64,000 nt of DNA from Tardiphaga sp. P9-11. Lineage in GTDB: Bacteria > Pseudomonadota > Alphaproteobacteria > Rhizobiales > Xanthobacteraceae. Shown one piece after another: positions 1-64,000 of this stretch. The stretch's first letter is position 1, and each line of letters opens with the position of its first letter. The notes beneath the pieces are model-generated. The model ran no database searches. It saw only the letters and a list, made by a program, of their open reading frames with translations, and was not told the DNA's origin. The stretch is from positions 930,001 through 994,000 of the forward strand of contig NZ_NPKQ01000002.1 in the NCBI RefSeq assembly GCF_008329525.1, in the 5' to 3' direction. The position numbers were made by a program, and so were the translations under genes.

Positions 1-1
1 G

Positions 2-787
2 GTGGTCCAGAATCCGTTCGACCCGGCGCAGCTCGAACTGATCAATTCGCGCATCGCGCCGCTGTGGACGGCGGAAGGCCAGAAGCCGTTTCTGCTCGGC
101 ACCGACGAACAGGGTCGCGATATCTATTCGGCGATCCTCTACGGCATGCGGATCTCGCTGGTGGTCGGCGTGCTCGGCGTCAGTTTTGCGGCGGTGCTCG
201 GCATCGGGCTCGGCCTGATCGCAGGCTATATCGGCGGCGCCGTCGACAGCCTGATCATGCGCATCGCCGATGTGCAGCTCACCTTTCCGGCCATCCTGAT
301 CGCGCTGTTGATCGACGGCGTGGTGAAGTCGGCGCTCGGCAATCACCTGGATGCCTCGACCACGCTGATCGTGCTGGTGGTCGCCATCGGGCTGAGTTTC
401 TGGGTGCAATATGCCCGCACCGTGCGCGGCTCGGTGATGGTGGAGAAGAACAAAGACTATGTCGCCGCGGCGCAGCTGATCGGCCTGCCCGCGCGCGTGA
501 TCATGATCCGCCATGTACTGCCCAACACGATGGGGCCGATCCTGGTGATAGCCACCATCAATCTGGCGCTCGCGATCATCACCGAGGCAACATTGTCGTT
601 TTTGGGCTCGGGCATGCCCGATACCATGCCGTCGCTGGGCACGCTGATCCGCATCGGCAACAACTATCTGTTCTCCGGCGAATGGTGGGTCATCGCCTTT
701 CCCGGACTCGCGCTGGCCTCGCTGATCCTGTCCATCAACCTGCTCGGCGACTGGCTGCGCGATGCGCTGAACCCGAAGCTGCAATGA
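2..787 (+). CDS. Peptide/dipeptide ABC transporter permease (DppC/OppC family), 5' end outside window
   Basis: Inner-membrane permease subunit of a peptide or nickel-type ABC importer. The visible 261 residues have five to six hydrophobic segments and the ATPase-coupling EAA loop near residues 155-178 (AAAQLIGLP followed by RHVLPNTMGPI). Family members run near 290-300 residues, so a short N-terminal part lies upstream of base 1 and the GTG at base 2 is probably internal. Two cognate ATPase genes follow directly on the same strand, which supports an Opp/Dpp-type operon whose binding protein and first permease are off the left edge. The substrate cannot be told from this subunit. Confidence 0.9.
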   Translation: MVQNPFDPAQLELINSRIAPLWTAEGQKPFLLGTDEQGRDIYSAILYGMRISLVVGVLGVSFAAVLGIGLGLIAGYIGGAVDSLIMRIADVQLTFPAILIALLIDGVVKSALGNHLDASTTLIVLVVAIGLSFWVQYARTVRGSVMVEKNKDYVAAAQLIGLPARVIMIRHVLPNTMGPILVIATINLALAIITEATLSFLGSGMPDTMPSLGTLIRIGNNYLFSGEWWVIAFPGLALASLILSINLLGDWLRDALNPKLQ

Positions 788-812
788 TGGCTCACCTCAC
801 ACAGTGCCCGAC

Positions 813-1820
813 ATGAGCGTTCCCGTTCTCTCCGTGCGCGACCTGCGCGTCGAATTCGCCAGCAGGCGCGGCGTGCTCCGCGCCATCGATGGCGTGTCCT
901 TCGATATCGCCAAGGGCGAGGTGCTGGGCGTGGTCGGCGAATCCGGCGCCGGCAAATCGGTGACCGGACTTGCGGCCATTGGGCTGATCGATCCGCCCGG
1001 ACGGATCGCGGGCGGCGAGATCCTGTTGTCGGGCCTGCGCATCGACAACCTGCCGGCGGAGGAGATGCGCCGCATTCGCGGCAAGCGCATCGCCATGATC
1101 TTTCAGGATCCGCTGACCAGCCTCAATCCGCTGTATCGGATTGGCGACCAACTGGTGGAGACCATCCGCACCCATCTCAACATGAACGAGACGCAGGCGC
1201 GCAAGCGCGCGGTGGATCTGCTCGCCGAGGTCGGCATTCCCGCGCCGGACAAGCGCATCGACGCCTATCCGCATGAGTTTTCCGGCGGCATGCGACAGCG
1301 CGTGGTGATCGCGCTGGCGATCGCGGCCGAACCCGAACTGATCATCGCCGACGAGCCGACCACCGCGCTCGATGTTTCCGTGCAGGCGCAGATCATCGCG
1401 CTGATCAAGCGGCTCGGCCGCGATCATGGCACCGCCGTGATGCTGGTGACCCATGACATGGGCGTGATCGCCGAGACGTCCGACCGCGTGGCCGTGATGT
1501 ATTCCGGGCGCATCGCCGAGATCGGCCCGGTGCGCGACGTGGTGCAGAACCCACTGCATCCCTATGCTAAGGGATTGATGGGCGCGATTCCGACACTGAC
1601 CGGCGACGCTTCGCAGCGGCTGGTGCAGATTCCCGGATCGATGCCGCGTCTCTCGGCCATCCCGCAGGGCTGCGCGTTCAATCCGCGCTGCAGTTTTGCG
1701 TTCGACCGGTGCCGCGTGGAGCGACCGGAGCCGATCGCTGTGGGCGCGCAACAAGTCGCCTGTCATCTCTATGACCCCCGCCATTCCCATGACCACGCCC
1801 ATGCGGAGAGCGTGGCATGA
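813..1820 (+). CDS. Peptide ABC transporter ATP-binding protein (DppD/OppD family)
   Basis: Cytoplasmic ATPase of the peptide importer. It shows Walker A GESGAGKS near residues 42-49, the signature SGGMRQRV, Walker B LIIADEP and the switch His in THDMG. A C-terminal oligopeptide-transporter extension carries a Cys pattern ([10 protein letters not shown]). I chose the ATG at 813 because family members start close to the PVLSVRDL strand; an in-frame GTG at 804 would add three residues. No strong ribosome-binding site distinguishes them. The stop overlaps the start of the next ATPase gene by four bases (ATGA), so the two are translationally coupled. Confidence 0.92.
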
Positions 1821-2830
1821 CGGCGCTGGTGCAGGCCCGCAATCTCAAACGCGCCTTCGATGTCTCGAAGCCCTGGCTCAACCGCGTCATCGAGCGCAGC
1901 CCGATGGAGTTTCTCAAAGCCGTCGACGGTGTCTCCTTCGAGATCAAGCGCGGCGAGACCTTTGCGCTGGTCGGCGAATCCGGCTCGGGCAAGAGCACGG
2001 TGGCGCGGATGGTGGTCGGGCTGCTGCCGCCGACATCGGGCGACGTGATCATCGACGGCGTGTCGATGAGCGACCCCAGACAGGCGGGCGCGCGAAAGCT
2101 GCTGCGCAAGCGGATCCAGATGATCTTTCAGGACCCCTATGCGAGCCTCAATCCGCGGCTGCGCGTCGATGCCATCATTGCGGAGCCGATCCGCGCTTTC
2201 GATCTCATTCAGGGCGAGCGCGACATCCGCGCCCGCGTCGGCGAATTGCTGACGCTGGTGGGTCTGCATCCCGACGACGGGCAGAAGTATCCGCATCAGT
2301 TCTCCGGCGGCCAGCGCCAGCGTATCGCGATTGCCCGCGCACTCGCATCGGAGGCTGAGTTCATCGTCTGCGACGAGCCGACCTCGGCGCTGGATGTCTC
2401 GGTGCAGGCGCAGATTCTCAACCTGATGCGCGAACTGCAGGACAAATTCGGCCTGACCTATCTGTTCATCAGCCACAACCTTGCTGTGGTCAGGCACATG
2501 GCCGACCGGATTGGCGTGATGTATCTCGGCCGCATCGTGGAGATTGCGGAAGGTCGCGAACTCTTCCGCGCGCCGCGGATGCCCTATACGCGCATGCTGC
2601 TGGGCGCCGTGCCGGATCTCGCCATGTCAGGCCGCGCGCGGATTGCGGTCTCCGGCGAGATTCCGAATCCGATCGATCCGCCCTCCGGTTGCACGTTTCA
2701 TCCGCGCTGCCCGGAAGTGTTCGATCTCTGTCGCAAGGTGGTGCCGGATCTGGTCGACGGCGTCGCCTGTCATGCGGTCAACAAACTGATCGCACCACCG
2801 GCCGGGCCCGTCCCGGCCGCACGGCGGTAG
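1817..2830 (+). CDS. Peptide ABC transporter ATP-binding protein (DppF/OppF family)
   Basis: Second ATPase of the importer, which pairs with the DppD-type subunit. Visible motifs are Walker A GESGSGKS at residues 53-60, signature SGGQRQRIAIA, Walker B FIVCDEP, the SHNLAVV switch region and a C-terminal oligopeptide-transporter extension with GCTFHPRCPE. Length (337 residues) is normal. An N-terminal insert before the first strand (KPWLNRVIERSPMEF) is typical of the F-type subunit. It is the last gene of the operon: a 170-bp gap follows before the convergent recA gene. Confidence 0.92.
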   Translation: MTALVQARNLKRAFDVSKPWLNRVIERSPMEFLKAVDGVSFEIKRGETFALVGESGSGKSTVARMVVGLLPPTSGDVIIDGVSMSDPRQAGARKLLRKRIQMIFQDPYASLNPRLRVDAIIAEPIRAFDLIQGERDIRARVGELLTLVGLHPDDGQKYPHQFSGGQRQRIAIARALASEAEFIVCDEPTSALDVSVQAQILNLMRELQDKFGLTYLFISHNLAVVRHMADRIGVMYLGRIVEIAEGRELFRAPRMPYTRMLLGAVPDLAMSGRARIAVSGEIPNPIDPPSGCTFHPRCPEVFDLCRKVVPDLVDGVACHAVNKLIAPPAGPVPAARR

Positions 2831-2933
2831 TTGCGGTCAGGCGCACTCAGATCAGGGTATACTCAAACGACAACGCGGCAGGCACCGCAGGGTATCGGCA
2901 ACAGACCCCCACAGCACCCACCGCGAAACACAT

Positions 2934-2952
2934 CAGCTGACAGTGTCAGCTG
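2934..2952. repeat. 19-bp perfect palindrome between the dpp operon and recA
   Basis: CAGCTGACA and TGTCAGCTG are perfect 9-base arms around a single G. There is no T-run on either side, so it is not a classical intrinsic terminator, although it lies between two convergent transcription units. It could be a bidirectional RNA hairpin or a protein-binding site. The rest of the 170-bp gap shows nothing recognisable. Confidence 0.5.
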
Positions 2953-2999
2953 CGATATCGATCCGGATCAGCGTCGACCGCCCTCCGGATCGGATCGTC

Positions 3000-4100
3000 T
3001 TATTCTTCGACCGGCTCCTCGCCGTCATGATCTTCATCGCGCTCGACGGGACCGGCCAGAATCTGTTCGGCGATCAGTCCGGAATTCTGCCGGATCGAGG
3101 CTTCGATCCTGGCGGTCATGTCCGGATTAGCCTTGAGGAAGGCCTTGGAATTCTCGCGACCCTGACCGAGGCGCTGGCTGTCATAGGAGAACCAGGCGCC
3201 GGACTTCTCGACGATTCCCGCTTTCACGCCGAGATCGAGAATTTCGCCCATCTTGGAAACGCCTTCGCCATACATGATGTCGAATTCGACCTGCTTGAAC
3301 GGCGGCGCCAGCTTGTTCTTCACGACCTTGACGCGAGTCGAGTTACCCACGACTTCGTCGCGCTCCTTGATCGCACCGATGCGGCGGATGTCGAGACGAA
3401 CCGAAGCGTAGAATTTCAGCGCATTGCCGCCGGTGGTGGTTTCCGGCGAGCCATACATCACACCGATCTTCATGCGGATCTGGTTGATGAAGATCACCAT
3501 CGTATTGGACTTGTTGATCGAGGCGGTCAGCTTGCGCAGCGCCTGGCTCATCAGACGGGCCTGCAGGCCGGGCAGCGAATCGCCCATTTCGCCTTCGAGT
3601 TCGGCACGCGGCACGAGAGCTGCGACGGAGTCGACGATCAGCACGTCCACCGCGCCGGAGCGCACCAGCGTATCGGCGATTTCCAGCGCCTGTTCGCCGT
3701 GATCCGGCTGCGAGATCAGGAGTTCATCGACATTGACGCCCAGCTTGCGGGCATAGACCGGGTCGAGCGCGTGTTCGGCGTCGATGAAAGCACAGATGCC
3801 GCCCTTCTTCTGGGCCTCGGCCACGCAATGCAGCGCCAGGGTGGTCTTGCCCGACGATTCCGGTCCGTAAATCTCGATCACCCGGCCCTTCGGCAAACCG
3901 CCGACGCCGAGCGCGATATCAAGCCCGAGCGAGCCCGACGAGATGACCTCGATATCCATCGAACGGTCATTCTTGCCCAGCTTCATCACCGAGCCCTTGC
4001 CGAACTGGCGCTCGATCTGGGAGAGCGCGGCCGACAGGGCCTTGGTCTTGTCCATGGAGGATCCTTCAACGATACGCAGGGCAGTCGGAGTGGCAGCCAT
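3000..4100 (-). CDS. recA: Recombinase RecA
   Basis: Strand-exchange ATPase and LexA co-protease, 366 residues. Walker A GPESSGKT is at residues 79-86. The ATP-binding core, the L1/L2 DNA-binding loops (with [21 protein letters not shown]) and an acidic C-terminus ([13 protein letters not shown]) are all present. The frame stays open upstream, but the ATG at 4100 has a strong AAGGAG ribosome-binding site (4107-4112) seven bases away and gives the N-terminus expected of rhizobial RecA ([12 protein letters not shown]). Expression should be damage-inducible, because a perfect SOS box lies 100 bases upstream of the start. Confidence 0.98.
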
Positions 4101-4199
4101 GATTAGCTCCTTATGAAGGGATTCGCGACAGAGACAAAAGACAAGCGCCAAAACGACGGCGCTGCTCGGGCTGAAATCAATGTACCCTATCTGTTCTAT

Positions 4200-4214
4200 G
4201 TTCGCAATATGTTC
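4200..4214 (-). promoter_or_regulatory. LexA (SOS) box of recA
   Basis: Read on the recA strand the site is GAAC-ATATTGC-GAAC, a perfect match to the alphaproteobacterial LexA consensus GAAC-N7-GAAC. It is centred about 107 bases upstream of the recA start codon. The next block upstream (from 4228) is the first copy of an IS-end-like repeat, so only 13 bases separate the operator from that element. Confidence 0.85.
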
Positions 4215-4227
4215 TTTTGGGAATTTC

Positions 4228-4285
4228 GGTACTGGCCTGTTTCCGACCGCAGTGGCCTAGTTTGAAAAAGGCAGTGGCCTGATTT
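4228..4285 (+). repeat. IS21-end-like 58-bp direct repeat, copy 1
   Basis: This block matches 5010-5067 at 53 of 58 positions, in the same orientation. Within it the motif TGGCCT(A)GTTT recurs three times at about 21-23-bp spacing (GGCCTGTTT, GGCCTAGTTT, GGCCTGATTT). That layout resembles the multiple terminal repeats of IS21-family elements. No transposase gene is present between or beside the copies. The IS21 attribution is from memory of the family's end structure and is an inference. Confidence 0.6.
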
Positions 4286-4296
4286 ACCGTTTACAG

Positions 4297-4488
4297 ATGG
4301 CCCGAACAGATTTCCTGATTGTCTTGTTTTTAGTTGTTAGCCCGTTCGCGACCGTCGCTGGATGCCTGTTGTGGGTTTTTAGCCAGCGCTTCAAATCGGT
4401 TGGGGCTGTAATGGCGATCTATTCCGCCGGGGTATTCACTGGGATCATATTGACGGCCCTGGCTGACCCAGGCCCCACCCTTCATTGA
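4297..4488 (+). CDS. Small two-helix membrane protein, unknown
   Basis: A 63-residue protein made almost entirely of two hydrophobic segments (about residues 6-28 and 36-55) with a short basic loop between them. It sits inside the segment bounded by the two direct repeats and starts 12 bases after copy 1. A GC-rich terminator follows. There is no strong ribosome-binding site (upstream TTTACAG). I do not recognise a family; it may be a passenger gene or chance coding within the mobile segment. Confidence 0.45.
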   Translation: MARTDFLIVLFLVVSPFATVAGCLLWVFSQRFKSVGAVMAIYSAGVFTGIILTALADPGPTLH

Positions 4489-4497
4489 TAGGGATAA

Positions 4498-4517
4498 GGC
4501 CGCCTCAGTGGGCGGCC
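4498..4517. terminator. Bidirectional intrinsic terminator
   Basis: Perfect 7-bp stem GGCCGCC / GGCGGCC with a 6-base loop, followed by TCTTTCATTT on the plus strand. It lies between two convergent genes (ends at 4488 and 4527) and can serve both. Confidence 0.7.
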
Positions 4518-4526
4518 TCTTTCATT

Positions 4527-5030
4527 TCAGCCGTCAATAAAGTTCGGTGGCGGCGGTAGGTTTGGCGGCGAATAGTCTTCTGGGAACGGCAGCAGGAAAT
4601 TGGTCCCCCATTGCGGAAATTCCCTATCAAGCCGATCCATGAATACGCGCCAGTGCGGAGAGTATTTCATCAGCATCAAAACTGCGCTCATATGCTCGCG
4701 CAGCTTTGGATGGCCAACATCCTCAGTGAGCCGTTGAAATAGCTTGTTCTTATAAGCGCCACTCGGTGTTTTTGGGGTGAGGCGCTTTAGCTCATCCCAA
4801 ACGCCGGGAGCCAAACGTTTGTAGATGATGTTATTGGTCCAATGGCCGATCACGCCGGGGCGTCCGGCATTTTCGACGTAAGCCCAGCCATTAAGTCGGA
4901 ATATCTGTTTGTAGAATTCGGCAGGGAACGTTTTGACCCATGGGCGCAATTCCTTTGCAACGAACCTTTCAAGAATTTTGGCCAGTGCATCGCGCTGGCG
5001 GAAATCCTGGGTACTGGCCTGTTTCCGACC
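4527..5030 (-). pseudogene. P63C-domain protein, 5' truncated at an IS-end-like repeat
   Basis: The sequence LRPWVKTFPAEFYKQIFRLNGW, then GHWTNNIIYKRLAPGVWDEL and LTEDVGHPKLREHMSAVLMLM, is the C-terminal P63C domain (found in antirepressor-like phage and mobile-element proteins). A TTG at 4949 could open a 140-residue protein. In-frame family-like sequence (DALAKILERFVAKE) continues upstream to about 5010. There the frame runs into repeat copy 2 and meets TAG at 5031-5033. The N-terminal domain expected of full-length members is therefore missing. This looks like the 3' remnant of a larger gene cut by the repeat element. Confidence 0.75.
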
Positions 5031-5067
5031 CTAGTGGCCTAGTTTGAAAATGGCAGTGGCCTAGTTT
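5010..5067 (+). repeat. IS21-end-like 58-bp direct repeat, copy 2
   Basis: Second copy of the 4228-4285 block, same orientation, with five mismatches over 58 bases. The triple TGGCCTAGTTT-type motif is preserved. It truncates the 5' side of the P63C gene and ends three bases from the stop codon of the next small gene. Direct rather than inverted orientation means the pair cannot be the two ends of one intact element. Two solo ends, or one duplicated end, fit better. Confidence 0.6.
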
Positions 5068-5070
5068 GGC

Positions 5071-5310
5071 TCAATCAACTTCGTCAGCGAACCACTGGCA
5101 TTCTACTTTGGCGACGGCTTTCGCTTCCTCTGCGGTCTCATACAGACCAGCTCTATCTCGTTTAGGCCCCCAAATCGGCTCCTTGATAAACTCGTCGTCG
5201 CGGTAAAGCACTTCCTCAACAAATCGGAATAGCCCGTCGTCACGACGGACGATGAGCATCCGACGCTCGCCATCTTTGCTTGTGATCGTACTTACGGCTC
5301 TTTCGTTCAC
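5071..5310 (-). CDS. Conserved small hypothetical protein (rhizobial type)
   Basis: A 79-residue soluble protein with a compact beta-rich N-terminal half (RMLIVRRDDGLFRFVEEVLY) and a C-terminal helix GLYETAEEAKAVAKVECQWF. That pattern is common in short rhizobial proteins of unknown role. The stop codon lies three bases from repeat copy 2. Upstream bases GCTGTGAACG give no clear ribosome-binding site. Function unknown. Confidence 0.6.
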   Translation of the reverse strand: MNERAVSTITSKDGERRMLIVRRDDGLFRFVEEVLYRDDEFIKEPIWGPKRDRAGLYETAEEAKAVAKVECQWFADEVD

Positions 5311-5347
5311 AGCGTTTATACCGCCTCCGTGGGCCGCCTCCTTCGTC

Positions 5348-5569
5348 TTACACTCGGCTTCGCGACGTCAGATGGATCGTATCGAATCCGATCCGCGGTT
5401 CGTTCACGATCTTCAACAACGGGTCGTACTTGATTGGCTCCGGGACAGGGGCCTCCGGCTGGCGCCGGCGTGGGCGCGCGACAATCTGAGGTCGAAAGCC
5501 ATGTTCTTCGACGAAGCCCATTCTCGGTTCATCGAGTAGCTTTGACTGCCATGATTTTGTTTTCGTCAT
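5348..5569 (-). CDS. Hypothetical protein with duplicated EPRxGF motif
   Basis: A 73-residue candidate starting at the ATG at 5569 (MTKTKSWQSK), though the frame stays open further upstream. It holds an internal duplication: LLDEPRMGFVEEH near residue 11 and IVNEPRIGFDTIH near residue 54, joined by an Arg/Pro linker. The repeated motif argues for selection on this frame, but the ribosome-binding site is weak and I know no family. It is the better supported of two candidates in the otherwise gene-poor stretch 5311-5898. Confidence 0.35.
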   Translation of the reverse strand: MTKTKSWQSKLLDEPRMGFVEEHGFRPQIVARPRRRQPEAPVPEPIKYDPLLKIVNEPRIGFDTIHLTSRSRV

Positions 5570-5600
5570 CCCGCTATTGTAGCCGATGGCGGCGCGAGCG

Positions 5601-5786
5601 TCACGCCTTTGGCGACTGCGGTCCACGGCACTTGGCGCATTGCGCGAGATCCGGTTTCCCATGCTCACAGCGAGCCGTTGGTCCGCGGAGGAACCACTGA
5701 CGCTGCGTCTCGATTTCGGCCGGCACCATCTGGTGGATATGCGCTGCGTCGAGCACTCCTTGAGCGCCGGCTTGCGACCCGCACAC
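5601..5786 (-). CDS. Possible small Cys-containing protein, low confidence
   Basis: A 61-residue frame opened by GTG. Its C-terminal half, TARCEHGKPDLAQCAKCRG, looks like a small zinc-knuckle-type Cys cluster (C..H, CxxC). It precedes the EPRxGF frame on the same strand. No ribosome-binding site is evident and the N-terminus is unconvincing, so this may be a chance frame. Confidence 0.25.
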   Translation of the reverse strand: MCGSQAGAQGVLDAAHIHQMVPAEIETQRQWFLRGPTARCEHGKPDLAQCAKCRGPQSPKA

Positions 5787-5898
5787 ACCTCATGCCGCGC
5801 TTGCTGTCTGGGATGATAGTCCGCCGCGCGCAAGGGATGGCAAGGGATGGACGATCCCGCCATACATGTTAGAACGCTTCTAAATAGGAAGCCTGACG

Positions 5899-6126
5899 TT
5901 GAAACCGAAGAAAACCGCCGCCGAGCTTCAGAAGATCATTCGGGAAGCGTCCCGCGACGCCGGGCCCTGGCCCAAGAACATGACCCTGATCATCTATGCG
6001 CTGGACGACAGCTGGCGGATCATCGTGAGCTATTCCGACGCGTCACAGACGCCGTTTCGCGACCGGCTGATGGAGCTCAGCCTGCGCCTGACCGAGTTCT
6101 ACGATCTGGACGAAGGCACGGCCTAG
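5899..6126 (+). CDS. Conserved hypothetical protein
   Basis: A 75-residue acidic protein with the order helix, strand, helix (AAELQKIIREASRDAG, MTLIIYALDDSWRIIVSYSD, RDRLMELSLRLTEFYDLDEG). It starts at TTG, preceded by AGGAAG at 5887-5892 with a 6-base spacer, which decides this start. It resembles short conserved proteins of bradyrhizobia of unknown role. Confidence 0.65.
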   Translation: MKPKKTAAELQKIIREASRDAGPWPKNMTLIIYALDDSWRIIVSYSDASQTPFRDRLMELSLRLTEFYDLDEGTA

Positions 6127-6179
6127 CACCCGGCGACTTTGGTTCGAGAAGAGCGTCGCGCGCCACCCTCGCAACCGAC

Positions 6180-6566
6180 CTAACGCACAAAGTGTCGGTA
6201 TGCGATCCAGCCCACGAGCGCGAGCGAGAGCGCCCAGACGACCGCAATCACACCAGCCGCAGCCATACTCACCGGCCGCTGCATGGCGGCCTCCGCCGCC
6301 GCGCGATGCTCGGCCATGATCTCCGGCGGGATCATGCGCAGGACCAGCGCGATGCCGAGCGGGACGATGATGAGATCGTCGAGATAACCAAGCAGCGGAA
6401 TGAAATCCGGAATCAGGTCGATCGGCGACAGCGCGTAAGCGGCCACCGCAAGCGCCAGTGCTTTCGCGCACCATGACACACGCGGATCACGCCCGGCGAG
6501 ATAGACCGCATGGGCATCACGCTTGATCGCCCGCGCCCATTGCTTCCATTGACCGGGGCGGTACAT
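6180..6566 (-). CDS. YkvA family (DUF1232) membrane protein
   Basis: 128 residues. The DUF1232 core spans about residues 32-75 with the hallmark ALSPIDLIPDFIPLLGYLDD, followed by two further hydrophobic segments. A basic N-terminus (QWKQWARAIKRDAHAVYLA) precedes it. The role of YkvA proteins is not established. The thioesterase gene lies 10 bases upstream on the same strand, so the two may share a transcript. Confidence 0.85.
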   Translation of the reverse strand: MYRPGQWKQWARAIKRDAHAVYLAGRDPRVSWCAKALALAVAAYALSPIDLIPDFIPLLGYLDDLIIVPLGIALVLRMIPPEIMAEHRAAAEAAMQRPVSMAAAGVIAVVWALSLALVGWIAYRHFVR

Positions 6567-6575
6567 GGCTTCGAT

Positions 6576-7013
6576 CTATCCTGCGAGATGCGTTTCGCGC
6601 GTGGCGATCAGATCGCGAATTGCTTGCGCGACCGGCACCGGGCGATGGGTGCTCTGGTCGGTATTGACCCAGACGATCTCGCCGGTCGCAAACGGATGAT
6701 CGCCCGCGCGTGGAAAGATAGCGAGCTCGAACACCAGACTTGAGTTGCCGATCCGCGCCACGCGTGCGGCGACGTCGAGCTCCTGATCGAACGGGATCGG
6801 CGCCTTGTATTCGATCACTGATTTGACGACGTGAAAGTCGACGCCACTCGCTTTGGCGTCGGCAAACTGGTCATAGCCGAGCGCACGAAAATACTCGGTG
6901 ATGGTGGTGTCGAAGTAAGTGAGATAGTGCGCGTTGAAGACGACGCCCTGACCGTCGATCTCGGAATAGCGCACCCGAAACGGGTGAAAGAACCAGAACC
7001 GGTCGCGTGACAT
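6576..7013 (-). CDS. Acyl-CoA thioesterase (4HBT / YbgC-like hotdog fold)
   Basis: 145 residues. The hotdog motif RVRYSEIDGQGVVFNAHYLTYFDTTITEYFR near residues 10-40 carries the usual Asp of the YbgC/4-hydroxybenzoyl-CoA thioesterase group. Start chosen at the ATG at 7013 because GAGGGG lies just upstream and the product then begins at the domain; the frame stays open 34 codons further. It probably hydrolyses short- or medium-chain acyl-CoA, but the substrate cannot be assigned. It is followed closely by the YkvA gene. Confidence 0.88.
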   Translation of the reverse strand: MSRDRFWFFHPFRVRYSEIDGQGVVFNAHYLTYFDTTITEYFRALGYDQFADAKASGVDFHVVKSVIEYKAPIPFDQELDVAARVARIGNSSLVFELAIFPRAGDHPFATGEIVWVNTDQSTHRPVPVAQAIRDLIATRETHLAG

Positions 7014-7116
7014 GTGCCCCTCGCTTATTTGCGGCGGCTTCGTTCTCCGCCCTTGTGCTCCCCTAGCCTCTCCTGTGCAGCAAGGCCAGCCGCCGCGTGG
7101 AGAGTCATGCTGCAAC

Positions 7117-7434
7117 TCAGGTCCGCTTGATCGCCTTCAGCACGATGAAAATGTGCGATGCTGCGATGATCACCGACGCCAACATGAGTCCGAGATTGGC
7201 GCCGTGGACCTTCTCCGGCGCGAATGTCATCGCCGTCCAGATGATCAGGCGCACCGTCAGCATGAAGATCACCATGCCCCACAGCGCGATCCGCTTCGGC
7301 GCATCCCATGTCGGCTGGCCGTCGAGGCCCCACTGCATCGCGATGCGCTCACCTGCGATCCGCGGCTCGCCATAGAGGTTGCCCCCGATCATCACGGCCA
7401 GAGCACATACAAATACGATATCGGCTGACAACAT
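7117..7434 (-). CDS. Small integral membrane protein, hypothetical
   Basis: 105 residues with three predicted membrane segments (about 3-20, 48-68 and 78-100). Between the first two lies RIAMQWGLDGQPTWDAPKRIALW, reminiscent of the DUF1648-type motif of small membrane proteins. Same strand as the thioesterase gene and about 100 bases upstream of it. Function unknown. Confidence 0.7.
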   Translation of the reverse strand: MLSADIVFVCALAVMIGGNLYGEPRIAGERIAMQWGLDGQPTWDAPKRIALWGMVIFMLTVRLIIWTAMTFAPEKVHGANLGLMLASVIIAASHIFIVLKAIKRT

Positions 7435-7689
7435 GAGCGCGCCCTATATGAAACCACGGCCGGATGACGCCCGATGTCATCGACGCTTTCGATGACGCGC
7501 GGGCAATGGCACCCCGAGGTGGACCATGGCGCCGAAAGCGGAATTTGGCACGAAGCTGACTGCGCCAAAAAAACCGCTCATTTGCCGCAAATTTTGCATA
7601 TTTCTGTCGACGCGCGGAATAAGTTAGTTTAGCGGTACTATCGTCTTGAAGCAACCTCAGGTGCTGCAAGCCATTTACGCGCGCGCCAG

Positions 7690-7914
7690 ATGTGGTCGTT
7701 TCCCGTGCCTCGATTTTTCTTTCATATCATCGCCGAAAACACGTTCCTCGACGATGAAGGGACGAGCTTCAGCGACGATCAGGAAGCGATGCTGCACGCA
7801 CGTGAGCTTGCAGTGGAGATGATGCGCAGCATCGGCGTCGTGAAAGGCGCGATCGTCATCGAGAACGAAGACAGCGGCGGATTGTTCGAAGTACCGCTGT
7901 CCTGGAGCAACTAG
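7690..7914 (+). CDS. DUF6894-like small protein
   Basis: 74 residues with the PRFFFHI start and DDEGTSFSDDQEAMLHARELAVEMMR core typical of a widespread rhizobial small-protein family of unknown role. A GTG at 7705 would give the common family start (M/V-PRFFFH) and may be the true one; neither candidate has a clear ribosome-binding site. It stands alone, with 255 bases upstream that hold nothing I recognise. Confidence 0.65.
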   Translation: MWSFPVPRFFFHIIAENTFLDDEGTSFSDDQEAMLHARELAVEMMRSIGVVKGAIVIENEDSGGLFEVPLSWSN

Positions 7915-8059
7915 AGCCGTAAGCGGTGAGGCTCTCAAGCAATCAGCACCCGCCAAAATGTCGCAGGCAATAGACGCGTACCAGGTCGATTGCGCGCCGC
8001 AGTTTTTGTTGTCAGCCTGCCGGATGACGTGACGCAGTTAGCCGGGGAGCCAGACGCCG

Positions 8060-8374
8060 ATGATTCATCCCGCTGCAAAATTTCAGTTCGAACGCGCGAT
8101 CAAGGAATATGCGCGCTGGATCGCCATTGGCGAAAACGAGCGCTCGCCTGCGCCCGGTTGGTGGTGGGGCTCGGCCTTTCCGCTACGCGATGAACCAGAC
8201 GTGCTGCCGACGGACTGGTCCGCGCCGATGGGATTGCCCGACGGGGCGCGCTATGCGGACGCCGCCGGCCTGTTTCTCGCGGCCTTGGCCGGCCAGCACT
8301 TCCAGCCATGGCCCGAAGACTTTCCGCAGCGTTATCGGCCGATACCGGCTACCGACACCGCGGTCTCCACCTGA
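8060..8374 (+). CDS. Conserved hypothetical protein
   Basis: 104 residues, soluble, Trp- and Pro-rich (APGWWWGSAFPLRDEPDVLPTDWSAP). It is preceded by GGGGAG at about 8042-8047. Its stop codon abuts the stop of the convergent gene at 8375. No function recognised; it resembles short proteins found in bradyrhizobial genomes. Confidence 0.6.
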   Translation: MIHPAAKFQFERAIKEYARWIAIGENERSPAPGWWWGSAFPLRDEPDVLPTDWSAPMGLPDGARYADAAGLFLAALAGQHFQPWPEDFPQRYRPIPATDTAVST

Positions 8375-8644
8375 TTAGTTCGCGGCGTTGCCGGTCTTGG
8401 TGCGCGGCTGTTTGGCGGGCGCTGCGGCTTTCGGCGCATCGCTACGCACATTGCCCCACGGATCGGACGCCGCCTTGGTATCGGGAATCTTGCGCAGCGA
8501 CTCGCGATACGCCTTCTCGGTGATCGCGTCCTGCTCCTTCTCCTCAGCCGACTTGCTCTTCACCTCCGGCATCAGGTTCATCATCTGCGCAGCGGCCGGT
8601 CCGGTCAGAAGCGCAAGCACTGCAACAACGCTCAATAGTTTCAT
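8375..8644 (-). CDS. Small secreted protein with DPWGxVR motif (paralogue 1)
   Basis: 89 residues with an N-terminal signal peptide (MKLLSVVAVLALLTGPAAAQ). The mature part contains EKAYRESLRKIPD and, after a short linker, DPWGNVR, then a Lys/Ala-rich tail. The same architecture recurs in the protein at 10760-10996, and the two genes flank the caspase-like gene on the same strand. Predicted periplasmic; role unknown. Confidence 0.75.
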   Translation of the reverse strand: MKLLSVVAVLALLTGPAAAQMMNLMPEVKSKSAEEKEQDAITEKAYRESLRKIPDTKAASDPWGNVRSDAPKAAAPAKQPRTKTGNAAN

Positions 8645-8903
8645 GGCACCAAAGCTCCGTGAATTCGGGAGCGTTATATCACTGGCCGTTCGGGCCCGCC
8701 AAGCACCTGACGCAGGGCACCCCGTCCTGTCTCAGGCAGGTCGAAACGTCCGGACATGTGCCATATCGGCCCTGTTCCCGATCGTCCCCCGTCAGATATT
8801 GATGAAGGATGAACAGGCGGGTCCGAATCTCGGGGATCGGCTTCATCGGCCAGCAAGAGCGCGGTGCTAGACATGGTCCGTGCAGACGATACGGACGACG
8901 ACC

Positions 8904-9143
8904 ATGATCGAGAAACGAACGGCTCCACGGCACCGGGTTCTGAAGCGCGGCACGCTGGCCTTCGGCGGCGGCGGCGTTGATTGCACCGTCCGCAACCTCT
9001 CGGCCTCGGGCGCGCGCGTGGATATCGCAAGCCCGATTGGCGTGCCGCAGAATTTCATGCTGGTGATCGAGGCGGATCAGTTCATCCGCCGCTGCCGCTC
9101 GGTATGGAATAACGACCGCCAGCTTGGCGTGGCGTTCGAGTAA
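8904..9143 (+). CDS. PilZ-domain protein
   Basis: 79 residues comprising a single PilZ domain: N-terminal RxxxR-type element (KRTAPRHRVLKRG) and VRNLSASGARVDI, matching the D/NxSxxG c-di-GMP-binding pattern. Start at ATG 8904 places the RxxxR motif at residue 4. It probably binds cyclic-di-GMP and acts as a stand-alone receptor. The flagellar genes are far away in this window, so its target is unknown. Confidence 0.85.
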   Translation: MIEKRTAPRHRVLKRGTLAFGGGGVDCTVRNLSASGARVDIASPIGVPQNFMLVIEADQFIRRCRSVWNNDRQLGVAFE

Positions 9144-9152
9144 ACGCGCCCG

Positions 9153-10586
9153 TCAGTAGCGCCCTCGGCCGCCATAGTTGCCGCCGCCGTAACCGCCATA
9201 GCCCCCGCCGCCGTAATAGACGCGCGGCGCCGGCTCGTAATAGACTGGTGGCGGAGCACGGCGAATAACGATCTCTTCTTCCACAATCTCACGGCTGCGT
9301 CGCTGTGATGGCTTGTCGGCGCGCTTCTTCGCAGGCTCGCTCTTTTCCGCCTTCTTCGAGGCCGGTGCTGCTGCCGGCGGCGCTCCGCAGGGGCATGTCG
9401 GCGCGGCGAGCGCGACATTGGTTGCACCTGCCGTTCCGCCGGCAGCAACCGGTACCGGCTTGTTGAGCGTGCGCTCTTCGAGCTTCTGCGCAGTGGAGGT
9501 CAGGTCGCTGTCGGGATATTTCGCCAGGAAGTCGCGATAGGACGGCGCAGTGTTGGTGATGACGGCATTGTTCCACGCCACCATTTTGTAGTGACGGTCG
9601 AGCCAGTCTTTCGCCTGCGGGCCCAGCGGGGGCTCGGCATAGAGGCCGACAAAGGCCTCATAGGCTTCAACCGAACCATCCGAGACGATCAGGTTGTTGG
9701 CGTCCTGCACCGGCTTGCCCTGTAGCTCCTTGCGCCATTGATCGACGGTCTTCCTGGTCACGGCCGGCTTGGCGCCAGCATCGCCGCCAAAGAAACGGAA
9801 GTCATTGACCAGCGATGAACTCTCCCATGGCGTCTGCCGGCCTTCGGTGGCCTGATTGACCGACAGCCGTACGCGCTTGAACGCATCCTCGATCGACAGG
9901 CCCGGTTCGCGACCGGCCTTCAGGAGCGCTGTCGTGTAGGGGCTGTTGCCGTCCTTGCCGTCTTCGGCTTCGGCACCGGGCGAGGTGGAGAATGACAGCA
10001 GCGTGCCGGGCGTGCCGAACTTCACGTCGATCTGGGCGAGACCGCGGCCGGTGGTCTTGCTGATCGCGGGGAACGGATTGTTGCGGCAGGCGTCGAGCAG
10101 GATGATGCGGCTCTTGCTCGGCACGGATGTCAGCGTGTTCAGGATATCGTTGAGCCGCACCGCCTGCAGCGGGATGTCAGCCTCGCGCTTCGGATCGATA
10201 TCGACCGGCACCAGATAATTCTCGCCATCGATCTGCAGACCGTGGCCGGCATAGAACACCAGCGCCACCGTATCCGGCCCCTTGGCGGATACCGTCGCGG
10301 CAAAGGCGGCGATCCTGCCGCGCAGATCGTTCTGAGACAGGTCCGTGGCCGACTGTACCTCGAAGCCAGCATCGCCGAGCATCTGCGCCATGGCCTTGGC
10401 GTCATTGACGGGATTGGGCAGCGGCGCGACGGCGCGGTAGGAAGACTGCCCGATCACCAGCGCCACACGGCTTTCGGCCAAAGCGGCTGTTGAGCCGAGA
10501 AGAACTGCGCTCTGGGAGCCGAGCATCACGGCGGCAGCGGCGATGGCATTACGAATAGTCGTGTTGTGTATGACCGGACGAACCAT
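9153..10586 (-). CDS. Secreted caspase-like (peptidase C14 / metacaspase) protein
   Basis: 477 residues. A signal peptide (residues 1-37, ending AALAES) precedes a caspase p20-type domain (about 39-275). The catalytic pair is visible: His115 in FYAGHG and Cys167 in LLDACRNN. The C-terminal part holds a Lys/Ala/Pro stretch and ends in a Gly/Tyr-rich tail (YGGGGYGGYGGGNYGGRGRY). ATG at 10586 was preferred for its GGGGAG ribosome-binding site. Predicted periplasmic cysteine protease of Arg/Lys-directed type by family; substrate unknown. Confidence 0.9.
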   Translation of the reverse strand: MVRPVIHNTTIRNAIAAAAVMLGSQSAVLLGSTAALAESRVALVIGQSSYRAVAPLPNPVNDAKAMAQMLGDAGFEVQSATDLSQNDLRGRIAAFAATVSAKGPDTVALVFYAGHGLQIDGENYLVPVDIDPKREADIPLQAVRLNDILNTLTSVPSKSRIILLDACRNNPFPAISKTTGRGLAQIDVKFGTPGTLLSFSTSPGAEAEDGKDGNSPYTTALLKAGREPGLSIEDAFKRVRLSVNQATEGRQTPWESSSLVNDFRFFGGDAGAKPAVTRKTVDQWRKELQGKPVQDANNLIVSDGSVEAYEAFVGLYAEPPLGPQAKDWLDRHYKMVAWNNAVITNTAPSYRDFLAKYPDSDLTSTAQKLEERTLNKPVPVAAGGTAGATNVALAAPTCPCGAPPAAAPASKKAEKSEPAKKRADKPSQRRSREIVEEEIVIRRAPPPVYYEPAPRVYYGGGGYGGYGGGNYGGRGRY

Positions 10587-10759
10587 CGAACAATCTCCCC
10601 GGCCAGGCCGGCTCGCGCGACGGATCATTCCCCGCCTGATTCAAATGACATCAGGATGGCCGCTCGCCAACAATGCGACGGCCTGCCGCTGCCCAATTTG
10701 GTCGCGATGAACGCAGGCGCGGTTCATGGGAACCGCGCAGGAGCCGGGCTGTCGGAATA

Positions 10760-10996
10760 CTACTTTTTCTTCGCGGCCGTTGCAGCCGCGGGAGCTGGCG
10801 CGACGCCGCCCCACGGATCGTATTTTTCCTTCGGCGTAGGAACCCGCTCCAGGGCGGCCTTGTAGGCCTTCTCGTCGATCTTGGGCTTTTCGGGCGCAGG
10901 CGCATGGTCGGCGCCGCGCTTGCCCCCGCCCATCTGTGCGTTCGCCGGCGCAGCCAGAAGCGCCAGTGCCGCGATCGCCAATACCAATGCTCTCAT
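10760..10996 (-). CDS. Small secreted protein with DPWGxV motif (paralogue 2)
   Basis: 78 residues, signal peptide MRALVLAIAALALLAAPANAQ, mature part with EKAYKAALERVPTPKEKYDPWGGV and an Ala/Lys tail. It shares this layout with the protein at 8375-8644. The ATG at 10996 has a strong GGAGGG ribosome-binding site. It lies 173 bases upstream of the caspase-like gene on the same strand. Role unknown. Confidence 0.75.
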   Translation of the reverse strand: MRALVLAIAALALLAAPANAQMGGGKRGADHAPAPEKPKIDEKAYKAALERVPTPKEKYDPWGGVAPAPAAATAAKKK

Positions 10997-11307
10997 TATG
11001 GGTCCCTCCGGCGCCTTGATAGCCCGATGCACGGGCAGTTTTCCAGCCTCAACATGGCCAGACCGCGACCATCGACCGCAGGTGAGCATCGCCGCATAAC
11101 CGCGCAAAACTCCGGAACCGGCACCCCGACCAGCCCACATCCGCTGAAAACACAGGCTTTTCAGCGACCGTTTGGTGAACGATCCGTTACACATTCCCGT
11201 CAAATTTCGCGTCCGGAAAAACCGGATCTTGGAATGTTTCTCCTAGTCTCCACAGACAGCAATGGAGAAGCGGCCTGCGCCGCCTCCTTGCGACGGGGAT
11301 CGGGGAC

Positions 11308-12519
11308 GTGGTCGACATTGCAAACCCAGCCGGCACGTATGGCAGCAGAGCAACGGGCGCCGGGATGACCGCGGCGAACCGCCCAGCGTCCGTGCCCGAT
11401 GCGCTTGCGCCGCTCGCAGCAATCCCGCCCGAGCCATGGCGTGCTCTCGCGCAGCTGGCCGTCGAGCCGAACGGCTATTACCTCGCCGACTGGGAACTGG
11501 CCGTAAATGCATCAGCGCGCGGCCGCACCGATGTCGCCGCACTCAGCGCCTGGATGAGCGACGCCGGAACGCCTCGGTTGATCGGACTACTGCCGGTGAT
11601 CACCGCGCGTCGCGCCTATCGCCTGCCTCTCCCCGCACTGGTGAGCGCCGATCCCTATGGCACGCTCTCCACGCCGCTGCTCGATCGCGACATGGCCCCT
11701 GATGCCGTCACGCGCCTGATGGAGCAGGCCCGCAAGGCCGGCGCGCATGCGCTGATTCTCGAGAACGTCTCGCTCGACGGCGCAGCGATGCAGGCGATCC
11801 GCCAATCGCTGGCCATGCAGGATCTCGCACCGCGCATCCTGCAATCCCACGCCCGCGCCTGTCTCGATGCCACGCGCGATGCCGACGATCTGCTGCGCGA
11901 TGCGCTCGGCGCGAAGAAGCTGAAAGAACTGCGCCGCCAGCGCAATCGTCTCGCCGAACATGGCGATGTGACCTTCCATATCGCGCGCACGCCGGCGGAA
12001 ATCGCTGCGACCATTGACACGTTCCTGACGCTGGAAGCGAGCGGATGGAAGGGCAAGCGCGGCACGGCCCTGATGCAGGATGCCGGAGACAGTGCCTTCA
12101 TCCGTAGCGCCACCAGGGCGCTCGCCGAACGCGGCCAATGCGAGATCGTCACTTTGCGTGCCGGCGACACGCCGGTCGCCTCCGGTGTGCTGCTCCGGCA
12201 TCTCGATCGCGCCTTCTATTTCAAGCTCGGCGTCGACGAGCGCTTCGCCAAACTGTCGCCCGGCGTGCAACTCACGCTCGATGTGACGCGGCATCTCTGT
12301 GCCGATCCGGCGATCGCCTGCGCCGACTCCACCGCCAATGCCGGCCACCCGATGATCGACCCAATCTGGCGCGGCCGCCTCGCGATCGGCAACGTCCTGA
12401 TTCCGCTCCGCAAGCACGACCCGCTTGTCTCGCTCATTCACGGCGCACTCACCTTGCGTCGCACGATCCGCGAGCCGTTGCGGCGCGTGGCCCGCTCTAT
12501 CCGCAACCGCCTCCGCTAG
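11308..12519 (+). CDS. GNAT-fold acyltransferase (BioF2-like, Acetyltransf_6)
   Basis: 403 residues with the FemAB/BioF2-like N-acyltransferase architecture, including SADPYGTLSTPLLD in the first half and KKLKELRRQRNRLAEHGDVTFHIARTPAEI followed by FLTLEASGWKGKRGTAL in the second, which is the family hallmark. The family acetylates or acylates amino groups, often in polysaccharide or lipid assembly. The start is uncertain: GTG at 11308 or ATG at 11365. It is followed after 18 bases by a JmjC-like gene, suggesting a two-gene operon. Confidence 0.8.
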   Translation: MVDIANPAGTYGSRATGAGMTAANRPASVPDALAPLAAIPPEPWRALAQLAVEPNGYYLADWELAVNASARGRTDVAALSAWMSDAGTPRLIGLLPVITARRAYRLPLPALVSADPYGTLSTPLLDRDMAPDAVTRLMEQARKAGAHALILENVSLDGAAMQAIRQSLAMQDLAPRILQSHARACLDATRDADDLLRDALGAKKLKELRRQRNRLAEHGDVTFHIARTPAEIAATIDTFLTLEASGWKGKRGTALMQDAGDSAFIRSATRALAERGQCEIVTLRAGDTPVASGVLLRHLDRAFYFKLGVDERFAKLSPGVQLTLDVTRHLCADPAIACADSTANAGHPMIDPIWRGRLAIGNVLIPLRKHDPLVSLIHGALTLRRTIREPLRRVARSIRNRLR

Positions 12520-12537
12520 ATATCCAGGGGTTCAACC

Positions 12538-13482
12538 ATGAACGCTGCAACTGACGTCGCGCCGGTGATCTCGGCGGCCAATCAATCACTCAAGAACGAT
12601 TTTCCGCTGAAGCCGTTCGCGATTAGGCACAAGCTCGCCGGTCATCCGCTGCTGACGCTGCCGCGCATTGCGCAGCTCGCATCCGAACTGCCGCGCGATC
12701 TCATCGAATACAATTCAGGCAAGGTTGCGATCAGCCAGGACCCTGACGCGATCCCGTCGGTCGACCTCGATCCGGTCGAAGTCGTCAGGCGCATCGAGAC
12801 CGCCGGCGCCTGGATGGTGCTGAAGCGGATCGAGAACTCCCCCGAATATCGCCAGTTGCTCGAAGACACGCTGCTGTCGGTGGCGCGCGCCCGCGGCTTC
12901 AACAGCCTGCTCGATGCCGGCTTCGAACAGCTCGAAGGCTTCCTGTTCGTTTCCTCACCGAATTCGACCACGCCGTTCCATCTCGACAGCGAGGATAATT
13001 TCTTCGTCCAGATTCACGGCGAGAAGTTCTTCACGATCTATGACAACAAGGACCGCGCCATCGTGTCCGACGACGAGATCGAGCGCTCGATGACCAAACA
13101 TCGCAATCTCAAATTCGACGACAGCTTCGCGCCTCGCGCGGTCGAGTTTCACATGTTCGATGGTGATGGCTGCTACGTGCCCTATCAGTGGCCGCACTGG
13201 GTACGCACCGCCGGGTCGTTCTCGATCTCGATGGCGATTACCTGGAAGACCCGGGAAGTACGCCGCCTCAACGACCTGCACTTCTTCAACTCGATGCTAC
13301 GCGGCGTCGGCCTCCCGCAGAAGCCGCCGGGACGGCAGCCGGTGCTGGATACGCTGAAGCTCGCCTTCTATCGTACCGTGACCACGGCGATCAAACCGCT
13401 GCGCAGCTCGCTGGCGATGCGCAAAGTGCTGCGCCGCATCGCACTCGGCAAGAAGGCGAATTATTATCTGAAGGACGCGTAG
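12538..13482 (+). CDS. JmjC/cupin-like Fe(II)/2-oxoglutarate oxygenase candidate
   Basis: 314 residues. A double-stranded beta-helix oxygenase motif is visible: HLDSEDNFFVQIHGEKFFTIYD (His148, Asp150) and YVPYQWPHWVRT (His220) give an HxD...H triad like that of JmjC/cupin_8 proteins. A later Lys/Arg-rich helix and Tyr-rich end follow. Reaction and substrate are unknown; hydroxylation is inferred from the triad only. It is paired with the upstream acyltransferase. Confidence 0.75.
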   Translation: MNAATDVAPVISAANQSLKNDFPLKPFAIRHKLAGHPLLTLPRIAQLASELPRDLIEYNSGKVAISQDPDAIPSVDLDPVEVVRRIETAGAWMVLKRIENSPEYRQLLEDTLLSVARARGFNSLLDAGFEQLEGFLFVSSPNSTTPFHLDSEDNFFVQIHGEKFFTIYDNKDRAIVSDDEIERSMTKHRNLKFDDSFAPRAVEFHMFDGDGCYVPYQWPHWVRTAGSFSISMAITWKTREVRRLNDLHFFNSMLRGVGLPQKPPGRQPVLDTLKLAFYRTVTTAIKPLRSSLAMRKVLRRIALGKKANYYLKDA

Positions 13483-13492
13483 GCGCGCGCCC

Positions 13493-14158
13493 TTACTCCG
13501 CCGCTTCCGCGTTCACTTCCGCCGAGACCTGACGGATCGCACGCGCGAGCTTCTCAGCATCCTGCGCGCCGGATACGGCATATTTGCCGGCGAAGACGAA
13601 AGTCGGTACGCCGGAGATACCCTTGTCGGCGGCTTCCTTGGCGTTACCGGAAATCAGTTCGACGTCTTCATCAGTGGCGAGGCGCTTGCGGATCTCATCC
13701 GCATCGAGACCGACATCGGCCGCAGCCTGCACCAGCGTCTCGCTCTGGGTGAGATCGCCGCCATCGCGGAAATACAATTCCATCAGACGCTGCTTGACCT
13801 CGGCCGACTTGCCGGAGGCTTCGGCCCAATGGATCAGCCGGTGGCAATCGATGGTGTTGGGCTGGCGCTTCACGCTGTCTGGCCGGTAGGTCAACCCCTC
13901 CTGCTCGGCGGCATCGACCACACGGCCGGCAATGCCTTTATAGGCTTCCACCGAACCGAATTTGGTTTCGAGATAGGTCGAGCGATCGATGCCCTCGCGC
14001 GGGATCCACGGATTGAGGAAGAACGGCCGCCAATTGACATGCACCGGCACGTCGGAGGCCAGCGCCAGCGCATTCTCGATGCGGCGCTTGCCGATATAGC
14101 ACCACGGGCACACGACGTCGGAGACGATATCGATTTGAAGCGGCTTGATGGTGCTCAT
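13493..14158 (-). CDS. DsbA family oxidoreductase (FrnE-like)
   Basis: 221 residues, no signal peptide. CPWC at residues 17-20 (after DIVSDVV) and the cis-Pro loop GVPTFVF mark a cytoplasmic DsbA-fold thiol oxidoreductase of the FrnE / 2-hydroxychromene-2-carboxylate isomerase-like group. ATG at 14158 follows GGGAGCC. It is convergent with the JmjC-like gene. Physiological partner unknown. Confidence 0.9.
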   Translation of the reverse strand: MSTIKPLQIDIVSDVVCPWCYIGKRRIENALALASDVPVHVNWRPFFLNPWIPREGIDRSTYLETKFGSVEAYKGIAGRVVDAAEQEGLTYRPDSVKRQPNTIDCHRLIHWAEASGKSAEVKQRLMELYFRDGGDLTQSETLVQAAADVGLDADEIRKRLATDEDVELISGNAKEAADKGISGVPTFVFAGKYAVSGAQDAEKLARAIRQVSAEVNAEAAE

Positions 14159-14221
14159 GGGCGGGCTCCCTGTCTTTGTTCCGCCCAGAGATAGGCTCCG
14201 AGGGCGCCGCGGGCAAGACCG

Positions 14222-15040
14222 CTAGTTCCCTCTCGCGGCGATCTCCCGCAGCCTGTTCGCCGTGATTTCATCGGCCGGAAAGAACGTCTCGATGGCGATT
14301 TCCGACAAAGTGATATCCAGCGGCGTACCGAAGGTCATGGTCGTCGACATAAAGCTCAGCACGTCGTCGCCCAGCCTCATCCGGAACGGCACCACGACGC
14401 TATCGGCCGCGATCGGCGCCGACCGCGCCGGGACCGGATAGGTCTTCAATTCCTGATACAGTTTGATCAGTTCCGGATCGGCCGTCGCCTCGCATTGCCG
14501 GTGCAGTCGCTCCAGCAGATGCGCGCACCATTCACCAAGATTGACCGTGCGCGATGCCAGCGCCTCTGGATGAAAGCTCAGCCGCAGCACGTTGAAGGGC
14601 TGCCCGAGCAATTCAGGCGCGATACCTTCCAGCAGCGGCATCACCATGCGATTGGCGGCAACCAGATTCCAGTGCCGATCGACCGCCAGCGCCGGATTGG
14701 GCTCATGGGCCTTCAGCACGAGGTCGATGGCCTGACGCGCCGAGACCAGCGCGGGATCATCCAGCGCCCGCTGCGGAAAGGCCGGCGCGAAACCGGCGGC
14801 CACCAGCAAAACATTGCGCTCGCGCAGCGGCACGTCGAGCCGCTCCGCCAGCCGCATCACCATCTCGCGCGAGGGCGCGGCGCGGCCGGTCTCGAGGAAG
14901 CTCAGATGCCGCGTGGAGATCTCGGCATCGCCGGCAAGATCGAGCTGGCTCAGGCGGCGGCGCTGCCGCCATTCACGCAGATGATGGCCGATCCCGGCGG
15001 GCCGGGATGTCGCGGAGGATGCTGCTAGCTGTGTGCTCAT
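14222..15040 (-). CDS. XRE family transcriptional regulator with MmyB-like ligand domain
   Basis: 272 residues. HTH_3 domain at about 18-72 (LREWRQRRRLSQLDLAGDAEISTRHLSFLETGRAAPSREMVMRL), then an MmyB-like ligand-binding domain containing VAANRMVMPLLEGI and a typical FRMRLGDDVLSFMSTTMTFGTPLDITL end. Such regulators control neighbouring or divergent genes. The divergent small membrane gene at 15157 is a plausible target, 116 bases away. Confidence 0.9.
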   Translation of the reverse strand: MSTQLAASSATSRPAGIGHHLREWRQRRRLSQLDLAGDAEISTRHLSFLETGRAAPSREMVMRLAERLDVPLRERNVLLVAAGFAPAFPQRALDDPALVSARQAIDLVLKAHEPNPALAVDRHWNLVAANRMVMPLLEGIAPELLGQPFNVLRLSFHPEALASRTVNLGEWCAHLLERLHRQCEATADPELIKLYQELKTYPVPARSAPIAADSVVVPFRMRLGDDVLSFMSTTMTFGTPLDITLSEIAIETFFPADEITANRLREIAARGN

Positions 15041-15156
15041 GGCGAAAAGCTAACATGCGAATTTCGTAGCTTCCATGACCTCAGAGGTAATCGATTTGGC
15101 TCTGCGCCTCGGTCATCTTCGGCGCATCGACAACGACCAACCGAAGGACATCGACC

Positions 15157-15555
15157 ATGATCAATCCCTCTCTCCTGCTCCGCCGCGCCATCCAGATCGA
15201 CGCTGTCGTCTCGGGCGCCATGGCGCTACTGCTGACCTTTGCCGCAGCGATGCTGGCACCGCTGCTGCATCTGCCCGAAACACTGCTGCTGGAATCCGGC
15301 CTGTTCCTGATTGCCTATGCGGCGCTGGTCGGCTGGCTCGGCACCCGCGCGACCATGCCGAAGCTGCTGGTGCTGGTCATCATCATCGGCAATGCGCTGT
15401 GGACATTGGGCAGCATCGGCCTGCTGTTCTCGGGCGCGGTGACGCCGAACCTGCTCGGCCTGATCTTCGTGGCCGCGCAGGCGATCGCAGTCGGCGTGTT
15501 CGCGGAGCTGCAATATATCGGGCTGCGCCGAAGCGCAGCCGCGCAGGCGGCTTAA
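15157..15555 (+). CDS. Four-helix integral membrane protein, hypothetical
   Basis: 132 residues with four membrane segments and short loops, ending in a basic Ala-rich tail. Divergent from the XRE regulator, so probably its target. The stop codon TAA overlaps the stop of the convergent SET-domain gene inside the palindrome CTTAAG (15551-15556 region). Role unknown. Confidence 0.8.
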   Translation: MINPSLLLRRAIQIDAVVSGAMALLLTFAAAMLAPLLHLPETLLLESGLFLIAYAALVGWLGTRATMPKLLVLVIIIGNALWTLGSIGLLFSGAVTPNLLGLIFVAAQAIAVGVFAELQYIGLRRSAAAQAA

Positions 15556-16250
15556 GCCGCCTTGCTCCTGGCCTTGCCGGTCTTGGCTTTACCGGACTTG
15601 GCTTTAGACTTAACCGACTTGGCCTTGGTCGCTGCGGAAGTCTTCTTCGCGGCGGCCTTGGTCGTTTTGGCTTTTCCCGACGCCTTGGCTTTCTTCGCTT
15701 TGGCCTTGGCCCTCTTGGCTTTCGCCTTTTCTTCCTTCTTCAGCGCCTTGCGCTCGGCCTTTTCCTTGGCCTTCAGTTTCTCGGCACGGGCCTCAGCGCG
15801 CTTCCTCTTGCGCTTCTTCTCGCAGGCGTCGCACTTGCAGCCGATCGGCTTCAGGTATTCCTTGAAATACTCCGTGCCGTAATCGTAGTTGATCTCTTCG
15901 CCCGGCTCGATCTTCTTAATCGAGCGGATGATGATCTTCTTCTTCGCCGCGTTGACGTCGGACTCGGCGTTCGGCTTGCAGGCGTGGTTGATATAGCGCG
16001 CGATGTTCTTGCGGATCGAACCGTCGACGGTCCAGCGCTTGCTGATCTGGAACAGGTACTTGTTCTCGATCGCGTCGTGCTTCTCGTTCTTCGAATCCAG
16101 CAGGGGTCCGAAGTATTGGACGATCTTGACGCCCTTCTTGATCGGCTGGGTGGCGAAAAGACCGAGACCGGTTTTGGAACGGCCGATGCGATATGGCTTG
16201 GCGGAAGTCGAGGCGGGCATGGGATGAGGAACTGACGCTGCTGGAGACAA
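15552..16250 (-). CDS. SET-domain methyltransferase with histone H1-like Lys/Ala-rich tail
   Basis: 232 residues. SET domain at about 20-125 with GLGLFATQPIKKG, NHACKPN (88-94, the NHSCxPN motif) and EEINYDYG (118-125), followed by the post-SET Cys cluster GCKCDAC (138-143). Residues 144-232 are almost only Lys, Ala, Arg, Ser, Thr and Gly (repeated AKAKKAKA / KSKAKSGKAK), as in histone H1-like or Hc1-like proteins. Predicted protein-lysine methyltransferase with a DNA-binding tail. Bacterial SET proteins are often acquired; what it methylates is unknown. Confidence 0.9.
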   Translation of the reverse strand: MSPAASVPHPMPASTSAKPYRIGRSKTGLGLFATQPIKKGVKIVQYFGPLLDSKNEKHDAIENKYLFQISKRWTVDGSIRKNIARYINHACKPNAESDVNAAKKKIIIRSIKKIEPGEEINYDYGTEYFKEYLKPIGCKCDACEKKRKRKRAEARAEKLKAKEKAERKALKKEEKAKAKRAKAKAKKAKASGKAKTTKAAAKKTSAATKAKSVKSKAKSGKAKTGKARSKAA

Positions 16251-16368
16251 AATGAAGGCTGACCAAGCTGTCTAGCGCGATTCAATAAGCCCTGTCAGCC
16301 GCTTCCGTTGAACCTTCCCCAGCTTGTGAGCGTCAAAGCTGCATCTTTCCTGTGCTGGATGCCCTGAA

Positions 16369-17004
16369 ATGCCCCGCCTGTCTGCCCTCGCTGCCGCCCT
16401 GACGACCCTGCTCGGCGCGACGTCGCTCGCCGCAGCCGACAGTATCGGCAGCGTCTACACATCGGCTGCCGACAAGGACTGCCGCAAAGTGTCCAGCCTC
16501 AAACTCGACGGCGATGATTACGCCGCCGAGCGAACCTGCCGCGGCCCCGCCGGTCTCGTGGTGGTGAAGAACGAAAACGACCTGCGCGAGACCATCACGG
16601 TCGGACGCAGCACCAGCGCCGCTGACAAGGAGCCGGCGGCATCGCAAGGCTTCGGCCCGTTCAATTCCACCACCAGCACCATCGAATGGCGCACCAGCGC
16701 CGGCAAGCCATTCGCGATGATCCAGCGCTGGCACATCGCCGACAACGACGATCCCGAGAAGAATGGTCGGCCAAAATCCAAACAGATGCTGGTGGTAACA
16801 CGGCTGCCACCGGGCGCCGTCTGCCACGTCGCCTATATCGACGTAGCAGCCAATCCTGAGGCCAACGAGATGGCCCGCAAGGCCGCCGACGAACTCGCCC
16901 GCGGCTTCGATTGCAAGACGGCCAAGGTCAGCGTGATCGGCACCGATGGCCGCGCCACGGCACTGGCGATGGCATCGCGCAATATCCCGGACCTCGCCCG
17001 GTAG
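16369..17004 (+). CDS. Secreted hypothetical protein
   Basis: 211 residues with a signal peptide (MPRLSALAAALTTLLGATSLAAA). The mature part has four Cys residues (near DKDCRKVSS, ERTCRGP, AVCHVAY, FDCKTAK) that could form two disulfides, and a central SKQMLVVTRLPPGAVCHVAYIDV. Predicted periplasmic; it resembles rhizobial conserved proteins without assigned role. Confidence 0.75.
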   Translation: MPRLSALAAALTTLLGATSLAAADSIGSVYTSAADKDCRKVSSLKLDGDDYAAERTCRGPAGLVVVKNENDLRETITVGRSTSAADKEPAASQGFGPFNSTTSTIEWRTSAGKPFAMIQRWHIADNDDPEKNGRPKSKQMLVVTRLPPGAVCHVAYIDVAANPEANEMARKAADELARGFDCKTAKVSVIGTDGRATALAMASRNIPDLAR

Positions 17005-17024
17005 GGTTCAAATCGATCGCGCGA

Positions 17025-18026
17025 TCAGAGCTTCGGTATTTTCGCCGCGTCGATCACCGCCGTCCATCGCGCGATTTCCGACGTGACCAATTCGCGCATT
17101 TCCGGCGGCGTGCTTCCCCGCACCTCACCACCGATCGCTGCTTCCAGTCGCGCCCTGATCCCCGGGTCGGCGAGAGACTTCAGAACGGCCGCGTTGAGTT
17201 GGGCGATGATCCCCGGCGGAGTGCCCTTCGGCGCCAGCAACCCGGCCCACGTCCTGACATCGAACCCCTTCAGACCTGCCTCGCCGGCCGATGGAACGTT
17301 CGGCAGCAAGGCACTTCGGGTCGACGATGTAACGGCAAGGCCGCGCACCGCACCACTCTCGATCTGCGGCGCAACAAGCACACTGGTGCCAACGATCAGG
17401 GGCACATCGCCCGCGAGCAGCGCGGTGATCGCCTGGGAGTCGCCGCGATAGGGTACGTGCAGCACGTCGATGCCGGCTGCCGCTTTCAACAATTCGCCAG
17501 CAAGATGATGCGTGCTGCCGAAGCCGACCGATCCGAAACTCAACGATCCCGGTTTGGCCTTTGCGAGTGCGATGAGCTCTCCCAGCGTCTTTGCTTCATA
17601 GTCGCTGCGGGTAGCGACGACGAGCGCGTAATAGACGATCGTGGAGATCATCTCGAAACTATCGACGGGTTGATAGGGCAGCGACTTGTAAAGCCCCGCC
17701 GAAATCGCATGGCCCCCGGTCACAAGGCCGAGCGTGTATCCGTCAGGCGCAGCCTTGGCGACCGCGTCCGATGCGAGATTGCCGCCTGCACCAGGCTTCG
17801 CTTCGACGATGACGGTCTCGTTGAGCTGTTTCGCCAGCCCGTCGGCAACGACGCGGGAGAGCGTGTCCGCCGCTCCACCCGATGCGAAACCGTGCACGAT
17901 CCGAATGACACGATTTGGGTAGGCTTGCGCCGAGGCGTCAGGCACGTCTATCGACGAGATTATAAATATAGACACCGCGAGGCATGCGAGAACTCTGCCC
18001 CGAATAGATTTCGACAGCTGGCTCAT
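17025..18026 (-). CDS. Bug (TctC-like) tripartite tricarboxylate transporter substrate-binding protein
   Basis: 333 residues: signal peptide, then the Bug fold with RIVHGFASGGAADTLSRVVADGLAKQL, VIVEAKPGAGGNLASDAVAKAAPDGYT and LHVPYRGDSQAITALLAGDVPL. The ATG at 18026 was chosen for its GGGAGG ribosome-binding site; the open frame extends 20 codons upstream. It would capture an organic acid in the periplasm. No TctA/TctB permease genes are nearby. It is the last gene of the minus-strand ring-cleavage cluster, which suggests an aromatic acid or its breakdown product as ligand. Confidence 0.9.
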   Translation of the reverse strand: MSQLSKSIRGRVLACLAVSIFIISSIDVPDASAQAYPNRVIRIVHGFASGGAADTLSRVVADGLAKQLNETVIVEAKPGAGGNLASDAVAKAAPDGYTLGLVTGGHAISAGLYKSLPYQPVDSFEMISTIVYYALVVATRSDYEAKTLGELIALAKAKPGSLSFGSVGFGSTHHLAGELLKAAAGIDVLHVPYRGDSQAITALLAGDVPLIVGTSVLVAPQIESGAVRGLAVTSSTRSALLPNVPSAGEAGLKGFDVRTWAGLLAPKGTPPGIIAQLNAAVLKSLADPGIRARLEAAIGGEVRGSTPPEMRELVTSEIARWTAVIDAAKIPKL

Positions 18027-18111
18027 TATTTCCTCCCGTTTTATTTCTTCAGCACTGGTCGCCGAGGCGCCGATCTGTCGCTTCATGGCGGCGACTTTGT
18101 CGGCAGCGATG

Positions 18112-19011
18112 TCATGTCGCCTTGCGTTTGAACTCCGCGAGCTCCGGCGATGGAGCCGGCCCCCAGATATCTCGGGGGAGACCTACCCAGACCTTGGGGC
18201 GCTGCGGACGATCCCGGTGCCATGGGCGTGGTTCGAAATAGCCGAGATCTTCATCGATCATCTGATCGAGATCGAAGAACAATTCGATGAGATGGCCATC
18301 GGGGTCGCGGTGATAGATCGCGACATTGTGGCCCGGGCCATGACGCACCGGTCCCCACAGGATCTGCATCTTCTTGCGCCCGAGCAGGTCGCAGGCGCGA
18401 TGCATGTGCGAGGCATCACGGAGCTCGAAGGCCGCGTGATGCAATCGCCGACCCGGGCCCCGCGCGAAATTGACGGAGTGATGATCGAAACCACACCGCA
18501 TGAAGACGAAGGCGTCCTCGATCCAGTCCGACACCCGGAAATTCAGCACGTCACCATAAAATTTCGACGCCTTCAGCGGATATTGCGTGTAGAGCGCGAT
18601 ATGACCGAGGCGGTCGGCTGCAATGCCGCCGACAGGCTGCTCCGCGACAGCGAATGTCGGCCCCGCAAGCAGTTCGATCTCCATTTCCTCGAAGTCGCGG
18701 AACAGCACCGAACGGGACACGCCAGGAAGCGGATCGGACTGGATCTCGGCCGCAATTCCAGCGCGCGACAGTGTTGCCACCAGGTCGGCGAAATCCAGAT
18801 CGGGCGCCACTTCGAAGGTCAATCGCCGACAGGCCACCTGATCGCCACGCTGCAGGACGACGGCGAGTTCGTCCGAGTCGGTGGCCAGCCATGCGCGACT
18901 GGCGTCACGCGTCACCACGCCTAGCCCGACCACCGTTTGATAGTAGTCGATCTGCCTGTCGATATCAGGCGTAACAAACGTCACATGCCTGATGCGTTTT
19001 ACCTTGATCAT
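18112..19011 (-). CDS. Extradiol ring-cleavage dioxygenase, VOC superfamily (BphC/catechol 2,3-dioxygenase type)
   Basis: 299 residues with two glyoxalase/VOC modules. Likely iron ligands: His137 in RLGHIALY, His191 or His192 in RLHHAAFEL and Glu243 in LIELFFD, with the supporting FDHHSVNF (177-178). These match the type I extradiol dioxygenases that open catecholic rings in meta position. Located between the quinone oxidoreductase and Bug genes in a likely operon driven from 20045-20095. Substrate unknown. Confidence 0.85.
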   Translation of the reverse strand: MIKVKRIRHVTFVTPDIDRQIDYYQTVVGLGVVTRDASRAWLATDSDELAVVLQRGDQVACRRLTFEVAPDLDFADLVATLSRAGIAAEIQSDPLPGVSRSVLFRDFEEMEIELLAGPTFAVAEQPVGGIAADRLGHIALYTQYPLKASKFYGDVLNFRVSDWIEDAFVFMRCGFDHHSVNFARGPGRRLHHAAFELRDASHMHRACDLLGRKKMQILWGPVRHGPGHNVAIYHRDPDGHLIELFFDLDQMIDEDLGYFEPRPWHRDRPQRPKVWVGLPRDIWGPAPSPELAEFKRKAT

Positions 19012-19051
19012 GTGGTCCTCCGTATCTCGTTCCAGACCGATAGCCGTCCGC

Positions 19052-20044
19052 CTACGGGGTCATGATGATCTTGCCGAGCGCTCCTCCGGACTCCAGCAGC
19101 GTATGCGCCTGCCGGACCTCGGATAATTTTAGCCGCGCGGAGATAGCGGGCTTGATCTCCCCACGGCCGAGCAGCGAGATCAATTGCCCCATGATGGCGC
19201 GGCGCGCATCGCGGTCATGATCGTAGATATGAAAGGAGAAGCAGCGTACAGCCGGACAGACGTCGAGATACTTGCGCATCTCTCCCATCAGATTCTCTTC
19301 CGGAAGCCCCGCAAAGGCATTGTAGGAAACCAGCGTTCCCCATTTGCCGAGTACGCCGAGATAGGACACGAATTCGGGGCCGCAAACATGGTCGAGCACG
19401 AGGCCGACGCCGCTCCCCGCGGTCAATTCGCGCGTCCGCGCGACGACGTCCTCGTCACGATAGAAGATCACGTGGTCGGCGCCATTGGATTTGGCGAACC
19501 GGGCTTTTTCGGGGGTGCTGACCGTACCGATCACCGTCATGCCTGCCAGCTTCGCCAATTGCACGATCGACGTGCCGACGCCTCCAGCAGCACCAATCAC
19601 AAGCACACTGCCTGTGGGATTACGCCCACCGCATTCATGCAGCAGCGCCCAGGCGACTTGATAGTTCGCAAGGCACACGGCGTCCTGCAAATCGACGGCA
19701 TCAGGCAACAGATGAATGGCATCGGCCGGCGCCACCACATATTCGGCGTAACAGCCGCCGCGCTGTGACAGATCGCGGGCGCTCAGCAAAACCTTCTGCC
19801 CGACCGAGATGCCGACAACACCGTGACCGATCGCAGAGATGCGCCCGGCGACATCATTTCCCGGATTGGCCGGCAGCGGCGGCATCCACTTGTAAACGCC
19901 GCGCCGGATCAAGGCGTCCGGCTGGCCGACGCCAAAAGCCTCAGCCTTGATCTGCACCTCTTTCGGGCCCGGAGCCGGAATGGCGACGTCGACATAATCG
20001 AGCGCGTCGGGACCACCCGGACGATGAACCAGCACAGCCTTCAT
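19052..20044 (-). CDS. Zinc-independent quinone oxidoreductase / MDR family NADPH dehydrogenase
   Basis: 330 residues, medium-chain dehydrogenase fold. GroES-like part MKAVLVHRPGGPDALDYVDV to about residue 120, Rossmann motif GAAGGVGTSIVQLAKLAG near 150, no structural Zn Cys cluster. The frame is open far upstream, but family alignment fixes MKAVLVH as the start. First gene of a minus-strand unit, directly behind a palindromic operator at 20063-20093. Probably reduces an enone or quinone intermediate of the pathway. Confidence 0.87.
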   Translation of the reverse strand: MKAVLVHRPGGPDALDYVDVAIPAPGPKEVQIKAEAFGVGQPDALIRRGVYKWMPPLPANPGNDVAGRISAIGHGVVGISVGQKVLLSARDLSQRGGCYAEYVVAPADAIHLLPDAVDLQDAVCLANYQVAWALLHECGGRNPTGSVLVIGAAGGVGTSIVQLAKLAGMTVIGTVSTPEKARFAKSNGADHVIFYRDEDVVARTRELTAGSGVGLVLDHVCGPEFVSYLGVLGKWGTLVSYNAFAGLPEENLMGEMRKYLDVCPAVRCFSFHIYDHDRDARRAIMGQLISLLGRGEIKPAISARLKLSEVRQAHTLLESGGALGKIIMTP

Positions 20045-20062
20045 GAATCCACCCTGCAGAAG

Positions 20063-20093
20063 ATATTTTCGAAAATATGTCCTATTACGAAAA
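20063..20093. promoter_or_regulatory. Putative GntR operator pair, copy 1
   Basis: ATATTTTCGAAAATAT (20063-20078) is a perfect 16-bp palindrome. A degenerate second copy, TTACGAAAATT, follows with its CG 18 bp away. The same arrangement occurs at 20969-20999. It lies between the divergent quinone oxidoreductase (start 20044) and GntR (start 20171) genes and is the best candidate for autoregulation by the GntR/FCD protein. Confidence 0.65.
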
Positions 20094-20170
20094 TTATTGC
20101 AATAGCGGTCCTGCGCCGGCATTCTGCAACCAGCCGGCGCCATCAGTCGGCAGAATCCGAGGTCCATTCC

Positions 20171-20872
20171 ATGACTGCTTCGGCCGTCAAATCGCGCAAA
20201 GAATTCGGCAAGACCCTCGCGGTCGATATCACGCACAGGCTGCGTCAGGATATCGTGGCCTGCCGCCTCAAGCCTGGCGAACCGCTGAAATTCGATGCCT
20301 TGAAGCTCGCTTTCGGCGCAAGCTTCACGACCTTGCGCGAGGCGCTGACGTCGCTGACGGCAGACGGCCTGGTCATTGCCGAGGAGCAACGTGGCTTTCG
20401 CGTGGCGCCCGTTACGAGCGACGACCTGATCGACATCACCCAGACCCGGATCCTGATCGAGATCGAATTGCTCAGCCGCTCCATCACAGATGGCGGAGAT
20501 GACTGGGAAATAGCGGTTATGTCGACCCTGCACAGGCTGGGACGCATCGAGGAAAGGCTTCCCGGTAATCACGTCGAGAATCCGGAATGGCAGATCGCTC
20601 ACCGCCAGTTTCACGAGGCGCTAGTGTCGTGCGGGCGCTCCCCGACGTTGCTCGGCATTCGGGCTTCGCTGTTCGAGCGCGCCGAACGCTATCGAAACCT
20701 GTCCGCCATGTTTCGCCCGCAACCACGCGACAAGGTCGGCGAGCATCGCGCCATCATGCAGGCCGCGATTGCCCGCGATACGGCACTGGCCACATCCCTG
20801 ATCGACCGGCACATCCGCAGCACCTCCGACAATGTCGTGAAATACGCGTCTCATCTGCTGACGGAATCCTGA
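20171..20872 (+). CDS. GntR family transcriptional regulator, FadR/FCD subgroup
   Basis: 233 residues. Winged HTH at about 15-75 (LAVDITHRLRQDIVACRLKPGEPLKFDALKLAFGASFTTLREALTSLTADGLV) and an all-helical FCD ligand domain with metal-type His positions (QFHEAL, EHRAIMQA, DRHI). FCD regulators sense organic acids and repress adjacent catabolic genes. The flanking paired palindromes at 20063 and 20969 make it the probable local repressor. Confidence 0.9.
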   Translation: MTASAVKSRKEFGKTLAVDITHRLRQDIVACRLKPGEPLKFDALKLAFGASFTTLREALTSLTADGLVIAEEQRGFRVAPVTSDDLIDITQTRILIEIELLSRSITDGGDDWEIAVMSTLHRLGRIEERLPGNHVENPEWQIAHRQFHEALVSCGRSPTLLGIRASLFERAERYRNLSAMFRPQPRDKVGEHRAIMQAAIARDTALATSLIDRHIRSTSDNVVKYASHLLTES

Positions 20873-20968
20873 GACGGGATCGCCGGCCAGCGGCGAAGAA
20901 ACAGACGGCGTGCCCACCAACCCACGTGGAAAGCCACCACAGGGCCCGCCAGCCCTATTGCCAGACGT

Positions 20969-20999
20969 TATTTTCGAAAATATAATCCACTTACGAAAT
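20969..20999. promoter_or_regulatory. Putative GntR operator pair, copy 2
   Basis: TATTTTCGAAAATA (20969-20982) is a perfect 14-bp palindrome, followed by the degenerate TTACGAAATTT with CG-to-CG spacing of 19 bp (18 in copy 1). It lies 35 bases upstream of the FAH-family gene start at 21034, so binding would block its promoter. Confidence 0.65.
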
Positions 21000-21033
21000 T
21001 TTGATATCCGAGATTAAACAGAAAGGCCTCATC

Positions 21034-21894
21034 ATGAAGCTCTTGTCTTTCAGCCATCAGCAGCGCGAGAGCTGGGGAGCCGTCGTCAACGACGCGATCA
21101 TCGATCTCGGCAAGGCGCTCCCGCACTATCCGACGCTCGCCGGTTTCATCGCCAGCCCCGACTTCGCCAAGCGCGACCAGATCGTTGACGGACACAAGCC
21201 GGACCTGAAGCTCTCGGACATCGACTACCTGCCGGTGATCCCCCGCCCCGAAAAGATCGTCTGCGCGGTGCGCAACTATCTCGACCATCACAAGGAGGCG
21301 GTCGCCCACGGCATGGACCGTCAGATCACCGAATTCCCGCCGATCTTTCTGCGGGTCTGGCGCTCACAGGTTGGCCACAACCAGCCGGTGATCCGGCCGA
21401 AAGTCTCCACGCACCTGGACTGGGAAGGTGAACTCGCCGTCGTGATCGGTAAAGGCGGCCGCCATATTCCCGAAAGCGAGGCGATGAACCACATCGCCGG
21501 CTATTCGATCTACAACGATGTCAGCGTCCGCGATTATCAGCGACATGCGCAGCAGATCGCGGCCGGCAAGAATTTCGTCGGCACCGGCCCATTCGGGCCC
21601 TGGCTGGTGACGACCGATGAAGTCAGCGATCCCACCAAGCTCAAGCTCGAAACCCGCGTGAATGGTGACATCGTCCAATCCTCGGACACATCCTTTTTGA
21701 TCTTCTCGATTCCCCGGCTGATCAACTATGCGTCGGAAATCTTCGACCTCGTCCCGGGTGACGTCATTGCAACGGGAACGCCTGCCGGCGTCGGCTTTAC
21801 GCGCAAGCCTCCAATCTTCCTGAAGGCCGGCGACGTCGTCGAAGTCGAGATCGAGAAACTCGGCATCCTCAGCAATCCCGTCATCGACGAGTAG
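21034..21894 (+). CDS. Fumarylacetoacetate hydrolase (FAH) family protein
   Basis: 286 residues. FAH metal-site motifs are visible: VCAVRNYLDH, DWEGELAVVIGKGGRHI (Glu131 and Glu133) and YNDVSVRD (Asp162). The end GDVIATGTPAGVGF is family typical. Start set at ATG 21034 (MKLLSF); the open frame begins 11 codons earlier. FAH relatives cleave or hydrate the acyl products of ring-cleavage pathways, fitting the dioxygenase encoded divergently. Directly behind operator copy 2. Confidence 0.92.
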   Translation: MKLLSFSHQQRESWGAVVNDAIIDLGKALPHYPTLAGFIASPDFAKRDQIVDGHKPDLKLSDIDYLPVIPRPEKIVCAVRNYLDHHKEAVAHGMDRQITEFPPIFLRVWRSQVGHNQPVIRPKVSTHLDWEGELAVVIGKGGRHIPESEAMNHIAGYSIYNDVSVRDYQRHAQQIAAGKNFVGTGPFGPWLVTTDEVSDPTKLKLETRVNGDIVQSSDTSFLIFSIPRLINYASEIFDLVPGDVIATGTPAGVGFTRKPPIFLKAGDVVEVEIEKLGILSNPVIDE

Positions 21895-21944
21895 TCAGTG
21901 GACGGCTTCCTCACAACGCTCGCACAATAGGGACTGGGCCAGCC

Positions 21945-22526
21945 ATGACATCCTATGACATTCGCAAGACCCAGATTTCCGTCGAGACGATCTGGCACGA
22001 ACGCGGGCCGCGCCTGGCACAACCGCTTCGCGTCGGCACGGTACTGGCGATTATCCGCAATCCTTTTGCTGGTCGCTACGAGCCGGACCTGATGGCATTC
22101 CAGGCCGAACTACGCGAACTTGGACGCATACTTGCGGCTGAACTCGTTCAGGCGCTTGGCGGCAAGGACAAGATCGAAGCCTACGGTAAGGGCATGATCG
22201 TCGGTGAAGATGGCGAGCTCGAACATGCGGCGGTGTGGCACGAAGCCGGCGGCTGGGCGATGCGCGAGGTTCTCGGCCAGCCCAAGGCCATCGTGCCGGC
22301 TGCGAAGACCGTTGGCGGCATCGGCACACGGCTGATGGTCCCGCTCGGCCATATCGAAGCGGCCTATGTCCGCAGTCATTTCAGCACTGCTGAAATGACT
22401 GTCTGGGATGGCCCGCGCCGCGACGAGATCGCCTTCGGCCTGGTGATGGCCACCGGCGGAAGACCGCATGCACGTATTGGCGGGCTGGCCGCGTCCGATA
22501 TCTCGGTGCATGACGGACAGCGATAG
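21945..22526 (+). CDS. AA_synth family protein (PF06684)
   Basis: 193 residues with the family pattern ETIWHERG, VLAIIRNPFAGRY, KGMIVGEDGELEHAAVWHEAGGWAMREVLG and KAIVPAAKTVGGIGTRLMVPLGHIEAAYVRSHF. The family is named for a presumed role in amino acid synthesis, but in catabolic clusters like this one its reaction is not known. It sits 50 bases after the FAH gene, so likely the same transcript. A 29-bp perfect palindrome lies within its coding sequence (22373-22401). Confidence 0.88.
   Translation: MTSYDIRKTQISVETIWHERGPRLAQPLRVGTVLAIIRNPFAGRYEPDLMAFQAELRELGRILAAELVQALGGKDKIEAYGKGMIVGEDGELEHAAVWHEAGGWAMREVLGQPKAIVPAAKTVGGIGTRLMVPLGHIEAAYVRSHFSTAEMTVWDGPRRDEIAFGLVMATGGRPHARIGGLAASDISVHDGQR
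22373..22401. repeat. 29-bp perfect palindrome inside the AA_synth gene
   Basis: Arms CAGTCATTTCAGCA and TGCTGAAATGACTG are exact reverse complements (14 bases each) around one C at 22387. It encodes part of RSHFSTAEMTVW. Such length is not expected by chance in coding DNA. Confidence 0.85.
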
Positions 22527-22577
22527 CGACCTCAAACAACGCCTGCACACGACGCCGGCGCTTCGCAAAGAGTTTCG

Positions 22578-23333
22578 CTAGTTCGGCTTTTCCATCGCCC
22601 TGGCGACGGTGATCTTCAGCATCTCGACGAACAGTTTCTCTGCATCGGTGCCATCAGGCAAACGGCGCAGGATGTCGGTGAGCCGGCCATCAAGGGTCAG
22701 CATGGTGAAACCATGCACCAGCGACCACGTCCGCGCAATCTGTGCAGCCTGCTCGATAGTCAGCGCATCGGTGGCGACATTGCCCGGATGGTTCGCACCG
22801 ACCACACTGGCAAGACCGGCGAAGGATGCATTGGCTGCCTCGCGCAGATTCGGCCGGCTCATGTCGAGCCGCTCGGTGCGGAACATCAATTGATACATGC
22901 CGGGCTGCGCACGCGCATAAGCGAGATACGCCTTGGCACGGGCGAGCGCGCTTTCGAGTGGCGTCGCGCCGCTCGCACCAGCCGCAGTCATCGTGGCGTT
23001 GAAGTTGCGAAAGCCGATCGCGGCGAGTTCGCTGACGAGACCAGTGAGATCACCGAAGTGATGCGTCGGAGCCGCATGCGAGACGCCGGCTTCGCGGGCG
23101 ACGGCGCGGAGCGTCAGGCCAGATAGTCCATCGCGCTCCAGCACGATTTCCGCGGCTTTCAGCAGCGCACCATGCAAGTCCCCGTGATGATAGGGAGATT
23201 CGGCGCCAGCGGATTTTTTGGCCGCGGCCTTGGCTTGCGAATTTCCTGCGACCTTCTTGCGGCGGTCTTGCGGCACGGCGCGCGGTTTTGCGGTCTTGGT
23301 CTGCTTCGTCATGGTCATGTTATAGGTCGCCAT
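22578..23333 (-). CDS. TetR/AcrR family transcriptional regulator
   Basis: About 251 residues. A disordered basic Lys/Ala-rich N-terminus of about 50 residues precedes the TetR HTH (GALLKAAEIVLERDGLSGLTLRAVAREAGVSHAAPTHHFGDLTGLVSELAA) and a helical ligand domain of the TetR_C_33/WHG type. The start could be 23333 (MATYN) or 23318 (MTMTK); neither has a ribosome-binding site. At 23333 the start codon almost touches the palindrome TTTACACTGTAAA. Divergent from the carotenoid oxygenase gene, which it probably represses. Confidence 0.87.
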   Translation of the reverse strand: MATYNMTMTKQTKTAKPRAVPQDRRKKVAGNSQAKAAAKKSAGAESPYHHGDLHGALLKAAEIVLERDGLSGLTLRAVAREAGVSHAAPTHHFGDLTGLVSELAAIGFRNFNATMTAAGASGATPLESALARAKAYLAYARAQPGMYQLMFRTERLDMSRPNLREAANASFAGLASVVGANHPGNVATDALTIEQAAQIARTWSLVHGFTMLTLDGRLTDILRRLPDGTDAEKLFVEMLKITVARAMEKPN

Positions 23334-23402
23334 TTTTACACTGTAAAGATTTTGCTTGACCGACCGGCCGCGCGCATCTAGCAATCTAGACAACGTAAAG
23401 AT
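23333..23402 (+). promoter_or_regulatory. TetR-regulated promoter, copy A (carotenoid oxygenase)
   Basis: The block runs TTTTTACACTGTAAAGAT, then TTGACC (-35, 23356-23361), a 17-base spacer, TAGCAA (-10, 23379-23384) and CGTAAAGAT (23394-23402). TTTACA-C-TGTAAA is a perfect 13-bp palindrome. The same ordered elements occur at 24867-24939, so the promoter with its operators is duplicated. Confidence 0.6.
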
Positions 23403-23421
23403 AACAGCATGGGAGACGACG

Positions 23422-24825
23422 ATGGCGCTGCTGGACCCGATCGAGGCTGCTCATGACAATCTGGCGCCGATCCCAATGGAGTGCGACGCGCCGTTCCTGA
23501 CAGTCGTCGGCGAATTGCCTCGCGAGCTCAACGGCACGCTCTATCGCAACGGCCCCAATCCGCAATTTGAGACGAAAGGCTCGCACTGGTTTGTCGGCGA
23601 CGGCATGCTGCATGCCTTTCATATCGAGAATGGCCGCGCGAGCTATCGCAATCGCTGGATTCGCACGCCGAAATTCCTGGCCGAACACGATGCCGGCCGC
23701 GCGCTCTATCGCGGCTTCGGGCAGAAGCTGCCGGATGCCCCCGCTTCACTCGGAAATGACTCTGGCGCGGCCAATACCAACATCGTCTTTCATGCCGGCC
23801 GCCTGCTCGCGCTCGAGGAAGGCCATGCACCGACCGAGATCGAGCCGCGCACGCTGAAGACGCTCGGCTATCAGAACTATAACGGGCGCATCGGCGGGCC
23901 GTTCACCGCGCATCCGAAGATCGATCCTGTCACCGGTGAAATGACCTTCTTCGGCTATAATGCCCGGGGAATCTTCAGTCCGACGATCTCATTCGGCGCG
24001 ATCGATTCATCGGGTATCGTGACGCGTTTCGAACGTTTCGATGCGCCCTATGCCAGCATGGTGCATGACTTCATTGTCACGGAGAACCACCTGCTGTTTC
24101 CGATCCTGCCCATTACCGGCAGCATTGATCGCGCGCGATCAGGCCGCCCGCCCTACGCTTGGGAGCCGGACAAGGGTTCTTACGTCGGCGTGATGAAGCG
24201 CGGCGGCAGTGCGGATGATATCAAGTGGTTTCACGCCGAGGCTTGCTACGTCTTCCATGTGATGAATGCATGGGAAGATGGCGAACGCATCATCGCCGAC
24301 GTCATGCAGTCCGAGGAAGCGCCGCTGTTCACGCATCCCGACGGCTCCCCGACCGATCCTGCGAAGTCCAATGCACGACTTTGTCGCTGGACCTTCGATC
24401 TGTCAGCCAATACTGATCGCTTCACGCGCACTTATCTCGACGACGTCACCGGCGAATTCCCGCGCATCGACGAGCGCCACTCCGGCCTCGTCAGCACGCA
24501 AGGCTGGTACGCCTGCGATAATCCGGCACCGGGCGCCAGCAAGGCCTTCTCCGGAATCACCCATGTGGGGCGCGACGGCATCAGGCTCGGCCAATATATG
24601 CTGCCGCTCGGCGACAGTATCTCCGAACCCGTCTTCGTCGCGCGCGGCAAGGATGCGGCCGAAGGCGATGGCTGGCTATTCGCCGTGGTCTGGCGCGCCC
24701 GGCAGAACCGCAGCGATCTGGCGGTGTTCAATGCCACCAATGTCGCTGCGGGGCCTATTGCTCTCGTCCAGCTCAGTCACCGGGTACCGGCAGGATTTCA
24801 CGGCAACTGGGTCGATGCCTCGTAA
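23422..24825 (+). CDS. Carotenoid cleavage oxygenase family protein
   Basis: 467 residues, seven-bladed propeller Fe(II) dioxygenase. The four iron-binding His residues are visible: His164 (TAHPK), His215 (MVHDF), His279 (CYVFHVMNAW) and His460 (AGFHGNW). ATG at 23422 has GGGAGACG upstream and fits the family N-terminus; the frame is open 22 codons earlier. Members cleave carotenoids, apocarotenoids, stilbenes or lignin-type double bonds. No carotenoid genes lie nearby, so the substrate is open. Probable TetR target. Confidence 0.93.
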   Translation: MALLDPIEAAHDNLAPIPMECDAPFLTVVGELPRELNGTLYRNGPNPQFETKGSHWFVGDGMLHAFHIENGRASYRNRWIRTPKFLAEHDAGRALYRGFGQKLPDAPASLGNDSGAANTNIVFHAGRLLALEEGHAPTEIEPRTLKTLGYQNYNGRIGGPFTAHPKIDPVTGEMTFFGYNARGIFSPTISFGAIDSSGIVTRFERFDAPYASMVHDFIVTENHLLFPILPITGSIDRARSGRPPYAWEPDKGSYVGVMKRGGSADDIKWFHAEACYVFHVMNAWEDGERIIADVMQSEEAPLFTHPDGSPTDPAKSNARLCRWTFDLSANTDRFTRTYLDDVTGEFPRIDERHSGLVSTQGWYACDNPAPGASKAFSGITHVGRDGIRLGQYMLPLGDSISEPVFVARGKDAAEGDGWLFAVVWRARQNRSDLAVFNATNVAAGPIALVQLSHRVPAGFHGNWVDAS

Positions 24826-24866
24826 AGCTCTGTTTCAAATAAGCTAAAAATCAGACCCTCACACAA

Positions 24867-24939
24867 TTTTGACAGTGTAAAGATTTTTGTTGACGAGCTC
24901 GTTGGCAATGCCTAGAAGATATCTTGACATCGTAAAGAT
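24867..24939 (+). promoter_or_regulatory. TetR-regulated promoter, copy B (YciB-like genes)
   Basis: Bases 24867-24894 match 23333-23360 at 24 of 28 positions (TTTTGACAGTGTAAAGATTT ...). TTGACG (24890-24895), a 17-base spacer, TAGAAG (24913-24918) and CGTAAAGAT (24931-24939) follow in the same order as in copy A. It lies downstream of the oxygenase gene and ahead of the membrane genes, which implies co-regulation by the same TetR protein. Confidence 0.6.
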
Positions 24940-24958
24940 GGAGCGACCGGAAGACAGT

Positions 24959-25003
24959 ATGGCGCCTTTTCTCATGATCAACGCGGCTGCCACCGCCTCC
25001 TGA
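24959..25003 (+). pseudogene. Remnant of the 25467-type membrane gene
   Basis: A 14-codon frame, MAPFLMINAAATAS, directly behind promoter copy B. The first 21 bases match the start of the gene at 25467 (MASFLII...) at 17 positions, then the frame stops. Together with the short YciB-like gene after it, this looks like an internally deleted duplicate of the two-gene unit 25467-26662. It could instead be a leader peptide. Confidence 0.4.
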
Positions 25004-25052
25004 AGCACAACGATAAAAGTCTCATTCGACAACAAGCTCGCGGAACCACGCC

Positions 25053-25376
25053 ATGATCAACGTCCTCGCCAAGCTGGCCATAGGCTTCCTTTCCACCATT
25101 GCCTTCTTCACGACCTTTGCGGTCGCAGGAGACGTGCTGATCGCGACTGCCGTCGCCATCGCTGGCGCTGCGACACAGTTCGTTCTCGCACGAACCGCAC
25201 ATCGCAGACCGGACATGATGACCCGGACAGCAAGCTGGGGCAGCCTGGCTCTCGTGCTGGTTGTGACCGGGACCACGCTCGTCGGCATCGAACCATCCGG
25301 TGCGGCCGCCTCGGCTTCTCACGACGTTTTAACGCCGGTCAGCAATGACTGCCCGCTCTCACAACAAGACATTTGA
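25053..25376 (+). CDS. Truncated YciB/IspZ-like membrane protein
   Basis: 107 residues. The first 80 align with the first 80 of the 187-residue protein at 26099 (MINVLAKLAIGFLSTIAFF.. against MKDVFAKLGQDFFSTIVFL.., then GDVLIATAVAIAGAATQFVLAR against GDIVLATCVAIAGAVAQFIYAR). The C-terminal half with its remaining helices is absent and replaced by a short unrelated polar tail. It is probably a decayed or shortened paralogue, still with an intact reading frame. Confidence 0.65.
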   Translation: MINVLAKLAIGFLSTIAFFTTFAVAGDVLIATAVAIAGAATQFVLARTAHRRPDMMTRTASWGSLALVLVVTGTTLVGIEPSGAAASASHDVLTPVSNDCPLSQQDI

Positions 25377-25466
25377 TCGCAGAATGATGCGCAACGACGC
25401 AACGGCTTCATAAGCCGGCCCGCAACGCACCTTTAAAACGTCAAGACAGCCCGAACTGGAAACGCC

Positions 25467-26042
25467 ATGGCGTCCTTTCTCATCATTGCTCCGTTCGGTG
25501 CTTTCGCCATGCTGATGATGGTGACGTCGATCGCGATCAGCCTGTTCGCCGCAGCGGCACTGTCGCTCGGTATCGTCGCCTGGGACGTCATCCGCGGTGG
25601 CTCGCTGAAGATGCTGGCGGCAGGCTCTGTGCTGATCTTCAGTGCGCTGGGCTGCTACATCACACTGGTCGATGGCAACTGGAGCCCGATCGCTGTGCGC
25701 CTCGCCGTCGATGGCGGCGTGCTTGCCATCGCGCTGCTGTCGCTGACGTTCCGTTTTCCCTTCACGCTGCAATATGCCCGTGAGCACGTGGATGTAGAGA
25801 CATCGAAGCTGCCGGGCTTCATGAAGGCGAACTACATCATCACCTGGGCCTGGACCGGCGCCTTCGTGCTGATGCTGATCGCGGACATGCTGACGATCTA
25901 CATGCCGTCGCTGCCGCTGTGGATCGGTTTCGCGGTGGCCTTTGCTGCGCGCAATTCGGCCGTTGCCTTCACGAAATGGTACCCACAATATCGTCGCGCG
26001 AAATATGGTACAGCGAAACCGGCTGAACCGCTGAAGTTCTGA
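25467..26042 (+). CDS. Integral membrane protein, hypothetical
   Basis: 191 residues with five to six membrane segments (starting MASFLIIAPFGAFAMLMMVTS) and a basic C-terminus (WYPQYRRAKYGTAKPAEPLKF). A polar loop FPFTLQYAREHVDVETSKLPGF lies mid-protein. It precedes the YciB-like gene by 56 bases and probably shares its transcript from promoter copy B. No family firmly recognised. Confidence 0.75.
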   Translation: MASFLIIAPFGAFAMLMMVTSIAISLFAAAALSLGIVAWDVIRGGSLKMLAAGSVLIFSALGCYITLVDGNWSPIAVRLAVDGGVLAIALLSLTFRFPFTLQYAREHVDVETSKLPGFMKANYIITWAWTGAFVLMLIADMLTIYMPSLPLWIGFAVAFAARNSAVAFTKWYPQYRRAKYGTAKPAEPLKF

Positions 26043-26098
26043 TTCACTTCGCCTGCAAATTTTTGCCTGAACATCTCGACTGCCCAGGGAGCACTGTG

Positions 26099-26662
26099 AT
26101 GAAGGACGTATTCGCCAAACTCGGCCAGGATTTCTTCTCCACCATCGTCTTTCTGGTGCTCTATATCGTCACCGGCGACATCGTGCTGGCAACCTGCGTA
26201 GCGATTGCGGGCGCCGTGGCCCAATTCATCTATGCGCGCATCAAGGGCCAGAAGCTCGATGTGATGACCTATGCCAGCCTCGCGCTGGTGGTCGTGCTCG
26301 GCGGCGCGACGCTCCTCACCAAGGATCCGCGCTTCGTGCTGGCCAAGCCCAGCATCGGGCATTTTGCCATCGGCGCCATCATGCTGCGCAAGGGCTGGAT
26401 GCTGCGTTACATGCCACCCATCGTCAGCGACACAGTTCCTGAATATGTGACTGCCGCTGGCTATGCCTGGGCTGCGCTGATGTTTGTGCTCGGCGCAGGC
26501 GTCATTGCAGTGGCCATGACAGGCGATATGAAGCTGTGGGCGTTCTATGTGTCGGTCGTGGCCATCGGCGCCAAGATACTGGCTTTCGCGATCCAGTATG
26601 TCGTGTTCCGCGTGATCGTCACGCGCAAGCTTCGCGCTGCGGCCGCTGCATTGCAGACCTGA
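26099..26662 (+). CDS. YciB / intracellular septation protein A-like membrane protein
   Basis: 187 residues, five membrane segments, with the YciB hallmark KPSIGHFAIGAIMLRKGWMLRYMPP. ATG at 26099 follows AGGGAG. YciB proteins affect envelope and septal growth in enterobacteria. This copy belongs to a TetR- and oxygenase-linked group, so a specialised role is likely, perhaps a membrane response to the molecule sensed by the TetR protein (inference). Confidence 0.82.
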   Translation: MKDVFAKLGQDFFSTIVFLVLYIVTGDIVLATCVAIAGAVAQFIYARIKGQKLDVMTYASLALVVVLGGATLLTKDPRFVLAKPSIGHFAIGAIMLRKGWMLRYMPPIVSDTVPEYVTAAGYAWAALMFVLGAGVIAVAMTGDMKLWAFYVSVVAIGAKILAFAIQYVVFRVIVTRKLRAAAAALQT

Positions 26663-26665
26663 CGC

Positions 26666-27367
26666 CTAGTCATCGACGCGTAGCTGTGAACTTCGCAGAT
26701 GCGCCACACCGACATCCAGCGTCAGCCGTGGCGACGTGACCGGCGCATGGGTCGTGTCGCCCTCATACTCGGCCGTGATCCAGCGCGCCCCGTCCGCCAG
26801 CTCCGAGGTGGTGAATGACGCCCTACCGGCGCGGTCGAGCCCGACATGGGCCGCGAGAACCTGCTCACCATCGCGAAACGTTACCGCGCCTTTCGGCACG
26901 CCATCCCTGCTGGCAATCGCGGCGGTCAGCGTCACGACCGCTCCGGGCACGCTGGGATTATCCGAGGACGACACCGCCACGGCTGGCGTGCCCCGTATGA
27001 TCTCGACCACCACTGCCGACTGGCTCGGCTGCACGACGACAGGCAGATAATTCGACGTGCCCATATAATTCGCGCGGAAGCGATGTGGACCGGGCGGCAG
27101 TCGCTCCACGACCAGCGATGGATGGGACACGTCGACCCAGCCGAGCACGGTGAGCGTAGTCTCATCGACAAAGCGGACGATCCCGCCGGGAACGCCGCCA
27201 CCGCGCTCGCTCGTCACGGAGGCCGTGAGCGTCGTGCGGCCGATCGCATCGATCGATGACGCCAGCGTGGTCCGGGTCAATTCGGAGTGGACGATGGATT
27301 GGGCGCGGGCCGCAGCCGGACTTGCAAGCGCACATGCAGTGACGACGACCAGATGAAAATTGTTCAC
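26666..27367 (-). CDS. Secreted protein with two Ig-like (Big_3-type) repeats
   Basis: 233 residues: signal peptide to about residue 22, then two bacterial Ig-like domains, about 30-125 and 128-220. Each has the pattern LTASVTSERGGGVPGGIVRFVDETTLTVLGWVDV / LTAAIASRDGVPKGAVTFRDGEQVLAAHV and an ending A.YMGTSNYLPV / AEYEGDTTHAPV. Predicted exported, with adhesive or structural role by family. Stop codon four bases after that of the convergent YciB-like gene. Confidence 0.8.
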   Translation of the reverse strand: MNNFHLVVVTACALASPAAARAQSIVHSELTRTTLASSIDAIGRTTLTASVTSERGGGVPGGIVRFVDETTLTVLGWVDVSHPSLVVERLPPGPHRFRANYMGTSNYLPVVVQPSQSAVVVEIIRGTPAVAVSSSDNPSVPGAVVTLTAAIASRDGVPKGAVTFRDGEQVLAAHVGLDRAGRASFTTSELADGARWITAEYEGDTTHAPVTSPRLTLDVGVAHLRSSQLRVDD

Positions 27368-27473
27368 CTATTACGCTCCGGTTAGCAGCCCCTGGGATGA
27401 GGCGCGCGGCCGGCGAAAAGGTTCAACACAAAAGCAGGACGCGAAGAGGCCGCGTGCCGATGCGAATAATTTG

Positions 27474-27566
27474 TCAGAGATACTGGTAAAACATGATCCC
27501 GTTGACTGCGCTGGCCGCGGCCAACAACGTCACCACCGTCACATTCAGCTTCAGGGCATCCAGCAT
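27474..27566 (-). CDS. Single-helix small membrane protein (30 residues), candidate
   Basis: An ATG at 27566 preceded by GAGGCC at about 7 bases opens a 30-residue frame: MLDALKLN, then a hydrophobic helix VTVVTLLAAASAV, then NGIMFYQYL. It lies in the 398-base gap 27368-27765, which otherwise shows no gene. The size, ribosome-binding site and single transmembrane helix are typical of bacterial small membrane proteins, but conservation is unverified. Confidence 0.4.
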   Translation of the reverse strand: MLDALKLNVTVVTLLAAASAVNGIMFYQYL

Positions 27567-27765
27567 GGTGCGGCCTCGAATTCGTCTGCGGTCTGATCGC
27601 TATTGGAACAGTGCCGCCTGAGTCGTCACCGCTTTTCTTTTTCGTCTACATCCTTGCGGGTCACCGGAGAATCGAGTCTCGCGCAAAGGCCAGAATTCGG
27701 CTGATCTGCTGCAGGCCTGAGTCGCGTTTTGTCGAACCAAATCGCTGATGCCGCGACACAAAACC

Positions 27766-28740
27766 ATGACCCGAATCGCCATCCTGATCGCCGGCCTCAT
27801 CACCACCGGCACCGTATTTGCGCAATCGCTGACGCCGCCGCCAGAGACACCGGAATGGTTTGCGAGCGCCCGTGGCTTCGTGCCGCCGGACCGCATGGCC
27901 GGCCAGGCGTTTCATGTCGACATGTCCGATCCGCAGGCTCCGGTCGGATATATTGCGGTCTATCCAGCTGGCGCCAACGATCCAAAGACAGCGGCAAGCG
28001 CATTCGATGCCGGTGAGATGCTGGTCGCAAAACTCGCGCGCAGCGACGGCAAGCTGACTACACTGTCCGCCGAGCTGCGCCCGCGCGATCCTGCGCTTGG
28101 CAGCACCGGCCCGCGTGTCCTCAGCGCTGCCCGCAGCGATGCGGAATACGCAGCGCTTGACACAGAGCTACTGGCGACGCGCGCCAGGCTGCCGGACGGC
28201 ACGATGCCCTGCGATGTCCGCGCATGGTCGAACGACCGCGATCCGAACGGCCTGAATGTACGCGCCGGGCCGTCGGCGACGACGAAGGTGCTCGGCACTC
28301 TGCCTCCGCCCTACAAGTTCAGGAGCAAGAGCGAGAATGCTCCCGATGGAGGCTGGCTGACGGAATTTTCCATCATCGGCTTCAAGGATGGCTGGTTCCT
28401 GATCGAAGGCGCAACGCCGCCCGGGAAGGAATACGAAGAAGCGAGCGTCTATCCGCGCAATCATCCAAAACCCTATGGCGGCCGCGGCTGGGTCTCAGCC
28501 AGCAAGGTCGGCGCGCAGTATGCCAATGGCGACACGCGGATGGGCGGACTGTTCCAGGCGCCGCATGTGGACGCGCAGTGGACGCCGGCCAAAGGCGAAG
28601 GTGGCAGCGAGATCAGCGCCGACGGTGGCCCCAAGCGCGTTCTCGCCTGCAGCGGCTTCTGGGCACTGGTGGATAGCCACGACGGCGTGCGCGGCTGGTG
28701 GCGACGGCTGTGCTCGAGCCAGGTGACGAATTGCAGCTGA
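27766..28740 (+). CDS. Secreted SH3-domain protein
   Basis: 324 residues. Signal peptide MTRIAILIAGLITTGTVFAQ if started at ATG 27766; an ATG six codons earlier is possible. A bacterial SH3 (SH3_3) module is visible at about 170-250: DPNGLNVRAGPSATTKVLGTLPPP, then GWLTEFSIIGFKDGWFLIEG and GRGWVSASKV. Cys residues near the end suggest a disulfide. Probably binds cell wall or partner proteins in the periplasm. Its stop precedes that of the convergent DUF429 gene by two bases. Confidence 0.8.
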   Translation: MTRIAILIAGLITTGTVFAQSLTPPPETPEWFASARGFVPPDRMAGQAFHVDMSDPQAPVGYIAVYPAGANDPKTAASAFDAGEMLVAKLARSDGKLTTLSAELRPRDPALGSTGPRVLSAARSDAEYAALDTELLATRARLPDGTMPCDVRAWSNDRDPNGLNVRAGPSATTKVLGTLPPPYKFRSKSENAPDGGWLTEFSIIGFKDGWFLIEGATPPGKEYEEASVYPRNHPKPYGGRGWVSASKVGAQYANGDTRMGGLFQAPHVDAQWTPAKGEGGSEISADGGPKRVLACSGFWALVDSHDGVRGWWRRLCSSQVTNCS

Positions 28741-28741
28741 G

Positions 28742-29416
28742 CTAAAACCAGATTTGCTGTGGCACGCCCAGCGCATCGCGCGGTGCATTGCCTTCCGGCA
28801 AACAGCCCGCGCAATCGCGCGCGGCCAGCGCCACGGCGCAGGCATCGAGTACATCATCCCGCTTTGCGCCGGTCCGTGCGCGCCTGACAGTGAGCCAGTC
28901 GTCGAGATCGCTGAAGCCATTCGCCAGCAACACATGACGGCGCAACGCTAGCCCCTCCTCCGTATGTTTAGACTGCAGCGGCGCGTTGCCGTTCAGGCGG
29001 AGAAAGACGAGTTCGGGATGGGCTTCGCGGATATCGAGATCGCGCTGTTCCCGCACGAAGCCATCGACCTCCATGATCTTCCGTCCGAGATGCCAGAGCT
29101 GGCGCGAGACTTTCTTCTGTCCGCGATTGTCCGCTTCCGCATTGGCAAGATCGGGATCGCTGAACTCCTGCCACAGCCAGCGCCGGCCGCCGGAGAAGAC
29201 ACGCGATCCATGCGGACTGAGCTTTTTGCGTGCCAGCTGGTCGCAGCTGCGCGCACCGTCATCACCAAGGCCGATAGGAATATCGATCGCCGCGCGGGTA
29301 AAGCGCTGCGTCGCAAGCCAGGAGATATCGCTGATGAAATCAATGGAGCGCCGGTCGCCGTCGAGTGTGACGGCGACCCAGCCTTTGCTGAAACCATCGA
29401 GCCCGATGGCGATCAT
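28742..29416 (-). CDS. DUF429 protein (predicted RNase H-like nuclease)
   Basis: 224 residues. The DUF429 pattern is clear: MIAIGLDGFSKGWVAV (first acidic residue Asp8), RAAIDIPIGL (second), REAHPELVF and KRDDVLDACAVALAARD (late Asp pair), which together form an RNase H-like acidic site. Biological role undefined. It begins 15 bases after the fumarase stop and probably shares its transcript. Confidence 0.85.
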   Translation of the reverse strand: MIAIGLDGFSKGWVAVTLDGDRRSIDFISDISWLATQRFTRAAIDIPIGLGDDGARSCDQLARKKLSPHGSRVFSGGRRWLWQEFSDPDLANAEADNRGQKKVSRQLWHLGRKIMEVDGFVREQRDLDIREAHPELVFLRLNGNAPLQSKHTEEGLALRRHVLLANGFSDLDDWLTVRRARTGAKRDDVLDACAVALAARDCAGCLPEGNAPRDALGVPQQIWF

Positions 29417-29431
29417 CGGGCGCGCTTGATC

Positions 29432-31084
29432 CTAGCCGAGATTCAGTTCCTTGAAGAAGTCGTTGCCCTTGTCATCGATGATGATGAAGGCCGGAAAGTC
29501 GACGACGTCGATGCGCCAGATCGCTTCCATGCCGAGTTCGGGATATTCCACGACCTCGACCTTCTTGATGCAGTGTTCGGCGAGATTTGCCGCCGAACCG
29601 CCGATCGAGCCGAGATAGAAGCCGCCATGCTTCTTGCAGGCTTCGCGCACCGCGACCGCGCGGTTGCCCTTGGCGACCATCACCATGGAGCCGCCGGCCG
29701 CCTGGAACTGATCGACGAAGGAATCCATGCGGCCCGCCGTGGTCGGACCGAACGCACCGGAGGCATAACCTTCCGGAGTCTTGGCAGGACCAGCGTAATA
29801 GACCGGGTGGTTCTTGAAGTAATCCGGTAGCGGCTCGCCCTTCTCCAGGCGATCGCGCAACTTGGCATGGGCCGAGTCGCGCGCGACGATCATGGTGCCC
29901 GTCAGCGACAGGCGCGTCTTGGTCGGATAGTTCGACAGCGTCGCCAGAATGTCCTTCATCGGCTGGTTGAGATCGATCTTGACGACCTCGCCGCCGAGCG
30001 CCTGCTCCACCTGCGGCAGATATTGCGCCGGATTATGCTCGAGCTCTTCGAGATAGACGCCGTCCCTGGTGATCTTGCCGAGCACCTGACGATCCGCCGA
30101 GCACGACACACCGAGACCGATCGGCAGCGACGCGCCATGGCGCGGCAGCCGGATGACGCGAACGTCGTGGCAGAAATACTTGCCGCCGAACTGCGCACCA
30201 ACGCCGGACGACTGCGTCATCTTGAGGATTTCCTGCTCCATCTCCAGATCGCGGAAGGCGTTGCCGTCCGGCGACCCCTGCGTGGGCAGCGCGTCCAGGT
30301 AGCGCGCCGAAGCGAGCTTCACAGTCTTCATGCACAGTTCGGCCGAGGTGCCGCCGATGACGATGGCGAGGTGATACGGAGGGCACGCAGCAGTGCCCAG
30401 CGTCATGATCTTCTCTTTGAGGAAGGCGAGCAGACGATCCTTGGTCAGCACCGACGGCGTCGCCTGGAACAGGAAGCTCTTGTTGGCGGAGCCGCCGCCC
30501 TTCGCCATGAACATGAACTTGTAGGCGTCGTCGCCCTCGGCATAGATCTCGCACTGCGCCGGCATGTTGTTGGCAGTGTTCTTCTCTTCATACATCGTCA
30601 GCGGCGCGACCTGCGAATAGCGCAGGTTGCGGCGCAGATAGGCGTCGCGCGCGCCTTCGCTGAGTGCCGCCTCGTCGTCGCCGTCGGTGATGACGTTGCA
30701 GCCCTTCTTGCCCATGATGATCGCGGTGCCGGTGTCCTGGCACATCGGCAGCACGCCGCCCGCAGCGATGTTGGCATTCTTGAGGAAGTCGAAGGCGACG
30801 AACTTGTCGTTCGGCGAGGCCTCGCTGTCATCCAGGATATTGCGCAGCTGCTGCAGATGGCCCGGGCGCAGATAGTGGTTGATGTCGCCGAACGCGGCCT
30901 CGCTGAGCGCCTTCAGCGCGTCACGGGAGACCACCAGCATGTCCCTGCCCAGCACCTTCTCGACCCGCACGCCCTCGGTGGTCACCTTCTTGTAAGGCGT
31001 GGTATCCGCGCCCAGTGGGAACAGCGGAGTGTGCTTATAAGGCGGGACCGGCTTGGGCGAAGGGACGGCGACGGGAGCATTCAT
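29432..31084 (-). CDS. fumA: Fumarate hydratase, class I (iron-sulfur)
   Basis: 550 residues, standard length for the fused class I enzyme. It interconverts fumarate and malate in the TCA cycle using a [4Fe-4S] cluster. Cluster Cys candidates are in PMCQDTGTA and further conserved positions; [20 protein letters not shown] and the C-terminal [29 protein letters not shown] block are characteristic. GAGG seven bases before ATG 31084 serves as ribosome-binding site and lies inside a perfect hairpin (31089-31119). Confidence 0.96.
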
Positions 31085-31088
31085 GGGC

Positions 31089-31119
31089 GGGCCTCAAAAA
31101 GGGAGGGAATTTGAGGCCC
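31089..31119 (-). promoter_or_regulatory. Hairpin enclosing the fumarase ribosome-binding site
   Basis: On the fumarase strand GGGCCTCAAA pairs perfectly with TTTGAGGCCC (10 bp) around an 11-base pyrimidine-rich loop. The Shine-Dalgarno GAGG is in the 3' arm and the start codon follows four bases after the stem. Folding would hide the ribosome-binding site, suggesting translational control (inference). Confidence 0.6.
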
Positions 31120-31137
31120 TTGTAGGCGGTTTCCGGA

Positions 31138-31160
31138 CTGTTTTGAAGGGTTCAAAACAG
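31138..31160. repeat. Inverted repeat in the fumarase leader region
   Basis: CTGTTTTGAA and TTCAAAACAG are perfect 10-base arms around GGG, 54 bases upstream of the fumarase start. It could be a transcription-factor site or a second leader hairpin. Confidence 0.6.
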
Positions 31161-31291
31161 GGGGGACGGATGCGCCCGGATTGCACAACGGGGACCTTCA
31201 CGCCCTTGCGGCAGCTTGGCAATCTCGACCGGCTTCCGGCATGATCCGGGCAAGCAGGTCGCCAGCACCAGAAAGACCTCCAGGAAACGCC

Positions 31292-32269
31292 ATGAGACCG
31301 TTCCGCCTCTTTGTGCTCGTTTGCGCTTTCGTGTTGCTCGCCGCTCCCGGCGGTCGCCCAGCGGCCGCTGAGGGCTATCCCGCGCGGCCGGTGAAGATTC
31401 TGGTCCCCTTCGCGCCCGGCGGAGGGACTGACCTGATCTCCCGCGCGCTGGCGGACATCATCGCCACCGACTGGAAAGCCGCCGTGGTGATCGAGAATCG
31501 GCCGGGCGGCGGCACAACCATTGCCAGTATGGCGGCGCTGGGCGCCGCACCGGACGGCTACACGATGCTGGCCGCATCCAACAGTTTCCTGGTCTCGCCG
31601 ATGATCATGCCGACCGCGCCGTATCAATGGGACCGCGACTTCACCGGTGTCTCGCTGTTCGCCGTCAGCCCGCATATCCTTGTGGTCAATCCATCGGTGC
31701 CAGCGCGCACGCTGCCGGAATTCATCGCCTGGACCAGGACCCAGAACGGCAAGGCCAGCTTCGCGTCATTCGGCAGCGGATCGTCGAACCATCTCGGCTT
31801 CGAAGTGCTCAAGCGCAAGCTCGGCATCGAGATCACTCATGTGCCCTACAAAGGCAGCGCACCGGCGATGAACGACCTCGTCGCGGGTCATGTCAACGCC
31901 ACGCTCGGCGATCTGCAAAACGTCTCCGAACAGCTCAAGGGCGGCACGCTGCGGGCCATTGCGGTGGCCAATGAAACACGGCTGCCGTCGATGCCGGATG
32001 TCCCGACGCTGAACGAACTCGGCATCACCGGCTTCACCTCAAAGTCATGGTTCGGCGCATCGGCACGCAAGGACACACCACCGGACATCGTCAAGAAATG
32101 GAGCGATGCCTTCACCAGTGCCTTGAAGATGCCGGTGGTGCAGCAGCGGCTCGGCGGTTTGGGACTGGAGCTGGTCGGCTCGACACCAGCGCAGATGCAG
32201 GTGTTTCTGGCGGAGGAAGACGCAAAAGCAGCGGCTGCAGTAAAGCTATCCGGCGCGAAGATAGAGTAG
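31292..32269 (+). CDS. Bug (TctC-like) tripartite transporter substrate-binding protein
   Basis: 325 residues. Signal peptide to about residue 25, then YPARPVKILVPFAPGGGTDLISRALADIIA, VIENRPGGGTTIASMAALGAAPDGYTML and ITHVPYKGSAPAMNDLVAGHVNATLGDL, all Bug-fold hallmarks. ATG 31292 follows CCAGGAAA. It has no permease partners adjacent and is an orphan solute receptor, divergent from fumarase. Ligand unknown; carboxylates are usual. Confidence 0.92.
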   Translation: MRPFRLFVLVCAFVLLAAPGGRPAAAEGYPARPVKILVPFAPGGGTDLISRALADIIATDWKAAVVIENRPGGGTTIASMAALGAAPDGYTMLAASNSFLVSPMIMPTAPYQWDRDFTGVSLFAVSPHILVVNPSVPARTLPEFIAWTRTQNGKASFASFGSGSSNHLGFEVLKRKLGIEITHVPYKGSAPAMNDLVAGHVNATLGDLQNVSEQLKGGTLRAIAVANETRLPSMPDVPTLNELGITGFTSKSWFGASARKDTPPDIVKKWSDAFTSALKMPVVQQRLGGLGLELVGSTPAQMQVFLAEEDAKAAAAVKLSGAKIE

Positions 32270-32416
32270 CGGGAGAGCATCCATCCGGCGCGCGTCGCGC
32301 AGGACACGGCATCAAGCGCGATACGATTCTAAAGTGCGCCCGCATACGCGATGTGGTCGAACGCGAACCTCTTGCACAACATCGCGGCACGCGCTTTGAT
32401 GAGCCGAGGGGACGTC

Positions 32417-32881
32417 ATGACATCATCATCCAAAATTCTGCCGCTTGCGCTGCTCGCCACGATCGCCGTCGCCGCTTCTCCTGCGCGCGCCGATCGCTGC
32501 GATGATCTCGCGCGTCAGCTCAAAAGCCAGATCGACGGGCTCAGCGTCGGGCGCACGGCAGCCAACGTGATTTACCTATCCCATCCGGCGGCCAAACAAT
32601 TGCGGCTTGGCTGCGCCAGCCGCAATTTCAGCAACGAGCTCTATGCGGCGTCCGCGACCCGCAAGCCGGCGCCGGCCTTCGTTAATCTCGTCGCGAGTGC
32701 GGCAGCCGTTATCTTCACGATCCCCAAGCCGGACACGGTGAAGGGCAGCACGCGATGCCTCGGCCGCATGGGGATTTTCCGCGGCGATGACGTAAAGCTC
32801 CGCTATCGCCGGCTCGACCTGCGCTGCACCCGCAACAAGACCTCGGCGAACATCACGATCTCCCGCGGCAAGGACGAATGA
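32417..32881 (+). CDS. Secreted hypothetical protein
   Basis: 154 residues with a signal peptide (ending AASPARA) and three or four Cys residues (DRCDDLA, LGCASRN, RCLGRM, LRCTRN) that may pair. GAGGGG precedes ATG 32417. Predicted periplasmic. No family recognised. Confidence 0.7.
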   Translation: MTSSSKILPLALLATIAVAASPARADRCDDLARQLKSQIDGLSVGRTAANVIYLSHPAAKQLRLGCASRNFSNELYAASATRKPAPAFVNLVASAAAVIFTIPKPDTVKGSTRCLGRMGIFRGDDVKLRYRRLDLRCTRNKTSANITISRGKDE

Positions 32882-33037
32882 GTATTTCGTTTCAATTGTA
32901 GTGAAATCCTAGACGGGGCGTTTACCACCGCATCCGATCCACCCCAATTGCCGCAAATTGCAGCGCCTGGTTTACCAAGTCCTTGTTGGCGCATGCGCCA
33001 TGGTTCGACTGCAAGTATTGGAAACAGGGAATTTGAA

Positions 33038-33208
33038 ATGAGCGTTTCAAGCGTCAGCAGCGCGCCGCCGGTCACACGGTTGACACCAGTCGAGGCGAAG
33101 CCGCCGGAGCCAAAGAAGAACGACGACAACGATAGCCGCACCGCGCCGCCCCCGCCACGCGCAGCGCTGCCGCCAGGCCAGGGCACCCGGATCGATCAGC
33201 TCGCCTGA
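33038..33208 (+). CDS. Small conserved proline-rich protein
   Basis: 56 residues, no membrane segment: MSVSSVSSAPPV, then EAKPPEPKKNDDNDSR and ending RAALPPGQGTRIDQLA. The start has AGGGA upstream. Very similar short proteins are familiar from bradyrhizobial genomes; the conserved ALPPGQGT end suggests a peptide-binding or structural motif. Probably intrinsically disordered. Confidence 0.55.
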   Translation: MSVSSVSSAPPVTRLTPVEAKPPEPKKNDDNDSRTAPPPPRAALPPGQGTRIDQLA

Positions 33209-33309
33209 GCCGACATCGTGGGACAGATCAGCCGCCGAACGGACTGACGCTCTACGTGCCACACCGCTGCCGCGAATCTGATATCGGATGCTCGGCCTAG
33301 AGGTCCTGC

Positions 33310-33984
33310 ATGATCGTTCGTCTCGTGATACGGACGCTGGTCTGGTTCGGCATGATCGGCGTGGTTTTGTTCGCTGTCGCCGGGACCTGGCAATGGCCGG
33401 CGGTGTGGTCGTTTCTGCTCTTCATGATCCTGCTCGGCCTTGGCGGCGGCCTGTGGCTGATCCTGAGCGATCCTGCGCTGTTCGAAGAACGCATGCGCCC
33501 CATGGTACAGCAGGGGCAGCCCGCAGCGGACCGCGTCTTCATAGTGGCGTTCTTTACTGTGGCACTTGTCTGGCTGATCGTCGCAGGACTGGATCAGCGC
33601 TTCGGCCTTTCGCAAATGACAATTGGCGTCCAGGTTGCGGGCACGGCACTCGCACTCACGGGAATGGCCATCTCGTTCTGGGTACTGCACGAAAACAGTT
33701 TCGCCGCACCGGTCATCAAGCTTCAACGCGACCGCGGCCAGCACGTCATCGATACCGGTCCGTATCATCTCGTGCGTCATCCCATGTATAGCGGCGCCAT
33801 CCTGTTTTTCCTCGGCACATCCCTCTGGCTTGGCTCGTGGTGGAGTGCCGCACTGACGCTGATCATGGCCGTGCTGTTCGCATGGCGCACGACGGCCGAA
33901 GAGCGTACCTTACGGGACGGTCTCCCCGGTTACACCGACTATACGACGCGCGTCCGCTATCGTCTGTGTCCGGGGCTCTGGTAA
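33310..33984 (+). CDS. Isoprenylcysteine carboxyl methyltransferase-like (ICMT/PEMT) membrane protein
   Basis: 224 residues, five to six membrane segments. The SAM-binding C-terminal motif DTGPYHLVRHPMYSGAILFFLG is present, followed by TTAEERTLRDGLPGYTDYTTRVRYRL, the usual RHPxY...EE..L pattern. It methylates an unknown membrane-associated substrate. Stands alone on the plus strand, convergent with the GST gene. Confidence 0.88.
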   Translation: MIVRLVIRTLVWFGMIGVVLFAVAGTWQWPAVWSFLLFMILLGLGGGLWLILSDPALFEERMRPMVQQGQPAADRVFIVAFFTVALVWLIVAGLDQRFGLSQMTIGVQVAGTALALTGMAISFWVLHENSFAAPVIKLQRDRGQHVIDTGPYHLVRHPMYSGAILFFLGTSLWLGSWWSAALTLIMAVLFAWRTTAEERTLRDGLPGYTDYTTRVRYRLCPGLW

Positions 33985-34003
33985 CCCCGCCACGCGAGCT
34001 GCG

Positions 34004-34711
34004 CTATTTATCCAGTGCCTTGTAGTGCCGGAAGATGCCGTCCTTATTGAAGGCAATGCGGCGGTCGCTGTCGAGATAGGCCTTGATGTTCGGGCGAACC
34101 GCCACGCGGTTATGCAAATCGATTAGGCCCGGAATCTCCCGCTCGAATTTTTTCATGCGTTTCGGAAATGCGTAGCGCAGTCCTTCAACGATCTGGAACA
34201 GTGACAGATCGACATAGGTCGCCTTGCGGCCGGTGACATAGGCGCCATCGCTGGCTTTTAATATCCGCTCGAAATAGCCGAGATATTTCGGCACGCGCTC
34301 TTTCAGGAATTCAGCGCTGCGCTTTCTGGCCGGGCCTTTCTGATCCTCGTAATAAAGCGATACGCCGATCGGGTGATGGGTGTCGTGCACCTCCGCAACG
34401 AAATCGGTGATCGTGAGCTGCAGCTCGTGCAATTGCAGCCGCGCCGCGTCCGACTTCGGCGCCAAGCCATGACGTGGACCGAGATAGAACAGGATGTTGG
34501 CAGTCTGGCCGATCACCATGGTGCCCGCCTTGAGAAATGGCGGCGCAAATGGCGGAATTCCTTTCTTGCTGTCCAGCATCCTGGTCATTGCGGCCATGCC
34601 GCCCTTTCCGCGTGCCATGTCACGGTAATCCGCGCCGGCATCTTCCAACGCGAGACGCACGAACTCGCCACGGCCCTGGATCGTCGGCCAGTAATACAGC
34701 TCATATCGCAT
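34004..34711 (-). CDS. Glutathione S-transferase family protein
   Basis: 235 residues. N-terminal thioredoxin-like domain (YELYYWPTIQGRGEFVRLALEDAG, similar to sigma-class starts) and the helical C-terminal domain with GYFERILKASDGAYVTGRKATYVDLSLFQIVEGL. ATG 34711 was chosen over the upstream codon because MRYELYYWP is family typical and GAGG lies near. Probably conjugates or isomerises electrophiles. Confidence 0.9.
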   Translation of the reverse strand: MRYELYYWPTIQGRGEFVRLALEDAGADYRDMARGKGGMAAMTRMLDSKKGIPPFAPPFLKAGTMVIGQTANILFYLGPRHGLAPKSDAARLQLHELQLTITDFVAEVHDTHHPIGVSLYYEDQKGPARKRSAEFLKERVPKYLGYFERILKASDGAYVTGRKATYVDLSLFQIVEGLRYAFPKRMKKFEREIPGLIDLHNRVAVRPNIKAYLDSDRRIAFNKDGIFRHYKALDK

Positions 34712-34829
34712 GCGGAACCTCGCCAAATGTCGCGTCAGGGGTGCCAGGGTAACTGCTCACCGCAGAATTCGTTCGCCGTGCTGGTCCGGCAAGAACACCG
34801 CACCGCCGTCCAGCCATCGCCGCAAAACG

Positions 34830-34860
34830 CGCTATGGCCGGGAAAGGCCCGGCCATAGCG
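34830..34860 (-). terminator. Intrinsic terminator after the lectin-like gene
   Basis: Perfect 13-bp stem CGCTATGGCCGGG / CCCGGCCATAGCG with a 5-base loop. On the minus strand it is followed by CGTTTTGC. It lies between the lectin-like gene end (34894) and the GST start (34711). Confidence 0.75.
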
Positions 34861-34893
34861 GAGTCTATCGCTGCTCGTCTACCGCAACAGAAC

Positions 34894-35583
34894 TCAATTC
34901 GACGCGAAGCAGTACAGCAGCCCGTCGCCGCCGGTGCTCTTCAGGTCGTTCTGCGAGCAGCCGCCATCGGGGCCGCGCGACGGATGCGAGGTGTTCCATG
35001 ACTTGGACGGCGGTTCTTCGTTCAGCCCCGTACGATCGATATGACCGACCATGGCGGCCCCCTGGGTACTGCTCGTCCAGTTCTTGCAGGTGCGGTCCTC
35101 GCCGGTGGCAAAGGCTGTGCCATCGGCCTGCGAGCCAGTCAGCACGTCATGGCGATTAGGTGTATCGCCACGGCCGTTGATAACCTCGCCCTTCTCGCTC
35201 AGTGACGTCTGCTTGGAGAGGTTGTTGCTGGCGCCATGCAGGTCGGCGACATCCTTGGCGACGACGACGCCTTTCGCATTCTTCCACGATCCGTTGCCGA
35301 TGCGATCCTTCGCGTTGATCGCGGGTTTGCCATCGGCGGCCTGAGTCGAGAGATAAGCGCGCCATGTCTTCGCGCCCGCGCCTGCAGCCTGCGCCAGCGT
35401 CTGGCAATGATTGTCAGCGCCGGCAAGGCCACCGAGATTGCCGCCATTGCCGATGCCATTGCTCGTGACGAAGAAGCTGGTATCCGCGCCTTGCGCAAAC
35501 GATGGCGACGCTGCTGCAAGCGAGATAGCGACAGCACCTGCGCATAGGCCGAGACGAGTCATGGTTGAGAGAATAGTGGGCAT
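34894..35583 (-). CDS. Secreted lectin-like protein
   Basis: 229 residues with a signal peptide (ends SPSFAQ). The mature region opens SFFVTSNGIGNGGNLGGLAGADNHCQTLAQAAGAGAKTWRAYLS, a pattern of C-type-lectin/endostatin-fold secreted proteins, and has six Cys residues. Ends GGCSQNDLKSTGGDGLLYCFASN. Probably binds surface carbohydrate; ligand unknown. Confidence 0.8.
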   Translation of the reverse strand: MPTILSTMTRLGLCAGAVAISLAAASPSFAQGADTSFFVTSNGIGNGGNLGGLAGADNHCQTLAQAAGAGAKTWRAYLSTQAADGKPAINAKDRIGNGSWKNAKGVVVAKDVADLHGASNNLSKQTSLSEKGEVINGRGDTPNRHDVLTGSQADGTAFATGEDRTCKNWTSSTQGAAMVGHIDRTGLNEEPPSKSWNTSHPSRGPDGGCSQNDLKSTGGDGLLYCFASN

Positions 35584-35724
35584 CGTTTCCTCCAGTTTCG
35601 TTTTTTAGCCACGCAACGCCAGTCGCGATGGAACGCAACTGACCAACACATCATCCGGCGGATTATTCCCGCACTCATTTGAGATCATCGCTGTGCGATG
35701 CACGCGCATGAGGCCAACAAAAAA

Positions 35725-35748
35725 GCGCCGCGGAATGACCCGCGGCGC
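35725..35748 (-). terminator. Intrinsic terminator of the Tim44-domain gene
   Basis: Perfect 9-bp stem GCGCCGCGG / CCGCGGCGC, 6-base loop, followed on the minus strand by TTTTTTGTT. It lies 24 bases beyond the Tim44-domain stop codon. Confidence 0.85.
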
Positions 35749-35772
35749 CTTCGGATTTAGATGACGCAAGGC

Positions 35773-36813
35773 TTACGCCTGCTGGATCGCCGACAGCTCC
35801 CAATCGGCGCCGCGCGGACGCACGAATGTCCAGATCTCGGTCGCTTCGATCGGCGTTTCGCTACCAGCCACCAGACGATTGGTGCCGCGCTCCAGCGTCT
35901 TGTCGACCAGCGAGAAGCGCATCGCGACGCTCGCATAGTCAGTGTCGCCTTCGCGCCAGGCTTCCGCGAGGTCGCCCTGCAGCAGCTTCACATCCGACAC
36001 CTTGTTGATGTCGTTGCGCGCCTTGTTCTCAGCGAGATCCTTGGCGAAGTACGACACCATTTCCGGCGTCGACAGCTTGCCTAGCTTCTCCACATCTTCG
36101 TTCGACCAGGCGGCCTGCACGTCGCTGAGCAGCTTCTCGAAAGCTTCATAGTCCTGCGGCGCGATCTCGATCGGCTTATCGTTGTTCGAGCTGCCGCCGA
36201 AACCAAAGCCTCCGAGACCACTGCGCTGGGTCGGCTGTGCGCCATAACCCTGCTGCGCCTGGTTCATGTGCGCCTGATTCTGATCGGGACCATTGGCCGG
36301 ACCCGTATAGGCCGAGCTGGCCGGACCGGCGTAGGCCGACGCCGTCTGGTGGCGACGCTGCCACCAGGACATTGCGAGGCGGACGACGATGATGATCAGA
36401 CCGACCTGCAGCAGCAGACCGATGATCGACGAGATGCCGCCGAGGCCGCTGAACAGGCCACCGCCGAACAACATGCCGAGCAGGCCTGCGCCGAGGAAGC
36501 CGGCTGCGAGGCCGCCGAGCATGCCCATGCCCGGACGGTTGAAGAAGCCACCCTTGCTGGCTGCGCCCGTGGTTGCGCTGTTCATGCCGGGCGAACCCGG
36601 CTGCTGCATGGTGCGGTTGAACGGCTGAGCTGCGTTAGGCGCCGTCGACGTGCTCGGCGGGGCCGAGAACGTGCGGTTGCCGCGCGAGCCCGAGCTGCTG
36701 CCACCGCCAACACGGGCATCGGCAGAGGAGATCGCAATTGTGAGCGGCATCGCCAGCGATAGGACAACGGCCATCGTCTTGACGACGCCGCGCATGCTGA
36801 ACGTGAAAGTCAT
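35773..36813 (-). CDS. Tim44-domain membrane protein
   Basis: 346 residues. N-terminal signal or anchor, a Gly/Phe/Met-rich stretch (GGFFNRPGMGMLGGLAAGFLGAGLLGMLFGGG) and a membrane segment near 150-170. A Gln/Ala-rich linker leads to a C-terminal Tim44-like domain with EIAPQDYEAFEKLLSDVQAAWSNEDVEKLGKLSTPEMVSYF. Start at 36813, with GAGGGA upstream. Bacterial Tim44-like proteins (TimA) are membrane-associated with unsettled roles. Strong terminator downstream. Confidence 0.85.
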   Translation of the reverse strand: MTFTFSMRGVVKTMAVVLSLAMPLTIAISSADARVGGGSSSGSRGNRTFSAPPSTSTAPNAAQPFNRTMQQPGSPGMNSATTGAASKGGFFNRPGMGMLGGLAAGFLGAGLLGMLFGGGLFSGLGGISSIIGLLLQVGLIIIVVRLAMSWWQRRHQTASAYAGPASSAYTGPANGPDQNQAHMNQAQQGYGAQPTQRSGLGGFGFGGSSNNDKPIEIAPQDYEAFEKLLSDVQAAWSNEDVEKLGKLSTPEMVSYFAKDLAENKARNDINKVSDVKLLQGDLAEAWREGDTDYASVAMRFSLVDKTLERGTNRLVAGSETPIEATEIWTFVRPRGADWELSAIQQA

Positions 36814-37028
36814 GGTCATTCCCTCAATCCCCGGCAGGGGGAAAACACCCCTAACATGGCTACCCCAGCCTAAAATGGAAGCACCGTTGCATGGTAAACG
36901 CTGCGGCCCTCGGTCGCGGCTCGCCATTGAACCTTTGGCGCAAGAGTCATCTTGCTTTCAAACACTTATGCTGCATTGCGGGGTGAATGCGCGTTTGAGA
37001 GCACGGCCGTTTTGGGAAGGTGGCGCCC

Positions 37029-39602
37029 TCAGTTCGGCGCCATGGTTTCCTTGACCTTGGCGATCAGCGCGCTCAAGGCGAACGGCTTGGCCAGGAAGGC
37101 GAATTGCTGGTTTTCCGGCAGGCTCTTTTCGAAGGCTTCCTCGGCATAGCCTGATACGAAGATGATGCGAATATCCGCATTGCGGGCGCGCATCTCCTTC
37201 AGCAGCGTCGGTCCATCCATCTCCGGCATCACCACGTCGGAGACCACGAGATCGATGGCGCCGTTCTGCTCGTCGAACAGCTCCATCGCTTCGACGCCGT
37301 TGCCGGCTTCGACCACCGTGTAACCGCGCGAGCGCAGACCGCGGGCGTTCAGCGCGCGCAGGCCCTCTTCGTCCTCGACCAGCAGGATGGTGCCCTGCCC
37401 GGTCAGGTCCGCGCGCGGCTTGGCGTCGGCAGCGGCTTCCTTGGCGGCGACGGCGGCCGCAATCGCCGGGTCAGGAGCGACTTCCTTTTCCTGATGATGG
37501 CGCGGCAGGAAGATGCGGAACGTGGTGCCTTTGCCCGGCTCGGAGTCGACATAAACGAAACCGCCGGTCTGCTTGACGATGCCATAGACCGTGGAGAGGC
37601 CGAGGCCGGTGCCCTTGCCGACATCCTTGGTGGAGAAGAACGGTTCGAAGATCTTCTCGACGATATCGGCGGGAATGCCGGTGCCGGTATCGCTGACATC
37701 GATGCGCACATAGTCCGATGGCGGCATGCCCTTGTAGGACAGTCGCCCGGCTTCCTCGGCCGAGACATTGACGGTGCGCACGGTCAGCGCGCCGCCATCC
37801 GGCATCGCATCGCGCGCATTGACCGCGAGATTCACGATCACCTGTTCGAATTGCGAGATGTCGACCTTCACCGGCCACAGATCGCGGCCGTGCACGACTT
37901 CGAGTTTGACCTTCTCGCCGATCAGGCGCTTCAGCAGCAGATCGATATCGGACAGCGCATCGCCAAGATTGAGCACCGTCGGGCGCAGCGTCTGGCGGCG
38001 CGAGAATGCGAGCAACTGGCGCACCAGCGTCGCCGCGCGCGTCGCGTTCTGCTTGATCTGCATGATGTCCTGGAACGACGGATCGGTCGGCTTGTGCGCG
38101 TTCAGCAGGAAGTCGTTGGCCATCATGATGGCGGAAAGCACGTTGTTAAAGTCATGGGCGATGCCGCCGGCCAGCTGGCCGATGGTGTCCATCTTCTGTG
38201 CTTGGTTGACCTGGTTCTCGAGTGTGCGGCGCTCGGTGGTCTCCAGCATGTAGACGATGGCGGCTTCGGTCTCGCGCTCGTTCTCTTCGACAGCGGTGAC
38301 GAAGAACTGTCCCCAGCGCTCCTTGGCGCCTTCCAGCAGCGCTTCCACCGGCGGGATATCGCCCTGCCCTTGAGCGGCATGGCCAATGGCCGAGACCAGT
38401 TGATTGCGGTCGCGGTCGCTGACGGCAGCGAGGATCGACTTGTTGACGGCGCCGGACGTATTCAGGCTCTGCGCCAGCTTGGCGAAGCGGGCATTGCCGC
38501 GCACCACCGTGCCGTCGCGGTCCACCGTCGCGATCGCCATCGGCGTGTGGTCGAAGAAGCGCATGAAGCGCACTTCGGCGGCGCGCTGCGGATCGGAGCG
38601 CTCATCGCGGGCGCGGCTGATGACGAGGGTGCGCGATGCACCCGGCACGCCATCGGCGCCGAAAGCGAGCTTGTGATAGAGCCGCACAGGCATGGTCTTG
38701 CCGTTGCGCATGCGCAGATCGATGTCGAAGACTTCGGTTTTGACTTCGCCGGGCACCGGCACGATGGACGTCAGCAACGACGCGCCGTCCCCGGAGACGA
38801 TGTCAATCAGCTTCAGGCCGCCGGAGCCGATCTCGGCGAGGTCATGATCGAGCCAGTTCGCCAACGTGGCGTTGACGTAGACGAGTTCGCCTTTTGGATT
38901 GACCGAGAAGAAACCGCACGGCGCGTGATCGAGATATTCGATGGCGTGCTGTAATTCCTGAAACACGTCTTCCTGACGCTGCCGGTCCCGCGAAATATCG
39001 GCGACTGACCACACCGTGGATTTGGCTTCGCGCTTGCCTTCACCCAGTGGACGCACGCGCATGCGCAGCCAACGCCCATGCGTGCCGTCCGGCGCAGCGA
39101 CGCGGACTTCCTCCTGCTGGCGCTTGCCCTCTCGGGCAGCCTTAAGCAGCCGAAACACGGCTTCGGAGACATCGGGATTACCGATGAAGACGCGCTCGAC
39201 CGGCCGCGCATCTTGCGCCGAAGCGGCGCCAGTCAAAGTGAGATAGGCCGCGTTGGCATAGACCACATGGCCCCGCGCATCGGTGACGGCGATACCGTCA
39301 AAGGCGTGATCGGCCACAGCACGCACGAGCGGATCGTCGGAGGTGCGATCGGCAAAGCGAATGATACCGGCGGCAAAGGCGAACAGCACGAACAGGCCGA
39401 CCATCGCGAGCAACGCCAGCAGACCCAAAATATAAGGCTGCGCCTGGGCGCGGCCGAGTGTCATGAATGCCACGGCACAGGCGATGATCGCAGCGGCGAT
39501 CAGCAGCACCAGCACGATGCTGCCGCTGCGCCGGGCCGGCTCGTGCAGCACCGGATTCTGCGCCGTCATCGATTGGCGATCGTGGTCGGTCTCGGCGGTC
39601 AT
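37029..39602 (-). CDS. cckA: Hybrid histidine kinase CckA
   Basis: 857 residues. Two N-terminal membrane helices (about 28-48 and 58-82), two to three PAS modules ([62 protein letters not shown]), then HisKA with [15 protein letters not shown], HATPase with [14 protein letters not shown] and [15 protein letters not shown], and a C-terminal receiver ([12 protein letters not shown] with its Asp). This is CckA, which phosphorylates CtrA and CpdR through ChpT at the cell pole. It lies 172 bases downstream of flhB on the same strand, so the flagellar operon may run into it. Confidence 0.93.
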
Positions 39603-39774
39603 CGGACGGTTCGTCGCCTGTTGGCAGTTGCGGCAGCGCGGGTTTGCGCGCCTCCTGAGTGCATCAATCGGCTGGCCTTACGCAAGCGCCGCATCGGCCT
39701 AATCGCTTCCAATCCGCCGATTCGCAACACGTTCCCGACCCTTTGCACGGCGCTCGGCCGGGCGCTCCGCCGAA

Positions 39775-40848
39775 TCATGACGGGCGTCCGGACAGGCCGC
39801 GCTTCAGGCCCATGACGTAGCCAATGACTTCAGCCACCGCATGGTAGTGTTCGCCCGGAATTTCCTCGTCGATCTCGACGGTGGCATAAAGCGCGCGCGC
39901 CAGCGGCACGTTCTCTACAATCGGAATGTCGTGCTTGCCGGCGACTTCCCTGATCTTCAGCGCGATGTTGTCGACGCCCTTGGCGACGCAGATCGGCGCG
40001 GTCATGCCGCGCTCGTAGGACAGCGCCACGGCGTAGTGCGTCGGGTTGGTGATGATCACCGAAGCCTTCGGCACTGCTGCCATCATGCGCTTCTTCATGT
40101 TCTGCTGACGCAGCTGCTTGATCTTGCCCTTGATGTGGGGATCGCCCTCAGACTGCTTGTATTCTTCCTTCACCTCCTGCAGCGACATTTTCAGCTTCTC
40201 ATACCAGGTGCGGTACTGGAAGAAGAAGTCGGCAATGGCGACGAAAGCCAGCATTGCCACCACCGAGGCCATCAGCTGCAGTGTCAGCGATGTTGTGACG
40301 CCGAGGATCGCGGACGGATCGATATGGATCAGCGCATCGAGACGAAAACGCTCCGGCCACAACACCGCGCACATCACGGCGCCGAGCAGGACGAGCTTGA
40401 ACAGACCCTTCACGAAATTGGCCAGCGCCTGCTTGCCGAAGACGCGCTTGGCGCCTTCCATCGGCGACAGCTTGCTGAATTTCGGCACCAGCCCTTCGGT
40501 GGAGAACACCAACCGGTGCTGGATCAGGTTGCCGGCAAGCGCTGCGAGGACGAGAAACAGGATCGGCATGCCCATGGTGGACAGGATGGACATACAAAGG
40601 CTCTTGGCCAGCAGCAAAAGCCCTGGGCCATCAGTCCGCATCATCCAGGAATTTTGCAGAAGGTTTTTGAGTGGCGTCTGCAGCCCGCCACCGACGGAGC
40701 CGTTGAAGGTCGACAGGACCAGCGTCGCGCCTGCCAGCAGGAACCAGGTATTGACCTCCTGGCTTTTGGCTACATCGCCGCGTTCATGAGCGTCGTCGAG
40801 CTTTTTTTGCGTGGGGTCATGTGTCTTCTCGGAATCGTCGTCGGACAT
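39775..40848 (-). CDS. flhB: Flagellar biosynthesis protein FlhB
   Basis: 357 residues. Type III export-gate protein and substrate-specificity switch. Four membrane helices in the first 215 residues, then the cytoplasmic domain with the autocleavage motif NPTH (268-271, in IITNPTHYAVALSY). Last secretion gene of the flgB-flgC-fliE-fliQ-fliR-flhB unit; 10 bases separate it from fliR. Confidence 0.97.
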   Translation of the reverse strand: MSDDDSEKTHDPTQKKLDDAHERGDVAKSQEVNTWFLLAGATLVLSTFNGSVGGGLQTPLKNLLQNSWMMRTDGPGLLLLAKSLCMSILSTMGMPILFLVLAALAGNLIQHRLVFSTEGLVPKFSKLSPMEGAKRVFGKQALANFVKGLFKLVLLGAVMCAVLWPERFRLDALIHIDPSAILGVTTSLTLQLMASVVAMLAFVAIADFFFQYRTWYEKLKMSLQEVKEEYKQSEGDPHIKGKIKQLRQQNMKKRMMAAVPKASVIITNPTHYAVALSYERGMTAPICVAKGVDNIALKIREVAGKHDIPIVENVPLARALYATVEIDEEIPGEHYHAVAEVIGYVMGLKRGLSGRPS

Positions 40849-40858
40849 CCGTGCGCCC

Positions 40859-41629
40859 CTATGTCCGCGGCATCATTTGCTGCATGACGCCGGTGAAGTA
40901 TTCGAGATAGGTGCCCATCATGGTGACGAGCACGACGGCGAAGATCAGGAAGCCGATCATGATCGAGAGCGGCACACCGACGAAGTAGACCTGCATCTGC
41001 GGCATCAACCGCGCCAGCACGCCGAGCCCCATGTTGAACACGAGGCCGAACACCAGGAATGGCGCGGCGAGCTGCACGCCAATCTTGAATGCCGCTGTGA
41101 AGGCATTGGTCGCGAGCTTGGCCACATCGCCCGACGACATGAGTTCGCCCGGTGCGAAGATCTTGTAGCTCTCATTGATGGCGGCAATCACAAGGTGATG
41201 CGTATCGGTGGTAAACAGCAGCGTAATGCCGAGCATCGTGAGAAAGTTACCGATCAGGACGCCCTGTTGACCCTGGGTCGGATCCACCGAGGTAACGAAA
41301 CCGAGACCGAGCTGCTGGGCGATGATCGACCCGGCGACCTGTAACGCCGACAATGTAACGCGCGCGGTGGCGCCGAGCACAACGCCGATGATGATCTCGT
41401 GCACCAGCAGCACCAGCATCGGCACGATCGATCCCATATCGACGTTATAGGCGCCACGATGCGCCGGCAGTATGATGAGGGTCAATCCCAATGCGATCGA
41501 CAGCTTGGCCCGCGCTGGAATATTGCTCTCGCCGAACCCGGGCATCAACATCACCATCGTGCCGATGCGGGCAAAGGCCAGCATGAAGGCAGCGGCGAGA
41601 ACGGGCAGAAGCGAGACATCGATGCGCAT
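40859..41629 (-). CDS. fliR: Flagellar biosynthesis protein FliR
   Basis: 256 residues with multiple membrane segments and the FliR opening FARIGTMVMLMPGFGESNIPARAKLSIALGLTLI. Membrane component of the flagellar export gate. Sits 13 bases after fliQ and just before flhB. Normal length. Confidence 0.96.
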   Translation of the reverse strand: MRIDVSLLPVLAAAFMLAFARIGTMVMLMPGFGESNIPARAKLSIALGLTLIILPAHRGAYNVDMGSIVPMLVLLVHEIIIGVVLGATARVTLSALQVAGSIIAQQLGLGFVTSVDPTQGQQGVLIGNFLTMLGITLLFTTDTHHLVIAAINESYKIFAPGELMSSGDVAKLATNAFTAAFKIGVQLAAPFLVFGLVFNMGLGVLARLMPQMQVYFVGVPLSIMIGFLIFAVVLVTMMGTYLEYFTGVMQQMMPRT

Positions 41630-41642
41630 ACGGGATTGTGCA

Positions 41643-41906
41643 TCACCCCCCGATGATTCGCGACGATATCCGCAACATATAACTCGACAATGCGTCCCCC
41701 ATGAATGGTAACGCGAGCATCATGGTGGCAAAGACCGCAAGAATCTTAGGTACGAAGACCAGCGACTGTTCCTGGATCTGGGTCAGTGCCTGCACCAGCG
41801 ACACCACGACGCCGACCAGGAGGCCCACGACCATCAGCGGGCCGGACACGATCACAATCGTCCAGATCGCATCGCGAGCAACGTCGAGAGTTTCGGGGCC
41901 GGTCAT
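41643..41906 (-). CDS. fliQ: Flagellar biosynthesis protein FliQ
   Basis: 87 residues, two membrane helices, with GLLVGVVVSLVQALTQIQEQSLVFVPKILAVF, the invariant FliQ core. Export-gate subunit. Part of the flgB-to-flhB operon. Confidence 0.97.
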   Translation of the reverse strand: MTGPETLDVARDAIWTIVIVSGPLMVVGLLVGVVVSLVQALTQIQEQSLVFVPKILAVFATMMLALPFMGDALSSYMLRISSRIIGG

Positions 41907-41947
41907 TGCAATAATCCTTGTGTTACGCGGTGTTCGTGGTGATGAGG

Positions 41948-42274
41948 TCAGATCGGCATCTTCATGATGTCTTCGTAGGACTGGATGACCCGATCGCGCA
42001 CCGAGACCAGCGTCGACACGGCGACGTCGGTTTCCGCAACTGCAGTGACCACGTCCATCACATTGGCCTTGCCGTTGGCCATTGCGATGGTCTGCGCATC
42101 CGACTTGCGGCCGGAATCGAGCACGCTGCCAAGCGCGTCCTTGAGCACCGCGCCGAACGACTGACCGCCACCGGCGTCCGCCGCCTTGTTCAGACCGCCG
42201 CCGACGCCACCACCGGCGTCCATGATGCGCGAGAGAGCCGAGTAAGCATTGGCGGCGACAGAGGGAGTTGCCAT
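41948..42274 (-). CDS. fliE: Flagellar hook-basal body protein FliE
   Basis: 108 residues. Carries the FliE C-terminal signature VMDVVTAVAETDVAVSTLVSVRDRVIQSYEDIMKMPI. It links the MS ring to the rod. Ten to fifteen Gly-rich residues near the start (GGGVGGGL) are a mild oddity. Follows flgC by 16 bases. Confidence 0.95.
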   Translation of the reverse strand: MATPSVAANAYSALSRIMDAGGGVGGGLNKAADAGGGQSFGAVLKDALGSVLDSGRKSDAQTIAMANGKANVMDVVTAVAETDVAVSTLVSVRDRVIQSYEDIMKMPI

Positions 42275-42290
42275 GGTTCAGCTGTCCTGT

Positions 42291-42716
42291 TCAGGCCTTG
42301 AGGATGTCGAGCGTGCGTTGAATCATCCGGCGCGTGGCGCTGATGATGTTGAGATTGGCTTCGTAGGAGCGCTGCGCCTCCTTCATGTCCGTCATTTCCA
42401 CCAGCGAGTTCACGTTGGGGTATTTGACGTTGCCGGCGGCATCCGCCGCAGGATTGCCGGGCTCGTAGCGCGTGGGAAACGCAGACTGGTCGGGCCTGAT
42501 GCGGCCGAGGCCAACGATGCGGGCATCCAGCGAGCGGTCCAACTCGGACTTGAAGGTTGGCACCTTGCGGCGATAGGGGTCTCCGCCAGCGTTCTGCGCT
42601 GTAGATTGCGCATTCGCGATGTTTTCCGAAATCACCCGCATGCGACCGGCCTGGGCGCGCAGACCGGAGGTCGCGATGCCCATAGAACGCGAGAAGTCGC
42701 TGATATCGTCTGCCAT
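42291..42716 (-). CDS. flgC: Flagellar basal-body rod protein FlgC
   Basis: 141 residues. N-terminal rod signature SGLRAQAGRMRVISENIANAQST and C-terminal NVNSLVEMTDMKEAQRSYEANLNIISATRRMIQRTLDIL. Proximal rod subunit. 32 bases after flgB. Confidence 0.96.
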   Translation of the reverse strand: MADDISDFSRSMGIATSGLRAQAGRMRVISENIANAQSTAQNAGGDPYRRKVPTFKSELDRSLDARIVGLGRIRPDQSAFPTRYEPGNPAADAAGNVKYPNVNSLVEMTDMKEAQRSYEANLNIISATRRMIQRTLDILKA

Positions 42717-42748
42717 GATGAGCTCCCTTTATGCGCGCAGCGGCGGCG

Positions 42749-43162
42749 TCAGCGCTTGCCGATAGCAGTCTTCAACAGGCCGAGGCTGCGGGTGTAGAGC
42801 GAGGTCGCGGCGGCGTAGTCCATCTGGTTGGCCGAGACCTTGAGCATCTCGTCTTCCAGATTGACGGCGTTGCCGGCGGGGCGGGTCTCGTAGCCAACCC
42901 GGCTGTTCTGGTTGAAGGAGGCAGAGCCCCCGGTCGGCAGGATATTGGTACCGGACGCCCGCATCATCGGCAGCGAGCCCATGCCGCCAGCGGTGACGGA
43001 CGCGTTCCCGGCCTTGTCGAATTTCGGTTCCACGAGATCGCGGGGACGGAAGTTCGGAGTGTCCGAATTAGAGATGTTTTCGGCCAGCACGCGCTGGCGT
43101 TCCTGATGCCACTGCATCTTGGTGCGCAGCGCCGACAACATCGGCATGTCGCTGATCGCCAT
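42749..43162 (-). CDS. flgB: Flagellar basal-body rod protein FlgB
   Basis: 137 residues, rod-protein N-terminus QERQRVLAENISNSDTPNFRPRDL and C-terminal helix VSANQMDYAAATSLYTRSLGLLKTAI. First gene of the early flagellar operon. A perfect TTAA-N7-TTAA CtrA-type site lies 65-79 bases upstream of its start. Confidence 0.95.
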   Translation of the reverse strand: MAISDMPMLSALRTKMQWHQERQRVLAENISNSDTPNFRPRDLVEPKFDKAGNASVTAGGMGSLPMMRASGTNILPTGGSASFNQNSRVGYETRPAGNAVNLEDEMLKVSANQMDYAAATSLYTRSLGLLKTAIGKR

Positions 43163-43222
43163 CGGCCCTTCTCCGCCCTGCCCGGACGGAGCGTCCTGAG
43201 CTAGGCAGAATTTGCCGCCCCT

Positions 43223-43241
43223 ATGGTTAATACGAAGTTAA
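43223..43241 (-). promoter_or_regulatory. CtrA site upstream of flgB
   Basis: On the flgB strand: TTAA-CTTCGTA-TTAACCAT, a full TTAA-N7-TTAA CtrA box extended by CCAT. It lies in the 380-base gap 43163-43542 between the divergent flgB and fliO genes, which otherwise has no gene. Confidence 0.7.
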
Positions 43242-43333
43242 TTTCCGGTGGCAGTTGTTACCGAACCGTAAATGAATGCTGCAAAATTGACGCTTTTTGC
43301 GAGCGTCATCGCTTTTTCGCCCGAATTGGCCGA

Positions 43334-43341
43334 TTAACCAT
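43334..43341 (+). promoter_or_regulatory. CtrA half-site upstream of fliO
   Basis: TTAACCAT in the fliO orientation, 202 bases before the fliO start. The same octamer precedes flgB, fliL and fliX. The upstream half at N7 is degenerate (GAAT). Confidence 0.4.
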
Positions 43342-43542
43342 GCCCATCGGCCACACGACGGGGCGACAGAAGTCGTTTTGGCTGCAGCGATTCATAGTTT
43401 ATTATTAACCAATGGCAGGTTCTGCCGTGGGGCGTTAACAGATGGGGCGTGATTCACGCTGCATCCGGTGCGTGCTGGGTTATGACACCTGCAGCTTTGG
43501 ATGTGGACGTTGCAGCCACCCTGTCTGGCTGGGGACTTTATA

Positions 43543-44604
43543 ATGCAATCATCGGTGCAATTCATTCTGGCCTTCGTCGTTGTGCTGGCGCTGATCGGGC
43601 TTACCGCTTGGCTGGTGCGCCGTTTCGCCGGCAACCGGCTGGGCGGCAACACCAGCCGCGGGCGCTTGCCGCGGCTCGCGGTGATCGACGCCGCCGCCGT
43701 GGACGGCCGCCGCCGCCTGGTGCTGGTCCGCCGCGACAATGTCGAACACCTGCTCATGATCGGTGGCCCGTCGGACATTGTCGTCGAGCCCAATATCGTC
43801 CGCGCCATGCCCGGCCGCGAGCAAGCCCCGCAGCGCGGCGGCCTCGCCGCCGATGCGGCAAGCCGTGGCCCGTCCCTGCCTGAAACCCCGAGCTGGGCAG
43901 AAAGCAACGACTCCGGCTTCGATTCCGAACCGCATGTGCCGGAGCCGGCGCCGCGTCCCGCACGCCCCTCCTTTATCGAAGAGCCACGCCGTCCGGTCGC
44001 ACCTTTACCAGAGCGTCGTCCCGATCCGGTGGCTAGCCTCGCCCCGGAACCCGCGCCGCGCCCTGAACCGGCACCACGCAACGAGCTTTTTCCGCAGCGG
44101 CCGATTCCGCGAAGTGAAATGCCACGCGCTGAGACGCCGCGCAGCGAGCCGATGATGCCGCGTCCGATGCGCGCCGATCCTCCGATCCGCACCATGCCGC
44201 AGCCCCGCACGCCCGACCGTGCTGCTGCCACTCCGACACCGCCTGCTCCGGTTGTCGCCGCCCCGGTCATCACGCCACCTGCACCGGTCCCAGCGCCCGC
44301 TCCGGCAGCAGCCGCCGTGTCGTCTGCCGATCAGAACCTCGCCGACATGGCGCAACGCCTCGAAGCAGCCTTGCGCCGCCCTGCCGGTGAAACCCGCCAG
44401 GATGCGCCTGAGCCCCGGGTCGGCGCTCCGTCGGTGGCACCCGAGGCACCCTCGATCCGTCCCGCTTCGCGGACGCCGGAAGTCTCGATCGCCAGCCCTA
44501 CACGTGCCGAGGCGCCGCCGGTCGCCCCGCCGGTCAAATCGGGTTTCGAGAATCTCGAAGACGAGATGGCCTCCCTGCTGGGACGGCCGAAGTCCAGTTC
44601 GTGA
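43543..44604 (+). CDS. fliO: FliO-like flagellar protein with long Pro/Ala-rich tail
   Basis: 353 residues. A membrane helix near the start (VQFILAFVVVLALIGLTAWLVRRF) is followed by the FliO core GRLPRLAVIDAAAVDGRRRLVLVRRDNVEHLLMIGGPSDIVVEPNI. The remaining 250 residues are low-complexity Pro/Ala/Arg, ending FENLEDEMASLLGRPK. ATG 43543 has GGGGAC upstream. Its stop overlaps the GTG start of fliP by four bases. FliO assists assembly of the FliP export ring. FliO proper is about 100 residues, so the tail is unusual. Confidence 0.85.
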   Translation: MQSSVQFILAFVVVLALIGLTAWLVRRFAGNRLGGNTSRGRLPRLAVIDAAAVDGRRRLVLVRRDNVEHLLMIGGPSDIVVEPNIVRAMPGREQAPQRGGLAADAASRGPSLPETPSWAESNDSGFDSEPHVPEPAPRPARPSFIEEPRRPVAPLPERRPDPVASLAPEPAPRPEPAPRNELFPQRPIPRSEMPRAETPRSEPMMPRPMRADPPIRTMPQPRTPDRAAATPTPPAPVVAAPVITPPAPVPAPAPAAAAVSSADQNLADMAQRLEAALRRPAGETRQDAPEPRVGAPSVAPEAPSIRPASRTPEVSIASPTRAEAPPVAPPVKSGFENLEDEMASLLGRPKSSS

Positions 44605-45353
44605 GTTCGGCGAACCTCCCGCGTAGAGTATTTTTCCTTTCTGTGCTGATCGCCGCCGGGACCTTCGCAGGTCCCGCGATGGCGCAGGACATCAGCATCA
44701 ATCTCGGCGGCGGTGGTGGCGGCGTCACCGAGCGCGCGGTGCAGATGATCGCGTTGTTGACGGTGCTGTCGATCGCACCGTCAATCCTGATCATGATGAC
44801 GTCGTTCACACGCATCGTGGTCGTGCTGTCGCTGCTGCGAACCGCATTGGGTACAGCGACGGCTCCGCCGAACTCGGTGATCATCGCACTGGCGATGTTC
44901 CTCACCGCGTTCGTGATGGGGCCAGTGCTGCAACGGTCCTATGACGACGGTATCAAGCCGCTGATCTCCAACGACATCACCGTCGAACAGGCCTTGGTGC
45001 GCGCATCGATTCCGCTGCGCGGCTTCATGCAGAAGAACGTGCGCGAGAAGGATCTCAAGCTGTTCATGGATCTGTCAGGTGAACCGGTGCCGGCAACACC
45101 CGAGGACATGTCGCTGCGGATCCTCGTGCCGGCCTTCATGATCTCGGAGCTGAAGCGCGCCTTCGAAATCGGCTTCCTGCTGTTCCTGCCATTCCTGATC
45201 ATCGACCTCGTTGTCGCCTCGGTCTTGATGGCGATGGGCATGATGATGCTGCCACCGGCGGTGGTATCACTACCATTCAAGCTGATCTTCTTCGTGTTGG
45301 TGGATGGCTGGTCGCTGGTCGCTGGCAGTCTGGTGCAAAGTTACGGACAGTAG
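44601..45353 (+). CDS. fliP: Flagellar biosynthesis protein FliP
   Basis: 250 residues. Signal peptide followed by the FliP core ILIMMTSFTRIVVVLSLLRTALGTATAPPNSVIIALAMFLTAFVMGP and the C-terminal VVSLPFKLIFFVLVDGW. Export-gate subunit. Start is GTG (44601-44603) overlapping the end of fliO, so translation is coupled. It converges on the large AMIN/TPR gene. Confidence 0.97.
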   Translation: MSSANLPRRVFFLSVLIAAGTFAGPAMAQDISINLGGGGGGVTERAVQMIALLTVLSIAPSILIMMTSFTRIVVVLSLLRTALGTATAPPNSVIIALAMFLTAFVMGPVLQRSYDDGIKPLISNDITVEQALVRASIPLRGFMQKNVREKDLKLFMDLSGEPVPATPEDMSLRILVPAFMISELKRAFEIGFLLFLPFLIIDLVVASVLMAMGMMMLPPAVVSLPFKLIFFVLVDGWSLVAGSLVQSYGQ

Positions 45354-45366
45354 CGAGGCTTGTCCT

Positions 45367-48300
45367 CTAACGCGTCATCTCGATCTTGCGCACGTTGACC
45401 ACCGGCTGCGGCTTCAGCGAGCCGGTCGGCATCGGATCGGCACTGGCACCGGGCAGGATCGCCTTTGCGCTGCTTTCGGGGAAGCGCGTCTTCATCTCGC
45501 GCAGGAAGCCGTCAAGCGTATCGACGGACGCCGCCATCTTTGCAATGGCGGCGAATTCCGATGAATTGGTCGAGGTCGGCTTGCTCGCGGTGTCGAAGGC
45601 GACCTTGTCGGCGCCGACATTCATCAGCGGCGCATACTTTTCGCGGAAGCGCGCGAGACCGAGGGCGTCTTCCGCCAGCGCATAGCCCACGACAGCACGG
45701 ATGACGTCGCTCTTTTCGCTCGGCGTCAGCGGCGAGAAATCCCGCCAGCGGTCGCCGTAATAGAGTTCGATCTGTTCGGAGGCTTCGCGCCAGCGTCGCG
45801 ACGACCAATAGATATCCGAGCGGAGCCGGATCGCTTCGCGCCCGCTGACATGAGAGATGATGTCGAGCGCCAGTTCACGGCGGCCGATGTCACTCTGCGC
45901 CCGCGCCTCGAGCAGCAGCCGCTGCTGGCGCAATTCGCCATTGAGATCCGCGATCCGCGTGGTGCGCAATGCGGCAATGGCGCGATCGGGCTTACGGGCC
46001 ATCAGATAAACCATCGCCAGACGTGCAGCGACCTGCGAGCGTGCAGCGCCCTCGAGACGATGATCGACCTGATACTGCAGAAGCTCGGCGGCCTGATCGA
46101 GCAAATCGACAGCTACGAGACGATCTGCAAGACGGCGGATCATCTCGTCACCGCGGCGGCCGATCGGCGTCAGCTCGCGAAACTCGTAGAACATCGCCAG
46201 TGCATCGACCGGCGGCAGGCTGTCACCCTTTGGCGACAGATAGATCTGCGAGAACAGCGCTTGCGCCTCGTCCTGCACCTGGCGTGCAGCTTCGCTGTTG
46301 GCCTGACGTTCGGTGGCCGTACGGGCGGCCAGCAGCGAGTCATTGTAGCGGCCGAGTTCGGCATACATACGTGACAGGATCTGCAGCACCTGCACTTCCG
46401 TACCGTCGCCGCGCCATGTCACTGCGAGAACTTCGAGATCATGCAACGCATCGTCGTTGCTGATCTCGTTGCGCTTTTGGCGCAAATTGATTTCGCGCAG
46501 TTTGGCCTCCGCGGCCGACTGACGATCCACTGAACCGGTGACATCCTGATATTTCGATAGCGCATCCTTCTCGCGGCCGAGCGCCTCGTCGAGCCAGCCG
46601 CTGAGCAGCATGGCCGCGGGCTTGATCTCCGGCGAGATGCCGACCGTTTCGAGTTCGCTGCCGCGCGACGACGCGCCGGCATAGTCCTTCACTTCGAGCG
46701 AAGCCCGCAGTGCCAGCATCAAGGCCGCGCGCTGCAGATCTGCCGGCAGTGCGGCGAGCGTGAATTCGGCATTCTTGAAACGCTCGCGCGCCTCGACCCA
46801 TTTTTCCTGTTTGGCGTAGGCGAGCGCCTTCCACAATTCGCCATCGTAACCCGGCCCGAGCACCGGATTGGCGATATCCTTCAGGGTCTGTTCGGGACGC
46901 CCCATCATCGCGCTGGCCACCGCATGCACGATCAGCGCGACAGGACTTTCCTCACCGACCTTGGTGTCCGAGATCGCGAGATCGGCGACGCCCTTGGCCT
47001 CGTGATACATACCGCGCGCCATGTAGAATTTAGCCAAATCCATCCGCGCCTGCGGCAGCGAACTGGCTTCGGCCGATGACATCGCGTTAATCAACTCGTC
47101 GAAGCGCGCGTTGAATGGACCTTCCTGATCCTTGCGCCACTGGCCGACATCGAAGATTGGCCGCGCCACCGTCGAGGCCCGCTGCGGCGCTGCATCGGCA
47201 GCGGACAACGTCAGACCACCGGGCTTGGTGAGCATCACCTTGTCTATACTGGCTTCAACGGACACGTCGTCGGAGTTCATCTGAACCACCACGCCGTGGA
47301 TGGATTCCAGCAACGAGAATTCGACAAAGTCCTGGCGGCGGATGAACCCGCGCGATGGCGGCAACGCAGTGATGATGTTGAGCGTATCGCCGGCATCCGG
47401 ATCGACCAGGCGATGCTTGAGGCCCGGTTTGGCCAATGGCACCTGCACGCTGGCGCGCGATGGATCGGCAATATTACGCACCGCGGACAATGGCTGCGAC
47501 GGTGTCTGCCGAGTGTCAGCGAGCATCAGCGACCAGGCCTGTCCTGCGCCAGCGGGATCGTCGGTCGTGAGAGAGGCCAATTGCGGGCGATTGAGGCGGA
47601 TGCGGATCGCCTGCCCCTTCTCCAGCGGGATCGTGCTCACATCGGCAATGATCGATCCGCTATCGCGGCGGATCGGCGCGGTGTCGATGGGCCGCGTCGA
47701 ATCTGCCACCAGCCACAGGATATCGCCGCGGCGAAACAGGGCGACCGGCGTTGGCGATGGAAAGGCAAAGGCTATGCGCACACCGTCGCTGCTGCGCTTG
47801 ACCTCAACCGGCATGCCCGCCGGTTCGGTCAGCACAGCAGCAACGGGTGCTGCAGCAGGGGCCGCCGCAACGACAGGCGCTGGCGGCGGTGTTTCTTTCG
47901 CAGGAGCTACGACAACAGGCTCGGCTGCCGGCGCAGGCTTGGGTGATTCAGCGATCTTGGCCGCCTCGGGCCTTGGCTCTTCCGGCTTCGCTGCCGCGAC
48001 GGGCGCTGCCGGTGCAGCCGTCGCAACCTCGACTTTCTTCTCCGAAACGATCTCTTTCGCGATCGTCTCGGAGCTCGGCGGAACGATCTCGCCGGAGCGC
48101 TGTGCCGGGACGCTGGCAGGCTTCTCGACCTCAGGAGGCTTCGCCGCGACCGGCGGCTTCTCGTCCGCGGGAACGGCGACCGGCAGCTTGGCCAGCGGCG
48201 ACGGCTTCTCGTTCTGCTGGAAGCCGATATCGACGACATAGCTCTTGTCCTCGCGGAACGACTTCACATCGACGTCGCCGATCAAGCCGATCTCGACGGC

Positions 48301-49047
48301 GGTCCGGTTGCCGTCCATCGCCTGACCAATCGACGCGACATTGGCGGGCGCGGACAGTTTGGCATCGGCGAGATCGAACACCAGACCGGCGTTGAAGGTC
48401 AGTGTCAGCGTCTTTTCGTTCAGCACCGACGACACACCGACGCCGCCGGTCTCGAACACGAAGCGCACGAAGGTCGGCTGCACGGATGCGCGCACGCGGA
48501 TCGGCGGCTTCTTCTGGCTTTCCGCGGCAGCGCGTTGCTGGCGCAAGGCGCGCTCTGCCGCACGCGCACGCTCCGACAATTCCTTGACCACGTCCTGCGG
48601 CAGACCGGGCGGCATGCCTTTCCAGGTATCGGGCAACAGATCGATGAAGATGCGTTCGCCCGCCGTCATCGAATTGACGGTCACCCTGCGTGACAAAGCG
48701 AGACGGATCGCCGTGCCATCGGGATCGCGGCGTGCGGAGCCGATATAGTCGGGGGCGGCGTCGCCGAGAATCTCGACAGGAATATCGACCGGCCGCTTGA
48801 AGCGAATGACGAGAATGGTGCCGGCTTGCGTCACCTCCGACTCGACGTCCTCGGCAAGCTTCAGCACGATGCGGCCATAGCCGCCCGACGTGCCCATGCT
48901 GGCGGTGCCCCTCACCGCTTGCGCAGAAGCAGAGTCCGGAAACGACAACGCAAGACAGACAATGGCGGCCAGGCCCGCGCAACGTCGAACGGCCCGCGTC
49001 CATGCGCGAGCTTGCGTCCAACATGCAACGGCAGCCGTCCGTGCCAT
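45367..49047 (-). CDS. Large secreted AMIN-like / TPR-rich protein of the flagellar cluster
   Basis: 1226 residues. Signal peptide (to about residue 43). Two beta-rich AMIN-like modules follow, about 55-140 (GYGRIVLKLAEDVESEV .. LVIRFKRPV) and 180-275 (TFVRFVFETGG .. KSYVVDIGF). A Lys/Glu/Ala/Pro linker to about 410, a third module about 415-515 (VRIAFAFPSPTPVALFRRGDILWLVADS) and a TPR-type helical array about 640-1180 complete it. AMIN domains bind periplasmic targets such as peptidoglycan, so I infer a periplasmic scaffold. Last gene of fliL-fliM-DUF6468-motE. I do not know a characterised homologue. Confidence 0.85.
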   Translation of the reverse strand: MARTAAVACWTQARAWTRAVRRCAGLAAIVCLALSFPDSASAQAVRGTASMGTSGGYGRIVLKLAEDVESEVTQAGTILVIRFKRPVDIPVEILGDAAPDYIGSARRDPDGTAIRLALSRRVTVNSMTAGERIFIDLLPDTWKGMPPGLPQDVVKELSERARAAERALRQQRAAAESQKKPPIRVRASVQPTFVRFVFETGGVGVSSVLNEKTLTLTFNAGLVFDLADAKLSAPANVASIGQAMDGNRTAVEIGLIGDVDVKSFREDKSYVVDIGFQQNEKPSPLAKLPVAVPADEKPPVAAKPPEVEKPASVPAQRSGEIVPPSSETIAKEIVSEKKVEVATAAPAAPVAAAKPEEPRPEAAKIAESPKPAPAAEPVVVAPAKETPPPAPVVAAAPAAAPVAAVLTEPAGMPVEVKRSSDGVRIAFAFPSPTPVALFRRGDILWLVADSTRPIDTAPIRRDSGSIIADVSTIPLEKGQAIRIRLNRPQLASLTTDDPAGAGQAWSLMLADTRQTPSQPLSAVRNIADPSRASVQVPLAKPGLKHRLVDPDAGDTLNIITALPPSRGFIRRQDFVEFSLLESIHGVVVQMNSDDVSVEASIDKVMLTKPGGLTLSAADAAPQRASTVARPIFDVGQWRKDQEGPFNARFDELINAMSSAEASSLPQARMDLAKFYMARGMYHEAKGVADLAISDTKVGEESPVALIVHAVASAMMGRPEQTLKDIANPVLGPGYDGELWKALAYAKQEKWVEARERFKNAEFTLAALPADLQRAALMLALRASLEVKDYAGASSRGSELETVGISPEIKPAAMLLSGWLDEALGREKDALSKYQDVTGSVDRQSAAEAKLREINLRQKRNEISNDDALHDLEVLAVTWRGDGTEVQVLQILSRMYAELGRYNDSLLAARTATERQANSEAARQVQDEAQALFSQIYLSPKGDSLPPVDALAMFYEFRELTPIGRRGDEMIRRLADRLVAVDLLDQAAELLQYQVDHRLEGAARSQVAARLAMVYLMARKPDRAIAALRTTRIADLNGELRQQRLLLEARAQSDIGRRELALDIISHVSGREAIRLRSDIYWSSRRWREASEQIELYYGDRWRDFSPLTPSEKSDVIRAVVGYALAEDALGLARFREKYAPLMNVGADKVAFDTASKPTSTNSSEFAAIAKMAASVDTLDGFLREMKTRFPESSAKAILPGASADPMPTGSLKPQPVVNVRKIEMTR

Positions 49048-49145
49048 TCAGAAATGTCTCTCAGCCCGATGCTCGAAGGACGACCAGTCGTCCGCCCTAT
49101 GTCGAATCTAGATTCCGCGCTCTAAGGATTTGTTAATTAATTTCT

Positions 49146-49919
49146 TTAATTCCGGCCCTGCTGGATCGGCCTGCCTTCGATCTTGGGCAGCTCCACCGCC
49201 GCGGCAGAGCGCTCGCCGCCCGAGGCGCGGCGCGCCAGTTCGACGGTAAGGCGTTCAGCGGCCTCCGGCTGCATCAAACCGAGAATGTCGGACATTTTCC
49301 GTGGCGCGATCTGCGAGGCGATCTCGAACAACACCGGCATTTCTAACCGGTCGAAGATCTTCGCCGCGTCCTTCGGCTTCATGCTTTCATACATGGTGAC
49401 GATGCCCTTGAAGCGGGCGGCATCGACTTCGCTCTTCTGGTCGCTCGCCGTCTTGATACCGGCTTCGACACCCTTCAATTCATCGACGCGGGTTTCGATG
49501 CGCTTCTCGGCCGCCTTCAGCAGGCTTTCGCGAATGTCGATCTCGCGGGCACGCGTTTCCAGCTCCTGCCGACGCGCTTGCAGCCGTTCGAGGATCGCGC
49601 GTTCAGCGGGCGAGATTTGAGGCGACAATTCGACAGGCGGATTGCTGGTCGGCTCGATCGCTGCAGGCGCTGCCACCGTAGGCTTCGGCTCTTCCTTCTT
49701 GGCAGATACGGACCCGGTAATGTCGCCATCTGCGGGCTTGCCGCCCGGGAAGTTGAACATCTCCTGCGCCCACGATCCTTTCGCCTGCACCTGCGGTTGC
49801 GGATCGTAGTTGAACACGTAGCCGCCATCGATCACCAGGCCGGCGATCTTGAGAATCGCCAGCCCGAAAACCGCCACCAAGACGACAGGAAGAATACGAA
49901 CGTCCCGAAAAGCTTTCAT
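49146..49919 (-). CDS. motE: MotE-like periplasmic flagellar motor protein
   Basis: 257 residues: N-terminal membrane anchor, a coiled-coil (about 90-160, RLQARRQELETRAREIDIRESLLKAAEKRIETRVDEL) and the MgtE_N-type C-terminus ESMKPKDAAKIFDRLEMPVLFEIASQIAPRKMSDILGLMQPEAAERLTVELA. Matches rhizobial MotE, chaperone of the motor protein MotC. Start ATGA overlaps the stop of the DUF6468 gene. Confidence 0.85.
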   Translation of the reverse strand: MKAFRDVRILPVVLVAVFGLAILKIAGLVIDGGYVFNYDPQPQVQAKGSWAQEMFNFPGGKPADGDITGSVSAKKEEPKPTVAAPAAIEPTSNPPVELSPQISPAERAILERLQARRQELETRAREIDIRESLLKAAEKRIETRVDELKGVEAGIKTASDQKSEVDAARFKGIVTMYESMKPKDAAKIFDRLEMPVLFEIASQIAPRKMSDILGLMQPEAAERLTVELARRASGGERSAAAVELPKIEGRPIQQGRN

Positions 49920-50353
49920 GCAGCGATGCCGTCAGGCCTCCTCCGTTCGGCGAACGCCTGCGCTGCCGCGGCATTGGCCCGCGCTGCGGACACCCGCGGT
50001 GCATCAGCGTCGGTTTCGGTGAGCGGCCGTGCCGCCACCGCAATCTTCGACAGCCGGCGCACGACGGCGTCGCTCTCGGCGAGCTGCGCCTTCAGTTGAT
50101 CGGCCAGCGCCGTTGCCGCCGAAATCTGGCTACCGAGATTCTCGTTGACGTCGCGCACGGTGTGCTTCAGTCCGCCGATCGCACGCTCGGCGATCTCGGT
50201 CACGGTGATGAGCTCGCCGATCGTGGCCTTCAACGATTGCTCGTCCGCCTTGAGGCGCTTCAGGCGCTTATTGAGCAACATGCAATAGGCTATGGTCAGG
50301 ATCAGAAGCACCGCAACCAGGCTCTCGATCACAATTCCTAATGAATGACTCAT
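49916..50353 (-). CDS. DUF6468 flagellar-cluster protein
   Basis: 145 residues: one membrane helix (SLGIVIESLVAVLLILTIAYCMLL) followed by a coiled coil (KRLKRLKADEQSLKATIGELITVTEIAERAIGGLKHTV...) to about residue 95 and a disordered tail. This domain recurs between fliM and motE in alphaproteobacteria. The overlap with fliM and motE starts (four bases each) implies a stoichiometric role in the motor. Function not established. Confidence 0.75.
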   Translation of the reverse strand: MSHSLGIVIESLVAVLLILTIAYCMLLNKRLKRLKADEQSLKATIGELITVTEIAERAIGGLKHTVRDVNENLGSQISAATALADQLKAQLAESDAVVRRLSKIAVAARPLTETDADAPRVSAARANAAAAQAFAERRRPDGIAA

Positions 50354-51549
50354 TGTGCCTCCATCAATTTGGTTTGCTCATCAGCCTTCTCAAACATGGC
50401 GAAGGTTGTGTTAGGCTTGCGTAATTGTTTCGTGACTCGAATGGCAACGCGATCGCCGACACGGCCCATGCGACCTTCAGTCAAGGTGACGGCTCCGCAA
50501 CGCACGGCAACAAGGGCATCCGCCCGCATTTCCAGCGGCAGCGTATCGCCCACTTTGAGAAGCATCAGCTGCTTCAACGGAATCTCCGCCTCATACAGCA
50601 CGGCGTCGACGGCAATCTCGGCCTGAGCAATTTCAGTGGCGAGATGGCTTTCCCAGATCGGATCACGGCCGAATTTTTCGCCCATGAACATCTGCATGAG
50701 CACGGCGCGGATCGGTTCGATCGTCGCATAGGGCAGCAGCAATTCGATATTGCCGCCACGGTCTTCCATGTCGATGTGCAGACGCACCAGGATGGCGGCG
50801 TTGGCCGGACGGCTGATGGCGGCGAAGCGCGGATTGGTCTCAAGCCGGTCGATGGTGAAGGCCACGGGAGACAGTGGTCGGAATGCCTGCTCGGCATCGG
50901 CCAGCACAACTTCGATCAGACGCTTCACCAGATTGGTTTCGATGGTGGTGTAGGGACGGCCCTCGATGCGCAACGAGGCCTGACCACGGCGGCCGCCGAG
51001 CAGCACGTCGATCATCGAATAGATCAGGCTGGAATCGACGGTGGCGAGACCAAAATTCTCCCACTCTTCTGCCTTGAACACGCATAGCACGGCAGGCAGC
51101 GGAATCGAATTCATATAATCGCCGAAGCGCACCGAAGTGATGCGATCGAGCGAGACTTCGACGTTGTCGGAGGTGAAATTGCGCAGGCTCGTGGTCATCA
51201 ACCGCACCAGACGGTCGAACACGATTTCGAGCATCGGCAGACGCTCATACGACACCATCGAGGAATCGATGATGGCGCGAATGCCGGAGTTCTCGTCGAG
51301 ATGGACCTCGTTGACGCTGAAGCCGAGGAGGTTGTCGATTTCTTCCTGCGAGAGAACGCGCTCGCCACCGTTCTTGCCGCCGCCGATATCGCGACCGCCG
51401 TCCTCGACCATGGCGGCCCATTGCTCCGCCATAGTGCCGGTGAGTTCGTTTTCGGCAGCCGCTTTCGCTGCCTCAACGGGATCCTCTGAATCCAGAGAAG
51501 CTTCCCATTCGGCGGCAATTGCGTCCTGATCGACCTGCTCGGTAGACAT
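50350..51549 (-). CDS. fliM: Flagellar motor switch protein FliM
   Basis: 399 residues. The N-terminal part contains a long acidic extension before the CheC-like core (IIDSSMVSYERLPMLEIVFDRLVRLMTTSLRNFTSDNVEVSLDRI) and a C-terminal SpoA domain (EIPLKQLMLLKVGDTLPLEM). C-ring subunit that receives CheY-P. Overlaps the DUF6468 gene by four bases and follows fliL by 18. Confidence 0.96.
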   Translation of the reverse strand: MSTEQVDQDAIAAEWEASLDSEDPVEAAKAAAENELTGTMAEQWAAMVEDGGRDIGGGKNGGERVLSQEEIDNLLGFSVNEVHLDENSGIRAIIDSSMVSYERLPMLEIVFDRLVRLMTTSLRNFTSDNVEVSLDRITSVRFGDYMNSIPLPAVLCVFKAEEWENFGLATVDSSLIYSMIDVLLGGRRGQASLRIEGRPYTTIETNLVKRLIEVVLADAEQAFRPLSPVAFTIDRLETNPRFAAISRPANAAILVRLHIDMEDRGGNIELLLPYATIEPIRAVLMQMFMGEKFGRDPIWESHLATEIAQAEIAVDAVLYEAEIPLKQLMLLKVGDTLPLEMRADALVAVRCGAVTLTEGRMGRVGDRVAIRVTKQLRKPNTTFAMFEKADEQTKLMEAQ

Positions 51550-51567
51550 CAGCCTAAATCCAATTCC

Positions 51568-52059
51568 TCACTGAATGAGGATTTCCTTGAACAGCACAGC
51601 GTTTACGTGATGAGGCGAGATCGCGGCATTGACGCGCCGCGTCAACTCTTCCTTCAGCCGGAACATGCCAACGGAGCCGTTCAGATCGGTCGAGCGCAGT
51701 TCGCGGAGATAAACCTGGAACATGTCGGTGATGCGCGGCATCGACGGCGTAATCTGCGCCACCAACGGCGCTTCCTTCACCTCGAGCACGATCTTGGCCT
51801 TGAGATATTGCACGCGCTCGCCGGGCTGACCGGCAAGATTCACCAGGATCTCCGGCACATCGATGAAGGCGAGCGGCTTCGCAGCCGGTGCCGCCTCTTT
51901 CTTCTCTTCCTTGGGGTGTCCCTTCAGGAAGAACCAGCCGCCACCACCCGCTGCAAGCACCAGCACGCCCACAACGATTGCAATCAGCTTGAATTTGCTC
52001 TTGGGAGCTGTCGCCTCGTCCCCGGCCGGGGTGTTTTCTGAAGTTTCCGTATCCGCCAT
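51568..52059 (-). CDS. fliL: Flagellar basal body-associated protein FliL
   Basis: 163 residues. Single membrane helix near 23-45 (FKLIAIVVGVLVLAAGGGGWFFL), then the FliL periplasmic domain with YLKAKIVLEVKEAPLVAQITPSMPRITDMFQVYLRELRSTDLNGS. Stator-supporting protein. First gene of the unit fliL-fliM-DUF6468-motE-AMIN/TPR. TTAACCAT lies 113-120 bases upstream. Confidence 0.95.
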   Translation of the reverse strand: MADTETSENTPAGDEATAPKSKFKLIAIVVGVLVLAAGGGGWFFLKGHPKEEKKEAAPAAKPLAFIDVPEILVNLAGQPGERVQYLKAKIVLEVKEAPLVAQITPSMPRITDMFQVYLRELRSTDLNGSVGMFRLKEELTRRVNAAISPHHVNAVLFKEILIQ

Positions 52060-52171
52060 CGCCTGCCCGTCCGGGGTTGGGATGAGCTCGATGCTGCAAA
52101 GCAGGCTTTAAAGACGCGATACAAATGCTGCCAGCGCCCAAGGCCCTGTGTGATTGTGACGCTAGGTCGCA

Positions 52172-52179
52172 ATGGTTAA
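52172..52179 (-). promoter_or_regulatory. CtrA half-site upstream of fliL
   Basis: TTAACCAT on the fliL strand, with GAAA at N7 upstream, a degenerate first half. Situated in the 362-base gap between the divergent fliL and flgF genes, which shows no other gene. Confidence 0.5.
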
Positions 52180-52305
52180 CGGAATCTTTCTTTTGACGCT
52201 CAACTAGGAAAATTCTGCCGGCAAATATGGTCAACAAGACCTTTCTGCCGCCCGCTTTCGCGCCTCAAAAACTACCAATAAATTGAAAAATATCACCTTT
52301 TTGGC

Positions 52306-52322
52306 TTGGCACGACTTTCGCT
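52306..52322 (+). promoter_or_regulatory. Sigma54 promoter of the flgF operon
   Basis: TTGGCACGACTTTCGCT: GG at 52308-52309, ten bases, GC at 52320-52321, and the consensus TGGCACG at -24. It lies 100 bases upstream of the flgF start and is oriented towards it. Matches the -24/-12 promoters of middle/late flagellar genes in alphaproteobacteria. Confidence 0.75.
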
Positions 52323-52421
52323 ACTAAGTTTGCGAACCGCGGCTTGGGAGAGCTGTGCGGTTTACGGGATCCACGGCGAGCTTGGGAGAGCGAACCGCGG
52401 GAACTTAGGGGAGAACCACCG

Positions 52422-53186
52422 ATGGAGAATATGCTTCTCGTCGGACTGTCGCGGCAGATGACGCTCCGGCGGCAAATGGACGTCGTGGCGAACAACATTG
52501 CGAACATCAACACCTCGGGCTTCAAGGCCGAGCGGACGATTTTCGAGGAATATCTGAGCCCGGGCGCGCGCGAAGACAACTTCGTCGGTCGCGACCGCCG
52601 CGTGTCCTTCGTGCAGGACCGCGCCACGATGCATGATTTCACCGGCGGCGCGACCGAGCAGACCAAGAATCCGCTGGATGTCGCCATCGACGGCAACGCA
52701 TTCTTCGCGGTGCAGACCCCGGCCGGCGAGCGCTACACCCGCGACGGCGGCATGCAGATCAATCCGCAAGGCCAGCTCGTGACAGCGTCGGGCTTGCCCG
52801 TCCTCGGCGCCAACGGCCCGATCGTGTTCCAGCAGACCGACCACGACATCAACATCTCGCAGGACGGCACCGTCACGGTACTTGAAGGCATCAACCGTAT
52901 CGACTCGGTGCGTGGCAAGATTCGCATGGTCAACTTCGCGCAGCCCCAGCGACTGGTGAAGGAAGGCTCCAACCTGTTCTCAGCCGCCCCTGGCGCCAAT
53001 CCGCAGCCATCCACCACGTCGAAGCTCAATCAGGGCTTCATCGAAAAGTCGAACGTCAGCTCAGTCGTCGAAATGACCCGGATGATCGACGTCACCCGCG
53101 CCTATACCGAACTGTCCAACATGCTGCAGTCGCAAGGTGACGCGCGACGCTCCGCCATCGAAAAACTTGCCGACGTTCCGGCTTAA
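52422..53186 (+). CDS. flgF: Flagellar basal-body rod protein FlgF
   Basis: 254 residues. Flg_bb_rod N-terminus RQMTLRRQMDVVANNIANINTSGFKAER, then DVAIDGNAFFAVQTPAGERYTRDGGMQINPQGQLVTASGLPVLG and a C-terminal Flg_bbr_C helix SSVVEMTRMIDVTRAYTELSNMLQS. Start fixed at ATG 52422 with GGGGAG. First gene of the flgF-flgG-flgA-flgH unit. Confidence 0.96.
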   Translation: MENMLLVGLSRQMTLRRQMDVVANNIANINTSGFKAERTIFEEYLSPGAREDNFVGRDRRVSFVQDRATMHDFTGGATEQTKNPLDVAIDGNAFFAVQTPAGERYTRDGGMQINPQGQLVTASGLPVLGANGPIVFQQTDHDINISQDGTVTVLEGINRIDSVRGKIRMVNFAQPQRLVKEGSNLFSAAPGANPQPSTTSKLNQGFIEKSNVSSVVEMTRMIDVTRAYTELSNMLQSQGDARRSAIEKLADVPA

Positions 53187-53198
53187 GGAATCTGACCC

Positions 53199-53987
53199 AT
53201 GCGCGCTCTTTACACTGCAGCGACCGGGATGGCAGCCCAGGAACTCAACGTCCAGGTCATCTCGAACAATATCGCCAATATGCGCACGACCGGCTTCAAG
53301 AAGCAGCGGGCGGCGTTCCAGGACCTCATCTACGATCACGTGCGCCGCGTCGGCGCGCAGGCATCGGATCAGGGCACAGTCATTCCAGTCGGCGTCGACA
53401 TCGGCGGCGGCGTGAAGACCGTCGGTACTCCGCGCATGATGACCCAAGGCACGCTGTCGGCGACCGGCGGCGATCTCGATATCGCCGTCCGCGGCGAAGG
53501 CTTCTTCAAGATCCAGCTCACCGATGGCACCTTCGCCTATACCCGCGATGGTACGTTTTCCACTGACCAGCAGGGCCGCATCGTCAACGCGCAAGGCAAC
53601 CTGCTGCAGCCAACGATCTCGATTCCCCAGGCATCGTCGCAACTCTCGATCAACGCGCAGGGCCAGGTCTCGGTCATTGTACCGGGCTCGACGACCCCGA
53701 CCGTCCTCGGACAGATCAACCTCACCCGCTTCATCAACAAGGCCGGCCTCAATTCGATCGGCGATAACCTGTTCACCGAAACACCGGCCTCCGGCCCACC
53801 ACAGGACGGCGTCGCCAATGCCGACGGCTTCGGCGACATGCAGCAGCGCAACCTCGAAATGGCCAATGTCGAAGTCGTCACCGAAATCTCGGACCTGATC
53901 GCCGCACAGCGCGCCTATGAGATGAACGCCAAGGTCATCAGTGCCGCCGACCAGATGCTGCAGTCCACCGCCGGCATGTTCCGCTGA
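53199..53987 (+). CDS. flgG: Flagellar basal-body rod protein FlgG
   Basis: 262 residues, the normal FlgG length. RALYTAATGMAAQELNVQVISNNIANMRTTGFKKQRAAFQDLIY and the C-terminal LEMANVEVVTEISDLIAAQRAYEMNAKVISAADQMLQSTAGMFR are hallmarks. Distal rod protein. Starts 12 bases after flgF. Confidence 0.97.
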   Translation: MRALYTAATGMAAQELNVQVISNNIANMRTTGFKKQRAAFQDLIYDHVRRVGAQASDQGTVIPVGVDIGGGVKTVGTPRMMTQGTLSATGGDLDIAVRGEGFFKIQLTDGTFAYTRDGTFSTDQQGRIVNAQGNLLQPTISIPQASSQLSINAQGQVSVIVPGSTTPTVLGQINLTRFINKAGLNSIGDNLFTETPASGPPQDGVANADGFGDMQQRNLEMANVEVVTEISDLIAAQRAYEMNAKVISAADQMLQSTAGMFR

Positions 53988-53998
53988 GGAGAATGATC

Positions 53999-55147
53999 AT
54001 GACATCAGCCATGCGCTCGCTTCTTCTCGCCACCGCCCTGCTCGCGGCAGCGGCCACCGCTGCGCTCGGCCAGGCGCAGCGCGACGAGGTCATCGCATCG
54101 CCGATGCTGCGCGCCAATATCACAGTGTCCAGCGACGTGGTGAGGATTGGCGATGTCATCGACAATGCCGGCCCCGCCGCGCAGATCGCGATCTATCGCG
54201 CGCCCGACCTTGGCACCGTCGGCACGCTATCGACCGCGCAGGTGATCGCCGCGCTGCGCCAGCATCAGGTGATCGGCGTCGATACGCGCGAGCTCAAATC
54301 CATCACCGTGACGCGGCTGTCACGCAGCATCGACAGCAAGGATATCGAGAGCCAGGTAGCGCAGGCGCTGGAGAACCGTCACGGCCTTGGCGCTGCCGTC
54401 AATCTCAGCCTCACTTTCGATCGTGAAGTCCAGGGCCTGCAGCTCGACGCCAGCAACACCGGTGCGTTGCAGCCCATCGCGGCCCGGTTCGATGCGCGCA
54501 GCGGCCGTTTCGACGTCACCTTTGCGATCGGCAACGACTCCAACGTGTCTGCCACCAAGCTGCGCTTCACCGGCAGTGCCGTCGAGACCGTGGAAGCGAC
54601 GGTGCTGGTCCGCGGCGTCGAACGCAATGAAGTGCTGAAATCTTCCGATGTTGTCATCGAGCGCCGCCCGAAAGCCGAAGTCGGTAACGATGGCGCCACG
54701 CGGGACCGCGCCGTGGGCATGCAGAGCCGCCGCCAACTGCGTGCCGGTCAGGCAATCCGCAATGCCGACCTCGCCAAGCCTGACCTAGTCACCCGCGATC
54801 AGGCGGTGACGCTGATCTACGAAACCTCGGGGCTTTATCTCACGCTGCGGGGCAAGGCCATCGAAGGCGGCACCGAAGGCGACGTCGTCAACGTGATCAA
54901 CCTGCAGTCCAAGCGCACCGTCTCAGGTGTCATCGTCGGCCGCGGCCAGGTCGCCGTTTCCGCTCCGACGCCGCGCCTCCCCGCGCAAGTCGGAGCTCCC
55001 GCACCAACTCCTGTCCCAACCCGTGAGTCTCCCTCCTCCGAAAAAATCTCCCAGGCCAGACCTCCCCTGGTCGACTCTCCCGCTGCCACCTCTCCCGTCG
55101 CTCTCGCTGCCAACGACCATGTGCCTGTTTCTCGAAAAGCTGAGTAA
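53999..55147 (+). CDS. flgA: Flagella basal body P-ring formation protein FlgA
   Basis: 382 residues: signal peptide, SAF-like domain and the ChapFlgA C-terminal part (LRAGQAIRNADLAKPDLVTRDQAVTLIYETSGLYLTLRGKAIEGGTEGDVVNVINLQSKRTVSGVIVGRGQVAV). GAGGAG upstream favours ATG 53999 over 53993. A Pro/Ser-rich tail of about 55 residues after the domain is unusual for the family. Periplasmic chaperone of FlgI. Six bases to flgH. Confidence 0.92.
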   Translation: MTSAMRSLLLATALLAAAATAALGQAQRDEVIASPMLRANITVSSDVVRIGDVIDNAGPAAQIAIYRAPDLGTVGTLSTAQVIAALRQHQVIGVDTRELKSITVTRLSRSIDSKDIESQVAQALENRHGLGAAVNLSLTFDREVQGLQLDASNTGALQPIAARFDARSGRFDVTFAIGNDSNVSATKLRFTGSAVETVEATVLVRGVERNEVLKSSDVVIERRPKAEVGNDGATRDRAVGMQSRRQLRAGQAIRNADLAKPDLVTRDQAVTLIYETSGLYLTLRGKAIEGGTEGDVVNVINLQSKRTVSGVIVGRGQVAVSAPTPRLPAQVGAPAPTPVPTRESPSSEKISQARPPLVDSPAATSPVALAANDHVPVSRKAE

Positions 55148-55152
55148 AGTTG

Positions 55153-55905
55153 ATGTTCCAGTTCAATCGTCCCTTCGTCACTGGTGCTGCACTTCTGGCG
55201 GTCGGCCTTGCTGCCAGTGGCTGCTCGTCGATCGACCGCCTCGCCTCCATCGGCGAGAAGCCTGCGCTCACGGCGATCGAGAATCCGACGACACAGCCCG
55301 GCTACAAGCCGGTGCAGATGCCGATGCCTAAACCGGAAGTCGCGTCCTACAACGCCAACTCGCTATGGCGCAGCGGATCGCGTGCGTTCTTCAAGGATCA
55401 GCGCGCGCGCCAGATCGGTGACATTCTGACGGTTACCGTGAACTTCACCGACAAGGCCAACATCGCCAACGAGACCCAGCGCAGCCGCACCAATACGGAA
55501 AATTCGGGGATCACCGACTTTGCGGGCAGCAAACTGCTGACCGGCTCGGCCGCTTCGGTCCTGCCCGGCCGTCTGCTGACGGCTGACGGATCGTCGTCGA
55601 GCGATGGCAAGGGATCGGTGGCGCGGCAGGAAGCGTTGCAGACCAGCGTCGCTGCCGTGGTCACGCAATTGCTGCCGAACGGTAATCTCGTGGTCGAAGG
55701 CAAGCAGGAAATCCGCGTCAACTACGAAATCCGCGAACTGATCGTCGCCGGCATCGTGCGTCCGGAAGACATTCAGAGCGACAACACCATCGACAGCGCC
55801 AAGATCGCACAGGCCCGCATCGCCTATGGCGGTCGCGGCCAGATCTCGGATGTCCAGCAGCCGCGCTACGGCCAGCAGGTAATGGACGTACTGCTGCCGT
55901 TCTAA
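55153..55905 (+). CDS. flgH: Flagellar L-ring protein FlgH
   Basis: 250 residues, lipoprotein: lipobox LAASGCSS followed by a normal FlgH body with NSLWRSGSRAFFKDQRARQIGDILTVTVNFTDKANIANETQRSR and the C-terminal VAGIVRPEDIQSDNTIDSAKIAQARIAYGGRGQISDVQQPRYGQQVMDVLLPF. Outer-membrane ring of the basal body. Last gene of the operon; a hairpin follows. Confidence 0.96.
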   Translation: MFQFNRPFVTGAALLAVGLAASGCSSIDRLASIGEKPALTAIENPTTQPGYKPVQMPMPKPEVASYNANSLWRSGSRAFFKDQRARQIGDILTVTVNFTDKANIANETQRSRTNTENSGITDFAGSKLLTGSAASVLPGRLLTADGSSSSDGKGSVARQEALQTSVAAVVTQLLPNGNLVVEGKQEIRVNYEIRELIVAGIVRPEDIQSDNTIDSAKIAQARIAYGGRGQISDVQQPRYGQQVMDVLLPF

Positions 55906-55961
55906 CCCTTGGAGAGCTCCCACATCTCATCGTGCTCCCACGCGGTGAGGTGTTTCAACGC

Positions 55962-55992
55962 GGCCTTCCGCCAGCTCCCCTGGCGGAAGGCC
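55962..55992. terminator. Hairpin between flgH and the convergent FAH-like gene
   Basis: Perfect 12-bp stem GGCCTTCCGCCA / TGGCGGAAGGCC, 7-base loop. No long T-run follows in either direction. Placement between convergent genes (55905, 56035) supports a terminator role. Confidence 0.6.
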
Positions 55993-56034
55993 GTCGTCGT
56001 TCTGAGCCGAAGCGAACGCGGCGCGCGTCATTCG

Positions 56035-56823
56035 TCAGCTTTTGAAATCCACCTCGACACTGCCCAGTCCAAGCAACTCCATCCGGACGTGATCTCCGAC
56101 ATTGAGCCATGCTGTCTGCACGAGACTGCCCGTCAGTACGAAGTCCCCGGCGCGCAGTATCTTGTCCCGGGCCGCGAGATGGTTGGCAAGCCAGGCCAGT
56201 GCATGATGTGGATGACCAAGAACATCGGCGCCGTTGCCTCGCCCCACTTCCGTGCCGTTGACGATGGCACGTCCAATCACTGACAGAAGATCAGGCGCGT
56301 TGCCACGAGCAACAGGCGCACCCAGAACACATCCTGCCGCAAAGAAATCATCCGCGATCAGTGTCGGCGCATCCATGCTGCGCCAATCCGCATAACGATC
56401 ATCGACGATCTCGATGGCCGGATGATAAGCTTCGATCGCTGTTGCGACATCATCAGCGGTGAACGGCTCGCCCGATGGCATCAGATCGCTCGCGAGCTGG
56501 ACCGCAATTTCACACTCCACGCCCACATGTACATAGTCGTTGTAGCGCAGCGACGTTCCGGTGGCATGAACACCGCCCATATAGAGTCCGCCGGCGCAAG
56601 GATGCGAAATGCCGAGATACTGCTGCATCACCGCACTGGTACAGCCGATCTTGTAACCGACCTGCAATCCGAAATCGGGGGAAAGCAAATTGTGAAGCGC
56701 GTCCTGCACGCGATAGCCGTCGGCTTCGTCATGCGGGACCGCGTCTGCCGGCAATATGGTGAGCGGCGCGCGGTTGCGGCGGACGTAGGCCAGGATTTTG
56801 GCAATCGCGAGGTACTTTTCCAT
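56035..56823 (-). CDS. 2-keto-4-pentenoate hydratase / FAH family protein
   Basis: 262 residues. HpaH/MhpD-like hydratase fold with DGYRVQDALHNLLSPDFGLQVGYKIGCTSAVMQQYLGISHPCAGGLYMGGV, VGVECEIAVQLASDLM and PHHALAWLANHLAARDKILRAGDFVLTGSLVQ. Would hydrate 2-hydroxypenta-2,4-dienoate-type products of meta-cleavage. It is isolated from the catabolic cluster at 17025-22526, and is placed here between flagellar genes and dksA. Confidence 0.85.
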   Translation of the reverse strand: MEKYLAIAKILAYVRRNRAPLTILPADAVPHDEADGYRVQDALHNLLSPDFGLQVGYKIGCTSAVMQQYLGISHPCAGGLYMGGVHATGTSLRYNDYVHVGVECEIAVQLASDLMPSGEPFTADDVATAIEAYHPAIEIVDDRYADWRSMDAPTLIADDFFAAGCVLGAPVARGNAPDLLSVIGRAIVNGTEVGRGNGADVLGHPHHALAWLANHLAARDKILRAGDFVLTGSLVQTAWLNVGDHVRMELLGLGSVEVDFKS

Positions 56824-56958
56824 CGGCGGTCCCTTCGCTCGTCACACGGCTCGCGCCGACATATGACCAACGCGTAACGACCGCCATCCTGCTTGGCAAC
56901 CATGCACAGCGTCGCTGCCGCGAAGCGACGCTCGCACCACTACAAATCGTCCTGAAGT

Positions 56959-57222
56959 TCAGCCGAAGACCCTGGTCAAGTCTTCATGAAGCCGCCGCAT
57001 CCCGGCGGGCCCGGTGAAGATCTCCCTCACCTCGGCAAGAGCCTCCGTGGTCAGGACGTCTTCGGAGCGTCGGCCCTGCGCCGCAGTCGCGAGAATGCGC
57101 GATGCGATGGCTGCCTGATTGCAGGAGGTGCGATGCTGCTCAGGCACCTTTGCGACGACCTTCTGCAGAACATTCCGCATCAGCGCAATTGTATCGGGAT
57201 CATAAGAGGCAGGCGCAGCCAT
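56959..57222 (-). CDS. Conserved hypothetical protein
   Basis: 87 residues, helical, without membrane segment: MAAPASYDPDTIALMRNVLQKVVAKVPEQHRTSCNQAAIASRILATAAQGRRSE, then two short helices ending DLTRVFG. It resembles small rhizobial proteins of unknown role. No operon partner. A GGGAGG ribosome-binding site precedes the ATG. Confidence 0.65.
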   Translation of the reverse strand: MAAPASYDPDTIALMRNVLQKVVAKVPEQHRTSCNQAAIASRILATAAQGRRSEDVLTTEALAEVREIFTGPAGMRRLHEDLTRVFG

Positions 57223-57382
57223 AGTTCATCCTCCCGTTTTTCTGGGGCAAGCCTACGTCCTATTGAGGAATGATGACGTTCATATTCGCGTGTTTAAGAA
57301 TGTCGTCGTGCTGCAGTGCAACGACCCCGACATGCCGCATCGCGCTGCGTGCGCGGTAGCGTATTCGGAATTCCGAAATGAA

Positions 57383-57409
57383 AAACGGCCGCCCGATGGG
57401 CGGCCGTTT
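57383..57409 (-). terminator. Intrinsic terminator of dksA
   Basis: Perfect 12-bp stem AAACGGCCGCCC / GGGCGGCCGTTT, 3-base loop, 13 bases after the dksA stop codon, with T-rich continuation (TTCATTTC) on the minus strand. Confidence 0.85.
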
Positions 57410-57422
57410 GGTATCTGAAAGA

Positions 57423-57833
57423 CTATTCGTCGCGATAAACCTTTTCGCGCTTCTCGTGGCGCTCCTGGGCTTCCACGGAGAGTGTTGCGATCGGGCGGGC
57501 TTCAAGCCGCTTCAGCGAGATCGGTTCGCCGGTCTCCTCGCAATAGCCGTAGGTATTGTCCTCGATGCGCAGCAGCGCAGCATCGATCTTGGAGATCAAC
57601 TTGCGTTGCCGGTCGCGCGCTCGCAGTTCGATCGCGCGGTCGGTTTCCGACGACGCCCGGTCAGCGAGGTCAGGGTGATTGACGTTCTCCTCCTGCAGGG
57701 TCTGCAGGGTGAGTTTCGATTCGCGGAGGATTTCTTCCTTCCAGGCCAGCAATTTCGCGCGGAAATAGTCGCGCTGCCGGTCGTTCATGAAAGGCTCTTT
57801 GTCGGAGGGGCGATAGCTTTTCAACTTGTCCAA
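57423..57833 (-). CDS. dksA: RNA polymerase-binding transcription factor DksA
   Basis: 136 residues. DksA coiled-coil helix EPFMNDRQRDYFRAKLLAWKEEILRESKLTLQTLQEENVNHPDLADRASSETDRAIELRARDRQRKLISKIDAALLRIEDNTYGYCEETGEPISLKRLEARPIATLSVEAQERHEK. Only one of the four zinc Cys remains (GYCEETGEPI), as in the Cys-poor DksA variants. The N-terminus is set at TTG 57833 (MDKLKSYRPSDKEP in relatives), without a clear ribosome-binding site; an ATG at 57788 is also possible. Binds the RNAP secondary channel in the stringent response. Confidence 0.9.
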   Translation of the reverse strand: MDKLKSYRPSDKEPFMNDRQRDYFRAKLLAWKEEILRESKLTLQTLQEENVNHPDLADRASSETDRAIELRARDRQRKLISKIDAALLRIEDNTYGYCEETGEPISLKRLEARPIATLSVEAQERHEKREKVYRDE

Positions 57834-58084
57834 GGCCAATCCATCTATGCGTGCAAGGCGCCGGAAATGACCGGCCGCGCCGCAGCTTATATAGCTAGGC
57901 CTTGTGACAGACAATAACGTCCGGATACCTCCGGAACCGCCGTCCACCGCGCTATTTCACCCCGGAACCGGGCTACTACAGCCACACGACAGCCCCACCC
58001 CGGTCTTTAGTCAAAAGGCTATTTGAAGGGCTATAAACGGCGTTTTGCGCGGGCTGGGCCCGCCCCAGAGCCGCTCCGAGCGGA

Positions 58085-58495
58085 TCAGACCTGGCCAGCC
58101 TTGGCCAGCTCAACTTCGACCCGCAGCTCGATCTCAGAGAGCACGGCGTCCAGACCGGGTTCGCCTGATGATTCCTTGAGGTTGGCGGCCGCGCTGCGCA
58201 GCCGCGCCACCATGGCCGGATTGATCGAGCCCGTGAGCAGGCCGATCTTGAGTTCATCGAGGACATCGAGCGCGCCGCGGCCGCGCTTCACCGAGCGCTT
58301 GCGACGCTCCATGGGATCTTCGACGCTCTGCATGGCCAGAAGCGCATCGATGCTGTTGGCGGCCCGTGGCGCTGCGGTCGGTCTGGTCTCGGAGGTCGGT
58401 GTTGCGTCAGGCAATGAAAACCCGGTCGAACTGGTTTTCTTTGCTCCCGAAGACGGGGCTCCAAATGTGGTGCCGTTCGGTCCGTAAATGCGCAT
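58085..58495 (-). CDS. fliX: Flagellar assembly regulator FliX
   Basis: 136 residues. Conserved C-terminal FliX core ALLAMQSVEDPMERRKRSVKRGRGALDVLDELKIGLLTGSINPAMVARLRSAA and N-terminus MRIYGPNGTTFG, which fixes the start at 58495 over the longer open frame. FliX works with FlbD to couple class II assembly to sigma54 transcription. Divergent from flgI with CtrA-type and sigma54 sites between. Confidence 0.9.
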   Translation of the reverse strand: MRIYGPNGTTFGAPSSGAKKTSSTGFSLPDATPTSETRPTAAPRAANSIDALLAMQSVEDPMERRKRSVKRGRGALDVLDELKIGLLTGSINPAMVARLRSAAANLKESSGEPGLDAVLSEIELRVEVELAKAGQV

Positions 58496-58602
58496 CGGCG
58501 TGTCCAGCGAGGGTAATGGCCGATCCCGGCCCACGGCGGCTTGCCGTTCGCTCAGTACCATCGCGAGCGTAAACGGACCTCCGTCCGGAAAGGTCGTCTT
58601 TT

Positions 58603-58621
58603 ATGGTTAATCAATCGTAAA
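58603..58621 (-). promoter_or_regulatory. CtrA-type site upstream of fliX
   Basis: On the fliX strand: TTTA-CGATTGA-TTAACCAT, one mismatch from TTAA-N7-TTAA. It sits 108-126 bases before fliX in the 327-base gap shared with flgI, which has no gene of its own. Confidence 0.6.
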
Positions 58622-58736
58622 CGGCCCGGCAAAATCTGCCGCAGGCGGCACATTCGCCGGGGCCAGGCCGCTCACGCGGCGTGCCTGAATTTATTATTCA
58701 CATTATAAATCAGTAGCTTAATCCATAGAAATCCGC

Positions 58737-58752
58737 TGGCACGGCACTCGCA
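58737..58752 (+). promoter_or_regulatory. Sigma54 promoter of the flgI operon
   Basis: TGGCACGGCACTCGCA with GG at 58738-58739 and GC at 58750-58751 (ten bases between). It starts 86 bases before the flgI start and is oriented towards it. It shares TGGCACG-N4-TCGC with the flgF promoter, which makes a common FlbD/sigma54 control likely. Confidence 0.75.
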
Positions 58753-58822
58753 TAATGAGAGCTGGGTCGTCGTCATTGGGAGTGGCGAGCGGTCCAGTGA
58801 AGACCTCAGCGGGGAGCAGAGG

Positions 58823-59947
58823 ATGCCGAGCCTACCTTCGATCCGATTCTGTCAGACGGCATTTGCGGTGCTGCTCGTGCTGCTCGTGCAGGCGGTGTCG
58901 GCACATGCGACGTCGCGGATCAAGGATCTCGCCAATATCGAAGGCGTGCGGCAGAACCAGCTCATCGGTTACGGCCTCGTTGTCGGCCTCAACGGTACCG
59001 GCGACACCCTCAACAACATTCCTTTCACCAAGCAGTCGCTGCAGGCCATGCTCGAACGCATGGGCGTCAATATCCGCGGCCAGACCATCCGTACCGGCAA
59101 CGTCGCCGCGGTCATGGTCACCGGCAACCTGCCCGCTTTCGGCACCCAGGGTACCCGGCTGGACGTCACCGTCTCGGCGCTCGGCGATGCCAAGAACCTG
59201 ACCGGCGGCACCCTGCTGGTCACCCCCCTGCTCGGCGCCGACGGCAACGTCTACGCCGTCGCCCAGGGCTCCCTCGCCATCAACGGTTTTGCCGCCGAAG
59301 GCGCTGCCGCCAGCATCACCCGCGGCGTACCGACCGTTGGCCGCATCGCCAATGGCGCCATCATCGAGCGCGAGATCGAGTTTGCGCTGAACCGCCTGCC
59401 CAATGTGCGCCTCGCTTTGCGCAACCCCGACTTCACCACCGCCAAGCGCATTGCTGCCGCCGTCAACGACTTCCTGGGCTCCAAGACCGCCGAGCCGATC
59501 GATCCTTCCACCGTGCAGCTGTCGATCCCGCCGGAGTTCAAGGGCAACGTCGTCGCGCTGCTCACCGAGATCGAACAGCTGCAGGTCGAGCCGGATCTGG
59601 CCGCCAAGATCATCATCGACGAGCGCTCCGGCATCATCGTGATGGGCCGCGATGTCCGCGTCGCGACCGTCGCCGTGGCGCAAGGCAATCTCACGGTGAC
59701 GATTTCGGAGAGCGCCAACGTCAGCCAACCCAATGCGTTCTCCAACGGGCGCACCGTCGTCACGCCGAGCACGCGCGTCGGCGTGACCGAGGACGGCAAG
59801 AAGTTCGCTCTGGTGAAGGACGGCGTATCGCTGCAACAGCTCGTCGACGGCCTCAACGGCCTCGGCATCGGCCCGCGCGATCTGATCGGCATCCTGCAGG
59901 CCATCAAGGCCGCGGGTGCCATCCAGGCCGACATCGAGGTGATGTGA
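58823..59947 (+). CDS. flgI: Flagellar P-ring protein FlgI
   Basis: 374 residues. Signal peptide (MPSLPSIRFCQTAFAVLLVLLVQAVSAHA) and FlgI hallmarks SRIKDLANIEGVRQNQLIGYGLVVGLNGTGD, RTGNVAAVMVTGNLPAF, LNGLGIGPRDLIGILQAIKAAGAIQADIEVM. Periplasmic P-ring subunit assembled with FlgA. Stop TGA shares its A with the start of flgJ. Confidence 0.97.
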   Translation: MPSLPSIRFCQTAFAVLLVLLVQAVSAHATSRIKDLANIEGVRQNQLIGYGLVVGLNGTGDTLNNIPFTKQSLQAMLERMGVNIRGQTIRTGNVAAVMVTGNLPAFGTQGTRLDVTVSALGDAKNLTGGTLLVTPLLGADGNVYAVAQGSLAINGFAAEGAAASITRGVPTVGRIANGAIIEREIEFALNRLPNVRLALRNPDFTTAKRIAAAVNDFLGSKTAEPIDPSTVQLSIPPEFKGNVVALLTEIEQLQVEPDLAAKIIIDERSGIIVMGRDVRVATVAVAQGNLTVTISESANVSQPNAFSNGRTVVTPSTRVGVTEDGKKFALVKDGVSLQQLVDGLNGLGIGPRDLIGILQAIKAAGAIQADIEVM

Positions 59948-60294
59948 TGAACGTCAACACCGCCGTCGCGGCCTATCAGGCCAAGCACCCGACGATCAAT
60001 GGCCGCCCCGATCAGAACCTGATCGATGCACTGCAGAAAGTATCGCCGCAAGCTCAGGCCAAGACGCGCAAGCAGTCTGAAGACTTCGAGGCGATGTTCA
60101 TCAACACGATGTTTTCGCAGATGACATCAGGCATCAAGGGCGAAGGCCCGTTTGGCGACACGACTGGCACCGGCGCATGGCGTTCGATGCTGACAGACGA
60201 ATATTCGAGGTCGTTCGCCAAGGCCGGCGGCGTCGGCATCTCCAACGAAGTCTTTCGTTCGCTCATCATCCAGCAGGCCAATCGCGCCAGCTGA
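59947..60294 (+). CDS. flgJ: Rod-binding protein FlgJ, N-terminal domain only
   Basis: 115 residues with the rod-binding domain (KQSEDFEAMFINTMFSQMTSGIKGEGPFGDTTGTGAWRSMLTDEYSRSFAKAGGVGISNEVFRSLIIQQ). The muramidase domain of gammaproteobacterial FlgJ is absent, as usual in alphaproteobacteria. Start ATG at 59947 overlaps the flgI stop by one base (TGATGA). Confidence 0.9.
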   Translation: MNVNTAVAAYQAKHPTINGRPDQNLIDALQKVSPQAQAKTRKQSEDFEAMFINTMFSQMTSGIKGEGPFGDTTGTGAWRSMLTDEYSRSFAKAGGVGISNEVFRSLIIQQANRAS

Positions 60295-60311
60295 TCGCAG
60301 AGGACACCGCC

Positions 60312-60806
60312 ATGAACAACGCGCAACGCCAGCAAGCCGCCCCGATCGTCGCACCACGTTCGGTCGCAACACCGATGGAAGCCCGCCAGCTCGCCGACGA
60401 GTTGATGAAGGTGATGAACGAATTGCTCGCCATCATCGACCAGGAGACGGTGCTGGTCCGCGCCGGCAATATCCGTGATGCGATCAAGCTCGAAGGTCCG
60501 AAGGCGGAGATTTCGCGTCGTTACATCGCGATGATCTCGCTGCTCAAGATCAGCCAGACCTATCTCGCGCAGACGACGCCCGACCTGCTCTCGGCCTTGC
60601 GCAAGCACCATGACGTGTTCCGTGCGATGCTTCAGGTCAATCTGACTGTGCTCGCCACCGCGCATGCGGTTTCGGAAGGCATTGTCCGCGGTGTCAATGC
60701 CGAGGTGCAGAAGCGTAATATCCCGCAGACCTATACAGCGGGCGGTCGCCAGGCCCAGCCCGGCCGGGCCAACATGACGCCCATCGTCGTCAGCCGGTCA
60801 CTTTGA
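60312..60806 (+). CDS. flgN: FlgN-like flagellar export chaperone
   Basis: 164 residues, helical, matching the FlgN pattern: ELMKVMNELLAIIDQETVLVRAGNIRDAIKLEGPKAEISRRYIAM, then LKISQTYLAQTTPDLLSALRKHHDVFRAMLQVNLTVLATAH. AGAGGA precedes ATG 60312. FlgN escorts hook-filament junction proteins. Follows flgJ by 17 bases. Confidence 0.8.
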   Translation: MNNAQRQQAAPIVAPRSVATPMEARQLADELMKVMNELLAIIDQETVLVRAGNIRDAIKLEGPKAEISRRYIAMISLLKISQTYLAQTTPDLLSALRKHHDVFRAMLQVNLTVLATAHAVSEGIVRGVNAEVQKRNIPQTYTAGGRQAQPGRANMTPIVVSRSL

Positions 60807-60965
60807 TCGTATAGTTGGTCGCAGCGTGGGCGCTTGATGCGCTGCGATATCGCTGTCTTTTGAATTAAATCGTTGCACGCATGTAAGCACCGGATTCAGC
60901 CGTCCGGTGCATAATGTCGTTTGGGAACGGGTCGGGATTTATCGAATGGAGCCAGGAGGGCTGCC

Positions 60966-61352
60966 ATGGGTGCCGACTTCAATATCAAACCGGTGGGGGC
61001 ACCGGTTGCCACGCCGGTGATACGACCCGCGCCGGAAGCGGTGCGCGAAGCCGTGCCTACGCAGCTTCCCCCGGACAAGGCCGTGTCAGCAGCACCCCGT
61101 GTGCTGCAGCCGAACATTTCTGCGGCGAATTATCAGCAGGTCGACAGCGATCGCATCTCGAAGGAAGTCATCATCGACAAGGGTGCGGGCGCAATCGTGT
61201 TCGTGTCTGTGGACAAGAAGTCCAACCAGGTGATCGATCAGTACCCCGAGGAATCGCGACTGCGCTCCCGCGCCTATCTGCGCGCCATGGATACGCTCAA
61301 GCAGGACGCCAAGCTGCAGGATCGACGTATGGAGACGGACCGCAGGATCTAA
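60966..61352 (+). CDS. flaG: FlaG-like flagellar protein
   Basis: 128 residues, with a Pro-rich N-terminal half and a conserved C-terminal unit SKEVIIDKGAGAIVFVSVDKKSNQVIDQYPEESRLRSRAYLRAMDTL, close to FlaG-type filament-associated proteins. Strong AGGAGGG ribosome-binding site 7 bases before ATG 60966. 160 bases after flgN, so possibly its own promoter. Confidence 0.7.
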   Translation: MGADFNIKPVGAPVATPVIRPAPEAVREAVPTQLPPDKAVSAAPRVLQPNISAANYQQVDSDRISKEVIIDKGAGAIVFVSVDKKSNQVIDQYPEESRLRSRAYLRAMDTLKQDAKLQDRRMETDRRI

Positions 61353-61360
61353 CGCGCTGA

Positions 61361-61720
61361 TCAGACGTTGCGCGTAGCATAGGCCGTATCGAGATAGGTG
61401 CCGCCGGTGGCGGCGTCGGTCACGACGTTCTTGATCGTCGCCTTGTTGTTGGCCGTCATCTGGAACTTGGTGTCGCCCACCCGGAACGAGTTATCCTTGA
61501 TCAGGACCTGCTGATACTTCACGGTCCCCTCGCTCTGATACTTCACCTGCGCGCGGAAGCCGTCGACCTGCGAAATCGCGATCTCGAACTTCTTGCCGTT
61601 GGCGTACTTGCCTTCCCAGCTGCCCTTATAGGCATCGGCATTCACGGCCACATACTTGCCTGGGGTCACCGGCGTCGTCGTCTTGTAGGCTGTCGCTAGG
61701 ATGCTGAGAGCGTCTGCCAT
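61361..61720 (-). CDS. Hypothetical protein of the flagellin locus
   Basis: 119 residues, no signal peptide, beta-rich: MADALSILATAYKTTTPVTPGKYVAVNADAYKGSWEGKYANGKKFEIAISQVDGFRAQVKYQSEG, then several short strands and DTAYATRNV. GAGGC precedes ATG 61720. It sits between flaG (convergent) and flaF on the flagellin strand. A small calycin-like beta-barrel is possible. Role unknown. Confidence 0.65.
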   Translation of the reverse strand: MADALSILATAYKTTTPVTPGKYVAVNADAYKGSWEGKYANGKKFEIAISQVDGFRAQVKYQSEGTVKYQQVLIKDNSFRVGDTKFQMTANNKATIKNVVTDAATGGTYLDTAYATRNV

Positions 61721-61815
61721 TGCTGCCTCATACCGCGCAGTCCGAATCACCGCGCATATCTGCCGGCGATTAGGCCGCTCAGACCGTTAAGCTATCGTTA
61801 CGGAGTCACTCAGGC

Positions 61816-62181
61816 TCACGGGCGGCCGGACAGTCCCGCCGCAATATTGCGGTTGATATCGATGAGCGCTTGCAGATGTTCGACCTGGCGGATCTGCTGA
61901 ATCGCGGTGCACTGCGTCAAAACGAAAATGCCGATATTGGCGATGTTCTGCCGGATTTCGATCGATTCCGGATTCTGGTCATTGATGGCATCGCCGACGA
62001 AGATGGACCAGAGCTTGCGGTTGAAGAGAAGAGCCTCATCAAGGCCCGCATCCGTGTGAGCCCAATTGGTCACCACGTCCTGCAGCTTGCGTGCCGCCTT
62101 GAGAAGAGCTTGTGATTCGATATCTCGGGGCGATGCTGTCGTCTGGGCGGTACGGGCGTAGGCTTGAGCACCGATCGACAT
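61816..62181 (-). CDS. flaF: Flagellar biosynthesis regulator FlaF
   Basis: 121 residues, all helical: AYARTAQTTASPRDIESQALLKAARKLQDVVTNWAHTDAGLDEALLFNRKLWSIFVGDAINDQNP and IRQNIANIGIFVLTQCTAIQQIRQVEHLQALIDINRNIAAGL, matching FlaF of Caulobacter and rhizobia. It helps flagellin synthesis and secretion and opposes FlbT. Three bases after flbT. Confidence 0.92.
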   Translation of the reverse strand: MSIGAQAYARTAQTTASPRDIESQALLKAARKLQDVVTNWAHTDAGLDEALLFNRKLWSIFVGDAINDQNPESIEIRQNIANIGIFVLTQCTAIQQIRQVEHLQALIDINRNIAAGLSGRP

Positions 62182-62184
62182 TCG

Positions 62185-62562
62185 CTACCTCAAAAACTCT
62201 TCTTCCCGCTTGATTAGCGGACGCAATTCCTTGAGTGCTTTGTAAAGCGCGCCGCTTAAAATAAGCTTACTGACATCCTCGATTGTCTCGCGAAAGCTCG
62301 GAACCGCTTCCATTAGTTCCTTGATGAAACCGAGATAAAGGTCCTGATACGCCGGGATGTCATTCTCCAGATACATCATCTGTACGCAGAGATAGACGCG
62401 CTTGACCGGCGTCGTCGCAGTCTCCGCCGTGAGGATGTCCTTTTCACGCATGATCGGCGCATCGCCATCGATCAGGAACGCCGTGCGTGTATCAGAATTG
62501 GTGATCACGCTTTGACCGATGATGATTCGCTCACCCGGCTTCAGTTCGACTCGCAAAGGCAT
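62185..62562 (-). CDS. flbT: Flagellin post-transcriptional repressor FlbT
   Basis: 125 residues. FlbT pattern MPLRVELKPGERIIIGQSVITNSDTRTAFLIDGDAPIMREKDILT, then VYLCVQMMYLENDIPAYQDLYLGFIKELMEAVPSFRETIEDVSKLILSGALYKALKELRPLIKREEEFL. In Caulobacter it binds the 5' region of flagellin mRNA and destabilises it. Starts 262 bases after the flagellin stop. The gap holds the flagellin terminator and nothing else recognised. Confidence 0.92.
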   Translation of the reverse strand: MPLRVELKPGERIIIGQSVITNSDTRTAFLIDGDAPIMREKDILTAETATTPVKRVYLCVQMMYLENDIPAYQDLYLGFIKELMEAVPSFRETIEDVSKLILSGALYKALKELRPLIKREEEFLR

Positions 62563-62773
62563 TCAGCTCTCCTTTTCCCTCACCGGCTCCCGTGAGACGG
62601 CATGCAAAAGCCGACGGTATCTGGTGCCACGTTTCGGGCGGGCATGCACTATCCAGGAACCCTGAAATTACGCTTGCGATCTGAATAATACCAGCGTTCA
62701 GCGGCGTACACCTTCAGGCCCGGGAAAGCTCCGGCCCCGACAAAATGCCACTGATTGATGCCCTGAGAACGAA

Positions 62774-62799
62774 GAACGGCGGAGTTTCCCCCGCCGTTC
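62774..62799 (-). terminator. Flagellin terminator
   Basis: Perfect 9-bp stem GAACGGCGG / CCGCCGTTC, 8-base loop, 26-51 bases after the flagellin stop. The following minus-strand bases are only moderately T-rich. Confidence 0.7.
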
Positions 62800-62824
62800 G
62801 GTAATCTTGGTACGGCTGTCAAAC

Positions 62825-64000
62825 TTACTGGAGCAGCTTGAGCACGCTCTGCTGCGACTGGTTGGCCAGCGCCAGCGCGGAGACTGCGATCGACTGCCGG
62901 GTCGACAGCGCCTGGCTGTTGGCCGCTTCCTCATTGGTGTCGGCCAGTGTCAGATTGGATGAACCGGTCTGCAGCACGTTGATCAGGTTCTTGGCGAATT
63001 CCTGACGGATCTGCACGATCGACAGGTTGGAGCCGAGCGCCGAGGCCTGCGCGCGGAGAACCGAGCTGGAGATGTTGAGCGCAGCCAGCGTGTTGTTGGC
63101 CGAAGTATTGTCGAGGAAGTCCGCGCCCTTGGCGAGCTTGCTGAGCCCCAGACCTGCGGGCGTCAGCGTTGTGCCGGCGATGTTGAGCGTCGACTTGCCG
63201 GTCTCGTTGAACACCAGCTTGAGCTGATCGCCACCGAGCAGGTTGATGCCGTTGAACGAGGCATCCTGCGACGTGGTCGTGATCTGGTCGATGATGTTGT
63301 TGTACTGCGCGACGAGATTTGCGCGCGAGGTCTGCGACGCGAAGTCCTGAACCGGTGTGCTCGGCACCAGGCCATTGAACAACTTGCCGACTGCCGCGGC
63401 CGTACCGCCAATGGCGCCAATGGTCGACGAGGCCGCATCGTTGGACGTCTGGATGGTCATGAAGCCGGCGGGATCGATGACGGCCTGCAGGTTGTTCGGC
63501 GCCAGCGCGGCGTTGAGCTGCGCCAGGGTAGAGACCTGGCCGCTCGCGGTACCGAAGGTGATGTTCGTCGCGGTGCTCGACGGGTTGGTTGCGGCGATCG
63601 TCAGCGTCAGCGCCGGCGGGCCACCCAGGGCGGTCGGACCTGAGGTCCGCACCTGAGTCACCGACGTACCCAGGCCGAGCCCGGCGAGCGCGGCGGTGTT
63701 CGAGCTCGTGATCGACAGATCGGAAGCCGCACCCGTGTGCAGCGTGATCGCCCCGATGGGCGCCGCTGTATTGACTGCGGAGCCCGCACCACCCGAAAGC
63801 GCATCGATCTTGCTCAGCAGCGTAGCGACGCTGTCAGTGATGTTGATTTCGTTGGCGCCCGACGCACCCGACGCCCTGAAAGTCAGGCTCTGACCATTGA
63901 CGGTGATGGTGTCGTTCGTTGCGAAGCTGGTGGCGATCGAATCGGTCGCGGCGCCACCCGACAGCAGTGTGGCGCCCGTGATGGCAGCCGCATTCTTGTT
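62825..64000 (-). CDS. Flagellin, 3' part (start lies beyond the right edge)
   Basis: 391 residues are visible in one open frame from the window edge. The C-terminal flagellin domain is clear: LRAQASALGSNLSIVQIRQEFAKNLINVLQTGSSNLTLADTNEEAANSQALSTRQSIAVSALALANQSQQSVLKLLQ. The upstream Thr/Ser/Ala-rich part is the variable surface region. The frame continues through base 64000 (NKNAAAITGATLLSGG), so the GTG at 63661 is internal. Filament subunit, exported by the flagellar system; expression is tuned by the adjacent flaF and flbT. Confidence 0.93.
   Translation of the reverse strand, partial: NKNAAAITGATLLSGGAATDSIATSFATNDTITVNGQSLTFRASGASGANEINITDSVATLLSKIDALSGGAGSAVNTAAPIGAITLHTGAASDLSITSSNTAALAGLGLGTSVTQVRTSGPTALGGPPALTLTIAATNPSSTATNITFGTASGQVSTLAQLNAALAPNNLQAVIDPAGFMTIQTSNDAASSTIGAIGGTAAAVGKLFNGLVPSTPVQDFASQTSRANLVAQYNNIIDQITTTSQDASFNGINLLGGDQLKLVFNETGKSTLNIAGTTLTPAGLGLSKLAKGADFLDNTSANNTLAALNISSSVLRAQASALGSNLSIVQIRQEFAKNLINVLQTGSSNLTLADTNEEAANSQALSTRQSIAVSALALANQSQQSVLKLLQ

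Follow-up and report, generated by a model that had tools for sequence, protein, structure and literature searches.

Bacterial caspase homologues are common in the lineage of Tardiphaga, and the peptidase examined here shares with other prokaryotic members of family C14 (metacaspases and orthocaspases) a caspase domain and a His-Cys dyad of the form GHG...DACR. Its closest solved relative, both by sequence and by Foldseek (top match, E 1.4e-15), is the paracaspase MALT1. The protein differs from other C14 homologues in an N-terminal signal-like stretch, a helical domain (residues 295–389), and a tail that is rich in Pro, Gly, and Arg and has a conserved C-x-C. EACC1-associated caspases (NF047832) have the same caspase domain, but at 63 bits against a curated cut-off of 140 bits the protein is not a member of that family. 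PADLOC matched it with a generic caspase model only, and a defence system was rejected as an explanation. We found no literature on orthocaspases in Bradyrhizobium, and the limited portions of the literature covered (PMC3501461, PMC4842269, PMC6180224, PMC3420878) yielded nothing on what switches this peptidase on.

The C14 gene lies on the minus strand at 9153..10628 of the window, the 64,000-nt stretch of Tardiphaga sp. P9-11 DNA analysed here. Its product, 491 aa as listed, likelier starts at the ATG at 10586, judging by how the start region is conserved among orthologues. Pfam places it in PF00656 (E 1.6e-42), and alignment of orthologues together with a structural model resolves a caspase (p20) domain at about residues 50–280, ahead of the helical domain and tail of an apparently secreted protein. 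The dyad is intact, with GHG and D[AS]CR present in 72/72 syntenic sequences, some records being counted twice. C14 genes occur in 102 of 149 genomes of the bacterial family, with 1 to 17 matches each among the matches listed.

Two small genes on the same strand flank the peptidase gene, and the initial annotation had described them as signal-peptide paralogues sharing EKAYxxxLxxxP and DPWGxV, a description borne out by their reading frames and by BLASTP (47% identity over 30 aa, E 1e-8, single comparison). Gene A (8375..8644, minus strand, 89 aa) is on the 3' side of C14 and encodes EKAYRESLRKIP (8483–8518, minus strand) and DPWGNVR (8444–8464, minus strand). Gene B (10760..10996, minus strand, 78 aa) adjoins C14 and encodes EKAYKAALERVP (10838–10873, minus strand) and DPWGGV (10802–10819, minus strand); we place its start at the ATG at 10996, while a longer TTG-initiated frame extends to 11203. 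Both N-termini have, by eye, a signal-peptide-like stretch closing in A-x-A-Q. The flanking arrangement is also as described, all three genes being on the minus strand, although a PilZ-domain gene on the plus strand (8886..9143; PF07238, E 8.3e-8) intervenes between C14 and A, so that A, C14, and B do not form one contiguous run or operon.

A and B are the sole two convincing copies of their kind in the 6.16 Mb genome, the third match reaching E 0.05 with A as query and E 0.04 with a 52-sequence profile that recovered the same two genes. Relatives share a signal peptide, [ED]KAY[KR]xxLxxIP, DPWGxVR, and a basic tail. No Pfam, NCBIfam, PHROGs, or PADLOC family matched A or B above cut-off, and no significant PDB relative was found by sequence and none by fold. 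In the literature, “DPWG” appeared only as an abbreviation of working groups among the matches listed. These proteins thus appear to constitute an unnamed family (here DPWG), detected almost only in the bacterial family of Tardiphaga and Bradyrhizobium, its wider distribution being weakly tested with the best 22–36 candidates per genome scored. A FastTree tree of these short sequences was divided by leaf order, support values unused, into type A, which includes gene A, and type B, which includes gene B. The AlphaFold2 model of A (pLDDT 74, pTM 0.35) has helices at residues 2–13, 16–22, and 33–51 and is otherwise without regular structure. DPWG proteins are predicted to consist of a signal peptide, one helix, the DPW motif, and a flexible basic tail, a predicted shape with which they would probably be peptide ligands in the envelope.

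The initial annotation had suggested testing whether DPWG genes and C14 are conserved neighbours. A first survey of the family used 35 entries of the C14 match list, and linkage was re-tested on the DNA of 84 loci carrying 102 of 137 DPWG matches (the best-scoring plus one weaker, some on short contigs). A same-strand C14 gene lay within 8 kb of 34/102 DPWG genes. Markers of a single chromosomal block (SET, DsbA, JmjC, GNAT, RecA) were present in all 25 C14-linked loci, and C14 was found in 0/40 loci without these markers; across the 84 loci, no linkage in an independent genomic context was found. Eleven further C14 loci, picked from the next entries of the match list rather than from every one, contained no DPWG match at E≤1. 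C14 is near type A in at least 43/78 distinct sequences, with ~6 kb upstream covered at most loci. The neighbourhood is therefore conserved, in a form confined to one block.

This block is present in Tardiphaga, Bradyrhizobium, and relatives, in the order SET - DsbA - (JmjC) - GNAT - [B] - C14 - (PQQ dehydrogenase) - PilZ - HdeA - thioesterase - small lipoprotein - A - ... - RecA. Between C14 and A the window has PilZ alone, and its markers recognised by Pfam or by eye in the neighbourhood survey are a SET-domain-like protein (15552..16250, minus strand, named by eye), a DsbA/FrnE-like protein (13493..14158, minus strand, named by eye), a JmjC_2/cupin-like protein (12538..13482, plus strand, Pfam), a GNAT-domain protein (Acetyltransf_6; 11308..12519, plus strand, Pfam), and, at the far edge, RecA (3000..4151, minus strand, named by eye). 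Of 26 genomes examined, 25 of them chosen for being linked, 23 have GNAT beside the block C14 and 25 have a DPWG gene there. The remaining genome (G093) retains C14 with GNAT, DsbA, and SET, and its DPWG gene is elsewhere, near a RecA gene. An origin from a mobile element or phage was rejected, as A had no plasmid match, neither A nor B matched a PHROGs family, and the window has no tRNA.

Linkage confined to the marker-bearing block, together with the retention of DPWG genes where C14 is missing, indicates a conserved neighbourhood and gives no good evidence for a dedicated module. We favour the interpretation, at a probability of roughly 0.68, that A, C14, and B share an inherited chromosomal neighbourhood and are not a dedicated three-gene module, A and B being envelope ligands independent of this C14. 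Of the functional module proposed at the outset, the conserved neighbourhood is retained and the unit of a protease with its substrate, inhibitor, or chaperone is not. The case illustrates that a striking pair of flanking genes can be a product of block synteny.

Selection at loci without C14 bears directly on this interpretation. In 27 loci, mostly from Bradyrhizobium and chosen by eye (L074, L115, L122, and L131, also lacking C14, were left out), the block C14 is missing and both A and B are kept under purifying selection. Median dN/dS of the B core was 0.039 without C14 and 0.042 with it, and that of mature A was 0.26 and 0.21, respectively. Loss or relaxation of the DPWG genes upon loss of C14 was not found across these 27 loci apart from a partial relaxation of the A core, for which dN/dS among Bradyrhizobium loci was 0.26 without C14 vs 0.12 with it; this looser constraint is what a tie to C14 would predict. 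The A core of Tardiphaga, where C14 is present, gave 0.20. The DPWG family offers a sharper handle than the initial guess, an unnamed group of secreted peptides whose constraint does not require C14.

That A and B are dedicated partners of the flanking C14, as its substrate, inhibitor, or chaperone, is unlikely, although a good deal could be read that way. The genome's two DPWG genes lie on either side of the window C14, both protein types look exported, and basic tails would fit a caspase homologue with Lys/Arg specificity. Linkage in 25 genomes of the family survey and the tighter constraint on the A core beside C14 in Bradyrhizobium loci point in the same direction. So does co-occurrence among 149 genomes (both 75, DPWG only 12, C14 only 27, neither 35; odds ratio 8.1, Fisher p 4e-8, a statistic that ignores phylogeny), which together with the 34/102 linked genes shows that DPWG genes are not scattered at random with respect to C14; counts that mix locus and genome sets are not independent, as L230–L232 are L043–L045, L233 includes L134, and L095/L163 and L100/L164 are pairs. 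Against this, linkage disappears where block markers are absent, A and B remain under purifying selection without C14, 12/87 DPWG genomes lack a C14 match at E≤1e-5, and none of the five further C14 genes in the genome is near a detected DPWG gene. The promoter-like element of C14 described below is also absent from DPWG genes.

One observation that counts against the neighbourhood interpretation concerns gene B. Type-B genes adjoin C14 despite a change of side (3' in L085, L095/L163, and L100/L164; 5' elsewhere), which is more than whole-block order requires; two type-B entries without an assigned context were counted as lacking C14. B and C14 may have a relationship of some kind, and at loci that have lost the syntenic C14, its paralogues elsewhere could take over its role towards A and B. 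B is also found directly upstream of a PQQ-dehydrogenase-like gene in several loci lacking C14. We rejected B as a small subunit of that enzyme, such a gene being present in just 42/157 gene-called loci.

A gapped-dyad search of the regions upstream of DPWG genes led us to a small lipoprotein gene upstream of A. As a search for a common upstream motif it gave relatedness patterns only, and its reversed control, which merely mirrors the dyads, was uninformative. This tiny putative lipoprotein, with the C-terminal end CTKCGPIWDDW...PKSCKSD, is encoded ≤420 nt upstream of 52/78 distinct type-A sequences, 0/78 of type B, and 1/51 others. The association extends to loci lacking C14 and could be taken to mean that type A and the lipoprotein form an envelope pair to which C14 is unrelated. 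We consider this quite improbable, as block synteny may account for this link too and 26/78 type-A sequences are without the lipoprotein, so that it is not needed either; beside A it was not found in the window, L043–L046, or L178. Least probable is that A and B associate with proteases in general, as peptide tags, decoys, or adaptors for several exported ones including C14: besides the C14 of the block, an S41/CtpA-type protease adjoins a DPWG gene in L142 and L182 and is one gene away in L198, and a Lon-like gene (named by eye) is directly upstream in L080, L130, L133, L147, and L149, but Lon is a cytoplasmic protease, a single orthologous locus may underlie the S41 cases and another the Lon cases, and other contexts inspected (thiolase/MutS, YdjM, DEAD helicase, HisS, amidohydrolase) have no protease.

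On the neighbourhood interpretation, C14 would be exported by the Sec route as a catalytically competent protease of caspase fold, with a promoter of its own driving at least part of its transcription. The products of A and B would be exported, lose their signal peptides after A-x-A, and act in the envelope as short peptide ligands. Judging from the predicted shape and from conservation, the helix (EKAYxxxLxxIP) and the DPWGxVR motif may dock on a constant partner while contact with the envelope is made by the disordered, basic tail, a job that would not depend on this C14.

The best lead from the locus is a conserved promoter-like element common to two exported C14 genes. The two-box element TGAACC-N17-GACC (10700..10726, minus strand) lies between the stop codon of B and the start of C14, with 1 match in the window vs 0.12 expected. 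A loose form, drawn after viewing the sequences, occurs in 59/66 syntenic C14 upstream regions, and box spacing is identical in all 51 of the 66 that line up; in upstream regions of DPWG genes it matched 1/207, the control also giving 1. The element combines two boxes, one of them -35-like and of GAAC type, with fixed spacing conserved among orthologues. The gap between B and C14 bearing its own conserved promoter-like element, we rejected one simple operon of B and C14, with read-through from B possible.

GAAC is typical of ECF promoters. The C14 element resembles promoters of this type in its two short boxes, fixed spacing, and -35-like box with GAAC, and we regard it as a candidate ECF-type promoter on the basis of this pattern. 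Its boxes (TGAACC and cGACC[AC]A[TA]) differ from the ECF29 consensus, given as -35 GGGAAC and -10 GCATCCAA in the part of PMC6180224 consulted. A second secreted C14 at another locus of the genome, found through the pattern, bears the element too, and its orthologues served as a check: 13/15, its own gene included, are positive. Tentatively, the element may mark a small regulon in which two distantly related exported C14 proteins from separate loci, and perhaps peptidoglycan-binding trypsin-like and C92 amidase-like proteins, are switched together by one ECF-type sigma factor under envelope stress. Our confidence in this proposal is well short of even and is tempered by the fact that the 13 positive orthologues of the second C14 all belong to one genus, Tardiphaga. 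Were it true, periplasmic bacterial caspases would have a definite inducing signal, and a part for them in envelope remodelling or self-lysis could be put to the test.

Inspection of the same gap also revealed a perfect 9-bp hairpin, GCGCGGTTC-CCAT-GAACCGCGC (10717..10738, minus strand), which overlaps the TGAACC box. It was rejected as a rho-independent terminator, as it has no T-run and was not scored as one in a terminator scan that found 2 sites vs 2.4 expected from shuffles. Similar hairpins are present in 6/42 of the B–C14 gaps inspected (the window, L043–L046, and L178).

The window (C16:930001–994000 within the 6.16 Mb assembly) carries two DPWG-family genes, A (8375–8644) and B (10760–10996), on either side of a C14 peptidase gene (9153–10628; PF00656, E 1.6e-42). 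The coordinates agree with the initial annotation in placing all three on one strand, here the minus strand, and BLASTP bears out its claim that A and B are paralogues sharing EKAYxxxLxxxP and DPWGxV (47% identity over 30 aa, E 1e-8). A PilZ gene lies on the plus strand between C14 and A. Tardiphaga robiniae strains are the nearest named relatives of the locus. The genome encodes six C14 peptidases, the window's included, and A and B are its sole convincing DPWG members in searches with a single query and a 52-row profile.

The DPWG–C14 neighbourhood, whose conservation the initial annotation suggested testing, is real as linkage but confined, among the loci examined, to one inherited block. 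Across 84 loci around 102 of 137 DPWG matches, 34 of the 102 genes had C14 no more than 8 kb away on the same strand. Every one of the 25 linked loci carried at least one block marker (GNAT, DsbA, SET, RecA or JmjC), as did 19 of the 59 unlinked loci; the 40 marker-free loci contained no C14 gene. Block genes were named from Pfam (GNAT, JmjC, PilZ, HdeA) or by eye (RecA, DsbA, SET, PQQ-DH, thioesterase, Lon). When the 25 linked genomes were compared together with a further relative, G093, 23 of the 26 had GNAT near C14, and nine had a DPWG gene immediately upstream of it. G093 keeps SET–DsbA–GNAT–C14 together without a DPWG gene, its own copy lying elsewhere near a RecA gene (L123), and 11 further C14 loci, drawn from the next-ranking C14 matches (16 C14 genes, each at least 200 bits), contained no DPWG match at E ≤ 1. 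The confinement to one block follows from the marker census, G093 and these further loci. We favour block synteny of genes with independent functions, at a probability of about 0.68. At the genome level, 75 genomes had both families, 12 DPWG only, 27 C14 only and 35 neither (odds ratio 8.1, p 4e-8), a statistic that ignores kinship and enters the five genomes with only weak DPWG matches as DPWG-free; seven of the 12 DPWG-only genomes were ≥90% complete.

That A and B instead form a functional unit with C14 seems unlikely. In a FastTree of these short sequences, which is weak and read without support values, type A, found 3' of C14, groups apart from type B, the immediate C14 neighbour. The type-B gene lies 3' rather than 5' of C14 in L085, L095/L163 and L100/L164; adjacency therefore outlasted a change of side, which keeps the idea of such a unit alive for B. 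In 27 loci, mostly Bradyrhizobium, A and B are retained with the syntenic C14 gone. In 26 of these tblastn found no C14 remnant at E < 1, and the remaining locus (L057) has a different C14 on the opposite strand (36% identity); in whole-genome searches of three of the 27 (G064, G024, G086), the best C14 elsewhere was 52–54% identical. Among Bradyrhizobium-type loci, median dN/dS without and with C14 was 0.26 and 0.12 for the A core, 0.26 and 0.21 for mature A, 0.039 and 0.042 for the B core, and 0.21 and 0.19 for mature B. The laxer A core thus points to some C14-related constraint on A; the comparison revealed none on B. In seven Tardiphaga-type loci with C14, core values were 0.20 for A and 0.09 for B.

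The motifs GHG and D[AS]CR occur in 72/72 syntenic C14 sequences and 13/16 non-syntenic ones. The structure model shows a caspase domain together with a helical one (295–389), and MALT1 is the top Foldseek match. The C-terminal tail has a conserved C-x-C at residues 412–414 and a Gly/Arg-rich end.

Between B and C14 lies a promoter-like element, TGAACC-N17-GACC (10700–10726, minus strand). Of the 66 regions upstream of syntenic C14 genes, a loose pattern, drawn after the sequences were seen, matched 59, against 0 for the reversed control; it also matched 5/5 additional loci, L218 being the sole new record among them. It matched 0/16 non-syntenic C14 upstreams, one of five own-genome C14 paralogues, and 1/207 DPWG upstreams (control likewise 1). 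The boxes align in 51 of the 66 (47 distinct segments), with identical spacing in all 51 though four lengths were permitted. The strict element occurs 57 times in 1.9 Mb of loci, 44 times directly upstream of a called C14; the other 13 matches were labelled far, and ten of them sit within C14 reading frames taken from stop to stop, in their 5' part. A perfect 9-bp hairpin (10717–10738) overlaps the TGAACC box, with similar ones in L043–L046 and L178; it could occlude the box or act as a binding site for a regulator.

Genome-wide, TGAACC-N16-[CT]-GACC has 18 matches, against eight for the reversed pattern. One precedes a second secreted C14 gene, distantly related to that of the window, on contig 28 (G000:C28:101587–101613, plus strand), 66 nt before the start used and 39 nt before the frame's first ATG. 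Counting the gene itself, 13 of 15 orthologues keep the element within 300 nt upstream; a sixteenth, with upstream DNA ending at 69 nt, falls outside this count. All 13 are of this genus; five are 91–100% identical to the query and the spacer has diverged in the others. The element is absent in L263, the sole orthologue from another genus, and in L261, from this genus. Intergenic matches in the own genome stand ahead of genes for a secreted PG_binding_1/Trypsin_2 protein and for a C92 amidase-like protein (L237:1501–1527, L238:1501–1527), and an LprI-like gene starts 229 nt from another (L242); judged from these own-genome matches, the three are possible regulon members. Other matches lie inside genes. 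In geometry the element is similar to an ECF sigma promoter. It differs from the Bradyrhizobium EcfF consensus GTAAC quoted from PMC3420878 and from the consensuses for Sinorhizobium groups quoted from PMC6180224.

Neither A nor B matched a significant family in Pfam, NCBIfam, PHROGs or PADLOC. Their core, [ED]KAY[KR]xxLxxIP[DE]xKxxxDPWGxVR, keeps D, P and W without exception in 209 distinct sequences. AlphaFold (pLDDT 74, pTM 0.35) gave A N-terminal helices at 2–13 and 16–22, within the signal-peptide part, and a confident helix at 33–51; because regular structure is absent beyond it, the model suggests an extended or disordered state for the DPWG segment and the Lys/Pro/Ala-rich tail. PDB relatives were found neither by Foldseek nor, at significance, by sequence profile. 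Profile A2 has a match at E ≤ 0.001 in 92 of 149 genomes of the same bacterial family, in five cases a weak one only. Scoring the best candidates per genome, which distant members may escape, gave minimum counts of at least 6/199 in the order, all six from this family, and at least 2/240 in the class (the own genome and one weak match). In the mechanism we propose, C14 would be exported, its synthesis probably switched on when needed by a promoter of its own, and A and B would be exported peptides, most likely binding a constant envelope partner through helix and DPWG.

DPWG genes have other companions. A putative lipoprotein of some 40–50 aa, ending CTKCGPIWDDW...PKSCKSD, lies ≤420 nt upstream of 52/78 distinct type-A sequences (for example around 5701 in L061 and 6005 in L124); the motif precedes 0/78 type-B and 1/51 other sequences and was not found in the window. 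At least 43 of the 78 type-A genes have C14 within 8 kb, and 20 have both C14 and the lipoprotein. In genus g25 (G122, G105, G138), third DPWG copies adjoin a protease of S41/CtpA type with a PDZ domain in L142 and L182 and lie one gene away from it in L198. In another DPWG group a Lon-like gene lies upstream. A PQQ-dehydrogenase-like gene, identified by eye, follows C14 on the same strand in L086, L088–L092, L101–L106 and other Bradyrhizobium loci; in several loci that lost C14, B stands directly before it.
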